The position numbers and the translations under genes were made by a program. This document shows positions 1-64,000 of a stretch of 64,000 bases of DNA, in pieces. Numbering within the stretch: position 1 is the first letter of the stretch; the number at the start of each line of letters is the position of its first letter. The stretch comes from Actinoplanes cyaneus (lineage in GTDB: Bacteria; Actinomycetota; Actinomycetes; Mycobacteriales; Micromonosporaceae), in NCBI RefSeq assembly GCF_016862095.1, contig NZ_BOMH01000001.1:124001-188000 (forward strand). Direction: 5' to 3'. The notes beneath the pieces are model-generated. The model did not search any database and was not told the origin of the DNA. It was given only the letters and a program-made list of their open reading frames with translations.

Positions 1-1524
1 GGCGGTGGCCTGCTGCATCCGCTTGTCCTCGGAGGTGGCCGGGCCGGTGTGCAGGGTGCTCAGGCCCCACGACCACTGGACGGTGCCGGAGCCGAAGACG
101 AGCGCGCCGGAGGTCGCGTCCCGGTACATCATGATGTTGTGGGTGGCGACGCCGTTGCCGTAGTTGTTGCCCTCGTCGAGCAGCATGGTCTCGTCGGTGA
201 TCTGCAGGGTGGTCGAGGAGAACGCGATGGCGCCGGGCGGCCGGGCCGCGTTCTCCACGTCGGAGTCCCATTCGTAGCCGAGGGTGCCGACCGGGAAGGT
301 CGCCACTTCGCCGTCGGTGAGGTTCCTGATGGTGGTGTCCCGCCACAGGCGCATGTTCTTGAACTTCGCGGTCACCGTGATCGCGTCGTTGCGGTAGCCG
401 TTCACCGAGAAGAGCGTGCCGGTGATCTGGTTCTGCGGCTTGTTGCCGCCGGTCCCGGCGCCGGCCGGGTCACCCCAGGTGCCGGTCCACTGCCCGCTCG
501 GGTCGGCGACGCCGTTCGGCGGGTTCTGCTTCATCTTGGTCATCTTGTAGCAGACCAGGGTGCGGTTGGCGCCGCCGTCGGTGGCGATGGACGGTTCCCA
601 GCGGGTCCGCCAGAACGCCTCGTTGCCGCTGAAGAAGGCCAGGTTGACCCCGGCCGCGCGGGCGTTCTTGACGTTGTCCCAGATGCCCTGGTCCCAGTAT
701 TCGTCATGACCCGACGACAGGTAGACCTTGTGTTTGGGCAGCAGCGCCGGCTTGGTGGAGACGTCGAGGTTCGACGCGTAGCTCACGTCGTACCCGTTGC
801 GCTCCAGCCACTGGATCATCGGGTATTCGCTGGCCAGGATCGCGTTGTCACCGGCGATGCGCATCGGCCGGTTGTAACTGACCTTGTACGCGCGGCGGTC
901 CGGGGCCGGGCCGCCACCCTCGTACAGATTCTGGCCACCCCAGGAGTTGTACGCCTGCCAGGTCTCGTCGGACGTCTGCACCAGCACCTTGGAGGTGCTG
1001 TTGTCGTTGGCGACCACGAACGGGTAGGGCATGTAGCCCTCGCCGTTGCCCTGGTCGAGCGCGGCGAGGTAGACGCCGGACACCGCGTCGGACGGCACGG
1101 TCCAGGTCACGTTGGTCGTCCAGTTGCCGCAGTCGACCAGGCCGGTGGCCGTGTCGTGCAGGCAGGGGTCCTGCACCTTCGCCGGGAACGTGCCGGCCGG
1201 CGACGTCGGCATCTTCCGCGCGCCGTTGCCGTTGTAGTAGCCCAGGCGGAAGAAGCTGACCGTGAACGCGGTCGGCGAGTTCACCTTCAGCTTGAGCGAC
1301 TCGCCGGGCTGCACGCTGACCTTGGTGGTGAAGCCCTCGATGTCGCCCCACGAACTGTCGCCGTACCAGTCGTCGAGCGGGGTGCCCTGCTTCGAGTTCT
1401 CACAGACGATCGGATTGGAGTTGACCCCACATGGGTCGTCAGCCGCGAGGACCGCGCCGGGAAGCGCGATCACCGCCCCGACGATCAGCGCCGAGATGAC
1501 GCCGGACATTAGTCTGGATCTCAA
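1..1524 (-). CDS. Secreted N,N-dimethylformamidase beta-subunit-like protein (3' end outside window)
   Basis: The visible 508 residues start with a signal peptide (charged RSR, a hydrophobic core, and an AxA-like site near residue 28). The mature part resembles the large C-terminal domain shared with the N,N-dimethylformamidase beta subunit, common in big secreted actinobacterial proteins; the stretches TSDETWQAYNSWGG and SSGHDEYWD are typical. The enzymatic role here is unknown. The TTG at 1524 is preferred because it supplies the basic n-region; GTG 1545 and ATG 1509 are in-frame alternatives. It begins about 30 bases after the beta-helix gene stops, so it is probably the last part of the left-arm polysaccharide operon. 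The C-terminus is cut off by the window edge. Confidence 0.8.
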   Translation of the reverse strand, partial: MRSRLMSGVISALIVGAVIALPGAVLAADDPCGVNSNPIVCENSKQGTPLDDWYGDSSWGDIEGFTTKVSVQPGESLKLKVNSPTAFTVSFFRLGYYNGNGARKMPTSPAGTFPAKVQDPCLHDTATGLVDCGNWTTNVTWTVPSDAVSGVYLAALDQGNGEGYMPYPFVVANDNSTSKVLVQTSDETWQAYNSWGGQNLYEGGGPAPDRRAYKVSYNRPMRIAGDNAILASEYPMIQWLERNGYDVSYASNLDVSTKPALLPKHKVYLSSGHDEYWDQGIWDNVKNARAAGVNLAFFSGNEAFWRTRWEPSIATDGGANRTLVCYKMTKMKQNPPNGVADPSGQWTGTWGDPAGAGTGGNKPQNQITGTLFSVNGYRNDAITVTAKFKNMRLWRDTTIRNLTDGEVATFPVGTLGYEWDSDVENAARPPGAIAFSSTTLQITDETMLLDEGNNYGNGVATHNIMMYRDATSGALVFGSGTVQWSWGLSTLHTGPATSEDKRMQQATA

Positions 1525-1557
1525 CTTGTGCTCTTTTCCCGCCACAGAAAATGATCA

Positions 1558-2763
1558 TCATTTAGGTTGTGGAACCTGTTTCTTCGTGGGCACCCCGTCG
1601 ATCGTCCCCACCACGTTGTTCGACCATTCGCCGTACGTCGCCGTGCAGTTGTTGTCGCATCCACCGGCGGCGTCCCAATGCGTCGGGCCGAAGACGTTGT
1701 CCGTGACACGCAGGCCCGACCCGGTTTGGGCATAGAGGCCATAAGCGCCGAGAGAGATGAAGCTGTTGCGTACGGAATAGTCGCGCAGCACCGATCCGTC
1801 GACACTCTGGGTGAACAGGACGGCGGTGATCGCCTTCCAGTAGTTCTTCACCTCTTTGCCGGTGTGCGCGTCGATCCCCGGTTCCAGGCGACTGTTCTCG
1901 ATCGTCACCGGCCCGGTCCCGCCGTACGGGAAGACGCCCCCGGTGTGCGCCTCACCCGGATCGCTCAGGTTCGCGATGTAGTTGTCGTGCAGCCAGCTGT
2001 TGCGGATGGTCGTCCGCGCGCCGCACAGGCACATCCCGCCGGTGTTGGCGACGTCCACCCGGTTGAACGTGATCGTGCACGTCTGGCAGTCGTTGACGGC
2101 GTGGTCGTTGAGCGGGGTGCTCTTCTCGCCGAGCCCGACCGGCTCCGGCCGGATGGTGACGTTGACCAGGTTCAGCTTCAGTTCCGCGGAGGCGTCGGAG
2201 TTCACCAGGACGGCCCGGTTCTGCGAGCCGGCCGGCGGCGCGATGATCGAGTTGGTGATGTTCACCGTGCCGTGGCAGCTGGTGCCGATGTAGATGAACG
2301 CCTTGAAGTACATGCGGTCGAGGTTCTTGGTGCCCTTGCAGTCGTACAGGTCCCACTCTTTGCTGTCCTTGTTGCTGGGGTTGACGACCTTGTACCCCTG
2401 CGGGACCGGCAGGGACTTGTCGGACTGCTGGTACGGCTTGACGCCGGGCGCTCCGACCGAGAAGCGCGCCGGGTAACGGCCGCCGCCGGTGTTGTTGACC
2501 GGCAGCGCCCCGGGCTTGGCGGTCGCCCCGGTGGGCTCCTTGGCCGAGGGCGCGGCGAGCCCGGACGGGTTCACGCTGGCGCCGGGCGGCGGCGTGATGC
2601 CCTCGACCGTCGCGCCGGGTGTCGGGGCCGCGTTGCCGGAGACCGGGTCGGTGCCGCCGGACGGGCTGCCGGACGAGCGGACCAGGGCGATGACCACCAC
2701 CGCCGCGGCGACCAGCACCGCGAGCGCGGCGCCCAGGAGGACCTTCTTGCGTGCGATGGTCAC
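1558..2763 (-). CDS. Membrane-anchored right-handed beta-helix protein
   Basis: This 401-residue protein has one N-terminal transmembrane anchor (about residues 8-27), a Ser/Pro/Gly/Thr-rich linker to about residue 95, then an extracellular domain with repeated NxxI/NSxL strand motifs (for example ITNSIIAPP, IENSRLEPG, VRNSFISLG, VTDNVFGPT) typical of pectate-lyase-like parallel beta-helices. Several cysteines (CQTC, CLCG, CDNNC) could form disulfides outside the cell. The GTG start overlaps the upstream stop as GTGA and has GGGAG five bases upstream, so translation is coupled to the glycosyltransferase gene. By context it may bind, trim or display the polysaccharide made by this locus; no catalytic residues could be assigned. 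Confidence 0.8.
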   Translation of the reverse strand: MTIARKKVLLGAALAVLVAAAVVVIALVRSSGSPSGGTDPVSGNAAPTPGATVEGITPPPGASVNPSGLAAPSAKEPTGATAKPGALPVNNTGGGRYPARFSVGAPGVKPYQQSDKSLPVPQGYKVVNPSNKDSKEWDLYDCKGTKNLDRMYFKAFIYIGTSCHGTVNITNSIIAPPAGSQNRAVLVNSDASAELKLNLVNVTIRPEPVGLGEKSTPLNDHAVNDCQTCTITFNRVDVANTGGMCLCGARTTIRNSWLHDNYIANLSDPGEAHTGGVFPYGGTGPVTIENSRLEPGIDAHTGKEVKNYWKAITAVLFTQSVDGSVLRDYSVRNSFISLGAYGLYAQTGSGLRVTDNVFGPTHWDAAGGCDNNCTATYGEWSNNVVGTIDGVPTKKQVPQPK

Positions 2764-3560
2764 GACAACTCCCACGGGGTCCAGTAGCTGTCCGGGTTGA
2801 CGGTGTAGTTCACGGTCGGCTCCGGGATGTGTTCGACGCGGTGCCGGCGGCTGAACCGGTAGACCAGCTCCCAGTCCTCCTTGGGCGCGACCGACGTGGT
2901 GCGGCGCAGCCGGCTGAACCGGGTGCTGGGCAGGCGCCGCAGCACCAGCGGGTTGTTGTCGAGGTAGCACCGCTCCCAGGCGAGCCTGCGGTCGAACGGC
3001 ACCGACAGCACGTCACGTTCGGTGCCGTCGGGCATCAGCCGGCGCATGGCGGTGTAGACGGCGTCGGGTCGCGCGCCGGCATCCGGGACGTCGAGCCGGG
3101 TCAGCGCCGTCTCCAGGTGGTGCGGTTCCCAGGTGTTGTCGTCGTCGAGGAACGCTACGTAGTCGGAGTCGGTCAGCCCGATGCCGACGTTGCGTCCCAC
3201 CCCGGGCACGTTGATGTTGTGGCGCAGCGAGATCACGTGCAGCCGGGGGTCCGGCGGGAACTCCGGCACCTGGCCACCGGCGTCGTCGACCACGATCAGG
3301 ACCAGGTCCTTCATCGTCTGGCCGAGCACCGACTCGACAGCGCGGGCCAGGCCGCCGGGACGCCGGTAGGTCAGCACGATCACGGCGACCTTGGCCCGCG
3401 GGCGCTCGTGCCCGGGCATCCCGGCCAGCAGGCGACGGACCTCGGACCGCTCGAACCGGCCGAGGCCGAGCGCGGTGTGCCCGAGCACCACCTTGTTGCG
3501 CAGCTCCTCGAGCGGGAGCCAGCCGTACCGGTCACGCAGCCGCTTCTTCAGCGAACGCAT
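2760..3560 (-). CDS. Glycosyltransferase family 2
   Basis: A 266-residue GT-A-fold enzyme. The N-terminal basic helix region is followed by the nucleotide-binding start VAVIVLTYRRPGGL at about residue 58 and the metal-binding DDD motif in AFLDDDNTW (residues 139-141). It should transfer a nucleotide-activated sugar to a lipid-linked acceptor at the inner face of the membrane; donor and acceptor cannot be read from sequence. It sits between the flippase gene (12-base gap) and the beta-helix gene (GTGA overlap), so it belongs to the same transcription unit. Confidence 0.88.
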   Translation of the reverse strand: MRSLKKRLRDRYGWLPLEELRNKVVLGHTALGLGRFERSEVRRLLAGMPGHERPRAKVAVIVLTYRRPGGLARAVESVLGQTMKDLVLIVVDDAGGQVPEFPPDPRLHVISLRHNINVPGVGRNVGIGLTDSDYVAFLDDDNTWEPHHLETALTRLDVPDAGARPDAVYTAMRRLMPDGTERDVLSVPFDRRLAWERCYLDNNPLVLRRLPSTRFSRLRRTTSVAPKEDWELVYRFSRRHRVEHIPEPTVNYTVNPDSYWTPWELS

Positions 3561-3572
3561 CTGTCCTCGCTC

Positions 3573-5054
3573 CTAGGAGGGGTCGACGGCCGTGGCGGCG
3601 AGCGCGGGCTCGGCGGCGGACGGCTCCTCGGCGCCGGCGGAGGCGCCGGACCGAAGGCGGGTGAGGATCGGGAGGACGAACGGGAGGTACGCGGCGAACG
3701 ACGCGACGCCGGCCACGGCCAGGCCGAGGAACCCGCCGCCCAGCCAGCGGTGCGCCAGCCAGGCGACCACGCCCATGGCCAGACCGCCGAGGGCCGGGCG
3801 CACGCAGGCGCGCAGGATCTGCCGGGCCGGGATGCCGAGCCGGCCGAGCACCACCACGAAGACCGGGGCGACCAGCAGGCCGGCCACCACCACGTGCCCG
3901 GCCGCGACACCCGGGACGCCCCACAGGTGGGCGCCGACGATCAGGATCGGGAAGAGCGAGAACAGCCACCAGGCCTGCATGACCATGAGGGTCTTGCGGA
4001 CCCGGGTGGCGAGGCAGTCGTAGGCCAGCTCGACCGCGGTGCGCAGCAGGCCGAGCGCGACCAGGAACTGCAACGGCAGCCCGGCGGCCTCCCACTGCTT
4101 GCCGTAGACGAACACGATGATCGGCGTGGCGAGCACGCCGAGGACCACGCAGATCGGGACGGCGGCCGCGATCACCAGGGTGAACGCGCGGATGAACCCG
4201 CTCGCGAACTCGGCCGGCGAGGAGTCGGCCAGCCGGGAGAAGCCCGCGAACGAGACCCGGCGCGCGGTCTCGGACACCATCCGGACCGGCCAGCTCGACA
4301 TGTTGAACGCCATCGCGTAGATCCCGAGCGCGGCCGGGCCGAGCAGAGAGCCGACCACGACCGAGTCGACGTTGACGATGCCCAGGGTCAGCAGGCTGGC
4401 GGACGCGAGCGGGAGCCCGTACCTGATCAGCCGTTTGGCCTGGCCGGTGTTCCAACCGAAGCGGAGCATGCCGGGCGCGCAGAGCCCGAAGCCGACCAGG
4501 GCGACCAGGTTGCCGATCAGCGATCCCCAGGCGAAGCTCATCGCGCCCAGGCCGGCGGCGGCGAACGCGATGGTCGCGATCGTGTTGACCGTGAAGTTCA
4601 GGATGTCGACGACGGTGCGCCCGAACTGCCGGAACTCCCGGTTGAGCTGGCCCAGCGGAACACACGCGATGCCGTCGATGATCACGCTGATGCAGAGCAC
4701 GCGCAGCATCGTGGTGGCGTCGGGCGAGCCGAGCGCCGACGCCAGGGCCGGCGCGGAGAAGTACAGCAATACATAAAACGCTGAACTGGACAATGTGGAC
4801 AGTGTGAGCACGGTGGGGGCGAAGCGCCGGATGTCGCCCTCCCACCGGACGAGCGCGAGGCTGACCCCCATCTCGTTGAGCGACAGGAGCATCGCCAGCA
4901 CCAGCAGGCCGACGGCGTAGAGACCCCACTCGTAGGGGCCGAAGAAGAGGCGTGCCAGAACGACACCGGAGGCGAACGTACCCACCCGGCGGACGATGGT
5001 GTTGACCAGACTCCAGCGGGCGGCGGTGGCCACCCGTCGGTTCAAATCTGTCAC
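3573..5054 (-). CDS. Wzx-type oligosaccharide flippase (MOP/PST family)
   Basis: A 493-residue, highly hydrophobic protein with about 12-14 predicted membrane segments. The N-terminal pattern (basic start, [29 protein letters not shown]) and the central [19 protein letters not shown] stretch are typical of polysaccharide-transport family flippases that move undecaprenyl-linked repeat units across the membrane. The length is usual for the family. Its GTG start overlaps the stop of the downstream-encoded ligase/polymerase gene as GTGA. Placement with a Wzy-like and a Wzz-like gene supports a Wzx/Wzy-dependent assembly route. Confidence 0.9.
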
Positions 5055-6427
5055 TGTGGAAGGTCTCCCGTTCCTGCCTCTTCGCGGCGGGCCACGCTCA
5101 GGTACGCACCCGACAGGCCCAACATCAGGAAAGTGGATCCGGCCACGATCGGGAAGCTCAACGTGTCGAATGTGGCCGTTACGACGAGCATCACGAACCC
5201 GACGGCCACAAACGCCTGGCCGGTCTCCCGGCGTGCCGGATCAGTGGAACGGCGGCGGCCCGCGCCTCCACAGTGGATCATGGTCACGTAGAGCACGACG
5301 ATGGCTGTCAGACCCACGACACCGATCTCCAGCAGCGCCAGCAGGTACTGATTGTCGGTGAACCGGTAGAGCTCGGGCAGGAACGTGCCCGGGCCGCGCC
5401 CGAACCACGTGTGGCCGGTCATGAACGCGCTGACGTCGGCGCTCGTGGCCGTCCGCGAGTTGGTGCTGTCGTCACCACCGTTGAACATCGCGGTGAACAG
5501 GCCGATCAGGGTGCCGACCAGGCCCGGCACCAGCACCCGGGTGGCGCCCAGGGCCGGGATCATCACCAGCAGGGCCCGGCCGACCCGATCGAGCGGCCAG
5601 GCCACCACCAGCACCAGGAACACGATCAGCAACCCGATGACCGACGTACGGGACACGGTCATCACCGAGGCCAGCGAGATCAGGAAGACCGGCGCCCACT
5701 TGCGCCACGTCTTGCGGCCCTCGGTGTCGTACAGCGCCTGCTGGATGGCAAACGGCAGGGCGGTGACCAGGGTCGCCGCGAGCTCCAGGGTGTTCGACGC
5801 GGTGGCGGTGGGCCTGACGAAGTCACCCCGGGCGATGAGCTGGGAGGCCGCGTTGGAGGACAGGCCGGGGATGACGATCCAGGCGGTGAGGCTCTGCTTG
5901 AGGACGAACTCGGCCATGGCCAGGACGGCGACCCCGGTGCACAGTTTCACGAACAGTTTCAGCAGCCGCTCGATCTGCCGGTACTCGGTCAGGGACGTGG
6001 TCAGCAGGACCACCGGCAGCAGGATGACGAGCTGCAGCAGCGCCCGGTCGGCCGCGCTGTACTCCGACGCGTCGGCGTCGCGGCGCCCCACGGCGACGTA
6101 CGCGAGAAGGATCGCCACGACGTAGAAGAGCAGCGCGATCCGCGGCGCCCGGGTGTGCGGCGCCGGCGACACCCGCCGCATCAGCCAGCTCAGCGCGTAC
6201 CAGAGCAGGGCCCCGAGCAGGAAGAGGTTGGCCACGGTGCCGGTCGCGCCGATGCTCCCGACGACCAGCCGGGCCGGCACGACGAGCAGCAGCACGAGGT
6301 AGACCGCGAGAAGCGAATCCGGCCCGAGCGTGCGCAGACGCTGCCCTGAGCGGTAGAGCCGGCCGTGCCGGGGTGTGGTGACGGTGTCCCGAGGTCCGGT
6401 GTCAGCTGCCGTTGACCCGATTGGCAT
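5051..6427 (-). CDS. O-antigen ligase/polymerase-like membrane protein (Wzy/WaaL family)
   Basis: 458 residues with about ten to twelve hydrophobic segments and one large extracytoplasmic loop (around [19 protein letters not shown]) followed by [15 protein letters not shown], the usual layout of the PF04932 ligase/polymerase family. It probably polymerises or attaches polysaccharide repeat units on the outer face of the membrane. ATG 6427 was chosen because GGGGG lies six bases upstream; a GTG 12 bases earlier lacks a ribosome site. The start lies inside the end of the Wzz-like gene (26-base overlap). Confidence 0.87.
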
Positions 6428-7346
6428 TCTGGCCCCCACGGTCGACGTTCGACTGGTACGTCGTGGAGAGTTTGGGCCGGGCCGGCTGCGGGCTCTCCTT
6501 CTGGCTGGTGGTGGTGGCGGCCGGGCGTGGGGGCACCTGGATCCGCTGGGTCTTCTCCACGTCCGAGGACTTCTCCGGCGCCGGCGCGGGGGCGGGCGCG
6601 GGTGGCACGGCTGCCACCTTGGGTGGGAGCTGCAGGACCACGGTGCCCTCGATGTCCGGCATGGCCGACGCGGAGCCGGCCACGGTCGGCTCGGCCGGCG
6701 TCTCGGCGAGCGCGGCCTTGCGGCGGCGCGACCGGCTGATGCTCTCCACCATGAAGGCCAGCACGAACGCCAGCGCCGCGGTGCCGCCGGCGATGACGAT
6801 CACCGGCTTGAGCTTCGCCTTGGTCTCCACCTTCGGGGTCTGCGGCGGGATGACCTGGATCAGCTTGATCCGGTCCTTCTCGGCCACGTTGTTGCGCTGC
6901 TGGATCTCGTTGAGCGTGGTCTCGGCGAACGTCGACAGCTGCGCGGCCGACGTGAGCAGATGCTCCTTGTCGGTGCCCTTGAGGGTGATCGTGAGGAACG
7001 GGCCCTGCGCGTTCTCGGCCAGGGCGACCTCGTACTCCTCGGTCAGGCCCTGGCTCTTGAGCTGGAGGACCGTGTCGGTCGACTGGAGGCGGCGGCCGAG
7101 GAAGTCGGCGGTCGCGATGAGCGAGCCGTTGAGGTAGAGGAACGGGTTGTCCTGACCCTGGCCGGTCTGCGAGCTCGCGGCCTTGGTCGCCGCCGGGGAG
7201 GTCAGCAGGCTGACCATCGTGTAGGTCGAGTACGTGGTGGGCACCTTGACGAAGACGCCGATGCCCAGGCCCACCGCCAGCAGCAGCATCGGCACGACGA
7301 TGTACCAGCGTTTGCGCAATACACGCAGAATCTCGCCGAGGTCCAC
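6402..7346 (-). CDS. Wzz-like polysaccharide chain-length/co-polymerase protein without kinase domain
   Basis: 314 residues. Membrane helix 1 (about 16-33) follows [19 protein letters not shown], a typical Wzz N-terminus; an extracellular domain runs to about residue 180; helix 2 (about 181-200) precedes a basic stretch and a Pro/Ala-rich cytoplasmic tail ([19 protein letters not shown]). In many actinobacteria this family is fused to a tyrosine autokinase, but no Walker A motif is present here and no separate BY-kinase gene lies nearby. It likely sets chain length together with the Wzy-like protein, and is the first gene of the left minus-strand operon. Confidence 0.85.
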
Positions 7347-7559
7347 GGACGCCTCTCCACATTCCCGTCAGGACGTCTTTCGTCGCCACGGAGTTCCACA
7401 TCAGAGCGCCGCACGGCGGCCCCCGACACACCAGCGCCAAGCTATACGAGGATCCTGGGGATGACTATCAGCCCTGCGACCGGAATCGAAGTTGACGAGA
7501 TCCGGGGTAACGCGCTAAGGAGTCTCGCAGCAGGTCAGACCCAGGGGAACGGATAAGCT
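7347..7559. promoter_or_regulatory. Divergent promoter region of the left polysaccharide arm
   Basis: 213 bases separate the divergent Wzz-like genes. On the minus strand a TATAGC -10-like hexamer lies at about 7442-7447. On the plus strand TTGACG at 7490-7495 could be a -35 box, but the -10 region at the right distance is weak. No clear inverted repeat was found. Promoter assignments here are tentative. Confidence 0.35.
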
Positions 7560-8246
7560 ATGTTTCTGTCCGATATGGCCGGAGTGCTGGAACGACGCTG
7601 GTATCTCATTGTCCTGGGAGCCATTCTCACCGCCGCCGCTGCCAGTCCCGCCGTCCACACCGAGGACCGTTTCCTGGCCAGCGAGGTGCTGCTGATCCAG
7701 CCGCCCGTCTCGCCGTACGCACCGAACCCGGTGACCGGGCTGTACCCGTCGATCGCGATGACCGGCGCCGCCATCGCGAACCGGCTGAACACCCCCGACG
7801 CGCAGGAGATGTTCCGGGCCAAGGGGGTCACCGGGACGTACAAGTTCGAGCCGCGCAACACCGGGACCAGGCAGGAGCCGCGGTACGTGATCGGCTCCAT
7901 GTCGATCACCAACATCAGCTTCGACGAGCAGGCCGGGCTGGAGTCGCTGCAGATCCTGAGCAGCACGTACCAGCAGGAGCTCAAGGACATCCAGGACGAG
8001 TGGAACGTGAAGAAGGATCTCCGGATCACCGTGGCCACGCTCGTCCCGCCGACCTCGCAGCTGCTCACCCACTCACCGATCCGCTCGCTGATCGGGGTGG
8101 CCCTGCTCGGCGCGCTCGTCACGTCGGCTGTCACATTGTGGACAGACTCCGCGCTGCTGCATCGGCGGCGCAGGCGCGGAAATGCCGCACTGTCCACGCA
8201 AGACTCACCGCATTGGACGGAGGAGTTGGTCCGTTCAGCCCCTTAG
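7560..8246 (+). CDS. Second Wzz-like membrane protein
   Basis: 228 residues: a short cytoplasmic start (MFLSDMAGVLERRWYLIVLG), helix 1 at about 14-32, an extracellular domain with LIQPPVSPYAPNPVTG, and helix 2 at about 180-198 followed by an RRRRRR-rich cytoplasmic tail. This two-helix topology and the N-terminal WYLIV motif resemble chain-length determinant proteins, though it is short for that family. It leads the plus-strand set (GT4, GT2, deacetylase) and mirrors the Wzz-like protein encoded divergently, so the locus has two co-polymerase-like proteins. No Shine-Dalgarno sequence is obvious in front of ATG 7560. Confidence 0.75.
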   Translation: MFLSDMAGVLERRWYLIVLGAILTAAAASPAVHTEDRFLASEVLLIQPPVSPYAPNPVTGLYPSIAMTGAAIANRLNTPDAQEMFRAKGVTGTYKFEPRNTGTRQEPRYVIGSMSITNISFDEQAGLESLQILSSTYQQELKDIQDEWNVKKDLRITVATLVPPTSQLLTHSPIRSLIGVALLGALVTSAVTLWTDSALLHRRRRRGNAALSTQDSPHWTEELVRSAP

Positions 8247-8328
8247 CTGTGGACGGCACGGCATCGCTACGTGAGCGCGTTTCTGGAATGTTGTTCGCGT
8301 CAGCTGGTGCCGATACGGGGTGATCTTT

Positions 8329-9576
8329 GTGAAGCGTCCGAGCGTCACGATTCTGGTGGCGAACCTCCCCGCCGAGAAGGACCGCCGCGTCATCCGCGAG
8401 TGCCTGAGCCTCGAGGCGGCCGGTTTCGACGTGACGGTCATCGCCCCGCGCGGCGACAAGAGCCTCACGATCCTGCCGGGCAGCGAGCGCACGCGGCTGC
8501 GGCCGTACCCGGTCGTCGTCTACGGCAGCGGGGTGCTCTCGTTCGCGCTGGAGTTCTTCTGGTCGTTCCTGTGGATCACGATCCGGCTGCTCGGCGAGAT
8601 CGTCCGCGGCCGGGCGCAGGCGGTCCAGGCGTGCAACCCGCCGGACATCTACTTCCCGCTCGCGCTGCTCATGCGGGCGCTGGGCCGGCCGTGGGTCTTC
8701 GACCACCACGACCTGTCGCCCGAGGTGTACGTTTCTCGGGGCGGTGACCCGAACCCGCTCGTCTCCCGGCTGCTGGTGCTCTTCGAGAAACTCACCCTGC
8801 GTACGGCAACCGCGGTCTTCGCCACGAACGAGTCGTTCAAGGAGAACGCCGTCAAGCGGGGCGTCGACGCGAGCAAGGTGACGGTGGTCCGCAACGGGCC
8901 GGCGTTCGCCGAGATCGCCCCCTCCCCCGACGAGCGTGCCGAGGGGCCGTTGCGCGTCGTGTACCTGGGCGTTTTCGGACCTCAGGACAACGTCGGCGGG
9001 GCGGTGCTGGCCGCCGAGGAGCTCATCGGGCTGCGCGGTCGCACCGGCTGGCGGATGATCCTCGCCGGAGACGGCGAGACCGCCGCGGAGCTGCGCGCCC
9101 TCGCCGGGGAGCGCGGCCTGACCGACGTCGTCGAGTTCACCGGCTGGCTGAACGGCCCCGAGGTCGACGCGCTGCTGCGGGAGGCCGACGTCGCCCTGCA
9201 GCCGGACCTGCCGACCCGGATGAACCAGCTCTCCACGATGGCCAAGACGGTCGAGTACCTGGGGCGCGGCGTCCCGGTCGTTGCCGCCGACCTGGTCGAG
9301 ACGCACGCGACGGTCGGCGAGGCCGGCCTCTACGTTCCCCACGGCACCCCGGCCGAATTCGCCCAGGCCATCAACACGCTCCTGGACGATCCGGCGATGC
9401 GTGACCGGATGCGCAAGATCGGACGTGAGCGGTTCCGGGACTTCCTCTCCTGGGAGCATCAGGCCACCGAGTACATCGCGGTCTGGCGCCGGCTGCTGCG
9501 CGTCCCGGCCGACCCGCCGCGGATCCCCGCGCAGCGCCGGCCGGCCGACGCGCCGTCCCGGGCGGAGGCGCCGTGA
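8329..9576 (+). CDS. Glycosyltransferase family 4
   Basis: 415 residues in a GT-B fold. The N-terminal domain starts SVTILVANLPAEKDRRV and contains FDHHDLSPEVY; the C-terminal domain begins near GPLRVVYLGVFG and includes the donor-binding region TMAKTVEYLGRGVPVVAADL, where a Glu (EYLG) aligns with the EX7E-type motif. It should be a retaining enzyme using a nucleotide sugar. GTG 8329 was preferred over GTG 8320 because GGGGTGA lies six bases before it. It is followed by a GT2 gene with a GTGA overlap. Confidence 0.88.
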   Translation: MKRPSVTILVANLPAEKDRRVIRECLSLEAAGFDVTVIAPRGDKSLTILPGSERTRLRPYPVVVYGSGVLSFALEFFWSFLWITIRLLGEIVRGRAQAVQACNPPDIYFPLALLMRALGRPWVFDHHDLSPEVYVSRGGDPNPLVSRLLVLFEKLTLRTATAVFATNESFKENAVKRGVDASKVTVVRNGPAFAEIAPSPDERAEGPLRVVYLGVFGPQDNVGGAVLAAEELIGLRGRTGWRMILAGDGETAAELRALAGERGLTDVVEFTGWLNGPEVDALLREADVALQPDLPTRMNQLSTMAKTVEYLGRGVPVVAADLVETHATVGEAGLYVPHGTPAEFAQAINTLLDDPAMRDRMRKIGRERFRDFLSWEHQATEYIAVWRRLLRVPADPPRIPAQRRPADAPSRAEAP

Positions 9577-10412
9577 CCAGCGTCGTCATCGCCGCGCACA
9601 ACGAGGCCGCGGTCATCGGGCGATGCCTGGACACCCTGCTCGCGGATGCGGCGCCCGGCGAGTTCGACGTGACGGTCGTGGCCAACGGCTGCACCGACGA
9701 CACCGTGCGGGTGGCGCGCGATCACGGCGTACGCGTGCTCGATCTTCCCGATCCCGGGAAGGCCGGCGCGCTGAACGCTGGTGACGAGGTGGCCGCCGGA
9801 TTCCCGCGGATCTATCTGGACGCCGACATCAACCTGAGCACTTCCGGTCTGCGCGCCCTCGTCGCGGCCTGCGCGTCGTCGCCGGCCGCCACCGCTCGCC
9901 GCGAGGTGGATCTCGCCGGGCGTCCGTTACCGGTCAGGGCGTACTACAGCGTGCACCGGCACCTCCCGGCCCTGCGGACCGGCCTGTTCGGGCGCGGCGT
10001 GATCGCACTGTCGCAGGACGCCCGGTCCCGGTTCGAGCGGTTCCCGGACATGGTCGCCGACGACCTGTTCGTCGACTCGCTCTTCACCGCCGACGAGAAA
10101 CAGCAGGTCACCTCGGTGGTGTCGGTGGTGGCCACGCCGTTTCGCACCCGCGACCTGATCCGCCGCCTGATCCGGGTGCGGGCCGGCAACGCGGCGATGC
10201 GCGCGGCCGCGGCCCGGGGAGAGATCACGGCTGACGTACGGGCCTCCGGGCGCTCGTCCTGGCTCAAGGACGTCGTGCTCCGCCGGCCGTGGCTCGCACC
10301 CGCCGCCGTCTGTTACGTCGGCATCACCGTCTACGCGGCGTTCCGGGCGAAGCGGCGCACCGGCGTCGACTGGGGACACGACGCCTCCTCCCGGGAAGAA
10401 GCGCATGCCTGA
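9573..10412 (+). CDS. Glycosyltransferase family 2
   Basis: 279 residues. The GT-A start TSVVIAAHNEAAVIGRCLD, the GKAGALNAGDEVA loop and the metal-binding DAD in IYLDADINL (residues 83-85) are clear. A hydrophobic stretch near the C-terminus (about 238-257) suggests membrane association. Its GTG start overlaps the GT4 stop, and its end overlaps the start of the deacetylase gene by 8 bases, so the three are translationally linked. Likely adds one sugar of the repeat unit; donor unknown. Confidence 0.87.
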   Translation: MTSVVIAAHNEAAVIGRCLDTLLADAAPGEFDVTVVANGCTDDTVRVARDHGVRVLDLPDPGKAGALNAGDEVAAGFPRIYLDADINLSTSGLRALVAACASSPAATARREVDLAGRPLPVRAYYSVHRHLPALRTGLFGRGVIALSQDARSRFERFPDMVADDLFVDSLFTADEKQQVTSVVSVVATPFRTRDLIRRLIRVRAGNAAMRAAAARGEITADVRASGRSSWLKDVVLRRPWLAPAAVCYVGITVYAAFRAKRRTGVDWGHDASSREEAHA

Positions 10413-11070
10413 GCACATCAACATCCTGTTCCACGGCATCGGCGAGCCGCAGCGTGAGCTGGAGCCGGGCGAGGATGCGTACTGGATGAGCGTCTCTGCC
10501 TTCACCGCGATCCTCGACGAGATCACCTCCTGGTCGTTTCCGGTCAACCTCAGCTTCGACGACAGCAACTCCTCGGACGTCGAGATCGCGCTTCCTCACT
10601 TACTGGAGCGCGGTCTCACCGCGGAGTTCTTCGTCCTCGCCGGGCGCCTCGACTCCCCCGGCAGCCTCGGCGAGCCCGACCTGCGCGCCCTGCGCAAGAA
10701 CGGGATGGCCGTCGGCACGCACGGCATGCACCACCACCCGTGGCGCGGCCTGTCCCCGGCGACGACGCAGACGGAACTCGCCGACGCGCGCGACCGGATC
10801 GCCGCGGTCATCGGTCAGCCGGTGACGCGCGCGGCGTGCCCGCTCGGCCGTTACGACCGCGCGACCCTCACCGCGCTGCGCCGCCTCGGATACACGACGG
10901 TCTTCACCAGCGACCGTCGCCCGGCCACGCCCGGCGCCTGGTTGCAGCCGCGCTTCAGCGTCTACCACCAGGACACCCCCGCCTCGGTACGGGAGTCGGT
11001 CGCCCGTTCGCGACAGCTCCCCGTCCGCGCGCGCAACGCCGCCGCGACCCTCGTCAAACGCCTCCGCTGA
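10405..11070 (+). CDS. Polysaccharide deacetylase-family protein (NodB fold)
   Basis: 221 residues. The NodB motifs are recognisable: NLSFDDSNSSD (residues 48-58; usually TFDDG) carries the catalytic Asp and metal Asp, and GTHGMHHHPW (104-113) carries the His-x3-His metal site. RAACPLGRYD corresponds to the later motif that normally reads FRPPxG. There is no signal peptide, so it may act on a cytoplasmic or lipid-linked sugar, for example removing an N-acetyl group before export. The altered first motif makes the exact activity uncertain. Last gene of the plus-strand left arm. Confidence 0.82.
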   Translation: MPEHINILFHGIGEPQRELEPGEDAYWMSVSAFTAILDEITSWSFPVNLSFDDSNSSDVEIALPHLLERGLTAEFFVLAGRLDSPGSLGEPDLRALRKNGMAVGTHGMHHHPWRGLSPATTQTELADARDRIAAVIGQPVTRAACPLGRYDRATLTALRRLGYTTVFTSDRRPATPGAWLQPRFSVYHQDTPASVRESVARSRQLPVRARNAAATLVKRLR

Positions 11071-11122
11071 CCACCGGGCAGTCTCTCGGAACTCTTGTAC
11101 CCGGATCGGCGCTCCCGCGGCG

Positions 11123-11545
11123 CTAGCCGAGCTGCCGGTGCGTCTGGCCCATGATGGTCAGCACCGCGACGAACGTGAACACCTGGATCTCGTCGACCGC
11201 GAAGCTTCCGGTGATCATCGGGGGCGGGGCCCAGGCGTACACCTCGTCGGGCCCCAGCTCCAGGCCGCGCCGGTGGAACGCGGCCATCGCCAGCGCGCCC
11301 AGCAGAAAGCGGTCCTGACCCTCCTCGGTGTTCAGCTCGGCGGTGAGTGTGGCAGCGTCCGGCCACCGCCGGTCGAGCCGTCCCTCGAAGGTGTCGAGGT
11401 GCCACCAGGCGCCCTGCTCGTCCTCCAGGAACAGATCACCGAAGAGCGACGCGAACCGCGGCGTCCTGCCGGTCAGGTCCAGCCAGTCCCAAGAGCTCAG
11501 CGCCTGCGCGTACTGCTCGTCAGTGAATCGTTTGGTGAGTTCCAC
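11123..11545 (-). CDS. Tdi1-like (DUF1851) immunity-type protein
   Basis: 141 residues, starting MELTKRFTDEQYAQALSSW and containing TPRFASLFGDLFLED, GAWWHLDTFEGRL and a C-terminal DEIQVFTFVAVLTIMGQTH. This arrangement resembles T6SS immunity protein Tdi1/DUF1851 domains, which in actinobacteria occur as orphan genes. GTG 11545 was selected because the reading frame before it loses protein-like composition. No toxin or secretion gene is adjacent, so immunity is not demonstrated. It is convergent with the deacetylase gene. Confidence 0.75.
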   Translation of the reverse strand: MELTKRFTDEQYAQALSSWDWLDLTGRTPRFASLFGDLFLEDEQGAWWHLDTFEGRLDRRWPDAATLTAELNTEEGQDRFLLGALAMAAFHRRGLELGPDEVYAWAPPPMITGSFAVDEIQVFTFVAVLTIMGQTHRQLG

Positions 11546-11693
11546 CCCGCTATTCGACCACGCGGCCCATCCGCCGATCGCGCCCTGCCGCTCAGGGACC
11601 GATCCACCCCGCGACCATGCTGCTCGCTCCGGCGCCCGGCCGGCCGCCCCCACCCGACGGCCGGAAAAGGGCGTCGCGCCGGCGCGAGCTTGC

Positions 11694-11747
11694 CGGCTGG
11701 CTCTCGCCGTGCTTGTCCACCGCGATGACAACGGTGAGAACCAGCCG
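11694..11747. repeat. Dispersed hairpin element, copy 1
   Basis: Arms at 11694-11710 and 11731-11747 pair over 17 positions (15 Watson-Crick pairs, one G-T and one C-A), with a shorter inner pairing of TGTC and GACA. The outer arm sequence (GGCTGGCTCTC / GAGAACCAGCC) matches copies at 28021-28069 and 35380-35444. It lies downstream of the 3' end of the minus-strand membrane-protein gene, so it could act as a terminator. Confidence 0.75.
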
Positions 11748-11834
11748 CGAGCGTGAGCCGCGTCGCGGCTCGGCACGCAAGCGGGCCTGGCGTCGGCTGG
11801 CGTGCGTTGCGGAGACAGCTTGCGGGACAGGCGC

Positions 11835-12881
11835 TCACCGGGCCTCGGCGCTGTCGTCACCCCACAGCCGATCTCCGGCCGGGGTTCGCCTTGTGAGGGC
11901 GGCGACCAGGAGGGCGGGGAGGAACGCGGCGACGGCGAGGCCGGCGACCGGATTGACGTAGTCGAAGCCGAGGTCGGGCCACGGGGCGAGTTTCGCGTGG
12001 AGACCGACGAAGACGCCCTCCGACCACGGGCGGCCGACCTGCTCATTGAGTGGCAGCGCGGCCACGGTCAGCGGGATCGCGCACAGCCAGGCGGGCAGCG
12101 CCGCGATGAAGGTCGACGCGCCGTCGCCCTCGGTGCGGCGGCTGATCCACCCGGTGAGCAGCCAGCCGGCCGCCACGCCGAGCAGCGCCCCGGTGGCCGT
12201 CATGGCCCAGAGCCACCACGGCGCCGACCGGGCGACGGTGAACCGGGCCGTCACGTCCGGGTCCGCCGCGCCGTACGGCGAATCCGTGCCGGTGGCGTTG
12301 AAGAACTCGAGGACCAGGCCGTCGCGGGTGGCCCAGAAGGTCGCCTCCCGCACGTTCGTCTCGACGTCGTTGCCGGGAAACGGGGCGCTCGTGCCGTCGA
12401 GCACGCTGGTGTCGAGGTCGTCGATGCCGTCGTGGACGCGGATGTCCGAGCCGATCCGCCAACCGGCGTCGACCAGGCGATCCCGGACTGCGGTCGTGAA
12501 GGCCACGTTGTCGCGCGTCGCGGCTGACGGATCCACCCGGTACTCCATGAACCCGTAGCGGGTGCCCTCGCCGTCCGGGTTCAGGACGAACGGCGGCACG
12601 TGGGCGCAGCTCAGCCCGTAGTCCTCGGGCGAGAAGACGTCCTGCGAGCCGTCCTCGCAGCCCCGGACCGTCAGCCCGGGGAACACCTCGCGGTCGATGC
12701 CCTGGGCCCGGACGACCCCGGCCAGCGGCGGCGCGAACTGCCAGCCGAGCAGCGACATCCCGGCCGCGCCGAAGCACCCGGCGACGATCGCGGCCAGGGT
12801 CGCGAGCACCACGACACTGCGGGATCCGGGACGGCCGAGGCGGGCACGCAGACCGGTCGGTTCCCGCATGGATGAGGTCAC
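11835..12881 (-). CDS. Multi-pass membrane protein of unknown function
   Basis: 348 residues. One helix near the N-terminus (about 22-45) is followed by a roughly 170-residue extracytoplasmic domain with two or three Cys, then three more hydrophobic segments (about 217-240, 257-275 and 300-325). No family could be named with confidence. GTG 12881 is the chosen start because a near-consensus promoter ends seven bases upstream, implying a leaderless mRNA; ATG 12869 is the alternative. It is a single gene with hairpin element 1 beyond its 3' end. Confidence 0.75.
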   Translation of the reverse strand: MTSSMREPTGLRARLGRPGSRSVVVLATLAAIVAGCFGAAGMSLLGWQFAPPLAGVVRAQGIDREVFPGLTVRGCEDGSQDVFSPEDYGLSCAHVPPFVLNPDGEGTRYGFMEYRVDPSAATRDNVAFTTAVRDRLVDAGWRIGSDIRVHDGIDDLDTSVLDGTSAPFPGNDVETNVREATFWATRDGLVLEFFNATGTDSPYGAADPDVTARFTVARSAPWWLWAMTATGALLGVAAGWLLTGWISRRTEGDGASTFIAALPAWLCAIPLTVAALPLNEQVGRPWSEGVFVGLHAKLAPWPDLGFDYVNPVAGLAVAAFLPALLVAALTRRTPAGDRLWGDDSAEAR

Positions 12882-12888
12882 GACCCGC

Positions 12889-12917
12889 AATATAGAGATG
12901 ATCTGACTATGTCACAA
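12889..12917 (-). promoter_or_regulatory. Sigma-70-type promoter of the membrane-protein gene
   Basis: On the minus strand TTGTGA (12912-12917) and TATATT (12889-12894) are separated by exactly 17 bases. The GTG start follows seven bases after the -10 box, so transcription and translation probably begin at the same place. Confidence 0.65.
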
Positions 12918-12950
12918 CCGCGGGTCCCTCCGGGTGGCGCCGGGTTCCGG

Positions 12951-13748
12951 TCAGGCCGTGAGGTGGGCCAGGAGCTTTGCCGTTCCCTCGGGATCCTCGA
13001 CCGGGAAGTGGTGGCTGCCGAGATCGACGAGTTCGATGTCGAAGCGGTCGCGGTATCGTTCGATCGCCTCCGGGGTCGCCAGGCCACGAACGGCGAACAC
13101 GGTGATCGGCTGTTTCGTCTCGCGCAGCGCGGCGTCCATGTCCCAGCGAATCAGGCCCTCGATGGACCGCAGGCCGGCCGGCTGCCGGACGGCCACCATC
13201 TTGGCGAAGTACGCGTCCTTGCGGGCCGGGTCGGTCTCGGGCAGTGATCCGCCTTCCACGAGGCCCCGCACCGCTCCGGCGAAATCCTCGTGGAACAGGA
13301 GCATCATCGCTGCGGTTTGGTGTTCGCTCGGGGCCGGGAACAGCGACAGATAGAGCAGCGAGTCCAGGGCGGCCACGCGCGTGACCGTGCGGGGAAGCAG
13401 CCGGGCGACCTCGACGGCGACCGCTCCGCCGAGCGAGTGCCCGGCCACCACCGCCGACGTCACCGATTCGGCTTCGATCACCGCGATCACGTCGCGGGCG
13501 AACTCTTCCATGGTCCAGGCGTCTCGCGTCGCCCGGGAGTCGCCGTGCTCGGCGAGGTCGACCGCGAGGACACGATGATCGGCGGGCAGGTGGTCGGTCA
13601 CCGCGTCGAAGTCGCGGCGGTCGCACGCCCAGCCGTGGATGAGGACCAGGGCCGGGCCGTCGGCGGGACCGCTGGCCGTGTACCGGATGGTCGTGTGACC
13701 ACCGCGCTGAACCTCGTGATCCGTCTTGATCTTGTCGATGGATGTCAC
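12951..13748 (-). CDS. Alpha/beta hydrolase
   Basis: 265 residues with the canonical fold: oxyanion region VLIHGWACDRR at about 35-45, nucleophile elbow GHSLGG with Ser105, an acid residue after the cap region, and catalytic His near residue 250 in GSHHFPVEDPEG. The substrate is unknown; similarity is to esterase/haloperoxidase-type hydrolases. It lies 27 bases behind the MFS exporter gene, so both are probably cotranscribed and controlled by the divergent TetR regulator. Confidence 0.88.
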   Translation of the reverse strand: MTSIDKIKTDHEVQRGGHTTIRYTASGPADGPALVLIHGWACDRRDFDAVTDHLPADHRVLAVDLAEHGDSRATRDAWTMEEFARDVIAVIEAESVTSAVVAGHSLGGAVAVEVARLLPRTVTRVAALDSLLYLSLFPAPSEHQTAAMMLLFHEDFAGAVRGLVEGGSLPETDPARKDAYFAKMVAVRQPAGLRSIEGLIRWDMDAALRETKQPITVFAVRGLATPEAIERYRDRFDIELVDLGSHHFPVEDPEGTAKLLAHLTA

Positions 13749-13775
13749 GGTAACTTCCTCTGCTTTCTCGAAAGG

Positions 13776-14990
13776 TCAGACGCGCGGGGCGACGGCGGCA
13801 CGGGGTTGAGTCCGTGTCTGCCTCAATCGCAGGACGAGGGCGGAGAACGTGATCACCGCTATGGCGAGGGCATAGATCTTGGTGGCGGTCATCAGTCCGA
13901 GCGTCGTGACCGCGATGCCGCCGAGCACGGCGGGAACGCTGTTCCCCAGGTAGTTGATGGTGTTGGCGAGGGCGAAGACCGCGCTGCGCTCGTGCGGCCG
14001 GGCGATCCGGGCGAAGGTGCCGAACGTCGCCAGCGCCGACGCGCCGAAGCCTGCTCCCGCGACGACCGTGCCGGCTCCGGCCAGCCAGGCGACATCCCCT
14101 GCCACTCCGGCCAGCGAGATCAGCGTGCCGAGTCCGAGCAGCGCGGACGCGGGAGCCAGCAGCATGGCCGCGGACCGGGACCGCAGCAGGGCGATCGCGA
14201 CAGCGCCGGTGCCGGCCAGGAGGGTGACGACGACGCCACCGATCAGATGGTTGTGCAACCCCAGCAGTTCCGCCGCGACGGACGGGCCGAGCGAGAGGTA
14301 CATACCGGCCAGCGCCCAGGTCGCGATCATCACCGGCACCACCGGGACGATCTCGGAGCGCAGGTGCGCGGGCATCGCGACGCGCGGGCGCAGGGAGGCG
14401 ATCGCGCCCGGCCGGCGCGGTGAGGTCTCCGGCATGCGGGCGACGATCACCATCGCCAGCACCATCGCGCCGGCCAGCAGGGAGTAGACCAGCCGGGTCG
14501 GCGCAGGGCCGAACTCCACCAGCAGGCCGCTGCCGAGAGCGCCGAGCGCGAGTCCGGTCAGCGGAGCCACCGAGGTCACGACGCCCGCCCGCCCCCGCGA
14601 CGGTTCGAGATCGACGAGCGCGGCGCTCAGGGCGGTGGTCGCGACCCCGGTCGCGATGCCCTGCAACACCCGGGCGGCGGACAGGACGAAGACGTTGCCG
14701 GCGACCAGGAAGAGCGCCAGCGCGACGATCTCCAGCGCGATCGCCGCGGCGAGCACCGGCCGGCGGCCGAGGTGGTCGGAGAGCGGACCCAGGACGAGCA
14801 ACGCGCCCAGCAGGCCGATCGCATACAGCGCGAAGACGACCGTCAGTGCCCACGCCGTGAAGTGCCACTGCTGTTGGTAGATGACATAGATCGGGGACGG
14901 TGCGCTGGAGGCGGCCAGGAAGAGGACGAGGATTGCGGCCACGGAGGAGAAGACGCCCTTCCGAGGCGGGAGGGAAGCTGCGACACTCAT
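13776..14990 (-). CDS. MFS drug/proton antiporter-type exporter
   Basis: 404 residues with about 12 membrane helices. The helix 2-3 loop carries GPLSDHLGRRPVL, the classic MFS motif A, and VLQGIATGVATTALSAALVD follows in helix 4-5. The length and pattern fit drug:H+ antiporter family 1. ATG 14990 has AGGGA six bases upstream; an in-frame ATG six bases earlier would be too close to it. Three copies of a 14-bp operator motif lie in the divergent intergenic region, so a TetR-regulated efflux role is likely. Confidence 0.9.
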   Translation of the reverse strand: MSVAASLPPRKGVFSSVAAILVLFLAASSAPSPIYVIYQQQWHFTAWALTVVFALYAIGLLGALLVLGPLSDHLGRRPVLAAAIALEIVALALFLVAGNVFVLSAARVLQGIATGVATTALSAALVDLEPSRGRAGVVTSVAPLTGLALGALGSGLLVEFGPAPTRLVYSLLAGAMVLAMVIVARMPETSPRRPGAIASLRPRVAMPAHLRSEIVPVVPVMIATWALAGMYLSLGPSVAAELLGLHNHLIGGVVVTLLAGTGAVAIALLRSRSAAMLLAPASALLGLGTLISLAGVAGDVAWLAGAGTVVAGAGFGASALATFGTFARIARPHERSAVFALANTINYLGNSVPAVLGGIAVTTLGLMTATKIYALAIAVITFSALVLRLRQTRTQPRAAVAPRV

Positions 14991-15000
14991 AACCATCCCT

Positions 15001-15087
15001 GCAGTGATCGTTGCGTTAGTGACCTCCGAACCGTAGATCAAAAGCAACGATCACTGCGATACTAAACGCAGTGATCCGTGCCATAAT
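15001..15087. promoter_or_regulatory. TetR operator cluster between exporter and regulator genes
   Basis: GCAGTGATCGTTGC at 15001-15014 is the exact reverse complement of GCAACGATCACTGC at 15044-15057, and a third related copy, GCAGTGATCCGTGC, lies at 15068-15081. The third copy directly precedes CATAAT (15082-15087), a possible -10 box six bases before the regulator's ATG. The arrangement suggests repression of both genes by the adjacent TetR protein. Confidence 0.75.
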
Positions 15088-15093
15088 GGCTTC

Positions 15094-15663
15094 ATGCCCG
15101 TTGCGTCCTCGTCCACCCCGCAGGCCGGCAGCCGGCCCGGCGGCCGTTCGGCCCGAGTCCGTGCGTCGGTTCACCGAGCCGTCCAGGAGCTGGTCGGCGA
15201 AGAAGCGGAGGTGTTGACGATCCCGGTCGTGGCGGCCCGCGCGGGGGTGCACCCGACGACGGTCTATCGCCGCTGGGGATCCATCGGCGATCTGCTCGCC
15301 GACGTCGTGACCAGCCGATTCTCCGGCGAGATCGTGGTGCCGGACACCGGCAGCCTGCGCGAGGACCTGGAACGTTATGCCTACGACCTGGCCAAGGATC
15401 TCGGCGACCCGGACACTCTGGCCCTGGTGCGCGCCACCATCGGCACGGGCGGGGAGCAGGGCGCCGCCGCGTGTCGTGGCGAGCGGCAGGACCAGCTCGA
15501 GGCGATCCTCGACCGGGAGCGGGCCCGGGGCAAGCCTGCTCCGAGCCTGGAGCGCACCATGGACGCGGTGCTCGCCCCGCTCTACTACCGAGCCGTCTTC
15601 ACGAACTTCCCGCTCACTCCGGAGTGGACCCGCCGCCTCGTGACGGACCTGCTCCGCCCTTGA
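15094..15663 (+). CDS. TetR/AcrR-family regulator
   Basis: 189 residues. The N-terminal helix-turn-helix spans about residues 22-68, with VVAARAGVHPTTVYRRWGSIGDLLADV as its recognisable core (turn at AGVHPTTVYRRW). The C-terminal ligand-binding domain ends with a typical YYRAVFTNFPLTPEW stretch. It probably represses its own gene and the divergent exporter-hydrolase pair; the inducer is unknown. ATG 15094 may be read from a leaderless mRNA. Confidence 0.9.
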   Translation: MPVASSSTPQAGSRPGGRSARVRASVHRAVQELVGEEAEVLTIPVVAARAGVHPTTVYRRWGSIGDLLADVVTSRFSGEIVVPDTGSLREDLERYAYDLAKDLGDPDTLALVRATIGTGGEQGAAACRGERQDQLEAILDRERARGKPAPSLERTMDAVLAPLYYRAVFTNFPLTPEWTRRLVTDLLRP

Positions 15664-15722
15664 GGCCTCGACTCAGTGAAGGCTATGACCCGGCGCGAAC
15701 GCCGGCAGACAGGGGACGCGGC

Positions 15723-16643
15723 TCAGCGGGCCCAGCGGGCGACGCTGGCCGGGCCGGGCTTCTCGCGCAGGCGGGACGGGGTGAGCAGGTCTCGCGTGGC
15801 GGCCCGGCTGGGCTTCTTGCCGAGGGCCGCCCGGCTGGACTCGCGCAGCACCGTGGCGGCCCAGAACGCGGACGCCCGCAGCGCGCCGTGGCGACGGCGG
15901 TGCAGGCGGACCTTGTTCAGCGTCAGCAGCGCCCACAGGCCCGGGGACACCCGGGAGTCGCCCTCCAGGTGGACCGCTTTCGCCTCCGGGACGTACCGGG
16001 TGCGCAGCCCGGCGTCCCGCGCGCGCAGGGCGAAATCGGTCTCCTCCGAGTAGAGGAAGTATCGCTCGTCCCACGGTCCGATCCGGGCGAAGCACTCGGC
16101 GCTGATCAGCTGCGTGGAGCCTTCCGCCCAGTCGGCGCACGTCTCCGCCTCGTACGCGGAAGGGGTCGTGACGATCTCGCCCAGCAGGCGGGAGCGGCCG
16201 GCGCGGCGGGCCCCGAGGAAGGCGTCGCCCAGCATTCGCAGGGTGCTCGGCTCGCGGCGCTGGGTGTGGATCAGGACGCCGTCGCCGTCGACGAGGTTCG
16301 GCACGGCGATGCCGGTGCCGGGCACCTCCAGCGCCTCCAGAAGGCGCGGGACGCAGCCGGGCGTCAGGCGCACGTCCGGGTTCAGGACCAGGATCGCGTC
16401 GTAGGACGGGGACGCGGCGACCGCGGCGTTGATGCCGGCCGCGTAGCCCGCGTTGCGGCCCATCTCGACGACGGTCGCCTCCGGCGCCAGCTCGCGAACG
16501 AGCGCGACACTGTTGTCCCGGGAATCGTTGTCGGCGACCGTGAGGTGCCATTTCAGGCCGTCCAGCCCGGTACGCAGGCCGGCGATCAGGTCGGGAATCA
16601 GCCGCTCGCTGTTGTAGGAGACGACCGCCACCAGAATCGTCAT
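15723..16643 (-). CDS. Glycosyltransferase family 2 (rhamnosyltransferase-like)
   Basis: 306 residues. The start ILVAVVSYNSERLIPDLIAGL, GRNAGYAAGINAAV and the NPD metal motif in LVLNPDVRLTPG (88-90) place it with WbbL/RfbF-like GT2 enzymes, many of which use dTDP-rhamnose. DERYFLYSEETDFALRAR matches the usual acceptor/catalytic region. With complete dTDP-rhamnose genes close by, rhamnosyl transfer is plausible but not proven. ATG start overlaps the acyltransferase stop as ATGA. Confidence 0.88.
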   Translation of the reverse strand: MTILVAVVSYNSERLIPDLIAGLRTGLDGLKWHLTVADNDSRDNSVALVRELAPEATVVEMGRNAGYAAGINAAVAASPSYDAILVLNPDVRLTPGCVPRLLEALEVPGTGIAVPNLVDGDGVLIHTQRREPSTLRMLGDAFLGARRAGRSRLLGEIVTTPSAYEAETCADWAEGSTQLISAECFARIGPWDERYFLYSEETDFALRARDAGLRTRYVPEAKAVHLEGDSRVSPGLWALLTLNKVRLHRRRHGALRASAFWAATVLRESSRAALGKKPSRAATRDLLTPSRLREKPGPASVARWAR

Positions 16644-17710
16644 CGCGACGCGATCCTCGCCTTCAGTCCGCGGAGCACCTTTCCGGTGCGGCCGCTCTTG
16701 AGCTTCTCCCCCAGCGCGCCCTGTTTGAGCGAGCGGGTCACCGCGTTCTGCGTGCGGCGGGCGGTGGTGATCGTCCAGGAACGGCCGATCCGGCCCGCGG
16801 CGACCGGCGTCTCGTCGTTCATCAGCCGGGTCTTGTAGAGCGCCTCGGATTTCCCGAGGTCGATCTGACGGATGCCGTCGGCGGCGCCGGCCTCGGCCAT
16901 CCGCAGGCAGAGCAGAATGCCGGCCGAGTACTTCGACAGGTCCTGGTCGTAGGAGGGGAACCAGTAGGCGAGCACGGACTCGCTGCGCAGGCCCAGGTGC
17001 GCGGCGACCGGGCGGTCACCGGCGTAGATCGTGGAGACCACCGCGCGGCAGTCGTCGGACGCGGACGCCTGCAATTCCTCGAGCACCCCGGCAATCCAGG
17101 GCGTGGAGAACCGGTCGTACTGCTGGGTGCGCAGGTATTGCGCGGACTTCCATTCCCGCAGTGCGGCGAGCGCCTCGGGGGCACGGTCGTCCCAGACGAA
17201 TCGTTCGTCGCCGACCTCACGGGCCATCTTCCGCTGCTTGCGCAACGTCTGCTTCACGACGTCACCGGCTTTGTTGCGATTCTCGACGTACGCCGGATAG
17301 CCGTCCTCGAGGTTCATCAGCGGCGACGAGGAAAGCGTCGTGTGATGGTCGGTGAATTGCGACGCCATCAGATGATCGAATTCGAACACCGGCAGCCGGC
17401 ATGCTGTGAGCAACCCCTTGGCGTCGAGATCAAGGCCATTCCGGTGTACGAGACCCTGGCAGTCACTGATCCCGAAACCGATCGGGACGCCGACCACCCG
17501 GTTGCGGACCTCGAACGGGAAGAATCCGGCGATCCCGTCGGACTCCTCGAGCACCGCCACCCGCGCGGCCGGGCGCTGCCGGGCGACAGCGAGGGTGAAC
17601 TCCGGGGCGAGGAACGGATTCTGCAGGCCGGGCCGGTCCTTGCGGAGCTGTCGCCAGGCGGTCAGCTCGGCGGGTCCCAGCTCGTCCGGGCGTACGACGG
17701 TGATCTTCAC
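16640..17710 (-). CDS. FemAB/GNAT-like acyltransferase (BioF2-like domain)
   Basis: 356 residues. The protein shows a split GNAT layout: an N-terminal half with PLMNLEDGYPAYVENRNK and a basic linker, then a C-terminal half with VVSTIYAGDRPVAAHLGLRS and LCLRMAEAGAADGIRQIDLG, typical of the Acetyltransf_6/BioF2-like group found in polysaccharide loci. It probably adds an acyl or aminoacyl group to a sugar. GTG 17710 overlaps the dehydrogenase stop as GTGA. It sits between the GT2 and UDP-glucose dehydrogenase genes. Confidence 0.8.
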   Translation of the reverse strand: MKITVVRPDELGPAELTAWRQLRKDRPGLQNPFLAPEFTLAVARQRPAARVAVLEESDGIAGFFPFEVRNRVVGVPIGFGISDCQGLVHRNGLDLDAKGLLTACRLPVFEFDHLMASQFTDHHTTLSSSPLMNLEDGYPAYVENRNKAGDVVKQTLRKQRKMAREVGDERFVWDDRAPEALAALREWKSAQYLRTQQYDRFSTPWIAGVLEELQASASDDCRAVVSTIYAGDRPVAAHLGLRSESVLAYWFPSYDQDLSKYSAGILLCLRMAEAGAADGIRQIDLGKSEALYKTRLMNDETPVAAGRIGRSWTITTARRTQNAVTRSLKQGALGEKLKSGRTGKVLRGLKARIASR

Positions 17711-19068
17711 GAGCGCGCCGATCCGTGCACTGATCCGTGGACGGCCGGGCGGCCCAGGGCACGGTAGTCCCAGCCCGCGGCGGCCCAGTGGGCGGGGACG
17801 AGCGCGTGCCGCCCGTCGACGATCCGGGTGCGGCGCACGACCGCGGCCATCGCCGACGGGGAGATCTCCCGGAACTCGTTCCACTCGGTGAGCAGCACGA
17901 CCACGTCCGCGTCGCGGGCGGCGTCGAGGGCGCTGGTGGCGTACCCCAACTCGGGGTGCACCCGCCGTGCGTTGTCCAGCGCGGCCGGATCGAAAACGGT
18001 CACGACCGCGCCCATCCGGTGCAGGGTGGCCGCCACGTCGAGGGCCGGCGCGTCGCGGATGTCGTCGGAGTTCGGCTTGAACGCGGCGCCGAGCGCGGCG
18101 ACCCGTTTGCCGGCGACGTCCCCGGCGCAGAGCTCGACGACCAGGTCGACGGTACGGGCGCGGCGTCGCCGGTTGATCCCGTCGATCTCGCGCAGGAAGC
18201 CGACGGCCTGGCCGACTCCCAACTCCTCGGCCCGATGCGCGAACGCCCGGATGTCCTTGGGCAGGCAGCCGCCGCCGAAACCGAGCCCGGGGCGCAGGAA
18301 CTTCCCGCCGATCCGCTCGTCGTAGGCCAGCGCCTCGGCCAGGTCGTGCACGTCGGCGCCGGTGGCCTCGCAGACCTCGGCCATCGCGTTGATGTAGGAG
18401 ATCTTGGTGGCCAGGAACGAGTTCGCGGCGACCTTCACCAGCTCGGCGGTCTGCAGGTCGGTGACCTTGACCGGCACGTCCTGGGCGATCACCGGCCCGA
18501 ACGCGGCGCGCAGCTGCTCCTGCGCCCACGCGGAGGTCACGCCGAAGACCAGCCGGTCGGGTTTCATCGTGTCGTCGACGGCGAAGCCCTCGCGCAGGAA
18601 CTCCGGGTTCCACGCCAGCTCGACCTGGTCACCGGCCGGCGCGGTGGTACGCAGCAGCTCGGCGAGACGCGCGGCGGTACCCACCGGGACGGTGGACTTG
18701 CCGACCACCAGCGTGCGGCGGGTCAGGTGCGGAGCGAGACTCGTGACCGCCGCGTCGACGTACCGCAGATCGGCGGCCTCGGAATCAGCCTGCTGGGGCG
18801 TACCGACGCAGAGGAAATGGACGTCGCCGAAGGCGGCGGCCTCGCGGAAGTCGCTGGTGAACCGCAGGCGGCCGGATTCCAGGGCCTTGGCCAGCAGCTC
18901 GGGCAGGCCGGGCTCGAAGAACGGGACCTCGCCCGCGGTCAGCTTCTCGATCTTGCTGGTGTCCACGTCGACACCGAGCACCTCGAAGCCCATGACGGCC
19001 ATGCAGATCGCATGGGTGGCACCGAGATATCCGGTGCCGATCACGGTGAGACGGGGACGTGCGGTCAT
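17707..19068 (-). CDS. UDP-glucose 6-dehydrogenase
   Basis: 453 residues. It oxidises UDP-glucose to UDP-glucuronate with two NAD+. Visible features are the NAD-binding GTGYLGATHA (about residues 11-20), GKSTVPVGT, the substrate-binding AWNPEFLREG, the LVKVAANSFLATKISYINA helix, the catalytic Cys in FGGGCLPKD, and AFKPNSDDIRDAPALD. Length and motifs are normal. The start shares one base with the stop of the phosphoglycosyltransferase gene (TGATG). It suggests a uronic acid in the polymer. Confidence 0.93.
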   Translation of the reverse strand: MTARPRLTVIGTGYLGATHAICMAVMGFEVLGVDVDTSKIEKLTAGEVPFFEPGLPELLAKALESGRLRFTSDFREAAAFGDVHFLCVGTPQQADSEAADLRYVDAAVTSLAPHLTRRTLVVGKSTVPVGTAARLAELLRTTAPAGDQVELAWNPEFLREGFAVDDTMKPDRLVFGVTSAWAQEQLRAAFGPVIAQDVPVKVTDLQTAELVKVAANSFLATKISYINAMAEVCEATGADVHDLAEALAYDERIGGKFLRPGLGFGGGCLPKDIRAFAHRAEELGVGQAVGFLREIDGINRRRRARTVDLVVELCAGDVAGKRVAALGAAFKPNSDDIRDAPALDVAATLHRMGAVVTVFDPAALDNARRVHPELGYATSALDAARDADVVVLLTEWNEFREISPSAMAAVVRRTRIVDGRHALVPAHWAAAGWDYRALGRPAVHGSVHGSARS

Positions 19069-20564
19069 CAATAAGCTCCCGAGCTGCGCACGACGGCGCT
19101 GACGGTACGGAACAGAATGGCCAGGTCCATGGCAAGCGACCAGTTCTCCACATAGCTGAGGTCGAGCCGGATCGACTCCTCCCAGGACAGGTCGGAGCGG
19201 CCGGACACCTGCCAGAGGCCGGTCAGGCCGGGCTTGACGACGAGCCGGCGCAACATGTCCGACGGGTAGCCGGCGACCTCGCGGGCCAGCGGCGGGCGCG
19301 GGCCGACCAGGGACATGTCGCCCTTGAGCACGTTGAACAGCTGCGGCAGCTCGTCCACCGAGAAGCGGCGCAGCCAGTTGCCGATCGGGGTGATCCGCGG
19401 GTCCTGCTTGATCTTGAAGAGCTCGCCGTCGTGCTCGTTGAGCGCCTGCAGCTCGGCCAGTCGCGCCTCGGCGTCGACGACCATCGTGCGGAACTTGTAG
19501 AGCATGAAGGTGCGGCCGTTCTTGCCGACGCGTTCCTGTTTGAAGATCGCCGGGCCGCGCCCGCCCTTGCCGAACATCACCAGGCCGGCGACGACGAGCA
19601 GGATCGGCGACAGCAGGGTGAGCAGCACGGTCGCGCCGACCCGGTCGAAGGTGGCCTTGAAGAACCGCGCGCTGCCCTTCAGCTTCGGGTGCTCGACGTG
19701 CAGCATCGGCAGGCCGTCGACCGGGCGGATGGTGGTGCGGTCACCGGCGACGTCGACCAGCGTGCTGGCCACGATCAGGTCGATCTCCTCGCGTTCCAGC
19801 TGCCAGGCGAGCCGGCGCAGGGCCGGCCCGTCGATTTCCGGGCAGGCCAGCACGATCACGGTGTCCGCGTCGGCGCGGGTCACCGCCGAGTCGACCTTGT
19901 CGAAGGTGCCGTAGACCGGCGGCATGCCGGCGGCGAACGTCTTCGGGGTCGGCGCGGCCGGCAGCACGGCGCCGATCACGCCGAGGCCGTGGTAGCGCTC
20001 GCGGCGCAGCCGGCGGGTCATGTCGGAGACCGCCTGCTCGTGCCCGACCAGCAGGACCCGGTGCAGGCGGTTGCCACGGCCCCACGAGCGGTGCAGGCGC
20101 TGCCGGTAGAGGTAGCGGGCGCCGAGGTCCACGACGATGGCCAGCGGCAGCGCGATGCTGACGTAACCGCGGGCCAGGCGCAGGTCGAAGGCGAACGAGA
20201 CGATGGCGAGCATGGCGGTGAGGCCGACGCCGGCCCGGAACACGCGGGCGTACTCGTCGGTGCCGACGAACAGGTGGCGCGGCTCGTAGGCGCGGTTCGC
20301 CGAGAGACAGAGAATCCACGCGATCGGCAGGACCGCCGTGAGCAGGATGTAGCCCTTGAGGTTGGGTTCGTCACCGTCCGGGCCGAAGCGCAGGACCAGG
20401 GCCCAGGACGCGGCGCCGAGGCCGACGACGTAGTCGATCAGGTACAGCATCCGGGCGTACCGGTTCTGCCAGCCCGCTCTGGTCTCGCCGGCTCGTTTGC
20501 CCCGCCGGATGCCGAGCGCTCTTTCGCTCAGATCGACGGTGGCCAGCGACTCGATTGTCTGCAC
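19068..20564 (-). CDS. Polyprenyl-phosphate sugar phosphotransferase (initiating enzyme)
   Basis: 498 residues. Four N-terminal membrane helices (about 40-160) and a Rossmann-like middle region precede the C-terminal bacterial sugar transferase domain, with FKQERVGKNGRTFMLYKFRTM, DELPQLFNVLKGDMSLVGPRPP and PGLTGLWQVSGRS. It transfers a sugar-1-phosphate to undecaprenyl phosphate, starting the repeat unit (WbaP/CpsE type). GTG 20564 is favoured, with a G-rich ribosome site just upstream; a TTG 60 bases earlier is less likely. First gene of the minus-strand right-arm operon. Confidence 0.92.
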   Translation of the reverse strand: MQTIESLATVDLSERALGIRRGKRAGETRAGWQNRYARMLYLIDYVVGLGAASWALVLRFGPDGDEPNLKGYILLTAVLPIAWILCLSANRAYEPRHLFVGTDEYARVFRAGVGLTAMLAIVSFAFDLRLARGYVSIALPLAIVVDLGARYLYRQRLHRSWGRGNRLHRVLLVGHEQAVSDMTRRLRRERYHGLGVIGAVLPAAPTPKTFAAGMPPVYGTFDKVDSAVTRADADTVIVLACPEIDGPALRRLAWQLEREEIDLIVASTLVDVAGDRTTIRPVDGLPMLHVEHPKLKGSARFFKATFDRVGATVLLTLLSPILLVVAGLVMFGKGGRGPAIFKQERVGKNGRTFMLYKFRTMVVDAEARLAELQALNEHDGELFKIKQDPRITPIGNWLRRFSVDELPQLFNVLKGDMSLVGPRPPLAREVAGYPSDMLRRLVVKPGLTGLWQVSGRSDLSWEESIRLDLSYVENWSLAMDLAILFRTVSAVVRSSGAY

Positions 20565-20834
20565 GCCTCTGCCCCCATTGGCTGCGGTCAATCCATTGTT
20601 GATAATAGGTGGGAATCCGGACAAGCCGGATCCGTCAGGTGCCGAAGCCCGCGCTTAGCTTAGAGTGATCAGCCGGTAACTTACAGGCGACCCACCGGAC
20701 ACATGAGACAGACTCCCGAACGGCACCCCGTTCGCGCTACAGCTTTCCGTCCGACGGGATTGGCGGTTCGGACGAGCCTCAGGGATGTCCGTCCAGTTCG
20801 GAGCGAGCCGCCATACTACGGCGCTCCGTGCAGG
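20565..20834 (-). promoter_or_regulatory. Upstream region of the right-arm polysaccharide operon
   Basis: 270 bases without a gene. On the minus strand a TATTAT hexamer at 20602-20607 lies about 37 bases before the GTG start and could be a -10 box, but no good -35 is present at 16-18 bases. Nothing else was recognised. Confidence 0.35.
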
Positions 20835-21464
20835 TCAATCGTCAGCGACGAGTGATTGACTGTCATCATCTCGACGCAAGGTTTCCCGATAGTCACGACA
20901 CGTGTCGTACCGCGGTAGCAACCCGGAGGCGAGGGCCTCGGACAGCGTCGGCGCGGCGGCGTCCTTCGGCGACAGCAGCGGCGTCCCGACCGGCCAGGTG
21001 ATGCCCAGCTCCGGGTCGAGCGGATGCACGCCGTGCTCGTGGCCCGGGCGGTACGTCGACGAGCAGAGATACGCCACGACGGCGCCCTCCGTCAGCGAGC
21101 AGAACGCGTGCCCCAGCCCCTCGGCGAGATAGACGGCGCGCCGGTCCACGTCGTCCAGCCGCACCGCCTCCCACTGCCCGAAGGTCGGCGAGCCGGCGCG
21201 GACGTCGACGACCACGTCGAGGACGGCGCCCGCCACGCAGGTCACATACTTGGCCTGGCCGGGCGGGACGTCGGCGAAGTGGACGCCGCGCACCACGCCG
21301 GCGGCCGAGGTGGAGAGGTTCGCCTGGGCCAGGTCGAGCGGGTGCCCCACGACGGCGGCCAGGTGGTCGAAGCGGTACCACTCGAGGAAGGTGCCGCGGT
21401 CGTCGCCGAACTGCGCGGGAGTGACCTCCCACGCGCCCTCGATGCTCAACGGGCGGATCTTCAC
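20835..21464 (-). CDS. rfbC: dTDP-4-dehydrorhamnose 3,5-epimerase
   Basis: 209 residues. It epimerises dTDP-4-keto-6-deoxyglucose at C3 and C5 in dTDP-L-rhamnose synthesis. The cupin fold shows [13 protein letters not shown], the catalytic His in [15 protein letters not shown], and [13 protein letters not shown] with the C-terminal [20 protein letters not shown]. The C-terminal tail after about residue 180 is slightly longer than usual. GTG start overlaps the rfbA stop as GTGA. Confidence 0.92.
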
Positions 21465-22345
21465 AGCGCTCCCCCGAACGGGCCGGTCTCCAGCAGACGT
21501 TCCAGGTACGTGCCGTAACCGCTCTTCAGCAACGGCCCGGCCAGCTCACGCAGCTGATCGTCGGAGATGAAGCCGAGCCGCCACGCGGCCTCCTCGACGC
21601 AGCCGATCTTCAGACCCTGGCGTTCCTCGATCACCCGTACGTACTCCGAGGCCTGCACCATCGACTGGAACGTGCCGGTGTCCAGCCACACCGTGCCACG
21701 GTCCAGCACGGTGACGTCGAGCCGGCCACGGCGCAGGTACTCCTCGTTCACGGCGGTGATCTCCAGCTCGCCCCGCGCGCTGGGCTCCAGGGCGTCGGCG
21801 ATCCCCACCACGTCGGCATCGTAGAAGTAGAGCCCCGGAACGACGTACGTCGACTTGGGCTTCCCGGGCTTCTCCTCGATCGACAGCACCGTGCCGGACT
21901 CGTCGAACTCGACGACGCCGTACCGCTCGGGGTCGGCGACCGGGTAGGCGAAGATCCGCCCGCCGGCCGGCTCCCGGAAGCGCGCGAGCTGCCGGCCGAG
22001 GCCGACGCCGTGGAAGATGTTGTCGCCGAGGATCAGCGCAACCGGCTCGTTCCCGATGAAATCGCGGCCGATCCGGAACGCCTGGGCGATCCCATCCGGT
22101 TTCGGTTGTTCGGCATAAGAAAGGGACAGACCGAATCGGCTGCCGTCACCGAGCAAGCGCTCGAAATGCGGTTGATCCTCGGGGGTGGTGATGACCAGGA
22201 TCTCCTGAATTCCGGCGGAGACCAGCGTGGTCAGCGGGTAGTACACCATCGGTTTGTCGAAAATGGGCATCAGCTGTTTCGACATGGCCATCGTGATCGG
22301 CCAGAGTCGTGAGCCGGTGCCACCGGCCAGCAGGATTCCGCGCAC
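21461..22345 (-). CDS. rfbA: Glucose-1-phosphate thymidylyltransferase
   Basis: 294 residues. It makes dTDP-glucose from dTTP and glucose-1-phosphate, the first step to dTDP-L-rhamnose. [14 protein letters not shown] (nucleotide loop, residues 5-18), the [16 protein letters not shown] signature, [10 protein letters not shown] and [11 protein letters not shown] are all present. The length is standard. Divergent from rfbB, with 45 bases between the start codons. Confidence 0.95.
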
Positions 22346-22390
22346 TGACGAAGACTAAACACAGTGGAGGCGGTAGTACACTCGGCCGCT

Positions 22391-23368
22391 GTGCAGATTC
22401 TCGTGACCGGGGGCGCCGGTTTCATCGGTTCGGCCTATGTCCGGGCGGTACTAAAGGATGAATTCGCGGGGGTTGCCGGCGCGTCGGTGACCGTCCTGGA
22501 CCTGTTGTCCTATTCCGGCAACCGGGCGAATCTGCCGGTGACGGATTCCCGACTCGACTTCGTGCAGGGCGACATCGGCGACGCGAAGCTGCTGCGTGAC
22601 CTGCTGCCCGGCCACGACGTGATCGTCCACTTCGCCGCCGAGTCGCACGTGGACCGGTCGATCAGCGGCGCGGTGCCGTTCGTGACGACCAACGTGCTCG
22701 GCACGCAGGTGCTCCTCGACGCTGCGCGGGAGACCGGGATCGGCCGTTTCCTGCACGTCTCGACCGACGAGGTGTACGGGTCGATCGACGCCGGATCGTG
22801 GACCGAGACGTGGCCACTCGCGCCGAACTCGCCGTACGCGGCCTCGAAAGCCTCGTCCGATCTCCTGGCCCTCGCGGCGCACCGGACCCACGGCATGGAC
22901 GTCGTGGTCACCCGCTGCTCGAACAACTACGGCACGCACCAGTTCCCCGAGAAGCTCATCCCGCTCTTCGTGACGAACCTGCTCGACGGCAGGAAGGTGC
23001 CGCTCTACGGCGACGGCGGCAACATCCGCGACTGGCTGCACGTCACCGACCACGTCCGCGGCATCCAGCTCGCGCTGGAGAAGGGGCGGGCCGGCGAGGT
23101 CTACAACATCGGCGGTGGCACCGAGCTGACCAACCGCGACCTCACCGGGCTGCTCCTGCGGGCGTGCGGCGCGAGCTGGGACATGGTCACCCCGGTCCAG
23201 GACCGCCCGGGCCACGACCGGCGCTACTCGCTCGACATCACCAAGATCAGAGACGAGTTGGGGTACGAGCCGCAGGTCACCCTCGAGCGGGGACTGGCCG
23301 ACACGGTCACCTGGTACCGGGAAAACCGAGCCTGGTGGGAGCCGCTCAAGGCCCGGGCCGGGCTCTGA
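22391..23368 (+). CDS. rfbB: dTDP-glucose 4,6-dehydratase
   Basis: 325 residues. It converts dTDP-glucose to dTDP-4-keto-6-deoxyglucose. The NAD motif TGGAGFIGS lies at residues 6-14, the catalytic STDEVYGSID is followed by SPYAASKAS with the Tyr-x3-Lys pair, and VTRCSNNYG and PLYGDGGNIRDWLHVTDH are family signatures. GTG 22391 was chosen over GTG 22364 because the conserved N-terminus starts there; no ribosome site precedes it and TACACT (22377-22382) eight bases upstream suggests a leaderless mRNA. Confidence 0.94.
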   Translation: MQILVTGGAGFIGSAYVRAVLKDEFAGVAGASVTVLDLLSYSGNRANLPVTDSRLDFVQGDIGDAKLLRDLLPGHDVIVHFAAESHVDRSISGAVPFVTTNVLGTQVLLDAARETGIGRFLHVSTDEVYGSIDAGSWTETWPLAPNSPYAASKASSDLLALAAHRTHGMDVVVTRCSNNYGTHQFPEKLIPLFVTNLLDGRKVPLYGDGGNIRDWLHVTDHVRGIQLALEKGRAGEVYNIGGGTELTNRDLTGLLLRACGASWDMVTPVQDRPGHDRRYSLDITKIRDELGYEPQVTLERGLADTVTWYRENRAWWEPLKARAGL

Positions 23369-24192
23369 TGCGCTGGCTGATCACCGGCGCGGGCGGGATG
23401 CTCGGCCGTGACCTGCAGACCGTCCTGCACGGTCAGAATGTCGTCGCGGCCACCCGTGCCGAGCTGGACGTCCGCGACCCGGACGCGGTCCGCGACGCGG
23501 TCGACGGCGCCGACGTCGTGATCAACGCGGCGGCGTGGACCGACGTGGACGGTGCCGAGACGTCCGAGGAGGCGGCCACCGCGATCAACGGGCACGGCGC
23601 GCGGAACCTCGCCCTCGCCGCCGGCAAGCGCCTCATCCACGTCTCCACCGACTACGTCTTCGACGGGACCGCGACGACGCCGATCCCGGAGGACGCGCGG
23701 CGGGCGCCGCTCAACGCCTACGGCCGGGGCAAGGCGGTGGGCGAGGAGGCGGTGCTGGCGGCGGGCGGGTCCGTGGTCAGAACCGCCTGGTTGTACGGCG
23801 AACACGGGCCCAACTTCGTCCGCACCATGCTGCGCCTGGCCGCCACCCGGGACACGCTCGACGTGGTGGACGACCAGGAAGGGCCGCCGACCTGGTCGTA
23901 CGCGCTCGCGCAGCAGCTGGTGGCGCTGGGCCGCTCGTCCGCCGCACCCGGGATCTACCACGGCACCGCCGCCGGGTCGACCACGTGGTGCGGGCTGGCC
24001 CGGGCGGTCTTCGCCGAGGCAGGACTGGATCCTTCCCGCGTACGGGCGACGACCAGTGACCGTTTCGTCAGGCCGGCGAGACGGCCGTCCTACAGCGTGC
24101 TGTCGCATGCCCGCTGGGCCGGGAGCGGGGTGGCTCCGCTGCGGGACTGGCGCTCGATGCTCACCCAGGCGATGCCGGTGCTGCGGCCGTAG
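23368..24192 (+). CDS. rfbD: dTDP-4-dehydrorhamnose reductase
   Basis: 274 residues. The last step to dTDP-L-rhamnose, using NAD(P)H. It has TGAGGMLGRDL at the N-terminus, VINAAAWTDVDGAE, HVSTDYVFDG, the YGRGK catalytic Tyr-x3-Lys and VRTAWLYGEHG. The start shares one base with the rfbB stop (TGATG). The C-terminal region RPSYSVLSH is typical of the substrate-binding end. Confidence 0.94.
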   Translation: MRWLITGAGGMLGRDLQTVLHGQNVVAATRAELDVRDPDAVRDAVDGADVVINAAAWTDVDGAETSEEAATAINGHGARNLALAAGKRLIHVSTDYVFDGTATTPIPEDARRAPLNAYGRGKAVGEEAVLAAGGSVVRTAWLYGEHGPNFVRTMLRLAATRDTLDVVDDQEGPPTWSYALAQQLVALGRSSAAPGIYHGTAAGSTTWCGLARAVFAEAGLDPSRVRATTSDRFVRPARRPSYSVLSHARWAGSGVAPLRDWRSMLTQAMPVLRP

Positions 24193-24273
24193 GTCATTGC
24201 CGTGCCGCGGCCCTGGCGCAAGCCTGCTGCCGCTGCAGGGGAAGTTGTCGTACCCCTGGCCGAGAATGGGGCC

Positions 24274-24546
24274 ATGAGTAACGACGCGCTCACTCTCCTG
24301 TTCTCCGTGCTGCTGGCCGTGCTGGCCACCAGGCTGTTCGCGCTGCTGGTGGCCATGATCGCGGGCGGCCCGGATCGACCTTCCGCGGTCAGGTGCCGCG
24401 GGCTTCCGGTGCGGCGGCGCGCCCGGGCAGCACCAGCAGCACGGCGAGCAGCAGCGGCAGCGACAGGGCCACCATGCTCGCGACCTGATGGAAGCGCGGG
24501 AAGACGTCCAGGTGGAAGGCGTGCCACAGGAAATGCTCCGCGCTGA
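24274..24546 (+). CDS. Possible small membrane protein (uncertain)
   Basis: A 90-codon frame whose first 32 residues (MSNDALTLLFSVLLAVLATR and onward) form one convincing membrane helix. After about residue 38 the composition becomes Arg/Ala-rich because the frame runs antisense through the end of the convergent gene at 24389. It may be a real short gene whose 3' end is decayed or truncated by the neighbour, or chance. Confidence 0.3.
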   Translation: MSNDALTLLFSVLLAVLATRLFALLVAMIAGGPDRPSAVRCRGLPVRRRARAAPAARRAAAAATGPPCSRPDGSAGRRPGGRRATGNAPR

Positions 24547-24802
24547 AGATCAGCCACGCGCCGCCGGCGGTCGTCCGCAGCACCGGCCGGCGCAGCGCGG
24601 CGACCGACAGCACCAGCAGCGCGAGGTAGAGGCCGCCCACATCCCGGACCAGGTGCTCGTTGTAGGGGCCGAGCGCTGAGACCCAGTGCGCGCCCGGCCA
24701 GGGGAAGTCGCGGTAGAAGGAGAGGGGGAACGCGCCGGCCCAGACACCGACGAGGGCGGCGTTCAGAGCCAGGATCACCGTGGCGACCGTCTTCGCTGTC
24801 AC
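24389..24802 (-). CDS. Small four-helix membrane protein
   Basis: 137 residues with four hydrophobic segments (about 5-25, 52-70, 74-92 and 105-128). HWVSALGPYNEHLVRDVGGLY and AEHFLWHAFHLD carry conserved-looking polar residues within or near helices. The family resembles uncharacterised DUF-type membrane proteins; no function is claimed. GTG start overlaps the stop of the upstream NAD-binding gene as GTGA, so the two form one operon. Confidence 0.75.
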   Translation of the reverse strand: MTAKTVATVILALNAALVGVWAGAFPLSFYRDFPWPGAHWVSALGPYNEHLVRDVGGLYLALLVLSVAALRRPVLRTTAGGAWLIFSAEHFLWHAFHLDVFPRFHQVASMVALSLPLLLAVLLVLPGRAAAPEARGT

Positions 24803-25539
24803 GGGAGCTCCGCCAGCCACTGGTCGAAGGTCTGGGTGCCGCGCAGACCCGGACCGTCGGGGAGAGCGCCACCGGACTTCATCGCGCGCCCCGCCTCGCC
24901 CGGCAGCGGGAAGCTGAGAACCCACTTGCGCGGGCCGTGCCGCCGGGAGACCTTCCTGACCAGGTCCGCCATCTGCAGCGGCTCGGGGCCGGCGAGCTCC
25001 GGAGCCATGCCGCGCGGTTCGCCCCCGGCGAGGCGGACCAGTTCGGCGGCCACCTCGCGGGCGGCGACCGGCTGGCTCAGCATCGCCGGCACCACCGCGA
25101 CCGGCCCACCGAAACGGGTCAGCGACTGCAGCGCGAACTCGTGGAACTGCGCCGCCCGCAGCACCGTCACCGGCACCGGACCGGCCAGCGCCACCCTCTC
25201 CTGGTTGAGCTTCGCCCGGTAGTAGCCCCACGGCACCCGATCGATACCGATGATCGACACCAGGACGTGGTGCCCGACCCCGGCCCGCACCCCGGCCGCC
25301 TGCAGATTCCGGGTCACCGTCTCGAAGAACCGGGTCGCCCGGTCCCCGCTCACCGTCTCGATGTTCGACACGTCGATCACCACGTCGGCGCCGTGCAACG
25401 CCTCGTCCAGGCCCTGGCCCATGGTCAGGTCCACGCCGCGCGCCCGCGACATCACCACCACGTCGTGACCGGCCTCGCTCGCCGCCGTGACCACCAGTCT
25501 GCCCAGCCAGCCGGTTCCCCCGGCCACCGCGATCCGCAT
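24799..25539 (-). CDS. NAD(P)-binding NmrA/SDR-like protein
   Basis: 246 residues. The Rossmann start MRIAVAGGTGWLGRLVV has the GxxGxxG motif of atypical SDRs, followed by VVVMSRARGVDL and DVVIDVSNIET. The Tyr in YYRAKLNQERV sits in an atypical YxxxK position. Probably an oxidoreductase or redox-sensor-type protein. ATG 25539 is supported by GAGGGTGG five bases upstream. It is coupled to the small membrane protein gene. Confidence 0.85.
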   Translation of the reverse strand: MRIAVAGGTGWLGRLVVTAASEAGHDVVVMSRARGVDLTMGQGLDEALHGADVVIDVSNIETVSGDRATRFFETVTRNLQAAGVRAGVGHHVLVSIIGIDRVPWGYYRAKLNQERVALAGPVPVTVLRAAQFHEFALQSLTRFGGPVAVVPAMLSQPVAAREVAAELVRLAGGEPRGMAPELAGPEPLQMADLVRKVSRRHGPRKWVLSFPLPGEAGRAMKSGGALPDGPGLRGTQTFDQWLAELP

Positions 25540-25720
25540 CCGGACCACCCTCTCTCGCGTCGTTGTCACGAGGAGGACAGATCAGCCCCGGGAAATGTGA
25601 CAGCCGTGTGGCCCGGGTCTCAGCTCACCGTCGGCCCCGCCCGGGCCCGGCACGCGACTCGGCATCCGACGTTAGGCTTCCGGCTGTCACGATGAGGGCG
25701 CATCCGGACATGAGGTGGTT

Positions 25721-26272
25721 GTGCCCGACGACGACGGATTCCGGCAGATGTACGCGGCGAACTTCCCGCCGTTGCTCGGCTATGCCCTGCGCCGGGTCGA
25801 GCAACCGGCAGACGCGGCCGACATCGTCGCCGAGACGTTCCTGATCGCCTGGCGGCGCCGGGACGAGATGCCCGGCGGCGCCGAGACCCGGCTCTGGCTC
25901 TACGGCGTGGCCCGTCGCGTCCTGGCCAATCATCATCGCGGCGGGGAGCGGCGCGACCGTCTCGGTGAGCGACTGCGACGGCGGCTCGCGGCCGTCGTCC
26001 CCGATCCGGGCAACGACGTCCCGGAGCGCCTGGCCGTCCGCGACGCCCTGGCCCGGCTCGGCGACCTGGACCGTGAGGTGCTGACCCTGACCGTCTGGGA
26101 GGGGCTGGAGCCGCGGGAGGTCGCCGAGGTGCTCGGGGTGAGCGCAGCCGTCGTGCGCACCCGGCTGTCGCGGGCCCGCATGCGGATGCGCCGACTCGTC
26201 GGTGACGATCTGCGCCCGTCCGGACATGTCTCCAGCGTCCTGACCGCACCCACCCCGGAGGAGGGCCGATGA
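25721..26272 (+). CDS. ECF-type RNA polymerase sigma factor
   Basis: 183 residues. Region 2 (about 7-75) contains LLGYALRRVEQPADAADIVA and TFLIAWRR; region 4 (about 115-165) contains REVLTLTVWEGLEPREVAEV and the recognition helix VSAAVVRTRLSRARMRMRR. GTG 25721 has GAGG five bases upstream; an in-frame GTG six bases earlier overlaps that site. The next gene overlaps as ATGA and encodes a membrane-anchored protein probably acting as its partner. Confidence 0.9.
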   Translation: MPDDDGFRQMYAANFPPLLGYALRRVEQPADAADIVAETFLIAWRRRDEMPGGAETRLWLYGVARRVLANHHRGGERRDRLGERLRRRLAAVVPDPGNDVPERLAVRDALARLGDLDREVLTLTVWEGLEPREVAEVLGVSAAVVRTRLSRARMRMRRLVGDDLRPSGHVSSVLTAPTPEEGR

Positions 26273-27297
26273 CCGACGACCGCCTGGACCGCATGATCCG
26301 CGGCGCCGATCCGTACCGTCTCGCCGATCTCGACGGGGCTGACCAGGAACTCCTGGAGGAGATCATGTCCACGCCCGACGCGCTTCCCCGCAGGCGCCGC
26401 TTCCTCGTCCCGCTGGCCACCGCCGCGGCCGTCACCGGCATCGTCGGCGCTGCCGCGCTGTTCGCGCCGGGGCGTGACACCACGCAGTACGCCGCGCCGG
26501 CGCCCTACATCTCGATCGCCGCGCCGAGCGAGGCTCTCGTGGTCAAGGCGGCCGAGGAGAACCCGCGCCTGCTCATCACCGAGCTGGGCTGGAAGATCAC
26601 CAGTGTCTACGGTTTCGCCGGCGCGAGCGGCGACATCTTCTTCGCGAACGGCGACCGTTCGATGAACATCACCTGGTACCCGGCCCGGGAGTACGACGGC
26701 TACTACCGGGACCGCCTGGCGGTCAGCGCGCCGCAGGCGTCGGCGATCGGTGACTGGCCGGGCGACGTGTTCACGTACAGCGACTCGGACTTCGCGCTGA
26801 TGCTCAGGCCCCGCGACGGCATGTTCGCCGAGTTGCGTACCGGCGGCACGTGGACGCGGGCCGGGTTCGACGCGCTGCTGCCCAGGATCGAACGGGTCGA
26901 CGCGAAGGCGTTTCTGGCCGCGATGCCGCCCGAGGTCGTCACCCCGGACAAGGCGGCCGAGGCGGCGAACCGCATCCTGGCCGACGTGCCGAAGCCGCCG
27001 GACTTCGACGACGGCACGCTGCTCACCTTCGGCACCAACGACCCGTACCAGTTCGGCGCCCAGGTCACCGCACGGATCGGCTGCGCCTGGATCGCCGAGT
27101 ACCAGCGGGCCGACCGCGCCGGCGACGAGGCCGCCCTCTCCAAGGCCCAGCTGGCGTTGCGCAGCAGCCACAACTGGAAGGTTCTCAAGTCCATGGTCGA
27201 CGAGGGCGACTGGGCCGAGGGCTTCTGGGAGCTGGCCGACAAGGCCGCCGAGGGCCGGATCCCCCAGGACTACCGGAGCAGCCTCGGCTGCGATTGA
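26269..27297 (+). CDS. Membrane-anchored CU044_5270-like protein, putative sigma-factor partner
   Basis: 342 residues. A cytoplasmic N-terminus (about 1-45, with LDRMIRGADPYRLADLDGAD and PRRRRF), one membrane helix (about 46-66) and a large extracytoplasmic domain. This layout and coupling to an ECF sigma gene are typical of the CU044_5270 group, often inferred to control the sigma factor. No zinc-binding anti-sigma motif (HxxxCxxC) is present, so anti-sigma activity is only an inference from context. Confidence 0.8.
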   Translation: MTDDRLDRMIRGADPYRLADLDGADQELLEEIMSTPDALPRRRRFLVPLATAAAVTGIVGAAALFAPGRDTTQYAAPAPYISIAAPSEALVVKAAEENPRLLITELGWKITSVYGFAGASGDIFFANGDRSMNITWYPAREYDGYYRDRLAVSAPQASAIGDWPGDVFTYSDSDFALMLRPRDGMFAELRTGGTWTRAGFDALLPRIERVDAKAFLAAMPPEVVTPDKAAEAANRILADVPKPPDFDDGTLLTFGTNDPYQFGAQVTARIGCAWIAEYQRADRAGDEAALSKAQLALRSSHNWKVLKSMVDEGDWAEGFWELADKAAEGRIPQDYRSSLGCD

Positions 27298-27362
27298 CGC
27301 GGGACGTGGCCGAGCGCCCGCACCGTCACGCGTGCCTGCCCGGGGATGGCTATCTTGACGCG

Positions 27363-27911
27363 ATGGCGTACATCGATCTCGGCGTCGACGAGCGGGCGCT
27401 GCCCGGCATCCAAGGACTGCTGAAGTACCGGCCGGAGACGGCCGCCCCACTGATGGCTCTCGCGGAGACCCTTCTGCGCGGACCGAACTCCCTCACCCCC
27501 GGCGAGCGCGAGCTGATCGCCGCGCACGTCTCCGCCCTCAACGAGTGCGACTTCTGCCGCGACTCGCACGCCGCGGCCGCCGCCGCGCAGCTCCCGGAGG
27601 GCATGGCGCTGGTCGAGCAGGTCCGCGCGGACCCCTCGTCCGCACCGGTCGCCGCCAAGCTGCGTGCGCTGCTGCGGATAGCCGAAGCTGTCCGGCGCGA
27701 CGGCCGTGACGTGACCGAGAGCCTGGTGGCCGACGCCCGATCCGTGGGCGCGACCGACCCGGAAATCCACGACACGGTCCTGATCGCCGCAGCCTTCGCC
27801 ATGTTCAACCGTTACGTCGACGGCCTCGGCACCCGCACCCCGGACGACCCGCGCGCCTACGAGCTGTCCGCGAAGCGCATCACCACGTCCGGCTACCAGA
27901 ACAGAAGCTGA
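27363..27911 (+). CDS. Carboxymuconolactone decarboxylase/AhpD-like peroxidase-related protein
   Basis: 182 residues. The AhpD-type active site is present as NECDFCRDSH (Cys-x2-Cys-x3-His type) near residue 62. Such proteins act as thiol peroxidase/reductase partners. ATG 27363 lies six bases after TATCTT (27351-27356), suggesting a leaderless mRNA. It stands alone, and hairpin element 2 follows its stop. Confidence 0.88.
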   Translation: MAYIDLGVDERALPGIQGLLKYRPETAAPLMALAETLLRGPNSLTPGERELIAAHVSALNECDFCRDSHAAAAAAQLPEGMALVEQVRADPSSAPVAAKLRALLRIAEAVRRDGRDVTESLVADARSVGATDPEIHDTVLIAAAFAMFNRYVDGLGTRTPDDPRAYELSAKRITTSGYQNRS

Positions 27912-28020
27912 CCCCTTTCCCGTACGGCATGAGCCGCCCCGATCCACACCGGCGCTGATCCCGGCTGCCCCTCGCGCAGGACCCGGCCCACTTCCTCCAG
28001 CCCGCGGCTCGCCCCTCCCA

Positions 28021-28069
28021 CTGGTTCTCACGGTCGTTATGAGGCACGAACAACGACCGTGAGAACCAG
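28021..28069. repeat. Dispersed hairpin element, copy 2
   Basis: CTGGTTCTCACGGTCGTT (28021-28038) pairs perfectly over 18 bases with 28052-28069, leaving a 13-base loop. It shares the outer arm with copies at 11694 and 35380. It lies about 110 bases after the AhpD-like gene and before the ROK operon, so it may terminate the former. Confidence 0.8.
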
Positions 28070-28115
28070 CCGGGAGCGGGAGCGCGGGACGGGTCTCGCG
28101 GCAGAGATCGCGCCG

Positions 28116-28139
28116 ACTTTTGCACGGAGCGACAAAAGT
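28116..28139. promoter_or_regulatory. Probable ROK-regulator operator
   Basis: ACTTTTG (28116-28122) and CAAAAGT (28133-28139) form a perfect 7-base inverted repeat with a 10-base centre, about 90 bases before the ROK gene. A/T-rich arms of this kind are usual for NagC/XylR-type ROK repressors. Autoregulation of the sugar operon is inferred. Confidence 0.55.
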
Positions 28140-28228
28140 TCCGTCTACAGAGAACGAAGGTGTGGACCTCGCCGACGGAAGGGTCCTAACGTGACGGCCA
28201 ACACAGCGCGGAACGTGAGGTGGCTGTC

Positions 28229-29386
28229 GTGTTGTCGATTCTGCGTGCGCTCCGGGACGACGGTCCGGTGTCCCGGGCCGAGCTCGGCGATCGCCTGGGG
28301 CTGACCCGCCCGAGGCTGACCAGCGAGATAGAACGGCTGATCAAGGCCGGTTACATCACCGAGGCCGGAATGGCGGCGTCGCGCGGTGGACGGCGCTCGA
28401 CGCTGGTCGGGATCCACCCGCGGCTGCGCTTCGCGGCAGTGGACCTGGGCGCCGGGTCGATCGACATCGAGGTGGTGAACGGGCGGCTGGAGCCCTTGGT
28501 CGCGTACCGGGAGCCGGCCGACGTCCGCAAGGGACCGAAACCGATCCTGCACCGCGTCGGCGAGTTGCTCGCGAAGGCGCGCGCCGAGGGCGTCTACGAC
28601 CGTCTGGACGGGGTCGGGATCGGCGTCCCCGGCCCGGTCAGCTTCCGTGACGGCGTGCCGGTGTCCCCGCCGATAATGCCAGGCTGGGACCGCTATCCCG
28701 TCCGCGAGCTGCTCGCCCGCGAGCACGGCTGCCCGGTCGTGGTCGACAACGACGTCAACATCATGGCGGTCGGCGAGCGGCACGGCGGGGTCGCCCGGTC
28801 CGTCGACGACTTCCTGTTCGTGAAGATCGGCACCGGGATCGGGTGCGGGATCCATCTGTCCGGCGGCGTCTACCGCGGGGTCGACGGGTGCGCCGGCGAC
28901 ATCGGGCACATCCAGGTCGACGCGAACGGCCCGACCTGTTCGTGCGGCAACACCGGCTGCCTGGAGGCGGTGTTCAGCGGTGCGGCGCTGGCCCGGGACG
29001 CCCTGGCCGCGGCCCGGTCGGGCGCCTCCCCCGCGCTCGCCGAGCGCCTGTCGAAGAGCGACCGGCTGAACGCCCGGGACGTCGCCGAGGGTGCGGCCGA
29101 GGGCGACGTGGTCTGCATCAAGCTGATCCGGGAGGGCGGCCGCCGGGTCGGCGGGGTCCTGGCCGCGCTGGTGAGTTTCGCCAATCCGTCGATGATCGTC
29201 ATCGGGGGTGGGTTGGCGCAGCTCGGCCACGTACTACTGGCCGAGATCCGCAGCGTGGTCTACCGCCGGTCCCTGCCGCTGGCGACCGGCAATCTGCCCG
29301 TCGTGCTCTCCGAGCTCAGTGGCCGCGCGGGCGTCACCGGCGCGGCGGTGCTGGCCAGCGACACCGCGTTCGAGCAGGTCCCATGA
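28229..29386 (+). CDS. ROK-family transcriptional regulator
   Basis: 385 residues. A winged helix-turn-helix at about 10-60 (DDGPVSRAELGDRLGLTRPR) is followed by the ROK sugar-kinase-like domain: VDLGAGSIDIEVV, the VVDNDVNIMAVGE catalytic-type motif, GTGIGCGI and the zinc motif CSCGNTGCLE. It probably senses the sugar carried by the transporter encoded downstream. GTG 28229 has GAGG eight bases upstream; GTG 28220 is possible. An upstream frame from GTG 28191 reads TANTARNVR, typical of ROK N-termini but shifted in frame. ATGA overlap with the ATPase gene. Confidence 0.88.
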   Translation: MLSILRALRDDGPVSRAELGDRLGLTRPRLTSEIERLIKAGYITEAGMAASRGGRRSTLVGIHPRLRFAAVDLGAGSIDIEVVNGRLEPLVAYREPADVRKGPKPILHRVGELLAKARAEGVYDRLDGVGIGVPGPVSFRDGVPVSPPIMPGWDRYPVRELLAREHGCPVVVDNDVNIMAVGERHGGVARSVDDFLFVKIGTGIGCGIHLSGGVYRGVDGCAGDIGHIQVDANGPTCSCGNTGCLEAVFSGAALARDALAAARSGASPALAERLSKSDRLNARDVAEGAAEGDVVCIKLIREGGRRVGGVLAALVSFANPSMIVIGGGLAQLGHVLLAEIRSVVYRRSLPLATGNLPVVLSELSGRAGVTGAAVLASDTAFEQVP

Positions 29387-30951
29387 GCGAGTCGGCGGGC
29401 TCGGCCAGGAAGATCCTCACGCTCACCGACGTGGTGAAGGAGTTCCCCGGGGTTCGCGCGCTCGACGGCGTACACCTGGAAGTCCTCGAGGGTGAAGTTC
29501 ATTGCCTGCTGGGGCAGAACGGCGCCGGGAAGTCCACCCTGATCAAGGTCCTCGCCGGGGTTCATCACGCCGACTCGGGCGAGATCCTCTGGCAGGGCGA
29601 GCCGTTCGCGCCGGCCAGTCCGCAGGCCGCGATGCGCGCCGGGATCGCCACCATCTACCAGGAGCTGGACCTGGTCGACGACCTGTCGGTGGCGGAGAAC
29701 GCGTTCCTCGGGCACGAGCCGTCCCGGTTCGGCTTCACGCGGCGTCGCAGCGCCGCCGAGCAGACCCGGTTCATCCTGGGCAAACTCGGTCACCCGGAGA
29801 TCCCGCCGGGCCGCCTCATCAAGGACCTCCCGGCCGCCGGCAAGCAGATCGTCAGCATGGCCCGCGCGCTGTCCCACAACGCGAAGCTGATCGTGATGGA
29901 CGAGCCGAGTGCGGTCCTGGCCCACGACGAGGTCGAGAACCTGTTCCGGATCATCCGGGAGCTGACCGCGCACGGCATCGCCGTCGTCTACATCTCGCAC
30001 CGGCTCGCCGAGATCCGCGAGATCGGCGACCGGGTCACGGTCCTCAAGGACGGCCGCACGACCGCCGCCGGCCTGTCCGCCCGCACGCCGACCAGGGAAC
30101 TCGTCGGCAAGATGACCGGACGATCCTTCGAGTACGCCTTCCCCCCGCGCGTCGCCCCGGACAAGGAGAGCAGCGCCCCGGAGGAGAAGCGCACGCCGCT
30201 GCTGACGGTCACGAACCTCAGCCGTGCCGGAGAGTTCGCCGACATCAGCCTCACGGTCCGCCCCGGCGAGATCGTCGGCATCGCCGGTCTGGTCGGCTCC
30301 GGGCGCTCCGAACTGTTGGAGACGATCTTCGGTGCACGCCGGCCGGACACCGGCACCGTGATCCTGAACGGTCACCGGATCACCGGCGTCGGCAGCGCCG
30401 TCCGGCACGGCATGGGCATGGCCCCCGAGGAGCGCAAGAGCCAGGCCCTGCTCCTCGACGAGCCGGTCTTCAAGAACATGACGCTGGCCTCGTTCGCCGG
30501 CTTCGCCCGGGCCGGGTTCACCGCGGCCCGCGACGAGCGGGCGGCCGCCCAGCGCACCGCCGACAACCTGGAGCTGCGCCCGCGCGACGTGGACCGCCCG
30601 GTGCGCACCCTCTCCGGCGGCAACCAGCAGAAGGTTGTCGTCGGCCGCTGGCTCCTCACCAGGGAGAACAACGCGGGCGGGACCCGGCTGTTGCTGCTCG
30701 ACGAGCCGACCCGGGGTGTCGACGTCGGCGCCCGGGCCGAGCTCTACCAGGTCATCCACGACCTGGCCGCGAACGGCGTCGGCGTGCTGCTGGTCTCCAG
30801 CGAGGTGCCGGAGGTGCTCGGCCTCGCCGACCGGGTGCTGGTCATGCGCGAGGGCCGGCTGATCCACGAGGCGCTCGCCGGCGAGATCGACGAGGACACC
30901 GTGCTCGACCTCGTGATGGCGGGGTCGCTGATGGAGGGAGAGGCCGCGTGA
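29383..30951 (+). CDS. Sugar ABC transporter ATP-binding protein (RbsA/XylG type)
   Basis: 522 residues, two nucleotide-binding domains in tandem. Domain 1 has Walker A GQNGAGKST (about 45-53), a Q-loop in ATIYQELDLVDD and Walker B LIVMDEPSAVL. Domain 2 has the degenerate Walker A VGSGRSELLE, signature LSGGNQQKVV and Walker B LLLLDEPTRGVDVGA. This asymmetry is characteristic of the CUT2 monosaccharide importers. ATGA overlap upstream and GTGA overlap downstream. Confidence 0.94.
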   Translation: MSESAGSARKILTLTDVVKEFPGVRALDGVHLEVLEGEVHCLLGQNGAGKSTLIKVLAGVHHADSGEILWQGEPFAPASPQAAMRAGIATIYQELDLVDDLSVAENAFLGHEPSRFGFTRRRSAAEQTRFILGKLGHPEIPPGRLIKDLPAAGKQIVSMARALSHNAKLIVMDEPSAVLAHDEVENLFRIIRELTAHGIAVVYISHRLAEIREIGDRVTVLKDGRTTAAGLSARTPTRELVGKMTGRSFEYAFPPRVAPDKESSAPEEKRTPLLTVTNLSRAGEFADISLTVRPGEIVGIAGLVGSGRSELLETIFGARRPDTGTVILNGHRITGVGSAVRHGMGMAPEERKSQALLLDEPVFKNMTLASFAGFARAGFTAARDERAAAQRTADNLELRPRDVDRPVRTLSGGNQQKVVVGRWLLTRENNAGGTRLLLLDEPTRGVDVGARAELYQVIHDLAANGVGVLLVSSEVPEVLGLADRVLVMREGRLIHEALAGEIDEDTVLDLVMAGSLMEGEAA

Positions 30952-31967
30952 TCGCCGAGACGGCGCTTCCCAAGGCACAGAAATACGACGACAACCTCTT
31001 GCGCAACCTCGGTCTGGTCGGCGTGCTCGTCATTCTGGTGATCATCGGGATCGTCACCAGGCCCGAGCTCTACTCCGACCCGGCCTGGGTGCGGAACAAC
31101 GTTCTGATCATCCTGCAACAGGCGTCCGGGATCGGCGTGGTCACGGTCGGCATGACGTTCGTGATCATCGGGGGCGGGATCGATCTGTCGGTGGGTGCGA
31201 TCATCGCGCTGGCCGGCGTCTGGGCGACCACGCTGGCGACGCAGAGCTACGGCGCGGCCGGCATGATCTTCACGGCGCTCGTCGTGGGAGTCGCCGTGGG
31301 GCTGGTCAATGGCGTGCTCATCGCGTACGGCAAATTGGTCCCTTTCATCGCGACGCTCGCCATGCTCGTCTCCGCGCGCGGTCTGGCGGCGCAGATCTCC
31401 GGCAAGCAGACGCAGGTCTCCGCGAACGAGACGATCAACAGCATCGCCACCACGAAACTCCTCGGGATCCCGCTGCTGGTGTGGATCCTGGCGCTGGTCG
31501 TCGCCGCGGGCTGGGTGCTGCTGAACCGGACGACGTTCGGCCGGCGCACGGTCGCGGTCGGCGGCAACCCGGAGGCGGCCCGGCTGGCCGGTATCAACGT
31601 CAAACGGCACTCGCTGCTGCTCTACGTGCTCTCCGGGCTGTGCTGCGGGATCGGCGCGATCATGCTGACCTCGCAGGCCACCAGCGCGCAGGCGGCGATG
31701 GCCAACCTTTACGAGCTCGACGCGATCGCCGCGGCGATCATCGGCGGCACGCTGCTCAGCGGCGGCCGCGGCACCATCATCGGCGCCCTCTTCGGGGTGC
31801 TGGTGTTCTCCACGATCACCAATCTGTTCGCCATCAACAACCTCGCCACCGAGGTTCAGAACATGGTCAAGGGCGGCATCATCGTGGCCGCCGTGCTTCT
31901 TCAGCAGTTCCGCTATCGCTCCCTCACCAACCTCCTCAGGAGGAGAAATGTCTCCGATAAGCCGTAG
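30948..31967 (+). CDS. Sugar ABC transporter permease (RbsC type)
   Basis: 339 residues with eight to ten hydrophobic segments. GMTFVIIGGGIDLSVGAIIALAG and GGNPEAARLAGIN are hallmarks of CUT2 permeases, the latter being the loop that contacts the ATPase. The 3' end overlaps the binding-protein gene by 20 bases, within which lies that gene's AGGAGGAG ribosome site. Confidence 0.93.
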   Translation: MIAETALPKAQKYDDNLLRNLGLVGVLVILVIIGIVTRPELYSDPAWVRNNVLIILQQASGIGVVTVGMTFVIIGGGIDLSVGAIIALAGVWATTLATQSYGAAGMIFTALVVGVAVGLVNGVLIAYGKLVPFIATLAMLVSARGLAAQISGKQTQVSANETINSIATTKLLGIPLLVWILALVVAAGWVLLNRTTFGRRTVAVGGNPEAARLAGINVKRHSLLLYVLSGLCCGIGAIMLTSQATSAQAAMANLYELDAIAAAIIGGTLLSGGRGTIIGALFGVLVFSTITNLFAINNLATEVQNMVKGGIIVAAVLLQQFRYRSLTNLLRRRNVSDKP

Positions 31968-32988
31968 GCGCATCCTTCTCGGCAGCGCGGCAGCCGGCGC
32001 CGGCCTGGCGCTCACCGCCTGCACCAGCAACGACACCGGCAACGACGCCCAGGTGAAGACCGGCGGGAGCGGTGACGCCAACGCCGCCGCCGGTCAGAAA
32101 GTGATCATCGGGTTCTCCGCGCCGGCAGCCGACCACGGCTGGATCGCGGCGATCACCAACAACGCGAAGGCACAGGCCGCGGTCTACTCCGACGTGGAGT
32201 TGCGCCCGGTCGAGGCGGGCGCGGACGCGGCGGCTCAGCGCGCGGCCCTGTCCACCCTGATCGCGCAGAAGCCGCAGGTCATCGTCATGCTCCCGCATGA
32301 CGGCAAGGAGCTGAACGCGACCGGCCTCGAAGCGATGAAGGCCGGCATCCCGGTGGTCAACCTGGACCGGGCGTTCCCGTCGGCGGCCGCGTACCGGCTG
32401 CAGATCAAGGGCGACAACTACGGCATGGGCCTGGCCGCCGGGCAGTACATCGGTGAGCAGCTCAAGGCCAAGGGCGTCGGCAGCCCGATCATCGGCGAGA
32501 TCCCCGGCATCGACTCCCTGGAGCTGACCCAGGAGCGCACGAAGGGCTTCAACGACGCGCTCGCCGCCTTCGGTTTCAAGGTCGCCAACCGGCGCCCGGC
32601 CGAGTTCACCGCCGACTCCGGGCAGGCCGCCGCGACCGCGCTGCTGCAGGCGCTGCCGAAGATGGACGCGCTCTGGAACCACGACGACGACCAGGGCATC
32701 GGGGTGCTCGCCGCGATCAAGCAGGCCAACCGTAGCGAGTTCTTCATGGTCGGCGGCGCCGGCTCGAAGGCGGCGATCGACGCGATCACCAAGGACGACA
32801 CCGTGCTCAAGGCGACGGTCACCTACAGCCCGTCGATGGCGTCGTCGGCGATCAGCCTGGCCCGGCTCATCGGCCAGGGCAAGGGCATGTCCGACCTGGT
32901 CGAGCTGCAGGTGCCGAAGGAGATCACGCTGGCCTCCGAGACCATCACCAAGGACAACGCTTCGAAGTACGCGAAGCTCGGCTTCTAG
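31948..32988 (+). CDS. Sugar-binding lipoprotein of ABC transporter (RbsB type)
   Basis: 346 residues. The N-terminus MSPISRRRILLGSAAAGAGL combines a twin-arginine-like SRRRIL with a lipobox ending LTAC, so it is likely a Tat-exported lipoprotein. The periplasmic-binding fold includes VIIGFSAPAADHGWIAAITN and VNLDRAFPS. The sugar is not evident; RbsB-like proteins bind ribose, galactose, xylose or inositol. AGGAGGAG immediately upstream gives a very strong ribosome site, consistent with high expression of the binding protein. Confidence 0.93.
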   Translation: MSPISRRRILLGSAAAGAGLALTACTSNDTGNDAQVKTGGSGDANAAAGQKVIIGFSAPAADHGWIAAITNNAKAQAAVYSDVELRPVEAGADAAAQRAALSTLIAQKPQVIVMLPHDGKELNATGLEAMKAGIPVVNLDRAFPSAAAYRLQIKGDNYGMGLAAGQYIGEQLKAKGVGSPIIGEIPGIDSLELTQERTKGFNDALAAFGFKVANRRPAEFTADSGQAAATALLQALPKMDALWNHDDDQGIGVLAAIKQANRSEFFMVGGAGSKAAIDAITKDDTVLKATVTYSPSMASSAISLARLIGQGKGMSDLVELQVPKEITLASETITKDNASKYAKLGF

Positions 32989-32996
32989 GAGCACTG

Positions 32997-34172
32997 ATGT
33001 CGGAACCGCTGCGGGTCGCGATGGTCGGCTACGCGTTCATGGGGGCCGCGCACTCGCAGGCGTGGCGCACTGTCAACCACGTCTACGACCTGCCGGCGCC
33101 GGTCCGGATGCAGGTGCTCAGCGGCCGGTCCGCGACGGCGGTCGCCGCCGCGGCCGGCCGGCTCGGCTGGGCGGAGCACACCGACGACTGGCGCACGCTG
33201 CTCAAACGCGACGACGTCGACCTGATCGACATCTGCGCGCCGGGCGACGTGCACGCCGAGATCGCGATCGCGGCGCTCGCCGCGGGCAAGCACGTGCTCT
33301 GCGAGAAGCCCCTGGCCAATTCGGTGGCCGAGGCCCGCTCGATGGTCGCGGCCGCTTCCGCCGCGCAGGCTTCGGGCGTACGGGCGATGTGCGGCTTCAA
33401 CTACCGCCGCGTTCCCGCCGTCGCGCTGATGCGGCAGATGATCGCGGACGGGAAGATCGGCACGATCCGGCACGTCCGGGCGTCCTACCTGCAGGACTGG
33501 ATCGTGGATCCGGAGTTTCCCCTGGTCTGGCGCCTGCGTAAGGAGGTGGCCGGTTCCGGGGCGCTGGGTGACATCGGCGCGCACATCGTCGACTTGACCC
33601 AGTTCGTCACGGGCCGGCACCTCACCGAGGTGTGCGCGCTGACCGAGACGTTCGTCAAGTCCCGGCCGCTGCCCTCGTCGTCGGCGGGCCTGTCCGCAGC
33701 CGGTGACTCGTCGGCGTTCGGCGCGGTCACCGTCGACGACGCGGTGCTGTTCCTGGCCCGGCTCGGGGACGGGGTGGTCGGCACGTACGAGGCGACCCGC
33801 TTCGCCACCGGGCGCAAGAACGGCCTGCACGTGGAGATCAACGGCTCGCTGGGGACGCTGGTCTTCGACTTCGAGCGGATGAACGAGCTGCAGTTCTACT
33901 CCCTCGAAGCGCCCGCCGAGCAGCAGGGTTTCACCCGGATCCTGGTGACCGAGCCGACCCATCCGTACATGTCGGCGTGGTGGCCCCCGGGGCACCTGAT
34001 CGGTTACGAGCACACGTTCACCCACCAGGCGCACGACCTGGTCCGGGCGATCGCCGAGGGTGCGGATCCCACCCCGTCGTTCGCCGACGCGCTGCAGGTC
34101 CAGTTGGTCCTGGACGCCGTGGCCCGGTCCGCCGAGACGTCCGCGTGGACCCGCGTAGAGGAGGAATCATGA
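32997..34172 (+). CDS. Gfo/Idh/MocA-family oxidoreductase
   Basis: 391 residues. NAD(P) motif in [17 protein letters not shown] (about 6-22), the [13 protein letters not shown] signature near residue 102 with the catalytic-type Lys, and [16 protein letters not shown] for substrate binding. These enzymes oxidise sugars, inositols or their derivatives. It starts eight bases after the binding-protein gene and is coupled to the isomerase gene, so it probably acts on the imported sugar. Confidence 0.92.
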
Positions 34173-35173
34173 CCCGCCCGATCACGCTCTTCACCGGTCA
34201 GTGGGCCGACCTGCCGTTCGAGGAGGTGTGCCGGCTCGCCTCCGGCTGGGGTTACGACGGCCTGGAGATCGCCTGCTGGGGTGATCACCTCGACGTCGCG
34301 CTCGGCGCCACCGACCCCTCGTACATCGATGGTCGGCGGTCGATCCTGGAGAAGTACGGCCTGAAGGTCTACGCGATCTCCAACCACCTGACCGGGCAGG
34401 CGGTCTGCGACGACCCGATCGACCAGCGCCACCAGGACATCCTGTCGCCCGCGGTGTGGGGTGACGGCTCCCCCGAGGGTGTCCGGCAGCGCGCGGCCGC
34501 CGCGATGATGGACACCGCGCGGACCGCGGCCCGGCTCGGCGTCGACACCGTCGTCGGTTTCACCGGCTCGTCCATCTGGAAGTACGTCGCGATGTTCCCG
34601 CCGGTCACCGCCGCCATGGTCGACGCCGGCTACCAGGACTTCGCCGACCGCTGGAACCCGATCCTGGACGTCTTCGACGAGGTCGGCGTCCGCTTCGCGC
34701 ACGAGGTGCATCCTTCGGAGATCGCGTACGACTACTGGACAACCCGCCGAGCCCTGGAGGCCATCGGCAATCGGCCCGCGTTCGGGCTGAACTGGGACCC
34801 GTCCCATTTCGTCTGGCAGGACCTGGACCCCGCCGATTTCATCCTGGAGTTCGCCGACCGCATCTACCACGTCGACTGCAAGGACGTGAAGCTCGCCGTC
34901 GGCAACGGGCGCAACGGCCGCCTGGGCTCGCACCTGCCCTGGTCGGACCTGCGCCGCGGCTGGGACTTCGTCTCCACCGGTCACGGCGACGTCCCGTGGG
35001 AGCGCTGTTTCCGGGCGCTGAACTCGATCGGCTACTCCGGCCCGATCTCGGTCGAGTGGGAGGACGCCGGCATGGACCGTCTCGTCGGCGCGCCCTCAGC
35101 CCTGGAGTTCGTCCGCGGCCACCTCTTCGATCCGCCGGCCGCGGCGTTCGACGCCGCCTTCAGCACCCGCTGA
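34169..35173 (+). CDS. Sugar phosphate isomerase/epimerase (xylose-isomerase-like TIM barrel)
   Basis: 334 residues. The TIM-barrel pattern includes [20 protein letters not shown], the metal-binding Glu/His in [36 protein letters not shown] and [12 protein letters not shown]. It belongs to the AP endonuclease-2 superfamily group used in inositol and rare-sugar pathways. AGGAGGAATC provides the ribosome site and the start overlaps as ATGA. Last gene of the sugar operon; a degenerate copy of the following tandem repeat spans its stop codon. Confidence 0.92.
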
Positions 35174-35193
35174 CACAGCTCCCCACACCCCGA

Positions 35194-35318
35194 CGCCCGC
35201 CGACACAACGCCTCCCGGCGCCCGCTGACACAACACTTCCCGGCGCCCGCCGGGACAACGCCTCCCGGCGCCCGCCGGGACAACTGCTGTCAGCGTCCGC
35301 TGAGAGCATCTGCTTTCA
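35194..35318. repeat. 25-bp tandem repeat downstream of the sugar operon
   Basis: Five 25-bp units start at 35194, 35219, 35244, 35269 and 35294, with the core CGCCCGCCGACACAACGCCT. The first four are close to each other; the fifth is diverged and runs into the hairpin at 35288-35331. A degenerate copy (ACCCGCTGACACAGCTCCCC) covers the stop codon of the isomerase gene, so the array may have grown from that end. Confidence 0.85.
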
Positions 35319-35331
35319 ACGGACGCTGACA
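35288..35331 (+). terminator. Long hairpin, probable terminator of the sugar operon
   Basis: TGTCAGCGTCCG (35288-35299) pairs perfectly with 35320-35331; after one C-A mismatch, TGAGAGCA pairs with TGCTTTCA (one G-T), leaving a tiny TC loop. The stem is about 21 pairs with one mismatch. No U-tract follows, as is usual for actinobacterial terminators. Confidence 0.55.
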
Positions 35332-35379
35332 CACAGTCCGCGAGGTTGGCTCTCGGGCACGGCTCCGGCCGCGGCGGCA

Positions 35380-35444
35380 GGTCCCGGCTGGTTCTCATGG
35401 GCTTTATCCGTCCCGGATAACGCCCATGAGAACCAGCCGGGACC
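35380..35444. repeat. Dispersed hairpin element, copy 3
   Basis: 35380-35402 pairs perfectly with 35422-35444 over 23 bases; after one T-C mismatch TTATCCG pairs with CGGATAA around a TCC loop, giving a 31-position stem. The outer arm GGCTGGTTCTCA / TGAGAACCAGCC is shared with copies at 11694 and 28021. It lies between convergent genes. Confidence 0.85.
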
Positions 35445-35512
35445 GCGAGCCGCGCCGCTGCCCGGGCCCACAGCAGGTTGGCGTCCCGTATCGAGTGGTG
35501 CCGTGCACCGGG

Positions 35513-35631
35513 CGTGCGCCGGGTCTCGGACGTGGGCGTGCGCCGGGCATCGGACATGCGATGGGCGCCGGGCGTCGGGCGCCAGGCGCCGGACGCCAGG
35601 CGCCGGACGCCGGGCGTCGGACGTCAGGCGG
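35513..35631. repeat. GC-rich short tandem repeats
   Basis: Two 24-bp units (35513-35536, 35537-35560; core CGTGCGCCGGG) are followed by 14-bp units at 35567, 35581, 35595 and 35609 (GCCAGGCGCCGGAC and variants). The whole interval 35174-35690 holds no gene; it contains only this array, the 25-bp array and the two hairpins. Confidence 0.75.
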
Positions 35632-35690
35632 GCTCAGGGCGTTTGTCGGGCGGGCGTCGGGCGGGCGCGGTGAACCCGTGGGGGTCTCGG

Positions 35691-37262
35691 TCAGTAGCGG
35701 AAGTGGCTGACCATGGACTGCAGGTTGTTGGCCATCGTGCTGAGCTCGGTCACCGCCTGCTGCGACTGCGCGATGCCCTCCGTGCTCACCTGCGTCGCCG
35801 TCGCCAGGCCGTTGATGTTGGCGGCGATGTCACCGGCGCCGGAGGCGGCCAGGGCCACGTTGTGACTCATCTGCTCGGTGGTGGCGGTCTGCTCGGCGAC
35901 CGCTGCCGCGATCGTCGCCTGGAACTCGTTGATGCTGGCGATGACCGAGGTGATCTCGCCGATGGCGGTGACCGCGCCCGCGGTGTCGGCCTGGATGGCC
36001 TGGACGCGGCGGGAGATGTCGTCGGTGGCGCGGGCCGTCTCCTGGGCGAGTTCCTTGACCTCGCCGGCGACGACCGCGAAACCCTTGCCGAGCTCGCCGG
36101 CCCGGGCCGCCTCGATGGTGGCGTTCAGGGCGAGCAGGTTCGTCTGCTCGGCGATGCTGGTGATCACCTTGATCACCTCGGCGATCTCGGCGGAGGACTC
36201 GCCGAGCTTGCCGACCTGGGCGGTGGTCGCGTCGGCGACCGACACGGCCTGTTCGGCGACGCGGGCGGCCTCGGTGGCGTTGTGGGCGATGTCGCGGATC
36301 GAGACGCCCATCTGCTCGGTGCCCTGGGCGACGTTCGAGACGTTGTCGTTGACGCCCGCCGCGGCGGCCGAGGCGGTCTGCGCCTGGGTGGAGGCCTGCT
36401 CGGCGGAGAGCGACATGGTGCTGGCGGTGGCGGTGAGCTGCTCGGCCGCGGCGGCGACCGCCTGCGCGGAGCCGGCCACCGACGAGACGACCCGGCGGGT
36501 GTTGGCCTGCGCCTCGTCGAGTGCCCGGGCCATCTGGCCGACCTCGTCCTGCCCGCGGACGTCGGCGGCGACGGTCAGGTCACCGCCGGCCATCGCCTGC
36601 AGCGCGGTCCGGACCCGCTGCAGCGGCCCGGTGATCGAGCGGACGATCAGGTTGGCGAGCACGATCACGGCGATCGCGGCGACCGCGACGGCGAGCCACA
36701 GGAGGCGTTCGGCGGTGGCCCGGCTCTTCTCGGCGTTCTTGTTCGCCCGGGCGACGGTGTCCAGGAACAGCGCCCGCTCGTTGGCGAGCACCGCGCTCAT
36801 CAGGTAGTTGTCGACGCCGACCTGCTCCCAGGCGAGCCGGGCGCCGGCCTGGTCCGCAGCGGCCGAGGCGACGAACCGGGTGAGCGTGGCCGTGTAGTCG
36901 TTGGTCACCGCCTTGATCCGGTCCACCGACGCCGCCAGGCCGCTGGGCAGATCGATCGCCTCCAGCTCGGTGAGCAGTTGCTCGGCCGAGGCGACCCGGT
37001 CCTTGAGCAGGTCGGCCTGCTTGGCCGGGTCGCTGCGGACGATGGCCTGGATGCCGTTGGCGCGCATCTCGCTGGCCTCACGGTCCAGCTGCAGGACCCG
37101 GGCGCTGGCCGTGTTCAGATTCTCCAGGTCACGCGCGGTGTTGCCGGCGGTCCTGTCGCTGACCAGGGTCACGCCGACGCAGACGGCCAGGGCGACGAGA
37201 CTCGCGGCGACCAGGACGGTCAGCTTGGTGCGGACCGACAGGTCGAGAAAGCGCTGGATCAT
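35691..37262 (-). CDS. Methyl-accepting chemotaxis protein
   Basis: 523 residues. Helix 1 (about 13-34), an extracellular four-helix-bundle-like sensor (about 35-185), helix 2 (about 186-208), HAMP (about 209-262) and the cytoplasmic signalling coiled coil. The conserved CheA/CheW-binding tip [20 protein letters not shown] is intact. No C-terminal CheR-docking pentapeptide is seen. The gene starts four bases after a sugar-binding lipoprotein gene stops, so sensing may occur through that protein. It implies flagellar motility in some life stage. Confidence 0.94.
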
Positions 37263-37266
37263 CAGG

Positions 37267-38334
37267 TCATCCCGCCAGCTGGTCGGCGGTGTAGTACCCG
37301 CCGTCGACCAGCACCCGCTCGTAGTTGGTGCGATCCACGTTCACCGGCTGCAGCAGGAACGTCGGGACCACCTTGACGCCGTTGTCGTACTGCTTCTCGT
37401 CGTTGACCTCGGGCACCCCGCCGAGCAGCAACGAGTTCGTCATCTGCACGGCCACCTTCGCCAGCTCGCGGGTGTCCTTGTAGACGGTTTCGGTCTGAAT
37501 GCCCGAGGCGATCAGTTTCGCGGACTCCAGCTCGGCGTCCTGCCCGGTGACCACGGGCAGTTTCTTGTAACCGTTCTCCTGGAGCGCTTCGATGATCGCG
37601 CGGCTCAATCCGTCATACGGGGAAAGGATGGCATCGACCTTCGTCCCGCGCAGCGGGCCGGCCAGCAGGCGTTGCATGCGTTTCTTGGCGACCGCGCCGT
37701 CCCAGCGCTGGGTGGCGACCGTCTTGAAGGCAGTTTCTCCCGAGACGACCTTCAAACGACCTGATTTGAGGTACGGCGTCAGAATGCTCATGGCGCCGTT
37801 GAAGAAGAACGTGGCGTTGTTGTCGTCGGCGGAGCCCGCGAACAGTTCGATGTTGTCGGTTCCACCGGTGCTGCTCAGCTTCAGCGCCTTGACGATCGCG
37901 CCCGCCTGCAGGACGCCGACCTTGAAGTTGTCGAAGGTGGCGTAGTACGTGATGTTCGGGGTGTCGCGGATCAGCCGGTCGTAGGAGATCACCGGCACCT
38001 TGGCGGTGGCCGCGCTGGCCAGCACGTCCTTGAGCGCGGTCCCGTCGATCGCGCCGACGACCAGCGCCTTCTCCCCGCCGGCGATCATGGCTTTGATCTG
38101 GCTGATCTGCTTGTCGACGTCGTCCTCGGCGTACTGCAGATCGGTCTTGTAGCCGAGCAGCTCGAACTGCTGCGCGATGCTCTTGCCGTCACCGACCCAC
38201 CGGGCCGACTTGGTGGTCGGCATCGCGATGCCGATGGTGCCTCGATCCGGCTGCTCGACTGTCGTCTCGTCCCCACTGCCGCTGCAGCCGGCGGCCGTGG
38301 CGAGCACCATCGACGCGGCGATGATCCAGCGCAT
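37267..38334 (-). CDS. ChvE-like sugar-binding lipoprotein
   Basis: 355 residues. Lipoprotein signal [17 protein letters not shown] with lipobox AAGC, then a type I periplasmic-binding fold ([45 protein letters not shown]). It resembles ChvE/multiple-sugar-binding proteins, which serve both transport and chemotaxis or signalling. No transporter genes are adjacent; the only partner is the chemoreceptor four bases downstream. ATG 38334 is supported by GAGGGGG six bases upstream. Confidence 0.9.
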
Positions 38335-38384
38335 GGCGCACCCCCTCTTCCCCATGATCGGCCCTCGGGCGGGATGAGTGAGGA

Positions 38385-38582
38385 CTATTCGGGACCTTCG
38401 GCCACAACCTTGTCGCCGGGGACCTCGAGGGTGCGGCCGTGCCCGGTGCGCTCGTTCAGCGATGCGGGCACGGCCGTCGCGGCGGACCCGGGCGCCGGCC
38501 GCGCGGCGAGGGCGGGCACCGCGCTCAGCGAGCCGTCCGGATGGCGGACATACCAGGCGGAGGTGTATGCAGCGATTTCCAC
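38385..38582 (-). CDS. Small hypothetical protein
   Basis: 65 residues beginning MEIAAYTSAWYVRHPDGSLS. Third codon positions are strongly G/C, as in neighbouring real genes, but there is no clear ribosome site before GTG 38582 and no recognised domain. Plausible small cytosolic protein. Confidence 0.4.
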   Translation of the reverse strand: MEIAAYTSAWYVRHPDGSLSAVPALAARPAPGSAATAVPASLNERTGHGRTLEVPGDKVVAEGPE

Positions 38583-38655
38583 GACAGCACGGTCGGCAAC
38601 CCGGCCCCGCCGATGATTGCCGATCCAGTGCCGGTCCGTCTCGGGACGGTTGAGG

Positions 38656-38991
38656 TCAGTGGTCGTCGTCCGGCCACTCGTGCGGCGTGACGGTCCACGG
38701 TTTGGCGGGGTCGTCGCGCGTGGCGGCGTGACCGGTCGGCAGGGTGGCCAGCTCGGCGACGGCCGGATCCTCCTCGGCGAGGTGGCTGATGCAGGCCAGC
38801 ACTGTGGCGCCGGGCAGGTTCGGATCGTTGACGCCGTCGCCGACCAGCCAGTCGTTGTGCTCGTCGTGGATGACGACGCGGGCCGGCTCCTCGCCGGTCA
38901 GCACCGTGCGCTGCACGACGGCGCCGAGCAGGTCGGGGAAACGGGCGTCGGGGAACGGGAAGTCGACGTTGCGGAGAATATGGCCTGACAC
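38656..38991 (-). CDS. Small protein, possibly DUF2185/immunity-like
   Basis: 111 residues. The segment NDWLVGDGVNDPN followed by LPTGHAATRDDPAKPWTV loosely recalls the C-terminal pattern of DUF2185-type immunity proteins (polar acidic stretch, then PxGxxAxR). GTG 38991 is a likely start because upstream sequence loses protein character; AT-rich TAATAA lies just before it. Function not established. Confidence 0.6.
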   Translation of the reverse strand: MSGHILRNVDFPFPDARFPDLLGAVVQRTVLTGEEPARVVIHDEHNDWLVGDGVNDPNLPGATVLACISHLAEEDPAVAELATLPTGHAATRDDPAKPWTVTPHEWPDDDH

Positions 38992-39080
38992 ACCCGTTAT
39001 TACTGGTGACGACCTCCGGAGGTTACGCGGTTCCGGCTTTCTCCCGTCGCGGCGGGTGGCGCCGCCGGGCACCGGGCCGA

Positions 39081-39557
39081 TCAGCCGTTGATCAGCAGCC
39101 AGGCGCGGACCGCGGCGAAGTCGGCGTCGGCGAGCCCGGTGAACGGGTGCACCCGGCGCAACAGGGCGCGGCCGGGGTGGTGCGCCGTGATCCACCGCTG
39201 ATCGACATCGGTCACCTCGTCGTCCAGCCAGACGAACGGGCGCCCCGCCGCGTACGCCACCAGGAAGCCCGTCTTCCAGTGCAGCCCCGGCACCGGGTTC
39301 TCGTCCGGCCAGTCCACCACCGGCAGGGCGGGCAGTCCCAGCCGGGGCGAGACGACCTCGTTGGCCTCGTCCATCCAGGTGGTCGCCCAGATCAGCTCCC
39401 CGGCGAGCCCGAGCAGGCGTGGCCCGTCGGCCGGGTCGATGCGTTCGAGCAGTGGATTGCCGCCGGCCGGTTCCCGCGGCACGCCCGGCACGACGCGGGC
39501 CCGGAGCGGGATCACCGTGCCGTCGACGTCCAGGAAGATCAGCGGGCGGCCTGTCAC
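39081..39557 (-). CDS. HAD-like hydrolase domain protein
   Basis: 158 residues. The start RPLIFLDVDGTVIPL gives the HAD motif DxDGT (nucleophile Asp near residue 10), WATTWMDEANE resembles motif II, and FVWLDDEVTDVD provides the acidic motif IV. Short actinobacterial HAD proteins of this type have no known substrate. GTG 39557 start. Confidence 0.8.
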   Translation of the reverse strand: MTGRPLIFLDVDGTVIPLRARVVPGVPREPAGGNPLLERIDPADGPRLLGLAGELIWATTWMDEANEVVSPRLGLPALPVVDWPDENPVPGLHWKTGFLVAYAAGRPFVWLDDEVTDVDQRWITAHHPGRALLRRVHPFTGLADADFAAVRAWLLING

Positions 39558-39613
39558 CGCCGCACCGTACCGTCAGACTCGGGCAAGGGCCAACGACAGC
39601 GGCGCCCCGGCCG

Positions 39614-40753
39614 TCACCGGCGGGCCGGTGCGGGTGGACGCCAATCGGCGTACCGGGCCATGGAGCGCAGGGCCAGCCGCGGCGGGATGACGCGCATCAG
39701 CGTGTTGCGCACGGTGACGGCCAGGGGGTTGTCCAGTTGCTGGCCGAAGCGGCCGACCAGCCGGGACGCTCTCGCGACCTGCTGGCTGCGCGGCCGGCGC
39801 AGCGCGTCGTAGGTCACCAGGCCGTCGGGGCGATCGGCGACGCCGGCCAGCACCACGGCGTCCTCCAGAGCCTGGTTGGCACCCTGTCCGAGGTTGGGGG
39901 TCATCGCGTGCGCGGCGTCGCCGAGCAGCACCACGCGCCCCCGGACGTACGTGGGCAGGGGCTCGTCGAGGCAGGCGAGGTCGTCGCAGAGCACCGTGCC
40001 GGTGGCGGCGATCAGCGCCGGGATCGGATCGTGCCATCGCAGGAACCGCTCGGGAACCGCGGTGTCCTGGCCGGTGGCCCCCAGCGCCGCGGTGTTGATC
40101 GCGGCGAACCAGTAGACCCGGCCGTCGACGAGGGGCACGACGCCGAACTCGGCGCCCCGCCCCCAGGTGATCGCGACGACCAGGTCACCGTCCCAGGCGG
40201 GTGTCACGCCGCGCCAGGCACGCACCCCGATCGGCCTCGGCGAGGCGGCCCGCGGCCACAGTGACCGGCGGATCGCGCTGTGGATGCCGTCGGCCGCGAC
40301 GACGAGGTCGGCCCGCGTCCGGACCGGGCCGGCCGGGCTCTCGTACGTGACCTCGCCCTCCTCGGTGACGGCGGTGACCCGTGCGCCGGTGCGCACCGTG
40401 CCGGCGGGCAGGGCGTCGAGCAGGATGCGGTGCAGCTCGGCACGGTGCACCCCGATGGCGGAGGTGCCCAGCGCGCGGCTCAGCTCGTCGGCGGGGATGC
40501 GAGCCAGCCACCGGCCGTCGGGCAGGCGGGTCCCGCCGGGCAGGTCGGGAACGCCGTGCGCCCGGACCGCGTCGCCCAGGCCCAGCACGTCGAGGCAGCG
40601 CATGCCGTTGGCCTGGAGCACCAGGCCCGCTCCGACGGGCCGGAAGACCTCGACCCGGTCGAGCACCGTCACCTCCCAGCCGGCCTGTCGCAGCCCGACG
40701 GCCGCGCCGAGGCCACCGATCCCGGCACCTACCACCACTGCCGTGCGCGTCAT
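39614..40753 (-). CDS. FAD-dependent monooxygenase (PHBH-type)
   Basis: 379 residues. FAD motif GAGIGGLGAAVGLRQAGWEV (about 8-27), the DG-like region VVAADGIHSAIRRSLW and the GD motif VLLGDAAHAMTPNLGQGANQ are all present. These enzymes hydroxylate aromatic or polyketide-like compounds using NAD(P)H and O2. Divergent from a TetR gene, with two palindromic sites between them, so it is probably induced by an aromatic ligand. Confidence 0.92.
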   Translation of the reverse strand: MTRTAVVVGAGIGGLGAAVGLRQAGWEVTVLDRVEVFRPVGAGLVLQANGMRCLDVLGLGDAVRAHGVPDLPGGTRLPDGRWLARIPADELSRALGTSAIGVHRAELHRILLDALPAGTVRTGARVTAVTEEGEVTYESPAGPVRTRADLVVAADGIHSAIRRSLWPRAASPRPIGVRAWRGVTPAWDGDLVVAITWGRGAEFGVVPLVDGRVYWFAAINTAALGATGQDTAVPERFLRWHDPIPALIAATGTVLCDDLACLDEPLPTYVRGRVVLLGDAAHAMTPNLGQGANQALEDAVVLAGVADRPDGLVTYDALRRPRSQQVARASRLVGRFGQQLDNPLAVTVRNTLMRVIPPRLALRSMARYADWRPPAPARR

Positions 40754-40768
40754 GGCCCGCCTCCGCTT

Positions 40769-40801
40769 CTACAGGTGTAGAAATCGATACTACAGCTGTA
40801 G
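40769..40801. promoter_or_regulatory. TetR operators between monooxygenase and regulator genes
   Basis: CTACAGGTGTAG at 40769-40780 (near-palindrome) and CTACAGCTGTAG at 40790-40801 (perfect palindrome) are spaced by 21 bases centre to centre, two helical turns. They lie between divergent start codons and probably bind the adjacent TetR protein. Confidence 0.75.
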
Positions 40802-40818
40802 AAAGGGGGGCCGCCACC

Positions 40819-41439
40819 GTGGCCACCGACCGGTTCGCCGTACTGACCGACGCGGCGATCGACGTGCTGGCCGAGCACGGCATGCGCGGCCTGACCCACC
40901 GGGCGGTCGACGCCCGGGCCGAGCTGGCCCTCGGCACCACCTCGGCGTACTTCCGCACCCGCAAGGCCCTCATCGAGGCGGTCGTACGCCGCCTGGCCGA
41001 GCTGGACCGGGCCGACCTGGAGACGGACCGGCTCCCCGCCGAAGCGGGCGCACCGGCTGTCGACCTCGGCGACCCGGGCGCCGTGGCCGCCGGCATCGCC
41101 GCGGTGCTCGACCGCTGGCTCAGTGCGGGGCGGACCCGTACCCTCGCCCGCTTCCTCTGCCTGCTCGAAGCGACCCACCATCCGGAGCTGCGCACGATCC
41201 TCGCCTACGGTGACGTCTTCCGCCTCCAGGCGACCGCCATGCTGGCCAGCGCCGGCGTCGAGAACCCGGAGCAGGCCGGGAGCCACCTCGTCGCCTGCAT
41301 CGACGGGCTGCTCTTCGACCGCCTGGCCGGCGCCGGCTCGCGCACCGCGCCGCAGCCCGGCACGGCGGCGAGCCGCGACGACCTGGCCACGGCGGTCGAG
41401 ACCCTCCTGCGCGCCTTCACCGCCACAGGTTCCCGTTAG
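40819..41439 (+). CDS. TetR-family regulator
   Basis: 206 residues. Helix-turn-helix at about 5-50: AAIDVLAEHGMRGLTHRAVD, then ALGTTSAYFRTRKALIEAVV as recognition helix region. The C-terminal domain is of the TetR_C_31-like type (LEATHHPELRTIL). GTG 40819 has GGGGGG eight bases upstream. It probably represses itself and the divergent monooxygenase. Confidence 0.9.
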   Translation: MATDRFAVLTDAAIDVLAEHGMRGLTHRAVDARAELALGTTSAYFRTRKALIEAVVRRLAELDRADLETDRLPAEAGAPAVDLGDPGAVAAGIAAVLDRWLSAGRTRTLARFLCLLEATHHPELRTILAYGDVFRLQATAMLASAGVENPEQAGSHLVACIDGLLFDRLAGAGSRTAPQPGTAASRDDLATAVETLLRAFTATGSR

Positions 41440-41642
41440 CTTGTCGTTCTAGCCTCCACTACTGCCTGGTGTCACCACGGACCACCTCGCGGCGTCCCCG
41501 AAGGCCACTACGGTGCGAGCCGGTGCGGCGATAGCGGCGAGACCGAACGCGCGTCCCCTGCGGCAGGTGAGTGCACCCAATCCCGGTAACGGCATCGCGG
41601 CCTGGCCGAATGTGTTCAGAGCCGATCGGTGCGGCTTGTCGC

Positions 41643-41921
41643 CTACCGGGAAGGTCCGCCGAGTTGTCGGGCCGCATCGTGGTAGAACGAGACCAGCTGA
41701 GCCATGGGGATGGCCCTACGGGAGACGGCGGACAGGTCGATGCCCTCCTTGGTGAACGGGGGCGGTCACACGCTGAAACCCTCGTCGAGGCCGAGAGTTC
41801 GAACGTCGCTTTGCCATCCGGGCCACCGCAGCGTTTCGTAGAACCGGTCCAGCGAGCCGCGCAATATCGCGTTCAGGCACTCGGCGTATCCCTGTTGCGC
41901 GGCGGCCACGGCATCTGACAC
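41643..41921 (-). pseudogene. DUF2625-like remnant with in-frame TGA
   Basis: A 92-codon frame from GTG 41921 reads GYAECLNAILRGSLDRFYET and LRWPGWQSDVRTLGLDEGFS, then meets TGA at codon 52 (41766-41768) and continues in the same frame as PPPFTKEGIDLSAVSRRAIP to TAG at 41643. The joined sequence has the DUF2625 C-terminal pattern (LRWPGW, EGxDLSxxSRRAVPM). The N-terminal half of the family is missing upstream. A degraded gene is the simplest reading. Confidence 0.7.
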
Positions 41922-42119
41922 TTCTGAACACGCTGATTGATCCACACGAGCTGTCACAGCCGTCCACACTCGGCCGACAGCGGAGCACGGCGTACTCGCC
42001 GTGCCTGCCCTCGCGGCTATGGACGCTCGCCGCACCGAAGGCGGCCCTACCCTGTGACGCGCGACGTATGACAAATGGGGGCGTCCCGGAAGCGGGGCAG
42101 CATCCGCCTTCTGGCTTCG

Positions 42120-42918
42120 CTACGGTGCCACACGGATCGGCTCCCAGCGGGCTCGCTGCCAGGCCCGTTGAAGGGCGGCTACGAGTTCCGGATCGCTTGG
42201 AAAGACCAGCTCGTCCACTGCGGCGATCGGCTGTGCCGGGCAATGGGAGTAGGTCGCGGCAGCAGCTGTCATCTCCTTCAACGACTCGCGCGTCATTCAC
42301 CGGCTCGTGTCCGGAACGCCAAGCTCCCGAAGACCATCCCGAAGGAGCTTCATGGTGATCCCGGCAAGGTGGGGACCGTCAGGCCAGACGATCTGGGTGC
42401 CGTCCCAGAAAGCGATGTTCCATGCCGACCCTTCGCTCAGTGATCCGTCCCGCCCCGCGAAAAGCACGTCGTCGAAGCCGGCGTTGCGCGCCTCCAGGCA
42501 ATGGAACGTCAGTCCCAGCGTCGCCATGTGTTTGAGACGAGGAAGGTCCCGCTCGTACTGAACGGTCCGCACTCGCAACGGCGGCCTTCCAGTGTCCCGG
42601 ACCGGATCAGAGACGGCCATCATCACATCGGTGCGGGTCTTGTCGGTGGGGCTGGGAAGAACCGTCACCCGGACGGAAGCATCAACCTCGGTGTTCAGCG
42701 CATGGTCGATGAAGATTCCTGATCTGCTCGTGCGACGGCGGGGTGGCGTTGGGAAACAGCATCGCCGAGCCTTCGTCCAGACGACTCAGGTGAAGCGACA
42801 GGCCAGCCACAGCCCTGCCGCGCACCTGCATAGAGGTGTAGTGGCCGTAGTTCCACGTGGCCGCCCGATAGACTGCTTCGACGCTCGCCGGCTCACCGTT
42901 GATCTCCACGAGTGTCAC
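42120..42918 (-). pseudogene. Class IV aminotransferase, broken by a frameshift and an in-frame stop
   Basis: From GTG 42918 the frame encodes 66 residues (VEINGEPASVEAVYRAATWN through SHEQI), then a one-base insertion near 42720 breaks it. The next frame resumes at GIFIDHALNTEVDASVRV and carries LFAGRDGSLSEGSAWNIAFW, the usual cofactor-site region. It meets TGA at 42297-42299 and continues in frame as MTRESLKEMTAAAATYSHCP to TAG at 42120. Total length (about 265 residues) equals an intact pyridoxal-phosphate class IV aminotransferase, so decay is recent. Some ancestor of branched-chain-aminotransferase-like function is inferred. Confidence 0.85.
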
Positions 42919-43192
42919 TGAACCATGGTGTCATCCTCACGGATGTCCACCGCTTCCCCTGCCGCCCATCGCGCTTACAGCGGCAGCAGCGGATGCCGAA
43001 CGATGGGGCTCCCACGGTGCCAGCATGCCCCGGCCTGGAGGCCGCGTCGCTGCGCCGTTGGCGGCGATTACAGCGAGTGCTGGCCGACTCATCAGGGCCG
43101 CGCGGCCTGGTGTTGGCCGTCTTACCGAGAGCTGTCCGACCGGTTCTGGGTAGATCTCTCCGGAGCACCCTCGGTCAGCTGCTGGAACCGGC

Positions 43193-44038
43193 TCAGCGCC
43201 GAGGCAGGCCCATCGGGTTGGGGTACGGGACGACCGCGTTGGCGGCCGTGGCCAACGGCGCCAGTACGCCCGCCAGCCGTTCCTGCTCGGCGACGCTCAA
43301 CGCCGCCCAGGGCTGAGCGGCGAGCCGATCGGTCCGGTTCTCCACGTCTCGGTGCACCGCCAGCCCCTCGCCGGTGGCCCGGCCCGACCCGTCCACCAGC
43401 CCACGGGCGGCCAGCTCCCCGACCGCAGCATCCCACTCGCCGTCACTCCAGCCCCGGTTGGGCTGCAGCTGGTCGCGGCCGCCGTGCACGCCGTGCCGCA
43501 GGACGAGCGCCTGACAGCCGGTCAGCTCGGCGTTGACCAGTGCGGCGATGTGCCCATCGCCCCGGTGCTCCCGCAACACCGTGGCCGCCTGCCAAAGCCG
43601 GGCGAGCGCATCGCTGGGACGCGGCAGCACGGCGTTGGCGGCGCCCAGTGCCCGGCCCTCCGTCCCGGCCGCCCCGGCGGCAGCCTCCAGCAAGTCCGCG
43701 GCCTCCACCCACCGCGCGGGCTCGTCCGGCATGATCGCTCGCAACGCCGCGACCGCGCCGGTGAGGCGGGCCGCCAGTGCCTGTTCCGGCGTCGCCCGTT
43801 GCCACACATCCGGCACGGCACGGGCCACCATGGCCGGCGCGAAAGAGAAGAACAACGCGGCGACCGGCGCCGCCGTCACCGCGCCCAGCGGGGCTGCGCG
43901 CCCGGCGAAGTATCCACGCCAGTATCCGCGCAGCCCGGCGTTCTCGAAGGCGATCCGCGCCTGGGGTGCGAAGTACGTGACCGCATGCACCGGCTCGTAC
44001 AGCTGCCACAGATTTCGAGCCGCGCTCGCGATAGTCAT
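43193..44038 (-). CDS. SCO6745-family protein
   Basis: 281 residues, Ala-rich and largely helical. The N-terminal ARNLWQLYEPVHAVTYFAPQ and GLRGYWRGYFAGRAAPLGAV, plus the C-terminal region resembling a MarR-like winged helix (GWSDGEWDAAVGELAARGLV), match the actinobacterial SCO6745 group. Function is unknown. ATG 44038 is chosen; ribosome site is weak. Confidence 0.85.
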   Translation of the reverse strand: MTIASAARNLWQLYEPVHAVTYFAPQARIAFENAGLRGYWRGYFAGRAAPLGAVTAAPVAALFFSFAPAMVARAVPDVWQRATPEQALAARLTGAVAALRAIMPDEPARWVEAADLLEAAAGAAGTEGRALGAANAVLPRPSDALARLWQAATVLREHRGDGHIAALVNAELTGCQALVLRHGVHGGRDQLQPNRGWSDGEWDAAVGELAARGLVDGSGRATGEGLAVHRDVENRTDRLAAQPWAALSVAEQERLAGVLAPLATAANAVVPYPNPMGLPRR

Positions 44039-44155
44039 GCCGCCGATCCAAGCGCACACTCCGCCGTCGGTGAACAGCCAATCGCGGCTTCGTGGCGACG
44101 AGGCCGGCGCCGAGTGTCAGCTGTCCGGGTCGTCCTTGTTCTCGCCGGCGGATAT

Positions 44156-45145
44156 TTACGATGCCGTTTCTTCGTGGTGTCCCCACCCCGGAACGAGGGC
44201 GGCGACTCGTTCCAACTGCTGGTGCTGGGAGCGTAGGTCGAGCGCTCCGAGGCGGATGACAATGTGGCGGGCGCCAGCGTCGATATAACGATTGATGGTC
44301 GCGCGCACTCGATCGAACGAGCCGGCTACGACGGCTTGGATCTTCTCGAGTTCGTTGAGCGACATGCCGTAGGTAGCGGTGGCGTACCTTTCCATTGCTC
44401 TGCGGCCGCCGTCTTCATCTTCGTCGATCAGTACGGTCACGAACAGCGCAGGCGTGATCGCGTCGGTCGCGCGGCCGGTGTCCGCCGCGGCCTTGTGTAT
44501 CCGGAGCAGACCGGAGGCGTAGTCGGCAGGGTCGGGCGGGTAGGGCAGCCATCCGTCGTACAGACGACCGGTGCGGACCATTGCGGCGGGTGTGGCACCA
44601 CCGAGCCAGATGGGCGGCCCGCCTTCACGGAAGGGCCGTGTCGCGGGTGGAAGGTTGTCGAAGTGATAGAACTCGCCCTGGAAGCTCATGGCGCCGCCCC
44701 ACACTCTGCGCCACAGCGCTACGGTCTCATCCAACCGGGCGAAGCGCCGGGACCACGGAACCTCGGACAGTGTGTAGAACGGCCGCCCGAAGCGGCCGGG
44801 AAAGCCGGCGCCGACCGCCACGGCCAACCGGCCGCCGGCAAGAAGGTCTATCGACGCCAGCGATTGAGCCGCTTGCAGCGGTCGGCGCAGGAACGGAAGT
44901 AACGCACCCGTGCCCAGAGTCACGGTGGCTGTGCTCGAGGCGAGCGCGGCGAGCATCGTCAAGGCCTCGATGCGCGGGCTGATCAGGGAGTCGTTGACAA
45001 ACAGCGAGGAAAAGCCGAGCCTTTCGGCCTCGCGGCCGAAGGTGACCAGGTCACGAGGGTCGTCGGCGGGGCCCCACTGAGCTTTGCCGGTTGGAAGAAG
45101 TACGCCGATGTCCACGCCGATGATGCTCACTGTCTGCGTAGCCAT
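44156..45145 (-). CDS. LLM-class flavin-dependent oxidoreductase
   Basis: 329 residues. The luciferase-like TIM barrel is evident from FGREAERLGFSSLFVND, ATVTLGTGALLPFLRRPLQ, ASIDLLAGGRLAVAVGAGFP and PPIWLGGATPAAMVRTGRLY. It uses reduced FMN or F420. ATG 45145 has AGGGA eight bases upstream. Divergent from a MmyB-like regulator, a frequent pairing that suggests local control. Confidence 0.9.
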   Translation of the reverse strand: MATQTVSIIGVDIGVLLPTGKAQWGPADDPRDLVTFGREAERLGFSSLFVNDSLISPRIEALTMLAALASSTATVTLGTGALLPFLRRPLQAAQSLASIDLLAGGRLAVAVGAGFPGRFGRPFYTLSEVPWSRRFARLDETVALWRRVWGGAMSFQGEFYHFDNLPPATRPFREGGPPIWLGGATPAAMVRTGRLYDGWLPYPPDPADYASGLLRIHKAAADTGRATDAITPALFVTVLIDEDEDGGRRAMERYATATYGMSLNELEKIQAVVAGSFDRVRATINRYIDAGARHIVIRLGALDLRSQHQQLERVAALVPGWGHHEETAS

Positions 45146-45202
45146 CCGGCAATTCCCTGGAGGGTATGGCCTGCCAGGCCCGATTGCGGCTACAAACGGA
45201 CC

Positions 45203-45946
45203 ATGGACTTCCCTCGGGCGCTGCGTGAACGGCGTATCGAGCGGCGTATCAGCCAGCTCGAGATGGCCTCGCAGGCCGGTACGACCCAGCGACACCTGAG
45301 TTTCATCGAATCAGGCCGATCAATTCCGGGACGCGGCATGGTGTTGCGCCTGGCCGAGACGCTGAACCTTCCGCTGCGTGAGCGCAATGAGTTGCTGCTG
45401 GCCGCCGGGTACGCGCCCGCATACCCGGAAACGTCGCTCGACGATGCCGCTTTGGCTCCGGTACGCGACGCGCTCGGCCACATCCTCGACGGACACCAGC
45501 CTTATCCTGCCCTGATCGTCGACCGTACCGGTGCCATGATCGCGGCGAACCGGGCGTTCGGCCTGATCGCCGAGGGGGCCTCGGCTGATTTGATCGGCCC
45601 CGGTCGCAATGTATATCGCTTGGCTCTGCACCCGAACGGGATCGCACCGCGCATCCGCAACCTCGCCGAATGGGGACGTCACATCCTCGCTCGGCTCGGG
45701 CATGCGGAAGAGCTTCGCGACGAGTTGTCAGAATACGTACCCGAGCTCGAACCGCCGTCCGGACAGCTCGGGTTCGCAGTACCGCTGCAACTGGAGTCGA
45801 CCTATGGCGAGTTGCGTTTGATGACAACCGTGACGACATTCGCTACAGCGACGGACATCACGCTCACCGAGCTGAAACTTGAAGCTTTCCTGCCGACCGA
45901 CGCCTCCACAGCTGACGCGTTACGCGCAGCCGATATCGCAGACTGA
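45203..45946 (+). CDS. XRE-family regulator with MmyB-like ligand-binding domain
   Basis: 247 residues. Helix-turn-helix at about 5-60 (RRISQLEMASQAGTTQRHLS, IESGRSIPGRGMVLRLAETL), then the MmyB-like PAS-type domain (YPALIVDRTGAMIAANRAFG, GRNVYRLALHPNG, FAVPLQLESTYGELRLMTTV). These proteins sense fatty acids or other hydrophobic ligands and usually control a divergent oxidoreductase, here the LLM enzyme. Confidence 0.92.
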   Translation: MDFPRALRERRIERRISQLEMASQAGTTQRHLSFIESGRSIPGRGMVLRLAETLNLPLRERNELLLAAGYAPAYPETSLDDAALAPVRDALGHILDGHQPYPALIVDRTGAMIAANRAFGLIAEGASADLIGPGRNVYRLALHPNGIAPRIRNLAEWGRHILARLGHAEELRDELSEYVPELEPPSGQLGFAVPLQLESTYGELRLMTTVTTFATATDITLTELKLEAFLPTDASTADALRAADIAD

Positions 45947-46296
45947 TTATCTATACCTGAAAGCTCTCGTCTCGGCACAGCAGGACCCCTGTCCGCGTCG
46001 GGATGACAACCGGGTTGACAGCGGGCCAGCCCGAGCGCGGACAGCGGCAGAAGAGGGCGCTGCTGAACGTCCAGTGCCGCGCGGCTGGTCTTTTCCTCAC
46101 GCGCGTCGGGTGAAAGCCAATGGAAAAGTGTGCTGGCCGGCCAGCATCCGAGCGGTCTGGGCTGAGCCGGTTCGAGTCCGGCGACCCGGCGCGCCGCACA
46201 GCCGCAGATCCGGATGCCGTGACCGCACTCCAAGGCGGCACGGGGGCATGGCCGCGAGGAGATTCCGACGGGTGGATTCGCCTGGGTGGCGGGTGG
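45947..46296. other. Intergenic region without recognisable gene
   Basis: About 350 bases between convergent genes. No protein-like frame was found. A tRNA T-arm-like sequence (46166-46182, five-base stem around TTCGAGT) is present, but no matching acceptor, D or anticodon arms. Confidence 0.6.
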
Positions 46297-47205
46297 TCAT
46301 CGGGCGAAGTGGGCCTCGCTGAGGGTGAGCAGTTTCCGCTGGACGGCCGCGTCATGGGAGATCGGCGGTGTGACCGCTACCGAGCCTTGGTTGAAGTAGC
46401 GGCCGGTGACCCCGGCGAGTCGGGGGTCGGTGGCGATACGCAGCGCGGTTGCCGCGCCGTCAGCGGGGGTGAGCATGGCGCGGCGGATGAGGGTGCCGAA
46501 CGGGCGCAGTGAGCGCGGTATCAGGTCGTCGACGATGCCGGTGGCGACGATGCCGGGGTGTACGGCGTTGACGGTGACGCCGTCGGGGGCGAACGAGCGG
46601 GTAAGGGCGTAACCGGCGGTGACCGTCATGAGTTTCGCCCGCGTGTACGCCTCGAAGGGTACGAATCCGGTTCGGGGGTTGAGGTCGGCCAGGTCGTTGA
46701 TATGGGTGAGGTCCAGACTCGGTGGGCGGGGTTTTCCGGCGAGCTTGATCCGGCGGGTGTCGTTGAGGGTGTCGCTGGCGACGTTCACGATGCGTGCCCG
46801 GCCGCGCCGGAGAGAGGCGTCCAGGTGGGTCATGAGGCCGTAGGCGGCGAGGTAGTCGAGGGCGACGTGCATTTCGACGCCGTCGGACGACATCCGGTGG
46901 TCGGGGAAGTGCGCGCCGGCGTTGTTGACGAGGATGTGGATCTGCTCGTAGCGGTCCTCGATGATTCGCGCCGCGGTGAGAAGGTCCTCGCGCCGGGACA
47001 GGTCACCGGCGATGACGTCGAGCCGGTGCTCGTTGTCCACGCCGATCCGAGCCCGCAGGGTGTCGGCGCGGGCGGAGTCGCGGGCCACGGTGACGACGTG
47101 GACGCCCGCGTTGATGAGTGTGGCGGCGATGATCTGTCCCATACCGCCGGTTGCTCCGGTCACGACGGCGGTGTGGTGCCTCAGGTCGGGGATCGCGGCG
47201 GTCAT
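46297..47205 (-). CDS. Short-chain dehydrogenase/reductase
   Basis: 302 residues. Rossmann motif TGATGGMGQ at about 16-24, NNAG near residue 92, and the catalytic AYTRAKL (Tyr-x3-Lys) with an upstream Ser in VNVASDTLN; NAVHPGIVATGIVDD is the post-catalytic PG motif. Substrate unknown; the group resembles retinol/WW-type SDRs. ATG start overlaps the upstream NAD-binding gene as ATGA. Confidence 0.92.
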   Translation of the reverse strand: MTAAIPDLRHHTAVVTGATGGMGQIIAATLINAGVHVVTVARDSARADTLRARIGVDNEHRLDVIAGDLSRREDLLTAARIIEDRYEQIHILVNNAGAHFPDHRMSSDGVEMHVALDYLAAYGLMTHLDASLRRGRARIVNVASDTLNDTRRIKLAGKPRPPSLDLTHINDLADLNPRTGFVPFEAYTRAKLMTVTAGYALTRSFAPDGVTVNAVHPGIVATGIVDDLIPRSLRPFGTLIRRAMLTPADGAATALRIATDPRLAGVTGRYFNQGSVAVTPPISHDAAVQRKLLTLSEAHFAR

Positions 47206-47819
47206 CGGGTGATCCGGGGACAAGCCCGTACGTAGTGTGGGGTCACCGCTTCGTCGATCAGGAAGGCGGCGAGGTCGGCGCGGCCGATGGAACTCCATGC
47301 GCGGATCGGTAGATCGGTACCGACCCGGCTGTGCCCGGTGGCCGGGCGGTGGGACAGCTTCGAGGGCCGCACGATCGTCCAATCGAGACCGGACGCGGTG
47401 ATCAGCGGTTCCATCGTCTCCTTGTCGCGCATCCGGTCGGGCACGCCGGCCCAGGCCGCGAGGGAGTAGAGCGACCGGTCGTGGGTCTCCAGCACCCCGT
47501 GGGCGCTGACGGCGATCAAGCGGGTCACGCCGGTCGCGGCCATCGCGGCCAGTGTCGTACGGATGCCGTCGGTGCACACCGTCGTCGGCCCGCTGCCGCT
47601 GCCACCGAGAGTGCTGATCACGACGTCGGCGCCGCTCAAGGCGTCGGTCAGCGCGGGCGTGTCGTGGGCGTCCGGCCAGATCGCCTCGATCAGCCGTTCC
47701 TGCTCGGCGAACGTCGCGTTCCGGCGGACACAAGCCGTCACGACGTGTCCGCGATCGAGAGCTGTGGCCACCACGTGCCGCCCGGTTGCTCCGGATGCTC
47801 CGATCACGGCGATCCTCAT
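47202..47819 (-). CDS. NAD(P)H-binding atypical SDR
   Basis: 205 residues. MRIAVIGASGATGRHVVATA gives the GxxGxxG motif of the NAD(P)H-binding group (NmrA/YwnB-like); GADVVISTLGGSGSG and GLDWTIVRPSKLS follow. No catalytic Tyr-x3-Lys. Coupled to the SDR gene and divergent from a TetR regulator with shared palindromic sequence. Confidence 0.9.
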   Translation of the reverse strand: MRIAVIGASGATGRHVVATALDRGHVVTACVRRNATFAEQERLIEAIWPDAHDTPALTDALSGADVVISTLGGSGSGPTTVCTDGIRTTLAAMAATGVTRLIAVSAHGVLETHDRSLYSLAAWAGVPDRMRDKETMEPLITASGLDWTIVRPSKLSHRPATGHSRVGTDLPIRAWSSIGRADLAAFLIDEAVTPHYVRACPRITR

Positions 47820-47827
47820 CTGTGAAA

Positions 47828-47891
47828 CATTCTATCTCATAACTCAAGTGTGCGCGGCGGCGCGCTATGAGTCAAGGTGTCTCATAGAATG
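47828..47891. promoter_or_regulatory. Shared regulatory region of SDR pair and TetR gene
   Basis: CATTCTAT (47828-47835) is the exact inverse of ATAGAATG (47884-47891). TAGAAT at 47885-47890 is a likely -10 box six bases before the regulator's GTG. The inverted repeat overlapping the -10 suggests autorepression. Confidence 0.6.
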
Positions 47892-47896
47892 AGGCG

Positions 47897-48466
47897 GTGA
47901 ACACCGATCCGGATCCGCGTTTCCAGCGCAGCCGTCAGGCCATCCTGTCCGCCGCGCGTGAGCTGCTGCTGGAAAAAGGCCCGGTCGCGGTGACACATGC
48001 CCAGGTGGCGGAACGGGCCGGGGTGGGCCGGGCGACCGTCTACCGGCACTGGCCACGCCCCGACGAGCTGCTCGCCGAGGCTATGGCGACCGTGCCGATG
48101 CCGTTGCTCGACAACCCGACCGTCCCGACCCGACAGTGGCTGACGCGTGAGCTGACCACGCTCGCCCAGCAGCTCGAGCTGGCCGACGTACGCGCCGTGG
48201 CCACCACCCTGGCCAGCACCGCGCTCTGGGACCATCAGATGGACGCCCGGCGCGCACAGTTCGCCACGATCCTGGCCGACCGCCTTGCCAGCGCTCTCGA
48301 CACGGCCCACGACCGAGGGGAAGTCACTCTCACCCTGCCCGTTCGCGACGCCGCGGCCTTCCTCGTCGGCCCGATCTACTACCGCAGCACGATCGAACAC
48401 GGTCCCGCCGGCTCGACACTCATCGAAACGCTGATAGCCGCGATCGGGACCTGGACCACGCCTTGA
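47897..48466 (+). CDS. TetR-family regulator
   Basis: 189 residues. Helix-turn-helix at about 10-58 with ILSAARELLLEKGPVAVTHA and AGVGRATVYRHWPRPDELLA. The C-terminal domain (TETR_C_11-like; AAAFLVGPIYYRSTIEHGPA) is typical. GTG 47897 follows a -10 box by six bases, so a leaderless mRNA is likely. Probably controls the divergent SDR pair. Confidence 0.9.
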   Translation: MNTDPDPRFQRSRQAILSAARELLLEKGPVAVTHAQVAERAGVGRATVYRHWPRPDELLAEAMATVPMPLLDNPTVPTRQWLTRELTTLAQQLELADVRAVATTLASTALWDHQMDARRAQFATILADRLASALDTAHDRGEVTLTLPVRDAAAFLVGPIYYRSTIEHGPAGSTLIETLIAAIGTWTTP

Positions 48467-48708
48467 GCCCGTCCGACACCAGCCGCCACGGGGCGATAAC
48501 CGCCATTTGCCGTTCCTGCCGGTTCTGGAACGAGCAGCCGCATCCTGTCGTCGGCAGATGAGGCCGACGCGCACTTCAAAGAGCAAAGATCACTTCTTGC
48601 TGTGGCGGGGTCCGACACCGCGCGGAGGCCCGAAACGGTCCGGCGCCATTCGGGACCGTCCGGGCTCTCCCTCGGCTGGGTCCGCAACGCGTTCCGGGAC
48701 AACACCGA

Positions 48709-49359
48709 TCATCTTGCTCCGGACGTGCGCCGGTGCGTCGTCAAGGTTGCCGGCGGCGCGCCGGCCAGGTTCCGGGCAACGTCGCGCACTGTGGCGGTCA
48801 GGGCGCCGGCGATCACCGCGTAACCCGCGCTCGACGGATGGAACCGGTCGGCGCTGAACAGGCTGCGGTCGCGTGCGAAGCCGGCGGCGGAGCTCATCCC
48901 GATGTCGGCCACGTGCGCGCCCTCGGCCACCGCGGCCCGCGACTGCGCGTCGTGCAGCAGCGCGCTGGCGGCCCGGACCGCGCCGCGCATCTCGACCGGC
49001 ACCCAGGGCACCACCGACAGGTCGGGCGCGGGCGCGACGATCACCTCGGCCCCGGCGGCGCGAAGGGCCCGGACCGCGGCGCCCAGCTGATCGGCGGCGT
49101 CCGCCGGGGGCACGAAACGGGTCAGGTCGTTGGCGCCGATGATGATCAGCGCGAGGTCGGGTGACCAGGGCAGGGCAGTGGCGACCTGCGCGGCCAGGTC
49201 GGCGCTGCGGGCGCCCGGCACGGCGAACACCCGGGCGCGGTGGGGCAGCTCGGCCGCGGTCAGGTCGACGGAGAGCCGGGCGGTGACGGTGTCGGCCGGG
49301 CGGGAGGCGCCCTGACCGTACGCGATCGAGTCGCCCAGAACGGCGAAGTTGATAACCAC
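48709..49359 (-). CDS. SGNH/GDSL hydrolase
   Basis: 216 residues. Block I FAVLGDSIAYGQGAS supplies the nucleophile Ser (about residue 11), GANDLTRF the block III Asn, and SADRFHPSSAGYA the catalytic Asp and His. Likely an esterase acting on acylated small molecules or glycans; no signal peptide is seen. GTG 49359 is the only reasonable start; no ribosome site precedes it. Confidence 0.87.
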   Translation of the reverse strand: MVINFAVLGDSIAYGQGASRPADTVTARLSVDLTAAELPHRARVFAVPGARSADLAAQVATALPWSPDLALIIIGANDLTRFVPPADAADQLGAAVRALRAAGAEVIVAPAPDLSVVPWVPVEMRGAVRAASALLHDAQSRAAVAEGAHVADIGMSSAAGFARDRSLFSADRFHPSSAGYAVIAGALTATVRDVARNLAGAPPATLTTHRRTSGAR

Positions 49360-49477
49360 GTGATGTGCAACAGCGCCCGGCCCTGATCTGATTCCGGGCC
49401 GGAGCGGCTGCCGCCAGGGGCTTTCGATGCGGTAGACCCCTGGCGACCCGCCGTACGGGAAACCGGTGGGAGGTTTT

Positions 49478-50455
49478 TCAGCGGCCGGGTGAGGGCGATG
49501 GCGCCGGAGCGGGACCGGAGACGGAGGCCGACGGCGCCGGAGCCGGGCCGGAGAGCGACGGCGCCGGGGACGGGGACTGGCTGGGGAGCGGGTCGCCGGA
49601 CGGGGCCGGTGACCGGAACGGATTCTTCTCGGGGCAGCGCGGATATCCCCGGTGCCAGCTGGTCCACGTCTCGCCGGATTCGGTGTCCCCGCAGTACTGA
49701 CTGCCGAGTTGGATCGGGTTGCCACTCTGGTCGTAGAGTTGCGCGTCCTCGACGAGGCGCCCCTGGCTGTCGTAGACGAAGACGTCGCGCACGTTCTCGT
49801 AACCGGAGCTGCCGCTGTACGTCGCGTCGACGTAGGCGGGCGATCGCGTGTCGAGGTCCGCGGCGCCGAAGCCGATCAGCGCGAACAGGATCAGCACGGC
49901 GGTCGCGGCGTAGTACGTGTACCGCGGCCAGAGTCCCGTCGGCGTGCCCCGCCTGCCGAGCCAGATCGAGCCCACGACGCTCCCCCCGAGCAGGATCACG
50001 GCGAAGAGCAGGCTGCCGTCGACCCGCGGCAGCAGCCCGACCCGGTCGGAACCGTCGAGCAGGTGCGCGACAACCATCGCGAACAGATAGCCGCGCAGCA
50101 CCCACCAGGCGGGCCGGAGCAGGACCAGGAACTCGCTGGCCCGCGGATAGCCGAGCACCGGCCCGACCCGCAGATCGGCCGCCCGCAGCCGGCGGAGCAG
50201 ACGTTCCCGCAGGTCGCTGACGTGGTCGCGACGGCTGGGAAGGTGCAGGCCCGCGGCGGCGAGCAGCTCCGCGGCGTACGCCGAGGGCGCTCCCAACCTC
50301 TCGACCAGGGTCCCGTTCCCCTCGGCGAGCACCTCGGCCAGGTGCTCGGGCAGGTCTTCCAGGAGTTCCTCGCGGGTGCTTTCGGGCACGCCGCCGAGCG
50401 CCTCGCGCACCTGGGCGACATACCCGGCGATCTCGTCCTCTGCGATGTCGTTCAC
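49478..50455 (-). CDS. HAAS-domain membrane protein
   Basis: 325 residues. The N-terminal about 75 residues (IAGYVAQVREALGGVPESTR and EELLEDLPEHLAEVLAEG) match the HAAS signalling domain commonly paired with PadR regulators. Four hydrophobic segments follow, then an extracellular region with two Cys and a C-terminal Pro/Ser/Ala-rich tail (SPSPAPSLSGPAPAPSAS). GTG start overlaps the PadR stop as GTGA. Confidence 0.82.
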   Translation of the reverse strand: MNDIAEDEIAGYVAQVREALGGVPESTREELLEDLPEHLAEVLAEGNGTLVERLGAPSAYAAELLAAAGLHLPSRRDHVSDLRERLLRRLRAADLRVGPVLGYPRASEFLVLLRPAWWVLRGYLFAMVVAHLLDGSDRVGLLPRVDGSLLFAVILLGGSVVGSIWLGRRGTPTGLWPRYTYYAATAVLILFALIGFGAADLDTRSPAYVDATYSGSSGYENVRDVFVYDSQGRLVEDAQLYDQSGNPIQLGSQYCGDTESGETWTSWHRGYPRCPEKNPFRSPAPSGDPLPSQSPSPAPSLSGPAPAPSASVSGPAPAPSPSPGR

Positions 50456-50781
50456 ACGATCCCCCGGTCACCGAGCAGGTCGTTCATGGTCGAGGCGAAC
50501 TCACGCCAGGTCTTGCCGTTGCGGTCCAGTTCGGCCCGGCCGGCGGCGTTGAGCGCGTAGTACTTCCGGTGCGGACCCTCGTCGCTGGGGACCACATAGG
50601 TGTTCAGGAAGCCGCCGGTGAAGAGGCGGCGCAGGGTGCCGTAGACCGAGGCGTCGCCGACGTCCTGCAGGCCGGCGGCGCGCAGCCGGCGCAGGATGTC
50701 GTAGCCGTAACCGTCCTCGTCGCGCAGTGCCGCGAGGACGGCGAGGTCCAGCACTCCTTTGAGGAGCTGCGTGGTATCCAC
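50452..50781 (-). CDS. PadR-family regulator
   Basis: 109 residues. DTTQLLKGVLDLAVLAALRD, GYGYDILRRLRAAG and ASVYGTLRRLFTGGFLNTYV form the PadR winged helix; HRKYYALNAAGRAEL is the wing/C-terminal motif. GTG 50781 lies seven bases after a near-consensus promoter that contains a perfect 14-bp palindrome, so it is probably leaderless and autorepressed. Confidence 0.92.
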   Translation of the reverse strand: MDTTQLLKGVLDLAVLAALRDEDGYGYDILRRLRAAGLQDVGDASVYGTLRRLFTGGFLNTYVVPSDEGPHRKYYALNAAGRAELDRNGKTWREFASTMNDLLGDRGIV

Positions 50782-50786
50782 GCACA

Positions 50787-50818
50787 GCACAGTACTGTGC
50801 AATCCGAAGTACCGTCAA
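50787..50818 (-). promoter_or_regulatory. PadR promoter with overlapping palindromic operator
   Basis: On the minus strand TTGACG (50813-50818) and TACTGT (50789-50794) are 18 bases apart. The perfect palindrome GCACAGTACTGTGC (50787-50800) covers the -10 box. The GTG start is seven bases downstream of the -10. Confidence 0.8.
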
Positions 50819-50854
50819 TGCGGGGATACCGCCGTCGCCGGCGGCTCGGTGCCG

Positions 50855-52396
50855 CTAACTCGTCGACGCCGTCGGCACCCCGTCCGAGCAGGCAACCGTC
50901 ATGGTGATCACGGATGAGCCGTGCTTGAACGACACCGCCGGCGCGGGGCCGGGACCAGGATCAACCTCATCGACTTTGTACGTCCTGGCGGGCGTCCACG
51001 ACAGCAGCTCCGCCGTGGCGTCCGACGGGCAGGTCGCGGTGACCGTGCCCCCGCCCGACGACAGCGTGCGGGTGACCGCGGCGGTGGCCGGTGGCGTCGT
51101 CGGGGTCGCCGGCGTCGTGGTCGGCGTTCGTGGCGCGGCCTGTGGCGGCGAGGTGCCCACCGTGACAGCCGGTGTCGTCGTGCCGACCGGCACGGGCACA
51201 CCCGGCTCCGACACCGGGGAACGGCCGGTTCGCGCGCTCCCCTTCGGCTCCGGGGAACGACTCCCCCCGGGCGAGACACCGGCCGGAGGGCGGGCCACAG
51301 GCGGCAATGACTCGGCCGCTACCACGGAGAGATCACCGGGGTCGCCCAGCCGCAGCCACACCAGGCCGCCGGCGACGACTGCCAGCCCGAGCGCTCCAGC
51401 CACCACCAGCAGCGGCGTGCGCCGCGAAGCGGGCTGGGCCACCGCGGGCCGGTCCGCCGCGGGTCCCGGCTCCTCACTCACGACCCGCAACACGGCCGTC
51501 GTCGCTTCCGGCACGGCGGCAGGAGGCGCCGGCGGCTCGTCCGTCACCACGCGCAGCCCGGCCGCCTCCCCCAGCTCCGCGGCGACCTGTTGCGCGCCGG
51601 GCCGGGCCGCCGGGTCCTTCGCCAGGCAGCGGTTGCACAGCTCCACCACGTGCGCCGGCACGCCGGGCAGGGGCGGCAGCGTCGCCGGCTCGACGTAGAC
51701 GTGCGCGGTCAGCATCTGCCGGGTGTTCTCCGCGGTCCACGGCGAATGGCCGCTGAGCAGCACATACAGTACGACTCCGAGCGCGTACACGTCGGAGGCC
51801 GGCACCACCGGGGAGCCGACGAGTCGTTCCGGGGCAAGATAGGCGGGCGTCCCGAGCAGCTCGTCGTCCGGCTCCTCGGCGCCGGCCGGGTCGACGGCCG
51901 CGGCGATGCCGAAATCGACCACCTTCGCGCCGCTCGGAGCCAGCATCACGTTTCCCGGCTTGATGTCGCGGTGCACCAGCCCCTCCGCGTGGGCGGCGGA
52001 GAGGGCCGCGGCGATCTCGGCGCACACCCGCATCGCGAACGCCGGGGCGACCGGTCCGGCCGACATGCGCCGGTGCAGCGTTCCGCCGGGGACGAGCTCC
52101 ATCACCACGTACGGCAGGAGGCGCCCGTGCTGGTCGGTCTCGCCGTAGTCGTACACCTGGGCGACGTTCGGATGCGCGAGCGCCGCCGCGGCCCGCGCCT
52201 CGTGCCGGATCCGCTCCCGGGAGTGCCGGTCACCGGCGTGCTCGGGCGCCACCAGCTTCACGGCCACCGAGCGGTCGAGCACGTGGTCGTGCGCCCGCCA
52301 GACGACGCCCATGCCGCCGGCGCCCAGCGGTTCGGTCAGCCGGTAACGCCCATCGAGTATGAGGCCCTTCCCATATTCGTTGTCGCTGATCTCCAC
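50855..52396 (-). CDS. Serine/threonine protein kinase (PknB type, transmembrane)
   Basis: 513 residues. Kinase domain about 17-275: glycine loop GAGGMG (25-30), Lys47 in VAVKLV, HRDIKPGN with catalytic Asp144, DFG at 161-163 and GTPAYLAPE for substrate docking. A single membrane helix lies at about 330-350, followed by a Pro/Thr-rich extracellular linker and a C-terminal segment with two Cys (TATCPSDATAEL, VACSDG). No PASTA repeats. The extracellular domain might sense a ligand. Confidence 0.93.
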   Translation of the reverse strand: MEISDNEYGKGLILDGRYRLTEPLGAGGMGVVWRAHDHVLDRSVAVKLVAPEHAGDRHSRERIRHEARAAAALAHPNVAQVYDYGETDQHGRLLPYVVMELVPGGTLHRRMSAGPVAPAFAMRVCAEIAAALSAAHAEGLVHRDIKPGNVMLAPSGAKVVDFGIAAAVDPAGAEEPDDELLGTPAYLAPERLVGSPVVPASDVYALGVVLYVLLSGHSPWTAENTRQMLTAHVYVEPATLPPLPGVPAHVVELCNRCLAKDPAARPGAQQVAAELGEAAGLRVVTDEPPAPPAAVPEATTAVLRVVSEEPGPAADRPAVAQPASRRTPLLVVAGALGLAVVAGGLVWLRLGDPGDLSVVAAESLPPVARPPAGVSPGGSRSPEPKGSARTGRSPVSEPGVPVPVGTTTPAVTVGTSPPQAAPRTPTTTPATPTTPPATAAVTRTLSSGGGTVTATCPSDATAELLSWTPARTYKVDEVDPGPGPAPAVSFKHGSSVITMTVACSDGVPTASTS

Positions 52397-52521
52397 CCGG
52401 CGAGTCTGCCCCGATCGCCGCAGGCGCGCATCCCCACCACGCCCGGAGAATCATCCCGGGCGCGTCCCACCGCGCCCGGAGCGGCCGAAATCCACGGCGT
52501 CGCCCGCCGGGCCGGGGCCTG

Positions 52522-53460
52522 TCAGTACTTCAAGTACTGCCGGGTCAGCTTGGCGACCTTCTCGACCAGGTTGATGCCGCTCTGCATGGACTTGTTGTTG
52601 TGCGACAGGACCGCCACGGACACGTCCACGTCGTCGCCCTTGGTCACGCGACCGATGGTGTTGACCGCCCACAGTCCGCCGTCCGCCGAGCGCGTGTCCC
52701 AGCCGTTCTTCACGGTGAACGTCTCGCCGCTCTTCGCGATCGCCGGGACGCCCCAGTCCTGCGCGGCGTCGACGGTGTTCATCAGCTTGAACGCGGTCTT
52801 GCGCGAGTCGGCGTCCAGCGGGCCTTTCGTGTCCACGAACTCGTTCAGCAGCGTGATCTGGTCGTCGACCGTCGTGCGGGTCAGGCCCCACGACGTGTTG
52901 ACCACGGTGTCGCTCAGGCCCAGCCGCTTGTTGCACTTGCCGACCGCGCTCTTGCCGCCGATCCGCGTGAACAGCGAGGTCGTGGCGTTGTTGTCACTGA
53001 GCTGGATCATCGGCTTGGCCAGGGTCATCTCGCCCGAGCTCGGATCACGGCCGGCGTCCTGGTCCTTGAGCAGCATGCAGGCGAGGATCTGAGCCTTCAC
53101 GATGCTGGCCGTGTCGTACTTCTCGTCACCCCGATAGGCGTACGTCTGGCCGGTCTTGAGGTCCTTGACCGCGACCGAGAACTCGGGCGACGACGCGGTG
53201 AGCTTCTTGAGCTCGGCCGTGAGCTGCTTCTCCCGCTTGACGTGCTCGGCCTTCGCCAACTCCTCGGGGCTCGGCCCGGTCGGCGACGGCGACACGGCCG
53301 CGGCTGCGCCCGCTGTCGTGTTGTCGCCCACGGTCAGTGAACTCGGCAGCGCGCTCGCGCCGTCGGACCCGTCGTCGTTGAGGCCCGCATAGATCAGGCC
53401 ACCACCGCCGAGCACCACGACCGCCGCACCAGCCAGGATTCCAACTCGGTAACGCTGCAC
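52522..53460 (-). CDS. Anchored beta-lactamase-like serine hydrolase
   Basis: 312 residues. Membrane anchor at about 6-26, a Thr/Ser/Pro linker and a coiled-coil-like stretch (EELAKAEHVKREKQLTAELK), then the beta-lactamase/transpeptidase-like domain: nucleophile motif SIVK (119-122) and SDN (155-157). A KTG-like box is not obvious, so the enzyme may be a class A-like relative rather than an active beta-lactamase. GTG 53460 is supported by a promoter six bases upstream. Confidence 0.87.
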   Translation of the reverse strand: MQRYRVGILAGAAVVVLGGGGLIYAGLNDDGSDGASALPSSLTVGDNTTAGAAAAVSPSPTGPSPEELAKAEHVKREKQLTAELKKLTASSPEFSVAVKDLKTGQTYAYRGDEKYDTASIVKAQILACMLLKDQDAGRDPSSGEMTLAKPMIQLSDNNATTSLFTRIGGKSAVGKCNKRLGLSDTVVNTSWGLTRTTVDDQITLLNEFVDTKGPLDADSRKTAFKLMNTVDAAQDWGVPAIAKSGETFTVKNGWDTRSADGGLWAVNTIGRVTKGDDVDVSVAVLSHNNKSMQSGINLVEKVAKLTRQYLKY

Positions 53461-53466
53461 CCGTGC

Positions 53467-53495
53467 ATACTGCCGCGTCCCGGGCCCCTCGACAA
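53467..53495 (-). promoter_or_regulatory. Promoter of the serine hydrolase gene
   Basis: On the minus strand TTGTCG (53490-53495) and CAGTAT (53467-53472) are 17 bases apart; the GTG start lies six bases after the -10, implying leaderless translation. Confidence 0.55.
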
Positions 53496-53572
53496 ATCGC
53501 CACACTCTAGGCACTCGAACGACCACTCTCCGTGATCATCAACCGAACGTTCCCGAGCGCTCCTCTTCCTAT

Positions 53573-53578
53573 TAGGAT
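53573..53578 (+). promoter_or_regulatory. -10 box of the methyltransferase gene
   Basis: TAGGAT lies seven bases before GTG 53586. The -35 region is weak. A leaderless mRNA is inferred. Confidence 0.5.
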
Positions 53579-53585
53579 CTCGCCC

Positions 53586-54380
53586 GTGACGATCGACAAG
53601 CTCGACACCGGGGTGCCGCACCCGGCCCGGCGCTACAACTACTGGCTGGGCGGCAAGGACAACTTCGCCGCCGACCGGGAGTCGGGCGACCTGCTCGCCA
53701 AGTCCTACCCCGCCGCCCGCATAGCGGCGCGCGCCAATCGCGCCTTCCTGCGGCGTGCCGTCAGTTTCCTGGCCGGCGAGGCGGGCATCCGCCAGTTCCT
53801 GGACATCGGCACCGGCCTGCCCACCGCCGACAACACCCACCAGGTCGCGCAGCGGATCGCCCCGGAGAGCCGCATCGTCTACGTCGACAACGACCCGATG
53901 GTCATGGTCCACGCCCGCGCGCTGCTGACCAGCACTCCCGAGGGCGACACCCGTTACCTGGAGAAGGACCTCCGCAACCCGGGCGAGATCCTCGACTCGC
54001 TGGAGACCCTGGACCTGTCCAGGCCGGTAGCACTGATCCTGGTCGCGGTCGCCCATTTCCTCCCCGATCACCCCCGATCGGTCGACATCGTGCACACCCT
54101 GCTGGATGCCCTCCCCTCCGGCAGCTATCTGACGATGACCATGGCCACCACGGACTTCCTCACCCCCGAACTGAAGGCCAACTGGGACGAATCCCTCCGT
54201 TCCGGCCGCTCCGACGTCCACCCGCGGACCCGTGCCGAGTTCGAGCAGTTCTTCACCGGCCTGGAGCTCATCACCCCGGGCATCTCCGCCATCAGCGAGT
54301 GGCGCCCCGACCCCACCGCCGAGGAGAACCCCACTCCCGTCGAAGCCTCCCTGTTCGGCGCCGTGGCCCGTAAGCCCTGA
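53586..54380 (+). CDS. SAM-dependent methyltransferase (DUF574-like)
   Basis: 264 residues. VPHPARRYNYWLGGKDNFAA at the N-terminus and RQFLDIGTGLPTADNTHQVA (SAM-binding motif I) are diagnostic of the actinobacterial DUF574 methyltransferase group; VYVDNDPMVMVHARALL is motif II. Substrate unknown. GTG 53586 is chosen because the family N-terminus starts there; an earlier in-frame start is not needed. Confidence 0.92.
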   Translation: MTIDKLDTGVPHPARRYNYWLGGKDNFAADRESGDLLAKSYPAARIAARANRAFLRRAVSFLAGEAGIRQFLDIGTGLPTADNTHQVAQRIAPESRIVYVDNDPMVMVHARALLTSTPEGDTRYLEKDLRNPGEILDSLETLDLSRPVALILVAVAHFLPDHPRSVDIVHTLLDALPSGSYLTMTMATTDFLTPELKANWDESLRSGRSDVHPRTRAEFEQFFTGLELITPGISAISEWRPDPTAEENPTPVEASLFGAVARKP

Positions 54381-54463
54381 CCCGGCACCACCACGCCACG
54401 CGCCGCCGCCGCACCGGACACTGCAGGACCGGCGTCGCCACGCTGACCGCTATCGTTCCCCGC

Positions 54464-54796
54464 ATGGGATCACTGCAGGACCAGGCCACCCTCCCGGAGT
54501 GGGAGCGCCTGCGCCTGCTGCGCGCCGAGTCCGAGTATGAGTCGATCAAGAAGACCCCCCGACTCGCGTACGCCCTCTGGTGCGCCACCGGCATCTTCGG
54601 CGGCCACCGTTTCTACCTGGGTGACACGGCCCGTTCCATCGCCATGCTCTTCACCCTCGGCGGTCTCGGCCTCTGGACGCTGATCGACGTCTTCTTCATC
54701 GGCCGCCGGGTCCGCACCGTCAACCGGACCCGCCGAACCGCGGTCATGGCCCGCTACGGCATCCACGAGCCCGAAGTCCTCCCCAACCCGGCGTAA
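54464..54796 (+). CDS. TM2-domain membrane protein
   Basis: 110 residues. The TM2 signature is complete: a helix with ALWCATGIFGGHRFYLGD followed by a second helix AMLFTLGGLGLWTLIDVFFI. Function of bacterial TM2 proteins is unknown. ATG 54464 follows TATCGT (54451-54456) by seven bases, another leaderless candidate. Confidence 0.9.
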   Translation: MGSLQDQATLPEWERLRLLRAESEYESIKKTPRLAYALWCATGIFGGHRFYLGDTARSIAMLFTLGGLGLWTLIDVFFIGRRVRTVNRTRRTAVMARYGIHEPEVLPNPA

Positions 54797-54922
54797 GGGC
54801 GGCGCCGCTCACGGCACCACGCTGATCTGCCGTCGCGGGCATCGGAGCCCGGCGGACCTCCGGGGCTCGTGGAGGCGGCGTGCCGCTGAGCGAGAGTGTC
54901 CTGGCCGGTCTCGATCGGTCTC

Positions 54923-55588
54923 TCAGTCGAGCACAGCGGCCAGGGCGCCGGTGATGACGGCGGCGAACGGGTCAGCCGGCCGTGGCTCGGCCGGGGTGGC
55001 GGCCAGCAGGGCGGCGATGCGAGGGTGGTGTCCGGCCGCGGCGACGTGGCCGAGGTAGGCGCCATGACGTGCGGCGCCCGCGGCGGCCGTCTCGGACTGG
55101 ACGAACAGCGCGGTCAGTCCGGAGAGGATGGCGAAGGCCTCCATCTTGCGGGCCGGCCGGGCCGGATGGCCGTCGAGGATCTCGAGGACGTGTTCGAGCA
55201 GGCCGGCCCCGTGCGGTCCGAGCGCTGGGCGGTCGATCACCAGGGCGGGCAGCCATCGGTGCCGGCGCATGATGTCGCGGGCCTGGCAGGCGAGGGCCGG
55301 TAGGTCGGTCCGCCAGTCACCGCTCGGCGCGACCAGCCGGTATTCGGCAGCGGCGCTGTCGATCATGAGATCGAGCAGGTCGTCGCGGGTGGCGACGTAG
55401 CGGTACAGGGAGGCCGCCCCGGTGCCGAGCAGGCCGGCGACGCGGCGCATCGAGACCGCCTCCAGGCCCTCCTCATCGGCCAGCCGCACCGCGACCATGG
55501 TGATCTCGGCGCGGCTGCGTTCGGCCGGCCTCCCGCCCGAGGCTCGCTCCGGACGCAGCCAGATCACCGGTTCTCGATTCGTGCCCAC
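54923..55588 (-). CDS. TetR-family regulator
   Basis: 221 residues. An N-terminal extension (about 25 residues) precedes the helix-turn-helix (SRAEITMVAVRLADEEGLEA, MRRVAGLLGTGAASLYRYVA). The C-terminal domain is TetR_C_1-like. GTG 55588 has GGAGGGAG seven bases upstream. Divergent from an alpha/beta hydrolase; three 13-bp direct repeats lie between. Confidence 0.9.
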   Translation of the reverse strand: MGTNREPVIWLRPERASGGRPAERSRAEITMVAVRLADEEGLEAVSMRRVAGLLGTGAASLYRYVATRDDLLDLMIDSAAAEYRLVAPSGDWRTDLPALACQARDIMRRHRWLPALVIDRPALGPHGAGLLEHVLEILDGHPARPARKMEAFAILSGLTALFVQSETAAAGAARHGAYLGHVAAAGHHPRIAALLAATPAEPRPADPFAAVITGALAAVLD

Positions 55589-55627
55589 GTGACGGCTCCC
55601 TCCACACGCCCTGTCCCTGCGTGCCAT

Positions 55628-55666
55628 GTTCGCATACGCTGTTCGCGTACACCGTTCGCAAACCTG
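55628..55666. promoter_or_regulatory. Three 13-bp direct repeats, probable operator
   Basis: GTTCGCATACGCT (55628), GTTCGCGTACACC (55641) and GTTCGCAAACCTG (55654) are contiguous, each starting GTTCGC. They lie between a TetR gene and the hydrolase gene. Binding by that regulator is inferred. Confidence 0.6.
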
Positions 55667-55683
55667 CTGAAGGGTCGGCAACG

Positions 55684-56610
55684 ATGACGCAGTACGCGCA
55701 CAACGGCGAAATCCGGATCGCCGTCGAGGACCTCGGTGGCTCTGGAGGCTCTCCACTGCTCCTGGTGATGGGGCTGGGCACGTCACGCTTCTGGTGGCCC
55801 GGCGGCCTCGTCGCGGACCTGGTCGGTCGTGGCTTCCACGTCGCCGCCTACGACCAGCGTGACTCAGGACAGTCCACCCACCTGCCCGCCGCCCGGCATG
55901 CCGGCCCGCCGATCGCGGCCCTGCTGCGCCGCTCGACGCCGGCATACACCGCGGAAGACCTCACCGATGACGCGGCCGCCGTCCTCGACACCCTCGGCTG
56001 GCAGCGCGCCCACCTCTTCGGCCATTCGATGGGCGGTCTCATCGCTCAGCGGACGGCGCTCCGCCACCCTGAACGCGTCCTCACCATGACCACCTCCGGC
56101 GCCGTCCCCAGCGACGCCCACGGCCTGCGCATCCTGCGTTATCTGCACCTTGCGCCACTGGTCAGGTTCGCGCGCCTGCACTACCCCGCCACCCCGGAAG
56201 GCGACCTGGACCTCGCCGTGGCCGTCGCCCGCCTCCTCGCCGCGCCCGGTCACGACATCACGAAGCACGACGTACGCGAATTCGTCGCCAAGGAGGCCGA
56301 GCACAACATCGCCAGTTTCCGCGACGACAAGGCTCAGAGTCGCCAGATCGGCGCGAAGTGGTCCGGTGGCCGACTGGGCCGGATAACCGCGCCGACCCAG
56401 GTCCTGCACGGTGAACGGGACCCGCTGGTGCGCGTGGCCGCAGCCCGGGACATCGCCGCAGCTGTGCCCGCCGCACGCCTGCACATCGTGCCCGGCGCCG
56501 GGCACTTCCTCTCCCGCGACCTCTGGAGCGTCTACGCCGGCGCAGTGCAGGCCCTCGCCAGCCGCCTACCGGCGTCACCCACCGACGACCCGCCCAGGTC
56601 CGGCCGCTGA
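55684..56610 (+). CDS. Alpha/beta hydrolase
   Basis: 308 residues. LLLVMGLGTSRFWWPGGLVA is the oxyanion region, GHSMGG contains nucleophile Ser115, HGERDPLVRV supplies the acid and GAGHFLSRD the catalytic His. It resembles epoxide-hydrolase/esterase-like members. ATG 55684 has AAGGG nine bases upstream. Likely controlled by the divergent TetR protein. Confidence 0.9.
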   Translation: MTQYAHNGEIRIAVEDLGGSGGSPLLLVMGLGTSRFWWPGGLVADLVGRGFHVAAYDQRDSGQSTHLPAARHAGPPIAALLRRSTPAYTAEDLTDDAAAVLDTLGWQRAHLFGHSMGGLIAQRTALRHPERVLTMTTSGAVPSDAHGLRILRYLHLAPLVRFARLHYPATPEGDLDLAVAVARLLAAPGHDITKHDVREFVAKEAEHNIASFRDDKAQSRQIGAKWSGGRLGRITAPTQVLHGERDPLVRVAAARDIAAAVPAARLHIVPGAGHFLSRDLWSVYAGAVQALASRLPASPTDDPPRSGR

Positions 56611-56766
56611 ACGCGCACGCCGGGCCCGGAACAGCAGGGCAGGGTGCGCTGACGCGGCCGCTCTGCGGCAGGGACGGATTCGACGAACGGGCCCGGCCCC
56701 GGGATCACCCGGGCCGCCGCCGAGCGTGCTGTCGTCGTCGCGGCACCTTCGGCGCCATCTGCCAGG

Positions 56767-57900
56767 TCACCCCCTGACTCGGCGCGCCGCGCGGCAGATG
56801 AGCAGCAGGACCAGGGCGAACAGCGGGAGCCAGCCGAGCCTCTCCACGACCCACACCGGACTGTCCGGGCTCGTGTGCAGCCCCGGCAACGGGCCGACGG
56901 CGAGCCGCGCCAGGACCGCTGTGGTGATCATCGCGGTCTGGTGCCATAGGAAGATCGTCATGGCGAACAGGTTCACGACCACGACCGCCGCCCACCACGC
57001 CGGACGCCGCATCAGGCGCCCCAACGGCTCCCGCAGCAGGCCGGCGAAACCGCACTGGGCCAGCCCGAACGTGACCGCCGCCAGGCTCGGCGGTGCGAGG
57101 TTCGAGAAGCCCGCGCCGGGCACGCCGACCATCGACGCCGGATAGCCCGCCCAGCACACCAGCACGACGGTCGCGGCCGCCCCTCCGATCGCCAGCGCCC
57201 ACAACGAGCCCCGCGACATCCGCTGCCACCGAGCCCCGAGAGCGAACGGCACCAGCCAGCCGGCGGCCAGGTTGACCCAGCCCACCCACGCCGGCGCTCC
57301 GAGCTCGATGCGGAGCAGGTCGACGACCGCCACCACGGCGAGCGGCACCACCGGATGCAGCCGCACCACCAGCGGCGTGGCTGCGGTCAGCGCCGCGAAC
57401 ACGAGCAGGAACCACAGCGGGGACAGGACGAGCATCACCAGCGTGTGCACGGTGGCCGGCTCGGACCCTGCGGCGAGGAGGAAGCCACCCACGACCGTCC
57501 ACACTGCGAGGACCAGGAGCACCGGTCGGAACAAGCGTCTCAGTCGTCGTGCGGCCCAGTCCTCATACGTCATGGTCCGCCGGGACCAGCTGGCGGCCGC
57601 GACCTGGCCACCCACCAGGAAGAAGACCGCCAGGGTTTGGAAGATCCAGGAGACCGGCGTGAGCGCCGGCAGGAACTGCAACGGGCTGGCCCCTCGGACC
57701 GGCCCGTCGTCGAAGACCAGAGCGGTCACCAGCCAGTGCCCGAGCACCACCCCGAGGATGGCGATCGCGCGGAGAGCGTCGACGGCCCGGTCCCGATCGG
57801 GCCTGGTGGCGGCCTCGATGCGGCGGACCGTCTCGACACGACGGGATGTCTCGACACGACGGGTTACGGCAAGGGTTGCGGCAAGGGTTGCGAGGGCCAT
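56767..57900 (-). CDS. Acyltransferase-3-family membrane protein
   Basis: 377 residues with about ten helices. RDRAVDALRAIAILGVVLGH carries the family's conserved N-terminal Arg/His, and the loop MTYEDWAARRLRRLFRPVLL is typical of membrane O-acyltransferases. They acylate surface glycans or lipids. The first about 30 residues are repetitive (ATLAATLA, RRVETSRRVET) because short DNA repeats lie there, so translation might begin later than ATG 57900. Confidence 0.85.
   Translation of the reverse strand: MALATLAATLAVTRRVETSRRVETVRRIEAATRPDRDRAVDALRAIAILGVVLGHWLVTALVFDDGPVRGASPLQFLPALTPVSWIFQTLAVFFLVGGQVAAASWSRRTMTYEDWAARRLRRLFRPVLLVLAVWTVVGGFLLAAGSEPATVHTLVMLVLSPLWFLLVFAALTAATPLVVRLHPVVPLAVVAVVDLLRIELGAPAWVGWVNLAAGWLVPFALGARWQRMSRGSLWALAIGGAAATVVLVCWAGYPASMVGVPGAGFSNLAPPSLAAVTFGLAQCGFAGLLREPLGRLMRRPAWWAAVVVVNLFAMTIFLWHQTAMITTAVLARLAVGPLPGLHTSPDSPVWVVERLGWLPLFALVLLLICRAARRVRG
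57830..57890. repeat. Short tandem repeats at the acyltransferase 5' end
   Basis: Two 18-bp units (57830-57847, 57848-57865; GTCTCGACACGACGGG) are followed by two exact 12-bp units CGGCAAGGGTTG (57867-57878, 57879-57890). They are coding if the ATG at 57900 is used. Confidence 0.85.
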
Positions 57901-58068
57901 GGCGGCAAAGCTAGGTCGCGTGGCGGTGAGCCGCGTCAGCCCTGGGTCTGAACTTCGAGATACCACCCTGGTCTGATGCATTGGCCCATCCACTTGGGGC
58001 ACCATTGGCGTCCGCACCGGCCGATCAGGGCTCTAGCGTCAACACGGCAATTCAGTGAGGAGCTTCTG

Positions 58069-58668
58069 ATGACCACCGTCGACCTGTATTTCGACGCCGC
58101 CTGTCCGTTCGCCTGGATCACGTCCCGCTGGATCCTCGAGGTGCGCCCGTTGCGCGACTTCGACCTGCGGTTCCGCGCCATGAGTCTGTATGTGCTGAAT
58201 GAGGGACGTGACCTCCCGGAGTGGTATCGGGAGCTGATCGACAGCTCGCTCGGCATGGCCCGGGTGGTGACCGCCGCCGCCCAGCAGCACGGCGAGGAGG
58301 TGCTCGGCGACCTCTACACCGCGCTCGGCACCCGCATCCATAACCAGGGCAACAAGGACTTCGCCGTGGTGATCCCGGAGGCCCTGGCCGAGGCGGGTCT
58401 GCCGGCTTCACTGGCAGCAGCCGCGGGCAGCACCGAGTGGGACGAGGCGCTGCGCAGGTCTCACCACGAGGGCATGGACCCGGTCGGTGAGGATGTCGGC
58501 ACCCCGACGATCCACATCGACGGTGTGGCGTTCTTCGGCCCGGTCCTCAACAAGATCCCACGCGGTGAGGAGGCCGCCCGTCTCTTCGACGCCGCTCGCA
58601 CGCTGGCGAGCTATCCGGGGTTCTTCGAGCTCAAGCGCACCCGCACCGGCGGCTTGAACTTCGACTGA
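58069..58668 (+). CDS. DsbA-like, mycothiol-dependent nitroreductase (Rv2466c)-family protein
   Basis: 199 residues, thioredoxin-fold with helical insert. [20 protein letters not shown] is the family signature; only the first active-site Cys (Cys12) is present, with Phe-Ala in place of a CxxC second Cys. [20 protein letters not shown] carries the cis-Pro. Family members reduce substrates using mycothiol in actinobacteria. GTGAGGAG precedes ATG 58069 at a good distance. Confidence 0.9.
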
Positions 58669-58753
58669 CCCGCGACCCGTTCCGGCTCGCGGATGGATCG
58701 TCCTGGGCGTGAAGATCGGCCTCAATGGGGACGGAGCCTCGACAAGGCGGTGG

Positions 58754-60001
58754 TCAGGGGGCCGGCTCGGCAAGCACTGCGGACGCTGGATGAGACAACG
58801 CCGAGGTGACCGGGAAGTCCGACGACCGTGCCGGCACGCGCCGCAACCCCAGATAGGTGATCAGCCCGACCGGAAGGACCAGCCAGAAGGAGAGGAGGCG
58901 ATAGAGGAGAACGGCTGCGGCAGCGACGGCAGGTGAGGCGCCCATGCTCAACGCGGTGACGAGGCTCGCCTCGACGAAGCCGAGCCCACCGGGGCTGAGC
59001 GGGATCTGGCGGATGACCTGCGCCACCAGGTAGGCCGCGCCGACGGTTCGCCAGCCGACCGGCAGCCCACACGCTTGAGCCGCGGCGATGAGGCAGAACG
59101 CGTCCGCTGCCCAGTTCAGCGCGGACCACAGGATCGCCGCGAGCCCGTCCCACGGCCGGATGGACCGTGCGGCCGTCACCGCCGCTGTCCACTCCCGATG
59201 CAGGCGCAACCCGAAGCGCCGCAGCGCGCCACCCCCGGCACGCTCACCGCCGAGCCACCGCGGAACTCCACCAACGGTGCGCTGAACGCCGAGCCGCCGC
59301 AGGACTCCGCCCACGGCGCGTTCGACGCCGAGCCAGCGCGGGACTCCACCGACGGTGCGCTCGGTGAAGGGCCACCGCGAGACTCCGCCTACGGTGGGCT
59401 CAGTGCTGGGACGGGGCCGGTCGAAGTCGGGTGGACTCGGCGGCCGGGGTCGGGCTCGCGCCGCTGTGACCAGCGCGACGACGAGCACGACCCCGGCGGC
59501 AATCGCCTCGTAGGACGCCGAGCGCCACCAGCCGAGCAGCGGCCCCTGCCCGAAAGCAAGCACACAGACAGTGAGCAGCCCGCTCATCGACGCCACCATG
59601 GAAAGCACCGTCACCGTGGCGGCGGTGGCGCCGGAGGCCCCGCGCCGGCGGTACTGCTGCACGGCGTAGGCCGCCGACATGGCCGACCCCGCGGGCAGCG
59701 CGAGGCTGATCGCCGACCGGCTGTACGTGATGGCGAGCACCGCGATCCGTGACACCCGCGTCCCGGCCGCGCCGAGCAGGCGGCGCTGCTGCATTCCGAA
59801 AGCGGCCTGCGACACCACCTGAGCGGCGAGCGCCGCCGCGACCCAGCGCACGTCCGCCGTACGCCAAATGGCCCAAATCGCACCCGGAGCCGGGAGCCGG
59901 CCGCGAACCGTGACCGCGACGGCGACCGCGGCAAGCACGATCACGACGACTCGCGTGAGCCATCGCCACGCACGTCGCCGACCGGCAGCATCCGCCCACA
60001 T
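58754..60001 (-). CDS. YbhN/LPG-synthase-TM-like membrane protein with repeat insert
   Basis: 415 residues. The flippase-like PF03706 pattern is clear: helices around WLTRVVVIVLAAVAVAV, AAFGMQQRRLLGAAG, and the C-terminal QIPLSPGGLGFVEASLVTAL with LLYRLLSFWLVLPVGLITYL. A 65-residue insert (201-265) made of five 13-residue repeats sits in a cytoplasmic loop. ATG 60001 is used; GTG 60007 or 60034 are possible. Divergent from a TetR gene. Confidence 0.85.
   Translation of the reverse strand: MWADAAGRRRAWRWLTRVVVIVLAAVAVAVTVRGRLPAPGAIWAIWRTADVRWVAAALAAQVVSQAAFGMQQRRLLGAAGTRVSRIAVLAITYSRSAISLALPAGSAMSAAYAVQQYRRRGASGATAATVTVLSMVASMSGLLTVCVLAFGQGPLLGWWRSASYEAIAAGVVLVVALVTAARARPRPPSPPDFDRPRPSTEPTVGGVSRWPFTERTVGGVPRWLGVERAVGGVLRRLGVQRTVGGVPRWLGGERAGGGALRRFGLRLHREWTAAVTAARSIRPWDGLAAILWSALNWAADAFCLIAAAQACGLPVGWRTVGAAYLVAQVIRQIPLSPGGLGFVEASLVTALSMGASPAVAAAAVLLYRLLSFWLVLPVGLITYLGLRRVPARSSDFPVTSALSHPASAVLAEPAP
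59207..59401 (-). repeat. Five 39-bp coding repeats (13 residues each)
   Basis: Read on the minus strand the units are EPTVGGVSRWPFT, ERTVGGVPRWLGV, ERAVGGVLRRLGV, QRTVGGVPRWLGG and ERAGGGALRRFGL. The frame is kept throughout, so expansion is in multiples of 13 residues. Confidence 0.9.
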
Positions 60002-60052
60002 GCGCACCGCTCTCAACCTCGCCTTTGCTTGCACTCCAGGCAACTTTGCACT

Positions 60053-60081
60053 TTGAGAAGTGGGTCGGGTCGCATTAGGGT
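60053..60081 (+). promoter_or_regulatory. Promoter of the TetR gene at 60088
   Basis: TTGAGA (60053-60058) and TAGGGT (60076-60081) are 17 bases apart; GTG follows six bases after the -10. Just upstream, TTTGCTTGCACT and TTTGCACTTT are related sequences that may be operator half-sites shared with the divergent YbhN-like gene. Confidence 0.6.
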
Positions 60082-60087
60082 TGCGGG

Positions 60088-60675
60088 GTGGAGGAGAACC
60101 TCGGGCTGCGCGAACGCAAGAAGATGGCCACCCGGATGGCGCTGCACGAGGCCGCCGTCCGGCTGGCCGCCGAGCGCGGCGCCGACAACGTCACGATCGA
60201 CGCCATCGCGGAAGCGGCGGGGGTTTCGCGGCGAACGTTCACGAACTACTTCGCGAACAAGGAAGAAGTCTTTTACTACCGCGACGCGCATCGGCTGCGC
60301 CGGCTGTGCGAGTCGATCCGCCAGCAGCCGGCCGCCGATCCGTGGACGGTCCTGACCGGCGCGGCGGCCGATCTGCTCGGCGAGGCGTTCGCGGAGGCGA
60401 ACACCTCCTGGCTGACACAGCTCCGCACGTTGCACCGCGACCCGAATCATCTGGCGCACCAGATCGCCGCCTACACCGCGATCGAGCGGGACCTGGCCGT
60501 CGAGATCGCCGCCCGGGTCCCGGGCCCGGATGCGGAGCTGCGCGCCCGCGTGCTGGTCGCCACGTTCCTGGCCGCGCTCCGCACGAGCGTTCAGTTCTGG
60601 CTGGACAATCCGGGCACGTCTCTGCCGGAGACGTTCCGCAGGGTGTCCGGCATGGTCAGCCTGACCCCCGCCTGA
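60088..60675 (+). CDS. TetR-family regulator
   Basis: 195 residues. Helix-turn-helix at about 12-60: KMATRMALHEAAVRLAAERG, then AGVSRRTFTNYFANKEEVFY. The C-terminal domain carries TETR_C_17-like MftR features (AFAEANTSWLTQL). GTG 60088 appears leaderless. Confidence 0.92.
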   Translation: MEENLGLRERKKMATRMALHEAAVRLAAERGADNVTIDAIAEAAGVSRRTFTNYFANKEEVFYYRDAHRLRRLCESIRQQPAADPWTVLTGAAADLLGEAFAEANTSWLTQLRTLHRDPNHLAHQIAAYTAIERDLAVEIAARVPGPDAELRARVLVATFLAALRTSVQFWLDNPGTSLPETFRRVSGMVSLTPA

Positions 60676-60929
60676 CCCCCGCCTGACCCACGTCCGGCTC
60701 GCCCGGCCGTCGGCCGAGATCGCGTCACGGCACCGACGTAGCGGATCGCGAACAGGATCAGAGCGTCCATCGGTGCCGGTCAACTGGTTAACGTCACGCA
60801 GAGTTACGGCGCCCCCACCAGTTTTCGGCCGTATAACTATGCGGACACCCGCAGAACGGACGTTCCGCACGTCACACTGCGCTACCCCAGGCCGCGGATC
60901 ATGATCGCCGGCCGGTAACCTCCCGCACC

Positions 60930-61406
60930 ATGCGTGGACCCACCATCGCAGCTGTCGTCACGTGCACCCTACTGGCGATCACCGGCTGCGCTAACAGCGA
61001 AGAATCCCCCAACACCGCTACCGCGGCCGGGGCGGCAGACGTGGCCGGGCTCGACAAGGGGACCGCCGGGGCGTGCACGATCGCCTACGACGCCACCCAT
61101 GGTCAGAACGGGCGCGATCTGGACGTGGCCACCGCCACCCAGATCATCACTCAGGGCAAGACGTCGCGGAGCACGATCGTCACCGCGTCGACCGACGCGC
61201 TCAGCGCCGCGGTCGCCAAGGCGAGGGCTGCGGCCGACGAGCCCGACGAGGACGTGCTGAAGGCCGAGGTCAGCAGCGCGATCCTGAAGCTGCAGACGGC
61301 CTGCCAGGACACCGACGCGGTGAAGGCGAGCATCACCACGCCGAGCACCGCCGGTGAGGGCGCTTCCACGGAGTCCACGTCCGCCGTCGACCGTAAGGCC
61401 GGCTGA
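60930..61406 (+). CDS. Small lipoprotein
   Basis: 158 residues. Signal peptide MRGPTIAAVVTCTLLAITGC with lipobox ITGC (Cys20). The mature part is Ala/Thr-rich, with two Cys (GACTIAYD, LQTACQDTD) that could form a disulfide. No known domain. The 254 bases upstream (60676-60929) hold nothing recognised. Confidence 0.8.
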   Translation: MRGPTIAAVVTCTLLAITGCANSEESPNTATAAGAADVAGLDKGTAGACTIAYDATHGQNGRDLDVATATQIITQGKTSRSTIVTASTDALSAAVAKARAAADEPDEDVLKAEVSSAILKLQTACQDTDAVKASITTPSTAGEGASTESTSAVDRKAG

Positions 61407-61493
61407 CGTCGCTGTCGGACTCCGGGCCGGGCCGCTGACCTCCAGCGGTTCCGGCCTCATTTCTTTTCGCGAGGATCGATCAGGCGGAGCGGC

Positions 61494-61769
61494 TCACGAG
61501 TCGGCAGGGCGCCAGGGACGCTCGGCATCGGTGGGGCGGGCCCCCGCGAGGACCCCGATGGCGTAGGCCGGCCGCTCCCCCGGCACCGGCCCGAGGTATT
61601 CGTGCCCGGTCAGGTGGCACCAGGCGGGCAGGTCCAGCGGCGCCGCGGGGTCGGTCGCGATCAGGTGCACGACCGAGCCCGGCGGCAGCGTCGCGATCAG
61701 TTTGCGCAGCTCGATCAGCAGCACCACGCAGCGCCGATCACCGCCGTCGAGCACAACCGGAGCGTTCAT
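61494..61769 (-). CDS. TusA-like sulfurtransferase-fold protein with altered active site
   Basis: 91 residues. The TusA fold is suggested by DGGDRRCVVLLIELRKLIAT, the VVHLIATDPAAPLDLPAWCH beta strand/helix and HEYLG. The usual CPxP motif is replaced by CVVL (Cys14), so sulfur transfer could be changed or lost, although the Cys is kept. ATG 61769 has GGGGG directly before it. Confidence 0.75.
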   Translation of the reverse strand: MNAPVVLDGGDRRCVVLLIELRKLIATLPPGSVVHLIATDPAAPLDLPAWCHLTGHEYLGPVPGERPAYAIGVLAGARPTDAERPWRPADS

Positions 61770-61932
61770 CCCCCGATCTTCTCCCGCGTCGCTCCGCTCA
61801 CGACCAGGAGTGCCGCGACACGTGCCCGAGGACACGCTCGAAGCCCGGGCCGTGACGGGGGCCGGCCGGTCCATCGAGGAGGGGGTGTGGCCCGGGCCGC
61901 GAATGCGGGGCACGCGAGCCCGGGCTCACGAT

Positions 61933-62412
61933 CTACGGGCGGTAGTTCTTGCCGAGCGGTGCGCCCGGGATCGGCTTGCCGATCAGGGCCACCGGCACGA
62001 AGAACAGAATCTGGGCGATGACCAGCGTCAACGTCCAGAGCGCCTTCTCGTCGTAGTGCGCGGCGGCCCGCTGGTAGAGCTCGTCGGGGACGCGTTCGCC
62101 GGCCGGGTTCGCCGTGCACACGGCCTCGGCCAGTTCCAGGGCGACCCGTTCGGCTTCCTGGAAGTACGGCGCGTCCCGCCACGACGCCACGGCGGTGATC
62201 CGTTCCTCGGTCTCACCGGCCTTGCGCAGAATCCCGCTCTGCCGGACGGTGTGGTAAGTGCTGCCGACGATCTGCCCGACCCGCAGGTGCACGAGTCCGA
62301 TCGTGGTCGCCGGGATGCTGTCGTTGTGCAGCGCGCTGGTCAGCGAGGCCGCCCAGCCGCCCAGTTCCGGGAAGAACCGCGCGGGATCGGGGAGGCGTGA
62401 GGTGATGTCCAT
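61933..62412 (-). CDS. Carboxymuconolactone-decarboxylase-like protein lacking AhpD cysteines
   Basis: 159 residues. The CMD/AhpD-like core is visible (HLRVGQIVGSTYHTVRQSG, then WRDAPYFQEAERVALELAEA). The active-site pattern CxxCxxxH is replaced by Ser51-Thr-Tyr-His54 and Gln58. Such CMD genes are the usual partners of ECF41 sigma factors, as here. The start is eight bases after an ECF41-like promoter, implying a leaderless mRNA. Confidence 0.88.
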   Translation of the reverse strand: MDITSRLPDPARFFPELGGWAASLTSALHNDSIPATTIGLVHLRVGQIVGSTYHTVRQSGILRKAGETEERITAVASWRDAPYFQEAERVALELAEAVCTANPAGERVPDELYQRAAAHYDEKALWTLTLVIAQILFFVPVALIGKPIPGAPLGKNYRP

Positions 62413-62420
62413 GCCGGCTT

Positions 62421-62448
62421 CGACGAGGTGGCCGCACGGAATGTCAGG
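62421..62448 (-). promoter_or_regulatory. ECF41-type promoter of the CMD-like gene
   Basis: On the minus strand CCTGACATTC (62439-62448), 11 bases, then CTCGTCG (62421-62427). Spacing and sequence match the plus-strand promoter of the sigma gene. Confidence 0.75.
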
Positions 62449-62449
62449 C

Positions 62450-62477
62450 CCTCACATTCGCGCCTGCCGTCTCGTCG
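62450..62477 (+). promoter_or_regulatory. ECF41-type autoregulatory promoter of the sigma gene
   Basis: CCTCACATTC (62450-62459), 11 bases, then CTCGTCG (62471-62477). The CCTCACA-N16-CGTC core resembles the reported ECF41 consensus TGTCACA-N16-CGTC in five of seven -35 positions and all of the -10. ATG follows seven bases after. Confidence 0.75.
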
Positions 62478-62484
62478 GAGTGTC

Positions 62485-63339
62485 ATGAGGACTCCGGAGG
62501 ACGAGCGCCGCCAGCTGATCAACGTCGCGTATCGCCTGCTCGGCTCGCTCGCCGACGCCGAGGATGTGGTCCAGGAGACGTACGCGCGATGGTTTGCCCT
62601 CTCTCCTGCGCAGCAGGCGGAGATCGACGTGCCGGGCGCGTGGCTGACCAAGGTCGCGAGCCGGATCTGCCTCGATCACCTGCGGTCGGCCCGGGTGCGG
62701 CGCGAACGGTACGTCGGCGAGTGGATCCCGGAGCCGGTCCCGTCGCTGCCGGGCGACGACCCGGCCGACCGGATCACCCTGGACGAGTCGGTGAGCATGG
62801 CGTTCCTGGTGGTCCTGGACGCGATGACGCCTGCCGAGCGGGTCGCGTTCGTCCTGCACGACGTGTTTCGTTACTCGTTCGCCGAGGTGGCCGAGGTCGC
62901 CGGTCGCACCCCGGCGGCGTGCCGTCAGCTGGCGTCCTCCGCGCGCCGCCGGATCGCGACGTCCGCCGCGCCGGCGCCGCCGGTCTCCGAGCAGGCCCGC
63001 GTGGTCCGCGACTTCAAGCGGGCCTGGGAGTCGAAGGACATCGCCGCGCTGGTCGGGCTGCTCGACCCGGACGCGCACCTGATCGCCGACGGCGGGGGCG
63101 TGGTCAGCGCGGCGCCCCGCCCGATCGTGGGCGGCGCCGAGGTCGCCCGGTACGCGGTGGCCCTCGCCGAGCGCGCGCCGGGCCTTCAACTGGTGGAGCG
63201 CACCGTGAACGGGCAACCGGGCCTGGTCGTGCAATGGGGCGGCGTCACCACCGGGGTGGTCGCCTTCGAGGTCGCCGGCGCGCGGGTCAGCCGGATGTGG
63301 GCGGTGCGCAACCCGGAGAAGCTGCGCCCCTGGCTCTGA
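62485..63339 (+). CDS. sigJ: ECF41 (SigJ-type) RNA polymerase sigma factor
   Basis: 284 residues. Region 2 (about 8-75: YRLLGSLADAEDVVQETYAR), linker motif WIPEP at 80-84 (ECF41 signature WLPEP), region 4 (about 108-160) and a C-terminal SnoaL-like domain (about 175-284) with DGGG at 203-206 and NPEKL near the end (signature NPDKL). These three motifs define ECF41, whose C-terminal extension modulates activity without a separate anti-sigma factor. Divergent from its probable CMD target. Confidence 0.94.
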   Translation: MRTPEDERRQLINVAYRLLGSLADAEDVVQETYARWFALSPAQQAEIDVPGAWLTKVASRICLDHLRSARVRRERYVGEWIPEPVPSLPGDDPADRITLDESVSMAFLVVLDAMTPAERVAFVLHDVFRYSFAEVAEVAGRTPAACRQLASSARRRIATSAAPAPPVSEQARVVRDFKRAWESKDIAALVGLLDPDAHLIADGGGVVSAAPRPIVGGAEVARYAVALAERAPGLQLVERTVNGQPGLVVQWGGVTTGVVAFEVAGARVSRMWAVRNPEKLRPWL

Positions 63340-63397
63340 TGCCACCGTGATGCCACAGGGTTGCGCGTGGCATCATAGTGATGCCATAATGGCGTCA
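63337..63397 (+). promoter_or_regulatory. Array of TGATGCCA sites before the RHH gene
   Basis: TGATGCCA occurs at 63337-63344, 63348-63355 and 63379-63386, inverted TGGCATCA at 63368-63375, and a variant TGGCGTCA at 63390-63397. The copies start 10-20 bases apart. CATAAT (63384-63389) is a possible -10 box seven bases before ATG 63397. The first site includes the sigJ stop codon. Confidence 0.75.
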
Positions 63398-63909
63398 TGG
63401 AACTGCGCCCCTACATCGACGCCGTGCGTCACGAGCTCGCGCTCGCGGCAGCGGCCGGCGGCGACGACGCCCGGGAGCTCGCCGAGCGGCTGACCGCGCC
63501 GCTCGAGTCGGCGATCCGGCTCGCCCTGCTCGACGCCCTCTCCGAAGCCGCCACGGAGATCACCCGCGATCTGGCACCGGGCTCGGTCGACCTGCGCCTG
63601 CGCAACCGCGAGCCCTCGTTCGTGGTGGCACCGGCCCCTGCCGAGTCGTGGGCCCCTCAGGAATCCGCGCCGCCGGAGCCCGTGCCCGCGGCGCCCGCCC
63701 CCGGTGAGGACGAAGCGACGGTCCGGATCAGTCTGCGCCTCCCGGAGCACCTCAAGGGCCGGGTCGAGCAGGCCGCCGCCAAGGCCGGCGTCTCGATCAA
63801 CACCTGGCTGATCCGGGCCGCGTCCGCCGCGGCCGACGGCGACAGCCCCCGTTCCGCGACCACGAGCGCGGCCAGCAGTGGTCAGCGCTACAGCGGCTGG
63901 GTCCGCTGA
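63397..63909 (+). CDS. Ribbon-helix-helix protein (HicB/Arc-like C-terminus)
   Basis: 170 residues. A helical N-terminal region (about 1-60), a Pro/Ala-rich linker (about 75-105), then the RHH domain (about 107-145): VRISLRLPEHLKGRVEQAAA followed by GVSINTWLIRAASA, as in HicB antitoxin C-terminal domains. No toxin gene is adjacent; the next gene encodes a DUF4097-like protein. The site array upstream suggests autoregulation. Confidence 0.88.
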   Translation: MELRPYIDAVRHELALAAAAGGDDARELAERLTAPLESAIRLALLDALSEAATEITRDLAPGSVDLRLRNREPSFVVAPAPAESWAPQESAPPEPVPAAPAPGEDEATVRISLRLPEHLKGRVEQAAAKAGVSINTWLIRAASAAADGDSPRSATTSAASSGQRYSGWVR

Positions 63910-63928
63910 ACCCCTCGGAGGAGAGCTC

Positions 63929-64000
63929 ATGCCCACGTTCGACACCCCCGGATCGATCACCGCCACCGTCGACCTGGTCGCCGGCGACGTGACTGTCGTC
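63929..64000 (+). CDS. DUF4097-like protein, N-terminus only
   Basis: 24 residues visible: MPTFDTPGSITATVDLVAGD and onward, the typical start of actinobacterial DUF4097 beta-strand-repeat proteins. GGAGGAGAG lies just upstream of ATG 63929. It is 19 bases behind the RHH gene and probably cotranscribed; the rest lies outside the window. Confidence 0.75.
   Translation, partial: MPTFDTPGSITATVDLVAGDVTVV

Follow-up and report, generated by a model that had tools for sequence, protein, structure and literature searches.

Within the 64-kb stretch of Actinoplanes cyaneus DNA analysed here (the window), a sigJ-like sigma factor gene and a carboxymuconolactone decarboxylase (CMD) family gene point away from each other, and each is preceded by the same promoter-like motif. 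This arrangement raises the question of whether a single ECF41 sigma factor may read its own gene and the neighbouring gene from one shared site, as a first-pass annotation of the sequence had proposed. The features under discussion are the following (window coordinates):

62485–63339, plus strand: sigJ-like ECF41 sigma factor gene, 284 aa, with sigma region 2, region 4_2 and a weak SnoaL_2 C-terminal domain (profile matches)
61933–62412, minus strand: CMD family gene, 159 aa, with SxxH for CxxC (PF02627, E 2.7e-9; motif GQIVGSTYHTV)
62450–62456, plus strand: -35 element CCTCACA of the sigJ promoter, kept exactly in Actinoplanes liguriensis (L075)
62473–62476, plus strand: -10 element CGTC of the sigJ promoter, 16 bp past the -35 heptamer
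62442–62448, minus strand: -35 element CCTGACA of the CMD promoter (sequence reading)
62422–62425, minus strand: -10 element CGTC of the CMD promoter, 16 bp past the -35 heptamer
62439–62459, no strand: 21-bp near-palindrome GAATGTCAGG-C-CCTCACATTC (9/10 pairs) from the two abutting -35 regions (sequence reading)
62485, plus strand: predicted transcription start at the A of the sigJ ATG, leaderless (8 nt from CGTC to ATG; start-codon peak at 8–11 nt in relatives)
62412, minus strand: predicted transcription start at the A of the CMD ATG, leaderless (9 nt from CGTC to ATG; as in short-gap-class partner genes)

Two abutting promoters separate sigJ from the CMD gene

The motif CCTSACATTC-N11-CTCGTCG, which the first-pass annotation had described on each strand with the start codon 7–8 bases further on, is present at 62421–62448 (minus strand) and 62450–62477 (plus strand). 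Towards sigJ, CCTCACATTC (62450–62459) is followed by 11 bases and CTCGTCG (62471–62477); towards the CMD gene, CCTGACATTC (62448–62439) is likewise followed by 11 bases and CTCGTCG (62427–62421), so that both sites read CCTSACA-N16-CGTC when counted from the -35 heptamer. The sigJ ATG (62485) lies 7 bases past CTCGTCG and 8 nt past CGTC, and the CMD ATG (62412, minus strand) 8 bases past CTCGTCG and 9 nt past CGTC. The designation of the two promoters as identical holds for the motif repeated on both strands, but not for one -35 base (C/G) or for the 11-base spacers, which differ.

The near-palindrome attributed to the abutting -35 regions was borne out, with the single base 62449 between arms in which GAATGTCAGG pairs with CCTCACATTC at nine of ten positions, and with a gap of 5 bp between the -35 cores (TSACA). 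Rather than one shared site, the locus has a pair of promoters that abut, with a dyad made up of their -35 elements. A bidirectional promoter with a shared -10 element is ruled out, as the two CGTC elements (62425 and 62473) are 47 bp apart and it is the -35 elements that abut.

The window holds two exact matches to the motif, and five with up to three mismatches as compared to a mean of 0.56 and a maximum of 3 in 100 shuffles. A chance origin of the twin motif is ruled out by these shuffles, by the genome-wide control and by control motifs in the loci of 80 relatives (see below). As to its assignment to ECF41, the 16-bp spacing and the -10 element fit the published TGTCACA-n16-CGTC, but the -35 element begins with CC and not TG; among sigma-side promoters of relatives with a gap of at least 4, CC precedes TSACA in 101/152 and TG in 22/152.

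The two genes and their neighbours

The identification of the plus-strand gene as sigJ was upheld by its match to NCBIfam PRK09636 SigJ (307 bits, cut-off 271), and PF04542 and PF08281 both score above their cut-offs. Its SnoaL_2 match (E 1.8e-4, 22.5 bits) stays under the Pfam cut-off of 27, but the alignment to SigJ 5xe7, the closest solved relative by sequence (E 3.7e-48), covers residues 7–280, and we take the SnoaL-like C-terminal extension to be present. A COE-type neighbour is provided by the divergent CMD gene, whose family assignment is corroborated by PF02627, and no anti-sigma gene adjoins: the ORF downstream of sigJ (63397–63909, plus strand) has only a weak HicB/ribbon-helix-helix match at its C-terminus. 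Downstream of the CMD gene, on the same strand, lies an ORF with a TusA-like domain (61494–61913, minus strand).

All ECF41-linked CMDs are said to contain CxxC in the accessible part of the study by Wecke et al. (PMC3426412). The CMD of this locus carries STYH at that position, and among 45 distinct CMD matches in the fetched loci, its own included, STYH occurs in 23, CxxC in 12 and other residues in 7, while 3 are unreadable. Loci with an STYH CMD partner include L075, L099 and L103. The 23/45 count points to a cysteine-less CMD subfamily beside these sigma factors, and as read from their sequences these STYH proteins contradict the statement that CxxC is universal.

The motif elsewhere in the genome and a predicted regulon

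We searched the whole genome (10.36 Mb, 183 contigs) with the motif that the first-pass annotation had put forward for such a scan, using the reversed motif as control. Exact matches are confined to the two sites at the sigJ/CMD locus (control 0). With up to two mismatches 15 matches were found versus 3 for the control, the twelve 2-mismatch matches among them not being distinguished from chance. The sole 1-mismatch site, CCTCACATCC-N11-CTCGTCG on contig C37 (G000:C37:30321-30348 = L033:1501-1528), is distant from sigJ and lies upstream of a gene for a membrane protein with a DoxX_2 domain; this gene has a leader and, ahead of its GTG, a ribosome-binding-like GAGGAG. The site gains support because DoxX_2 recurs in relatives, where 7 of 130 divergent partner ORFs picked mechanically carry it. 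The DoxX-like gene is hence a likely regulon member, and the predicted regulon comprises sigJ, the CMD gene and the DoxX-like gene.

Between one of the 2-mismatch sites (G000:C40:119803) and the start of the AIRS-domain gene downstream there are over 200 nt. At the five other ECF41-like genes of the genome (35–46% identity), no CCTSACA promoter was found within 1.5 kb on either side; these paralogous factors could also read the sigJ/CMD site. Two overlapping convergent motifs were seen at the sigma paralogue L206.

Double promoters recur in related loci

To place the locus among its relatives, we searched overlapping samples of family, class and order genomes with the pattern GACG-N16-TGTSA-N{0,30}-TSACA-N16-CGTC, which is present in 49/354, 49/394 and 34/397 genomes, respectively; the reversed control pattern occurs in 2/354 family and 1/394 class genomes. 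Gaps of 31–61 were found in 9/354 family and 17/394 class genomes (control 1 in each), and of ten such places that were fetched, six are sigma-adjacent (L247–L251, L254) and four are not. Not all pattern matches are ECF41 loci. At L156, L157, L067, L062, L234, L218, L219 and L221, double divergent motifs of ECF41 type have no sigma gene within 420 nt (tblastn), possibly as unlinked targets or beside undetected sigma genes.

A second set, the best 80 of 549 loci, was picked by protein similarity alone. Upstream of the sigma gene, 56/80 of these carry both the inward and the outward promoter, as compared to 1/80 for the reversed motif upstream and 0/80 for the motif inside the gene (both controls on the plus strand only). 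The remaining 24/80 lack one or both promoters by the strict pattern (inward only 11, outward only 6, neither 7). Among the 56 double-promoter loci of these best 80, the gap between the cores is 14–17 in 41, 3–5 in 9 and another value in 6.

Start codons lie close to the -10 elements in the short-gap class

After examining 229 loci and setting aside 30 entries without a sigma gene, we retained 157 distinct sigma-adjacent double promoters, the sigJ/CMD locus included, and recorded on each side the distance from CGTC to an ATG followed by an open frame of at least 200 codons (sigma side) or at least 100 codons (partner side). On the sigma side, this distance is 40–43 nt in 71/157 loci and 8–11 nt in 19/157, with none at 12–15 and thinner occupation elsewhere (4–7 in 10, 28–31 in 13), and most relatives are accordingly not leaderless on this side. 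On the partner side, 25/157 fall at 8–11 nt and none at 12–15, the others being spread broadly over 32–59.

When sorted by the gap between the -35 cores, a partner ATG 7–10 nt past the -10 element is found in 15/17 loci of the 3–5 class, 5/98 of the 13–18 class and 7/42 of the others, suggesting leaderless mRNAs for the partners of the 3–5 class. The comparison of the 3–5 and 13–18 classes gives a Fisher p of 8e-13 with phylogeny ignored; since starred branches supply only 2 independent pairs, a phylogenetic pair test of gap class against leaderless partner is unable to reach significance. Five loci of the 3–5 class, that of sigJ/CMD among them, have an ATG 7–10 nt past the -10 element on both sides.

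That both mRNAs are leaderless, as the first-pass annotation had supposed, appears likely from the ATGs at 8 and 9 nt past CGTC and from the separate 8–11 nt peak on both sides in relatives. For mapped ECF41 starts, the accessible part of Wecke et al. (PMC3426412) gives leaders of 22/23 nt, and its Table 5 lists 31/32 for the same genes; if this column counts from the -10 element, transcription would start about 9 nt past it, and such a start would hit the A of both ATGs at the sigJ/CMD locus.

Spacing between the -35 cores and exchange of partners

The gaps between TSACA cores are unevenly distributed over the 157 loci: 3–5 in 17, 7 in 3, 9–11 in 8, 13–18 in 98, 19–22 in 3, 26–28 in 9, 38–39 in 12 (ten from one clade) and 7 single values within 45–93. 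A separate ECF41 clade (L216, L223–L226, L247–L249, L251, L254) has a gap fixed at 38–39 bp, and in most of its members an inner GTGACG-like element is present as a third. In L136, L080 and L147 extra TSACA/TGTSA repeats lie between the promoters (L147 has four copies of TCTCACAGAGCG, for instance), which looks like tandem duplication of -35 elements.

Collapsing clades on the sigma tree, many branches of which are weak, left 85 events, and the 34 off the main mode (gap up to 61) were used for a phase test. These events are in phase with gap 15 beyond random positions, with a mean cosine of 0.30 at period 10.5 (p=0.0025) and 0.34 at period 11 (p=0.0016), the best period being 11.0 (p=0.009 after scan correction); when restricted to gaps of at most 30, the test gives p=0.0071 at 10.5 and 0.0024 at 11. 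The helical period of relaxed B-DNA is usually given as 10.5, and the observed period of about 11 is larger. Against phasing, gaps of 7–11 and 19–22 do occur and a five-member clade at 10 sits half a turn off. Overall, helical phasing of the gaps in ECF41 double promoters is suggestive.

The divergent partners are mostly non-homologous (130 ORFs, chosen mechanically and some perhaps in a wrong frame: FMN_red 19, SnoaL_2 18, CMD 16, DoxX_2 7, MMPL 6, others). On a tree of 132 sigma proteins, the partner label changes 45 times and the four-class gap label 25 times, the two counts coming from different row sets; the 3–5 class accounts for 10 changes, at least 3 of them forced by starred branches. 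With fewer changes of gap class than of partner, the gap seems to be tied to the sigma-promoter module rather more than to the partner.

The steps in the distribution may reflect a packing limit, in which intergenic shortening would abut the -35 elements and remove the leaders, the steps being a pile-up at this limit plus an inherited ancestral gap of 15 bp. This account, which concerns the spacing and leaves the gene assignment untouched, we place somewhat below an even chance. A gap of 3–5 is indeed the smallest without large -35 overlap, the leaderless partners in 15/17 short-gap loci are what general compaction would produce, and the weakness of many tree branches also speaks for it. However, the third cluster at 26–28 turns up as nine events after collapsing of the tree (with L066 and L188 among these rows being tree sisters), and the excess of partner changes over gap-class changes noted above likewise argues against a mere packing limit. 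We propose, tentatively and as the rather unlikely option, a spacing rule with gaps near 4, 15, 27 (and 38) bp, differing by roughly one helical turn, that would arise from two SigJ holoenzymes or molecules touching each other or being fixed relative to a DNA face; the pair would then work as a single unit, cooperative or mutually exclusive, whose spacing persists through exchanges of the partner. Under this rule, the sigJ/CMD locus would be, with the same reserve, the shortest, doubly leaderless form.

A probable compact divergent ECF41 locus

Taken together, these results suggest a model in which the locus is a divergent ECF41 locus in compact form, and we hold this reading to be quite probable. 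RNA polymerase carrying SigJ would recognise CCTSACA-N16-CGTC in either direction and make two transcripts from the abutting -35 elements, both probably leaderless and beginning at the A of the ATG; transcription of sigJ would constitute positive autoregulation and that of the CMD gene the output. With no more than 73 bp between the predicted starts, competition between the two initiation complexes is probable, and a single docking region would then divide polymerase between the sigma factor and its target.

The sigJ-side promoter might instead be the only one driven by SigJ; the CMD-side motif would then be a copy that is weak or in decay, and the CMD gene would be transcribed mainly from a different promoter. 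In A. liguriensis (L075), whose sigma factor is 88% identical, nothing has changed in the sigJ promoter elements or in the 7 bases that lead to the ATG, and on the CMD side CGTC is kept and the -35 core has one change (CCTGACG). This drifted element implies that the two promoters may not be equally constrained, and it weakens the case for their equal importance; together with the 11 of the best 80 of 549 loci that have only the inward motif by the strict pattern, it favours the one-sided arrangement. We nevertheless consider the latter improbable, as the CMD motif of the locus is exact and lies 9 nt from its ATG, both motifs are found in 56 of the same best 80 loci with the outward motif alone in 6, and COE genes are the only detectable ECF41 targets in the accessible part of the published survey (PMC3426412).

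It is very improbable that a dimeric repressor or activator uses the dyad GAATGTCAGG-C-CCTCACATTC as an operator overlapping both -35 elements, with the sigma motif incidental, despite the near-perfect 10-bp arms and the partly conserved interval between the -35 elements of the gap-15 class (majority GGCGACGCGCCGACC), since the half-site separation varies (3–5, 13–18, 26–28 and others) beyond what a rigid dimer tolerates, which rules out an operator of that kind, each half retains its own N16-CGTC, and in a scan of four neighbouring proteins the ORF at 63397 alone resembles a DNA-binding regulator, and weakly so.

Returning to the compact ECF41 locus, its new parts are the doubly leaderless form and the possible spacing rule, neither of which we found described in the open-access literature; in the accessible part of Wecke et al. 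(PMC3426412), we found no discussion of divergent-promoter spacing. If true, a helical phase kept across many bacteria and exchanged partners would point to physical coupling of two divergently bound sigma-RNA polymerase complexes. At minimum, the analysis gives this actinomycete an exactly defined ECF41 motif, together with a predicted regulon of three genes, two of which are predicted to be leaderless.

Comparison with known systems

As far as the accessible text of Wecke et al. 2012 (PMC3426412) goes, the divergent arrangement accounts for 55 of 373 ECF41 loci; the sigma gene carries a promoter in 36 of these and the COE gene in 41. Divergent ECF41/COE pairs with promoters on both genes are already published there (Table 4), so that the kind of locus is known. 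The present one resembles those loci in its sigma gene beside a COE gene, the lack of an anti-sigma gene, the 16-bp spacer and the CGTC -10 element. It differs from them in its -35 element, CCTSACA instead of TGTCACA, in the predicted lack of a leader on both transcripts, the two mapped ones having leaders of 22/23 nt, and in a CMD without the CxxC said to be universal in linked CMDs.

Judging from the accessible part of the work on E. coli bidirectional promoters (PMC12825309), these share with our locus pseudo-symmetric DNA able to load polymerase both ways, one binding event blocking the other, and mutual exclusion of the two complexes is by analogy expected here, though the geometry differs. 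The E. coli promoters share a -10 element and have starts mostly 18 bp apart (10 and 23 bp are also common), whereas here the -35 elements abut, 73 bp separate the predicted starts and an alternative sigma factor would be involved.

A further parallel is the HrpL/hrpJ region of Pseudomonas syringae, in which, according to the accessible part of that report (PMC5263251), an ECF sigma gene is likewise divergent from its own target and ECF-RNA polymerase at the target promoter affects the sigma gene. There, however, hrpL is sigma-54 dependent and repressed, whereas the sigJ/CMD locus has the same ECF41 motif in both directions.
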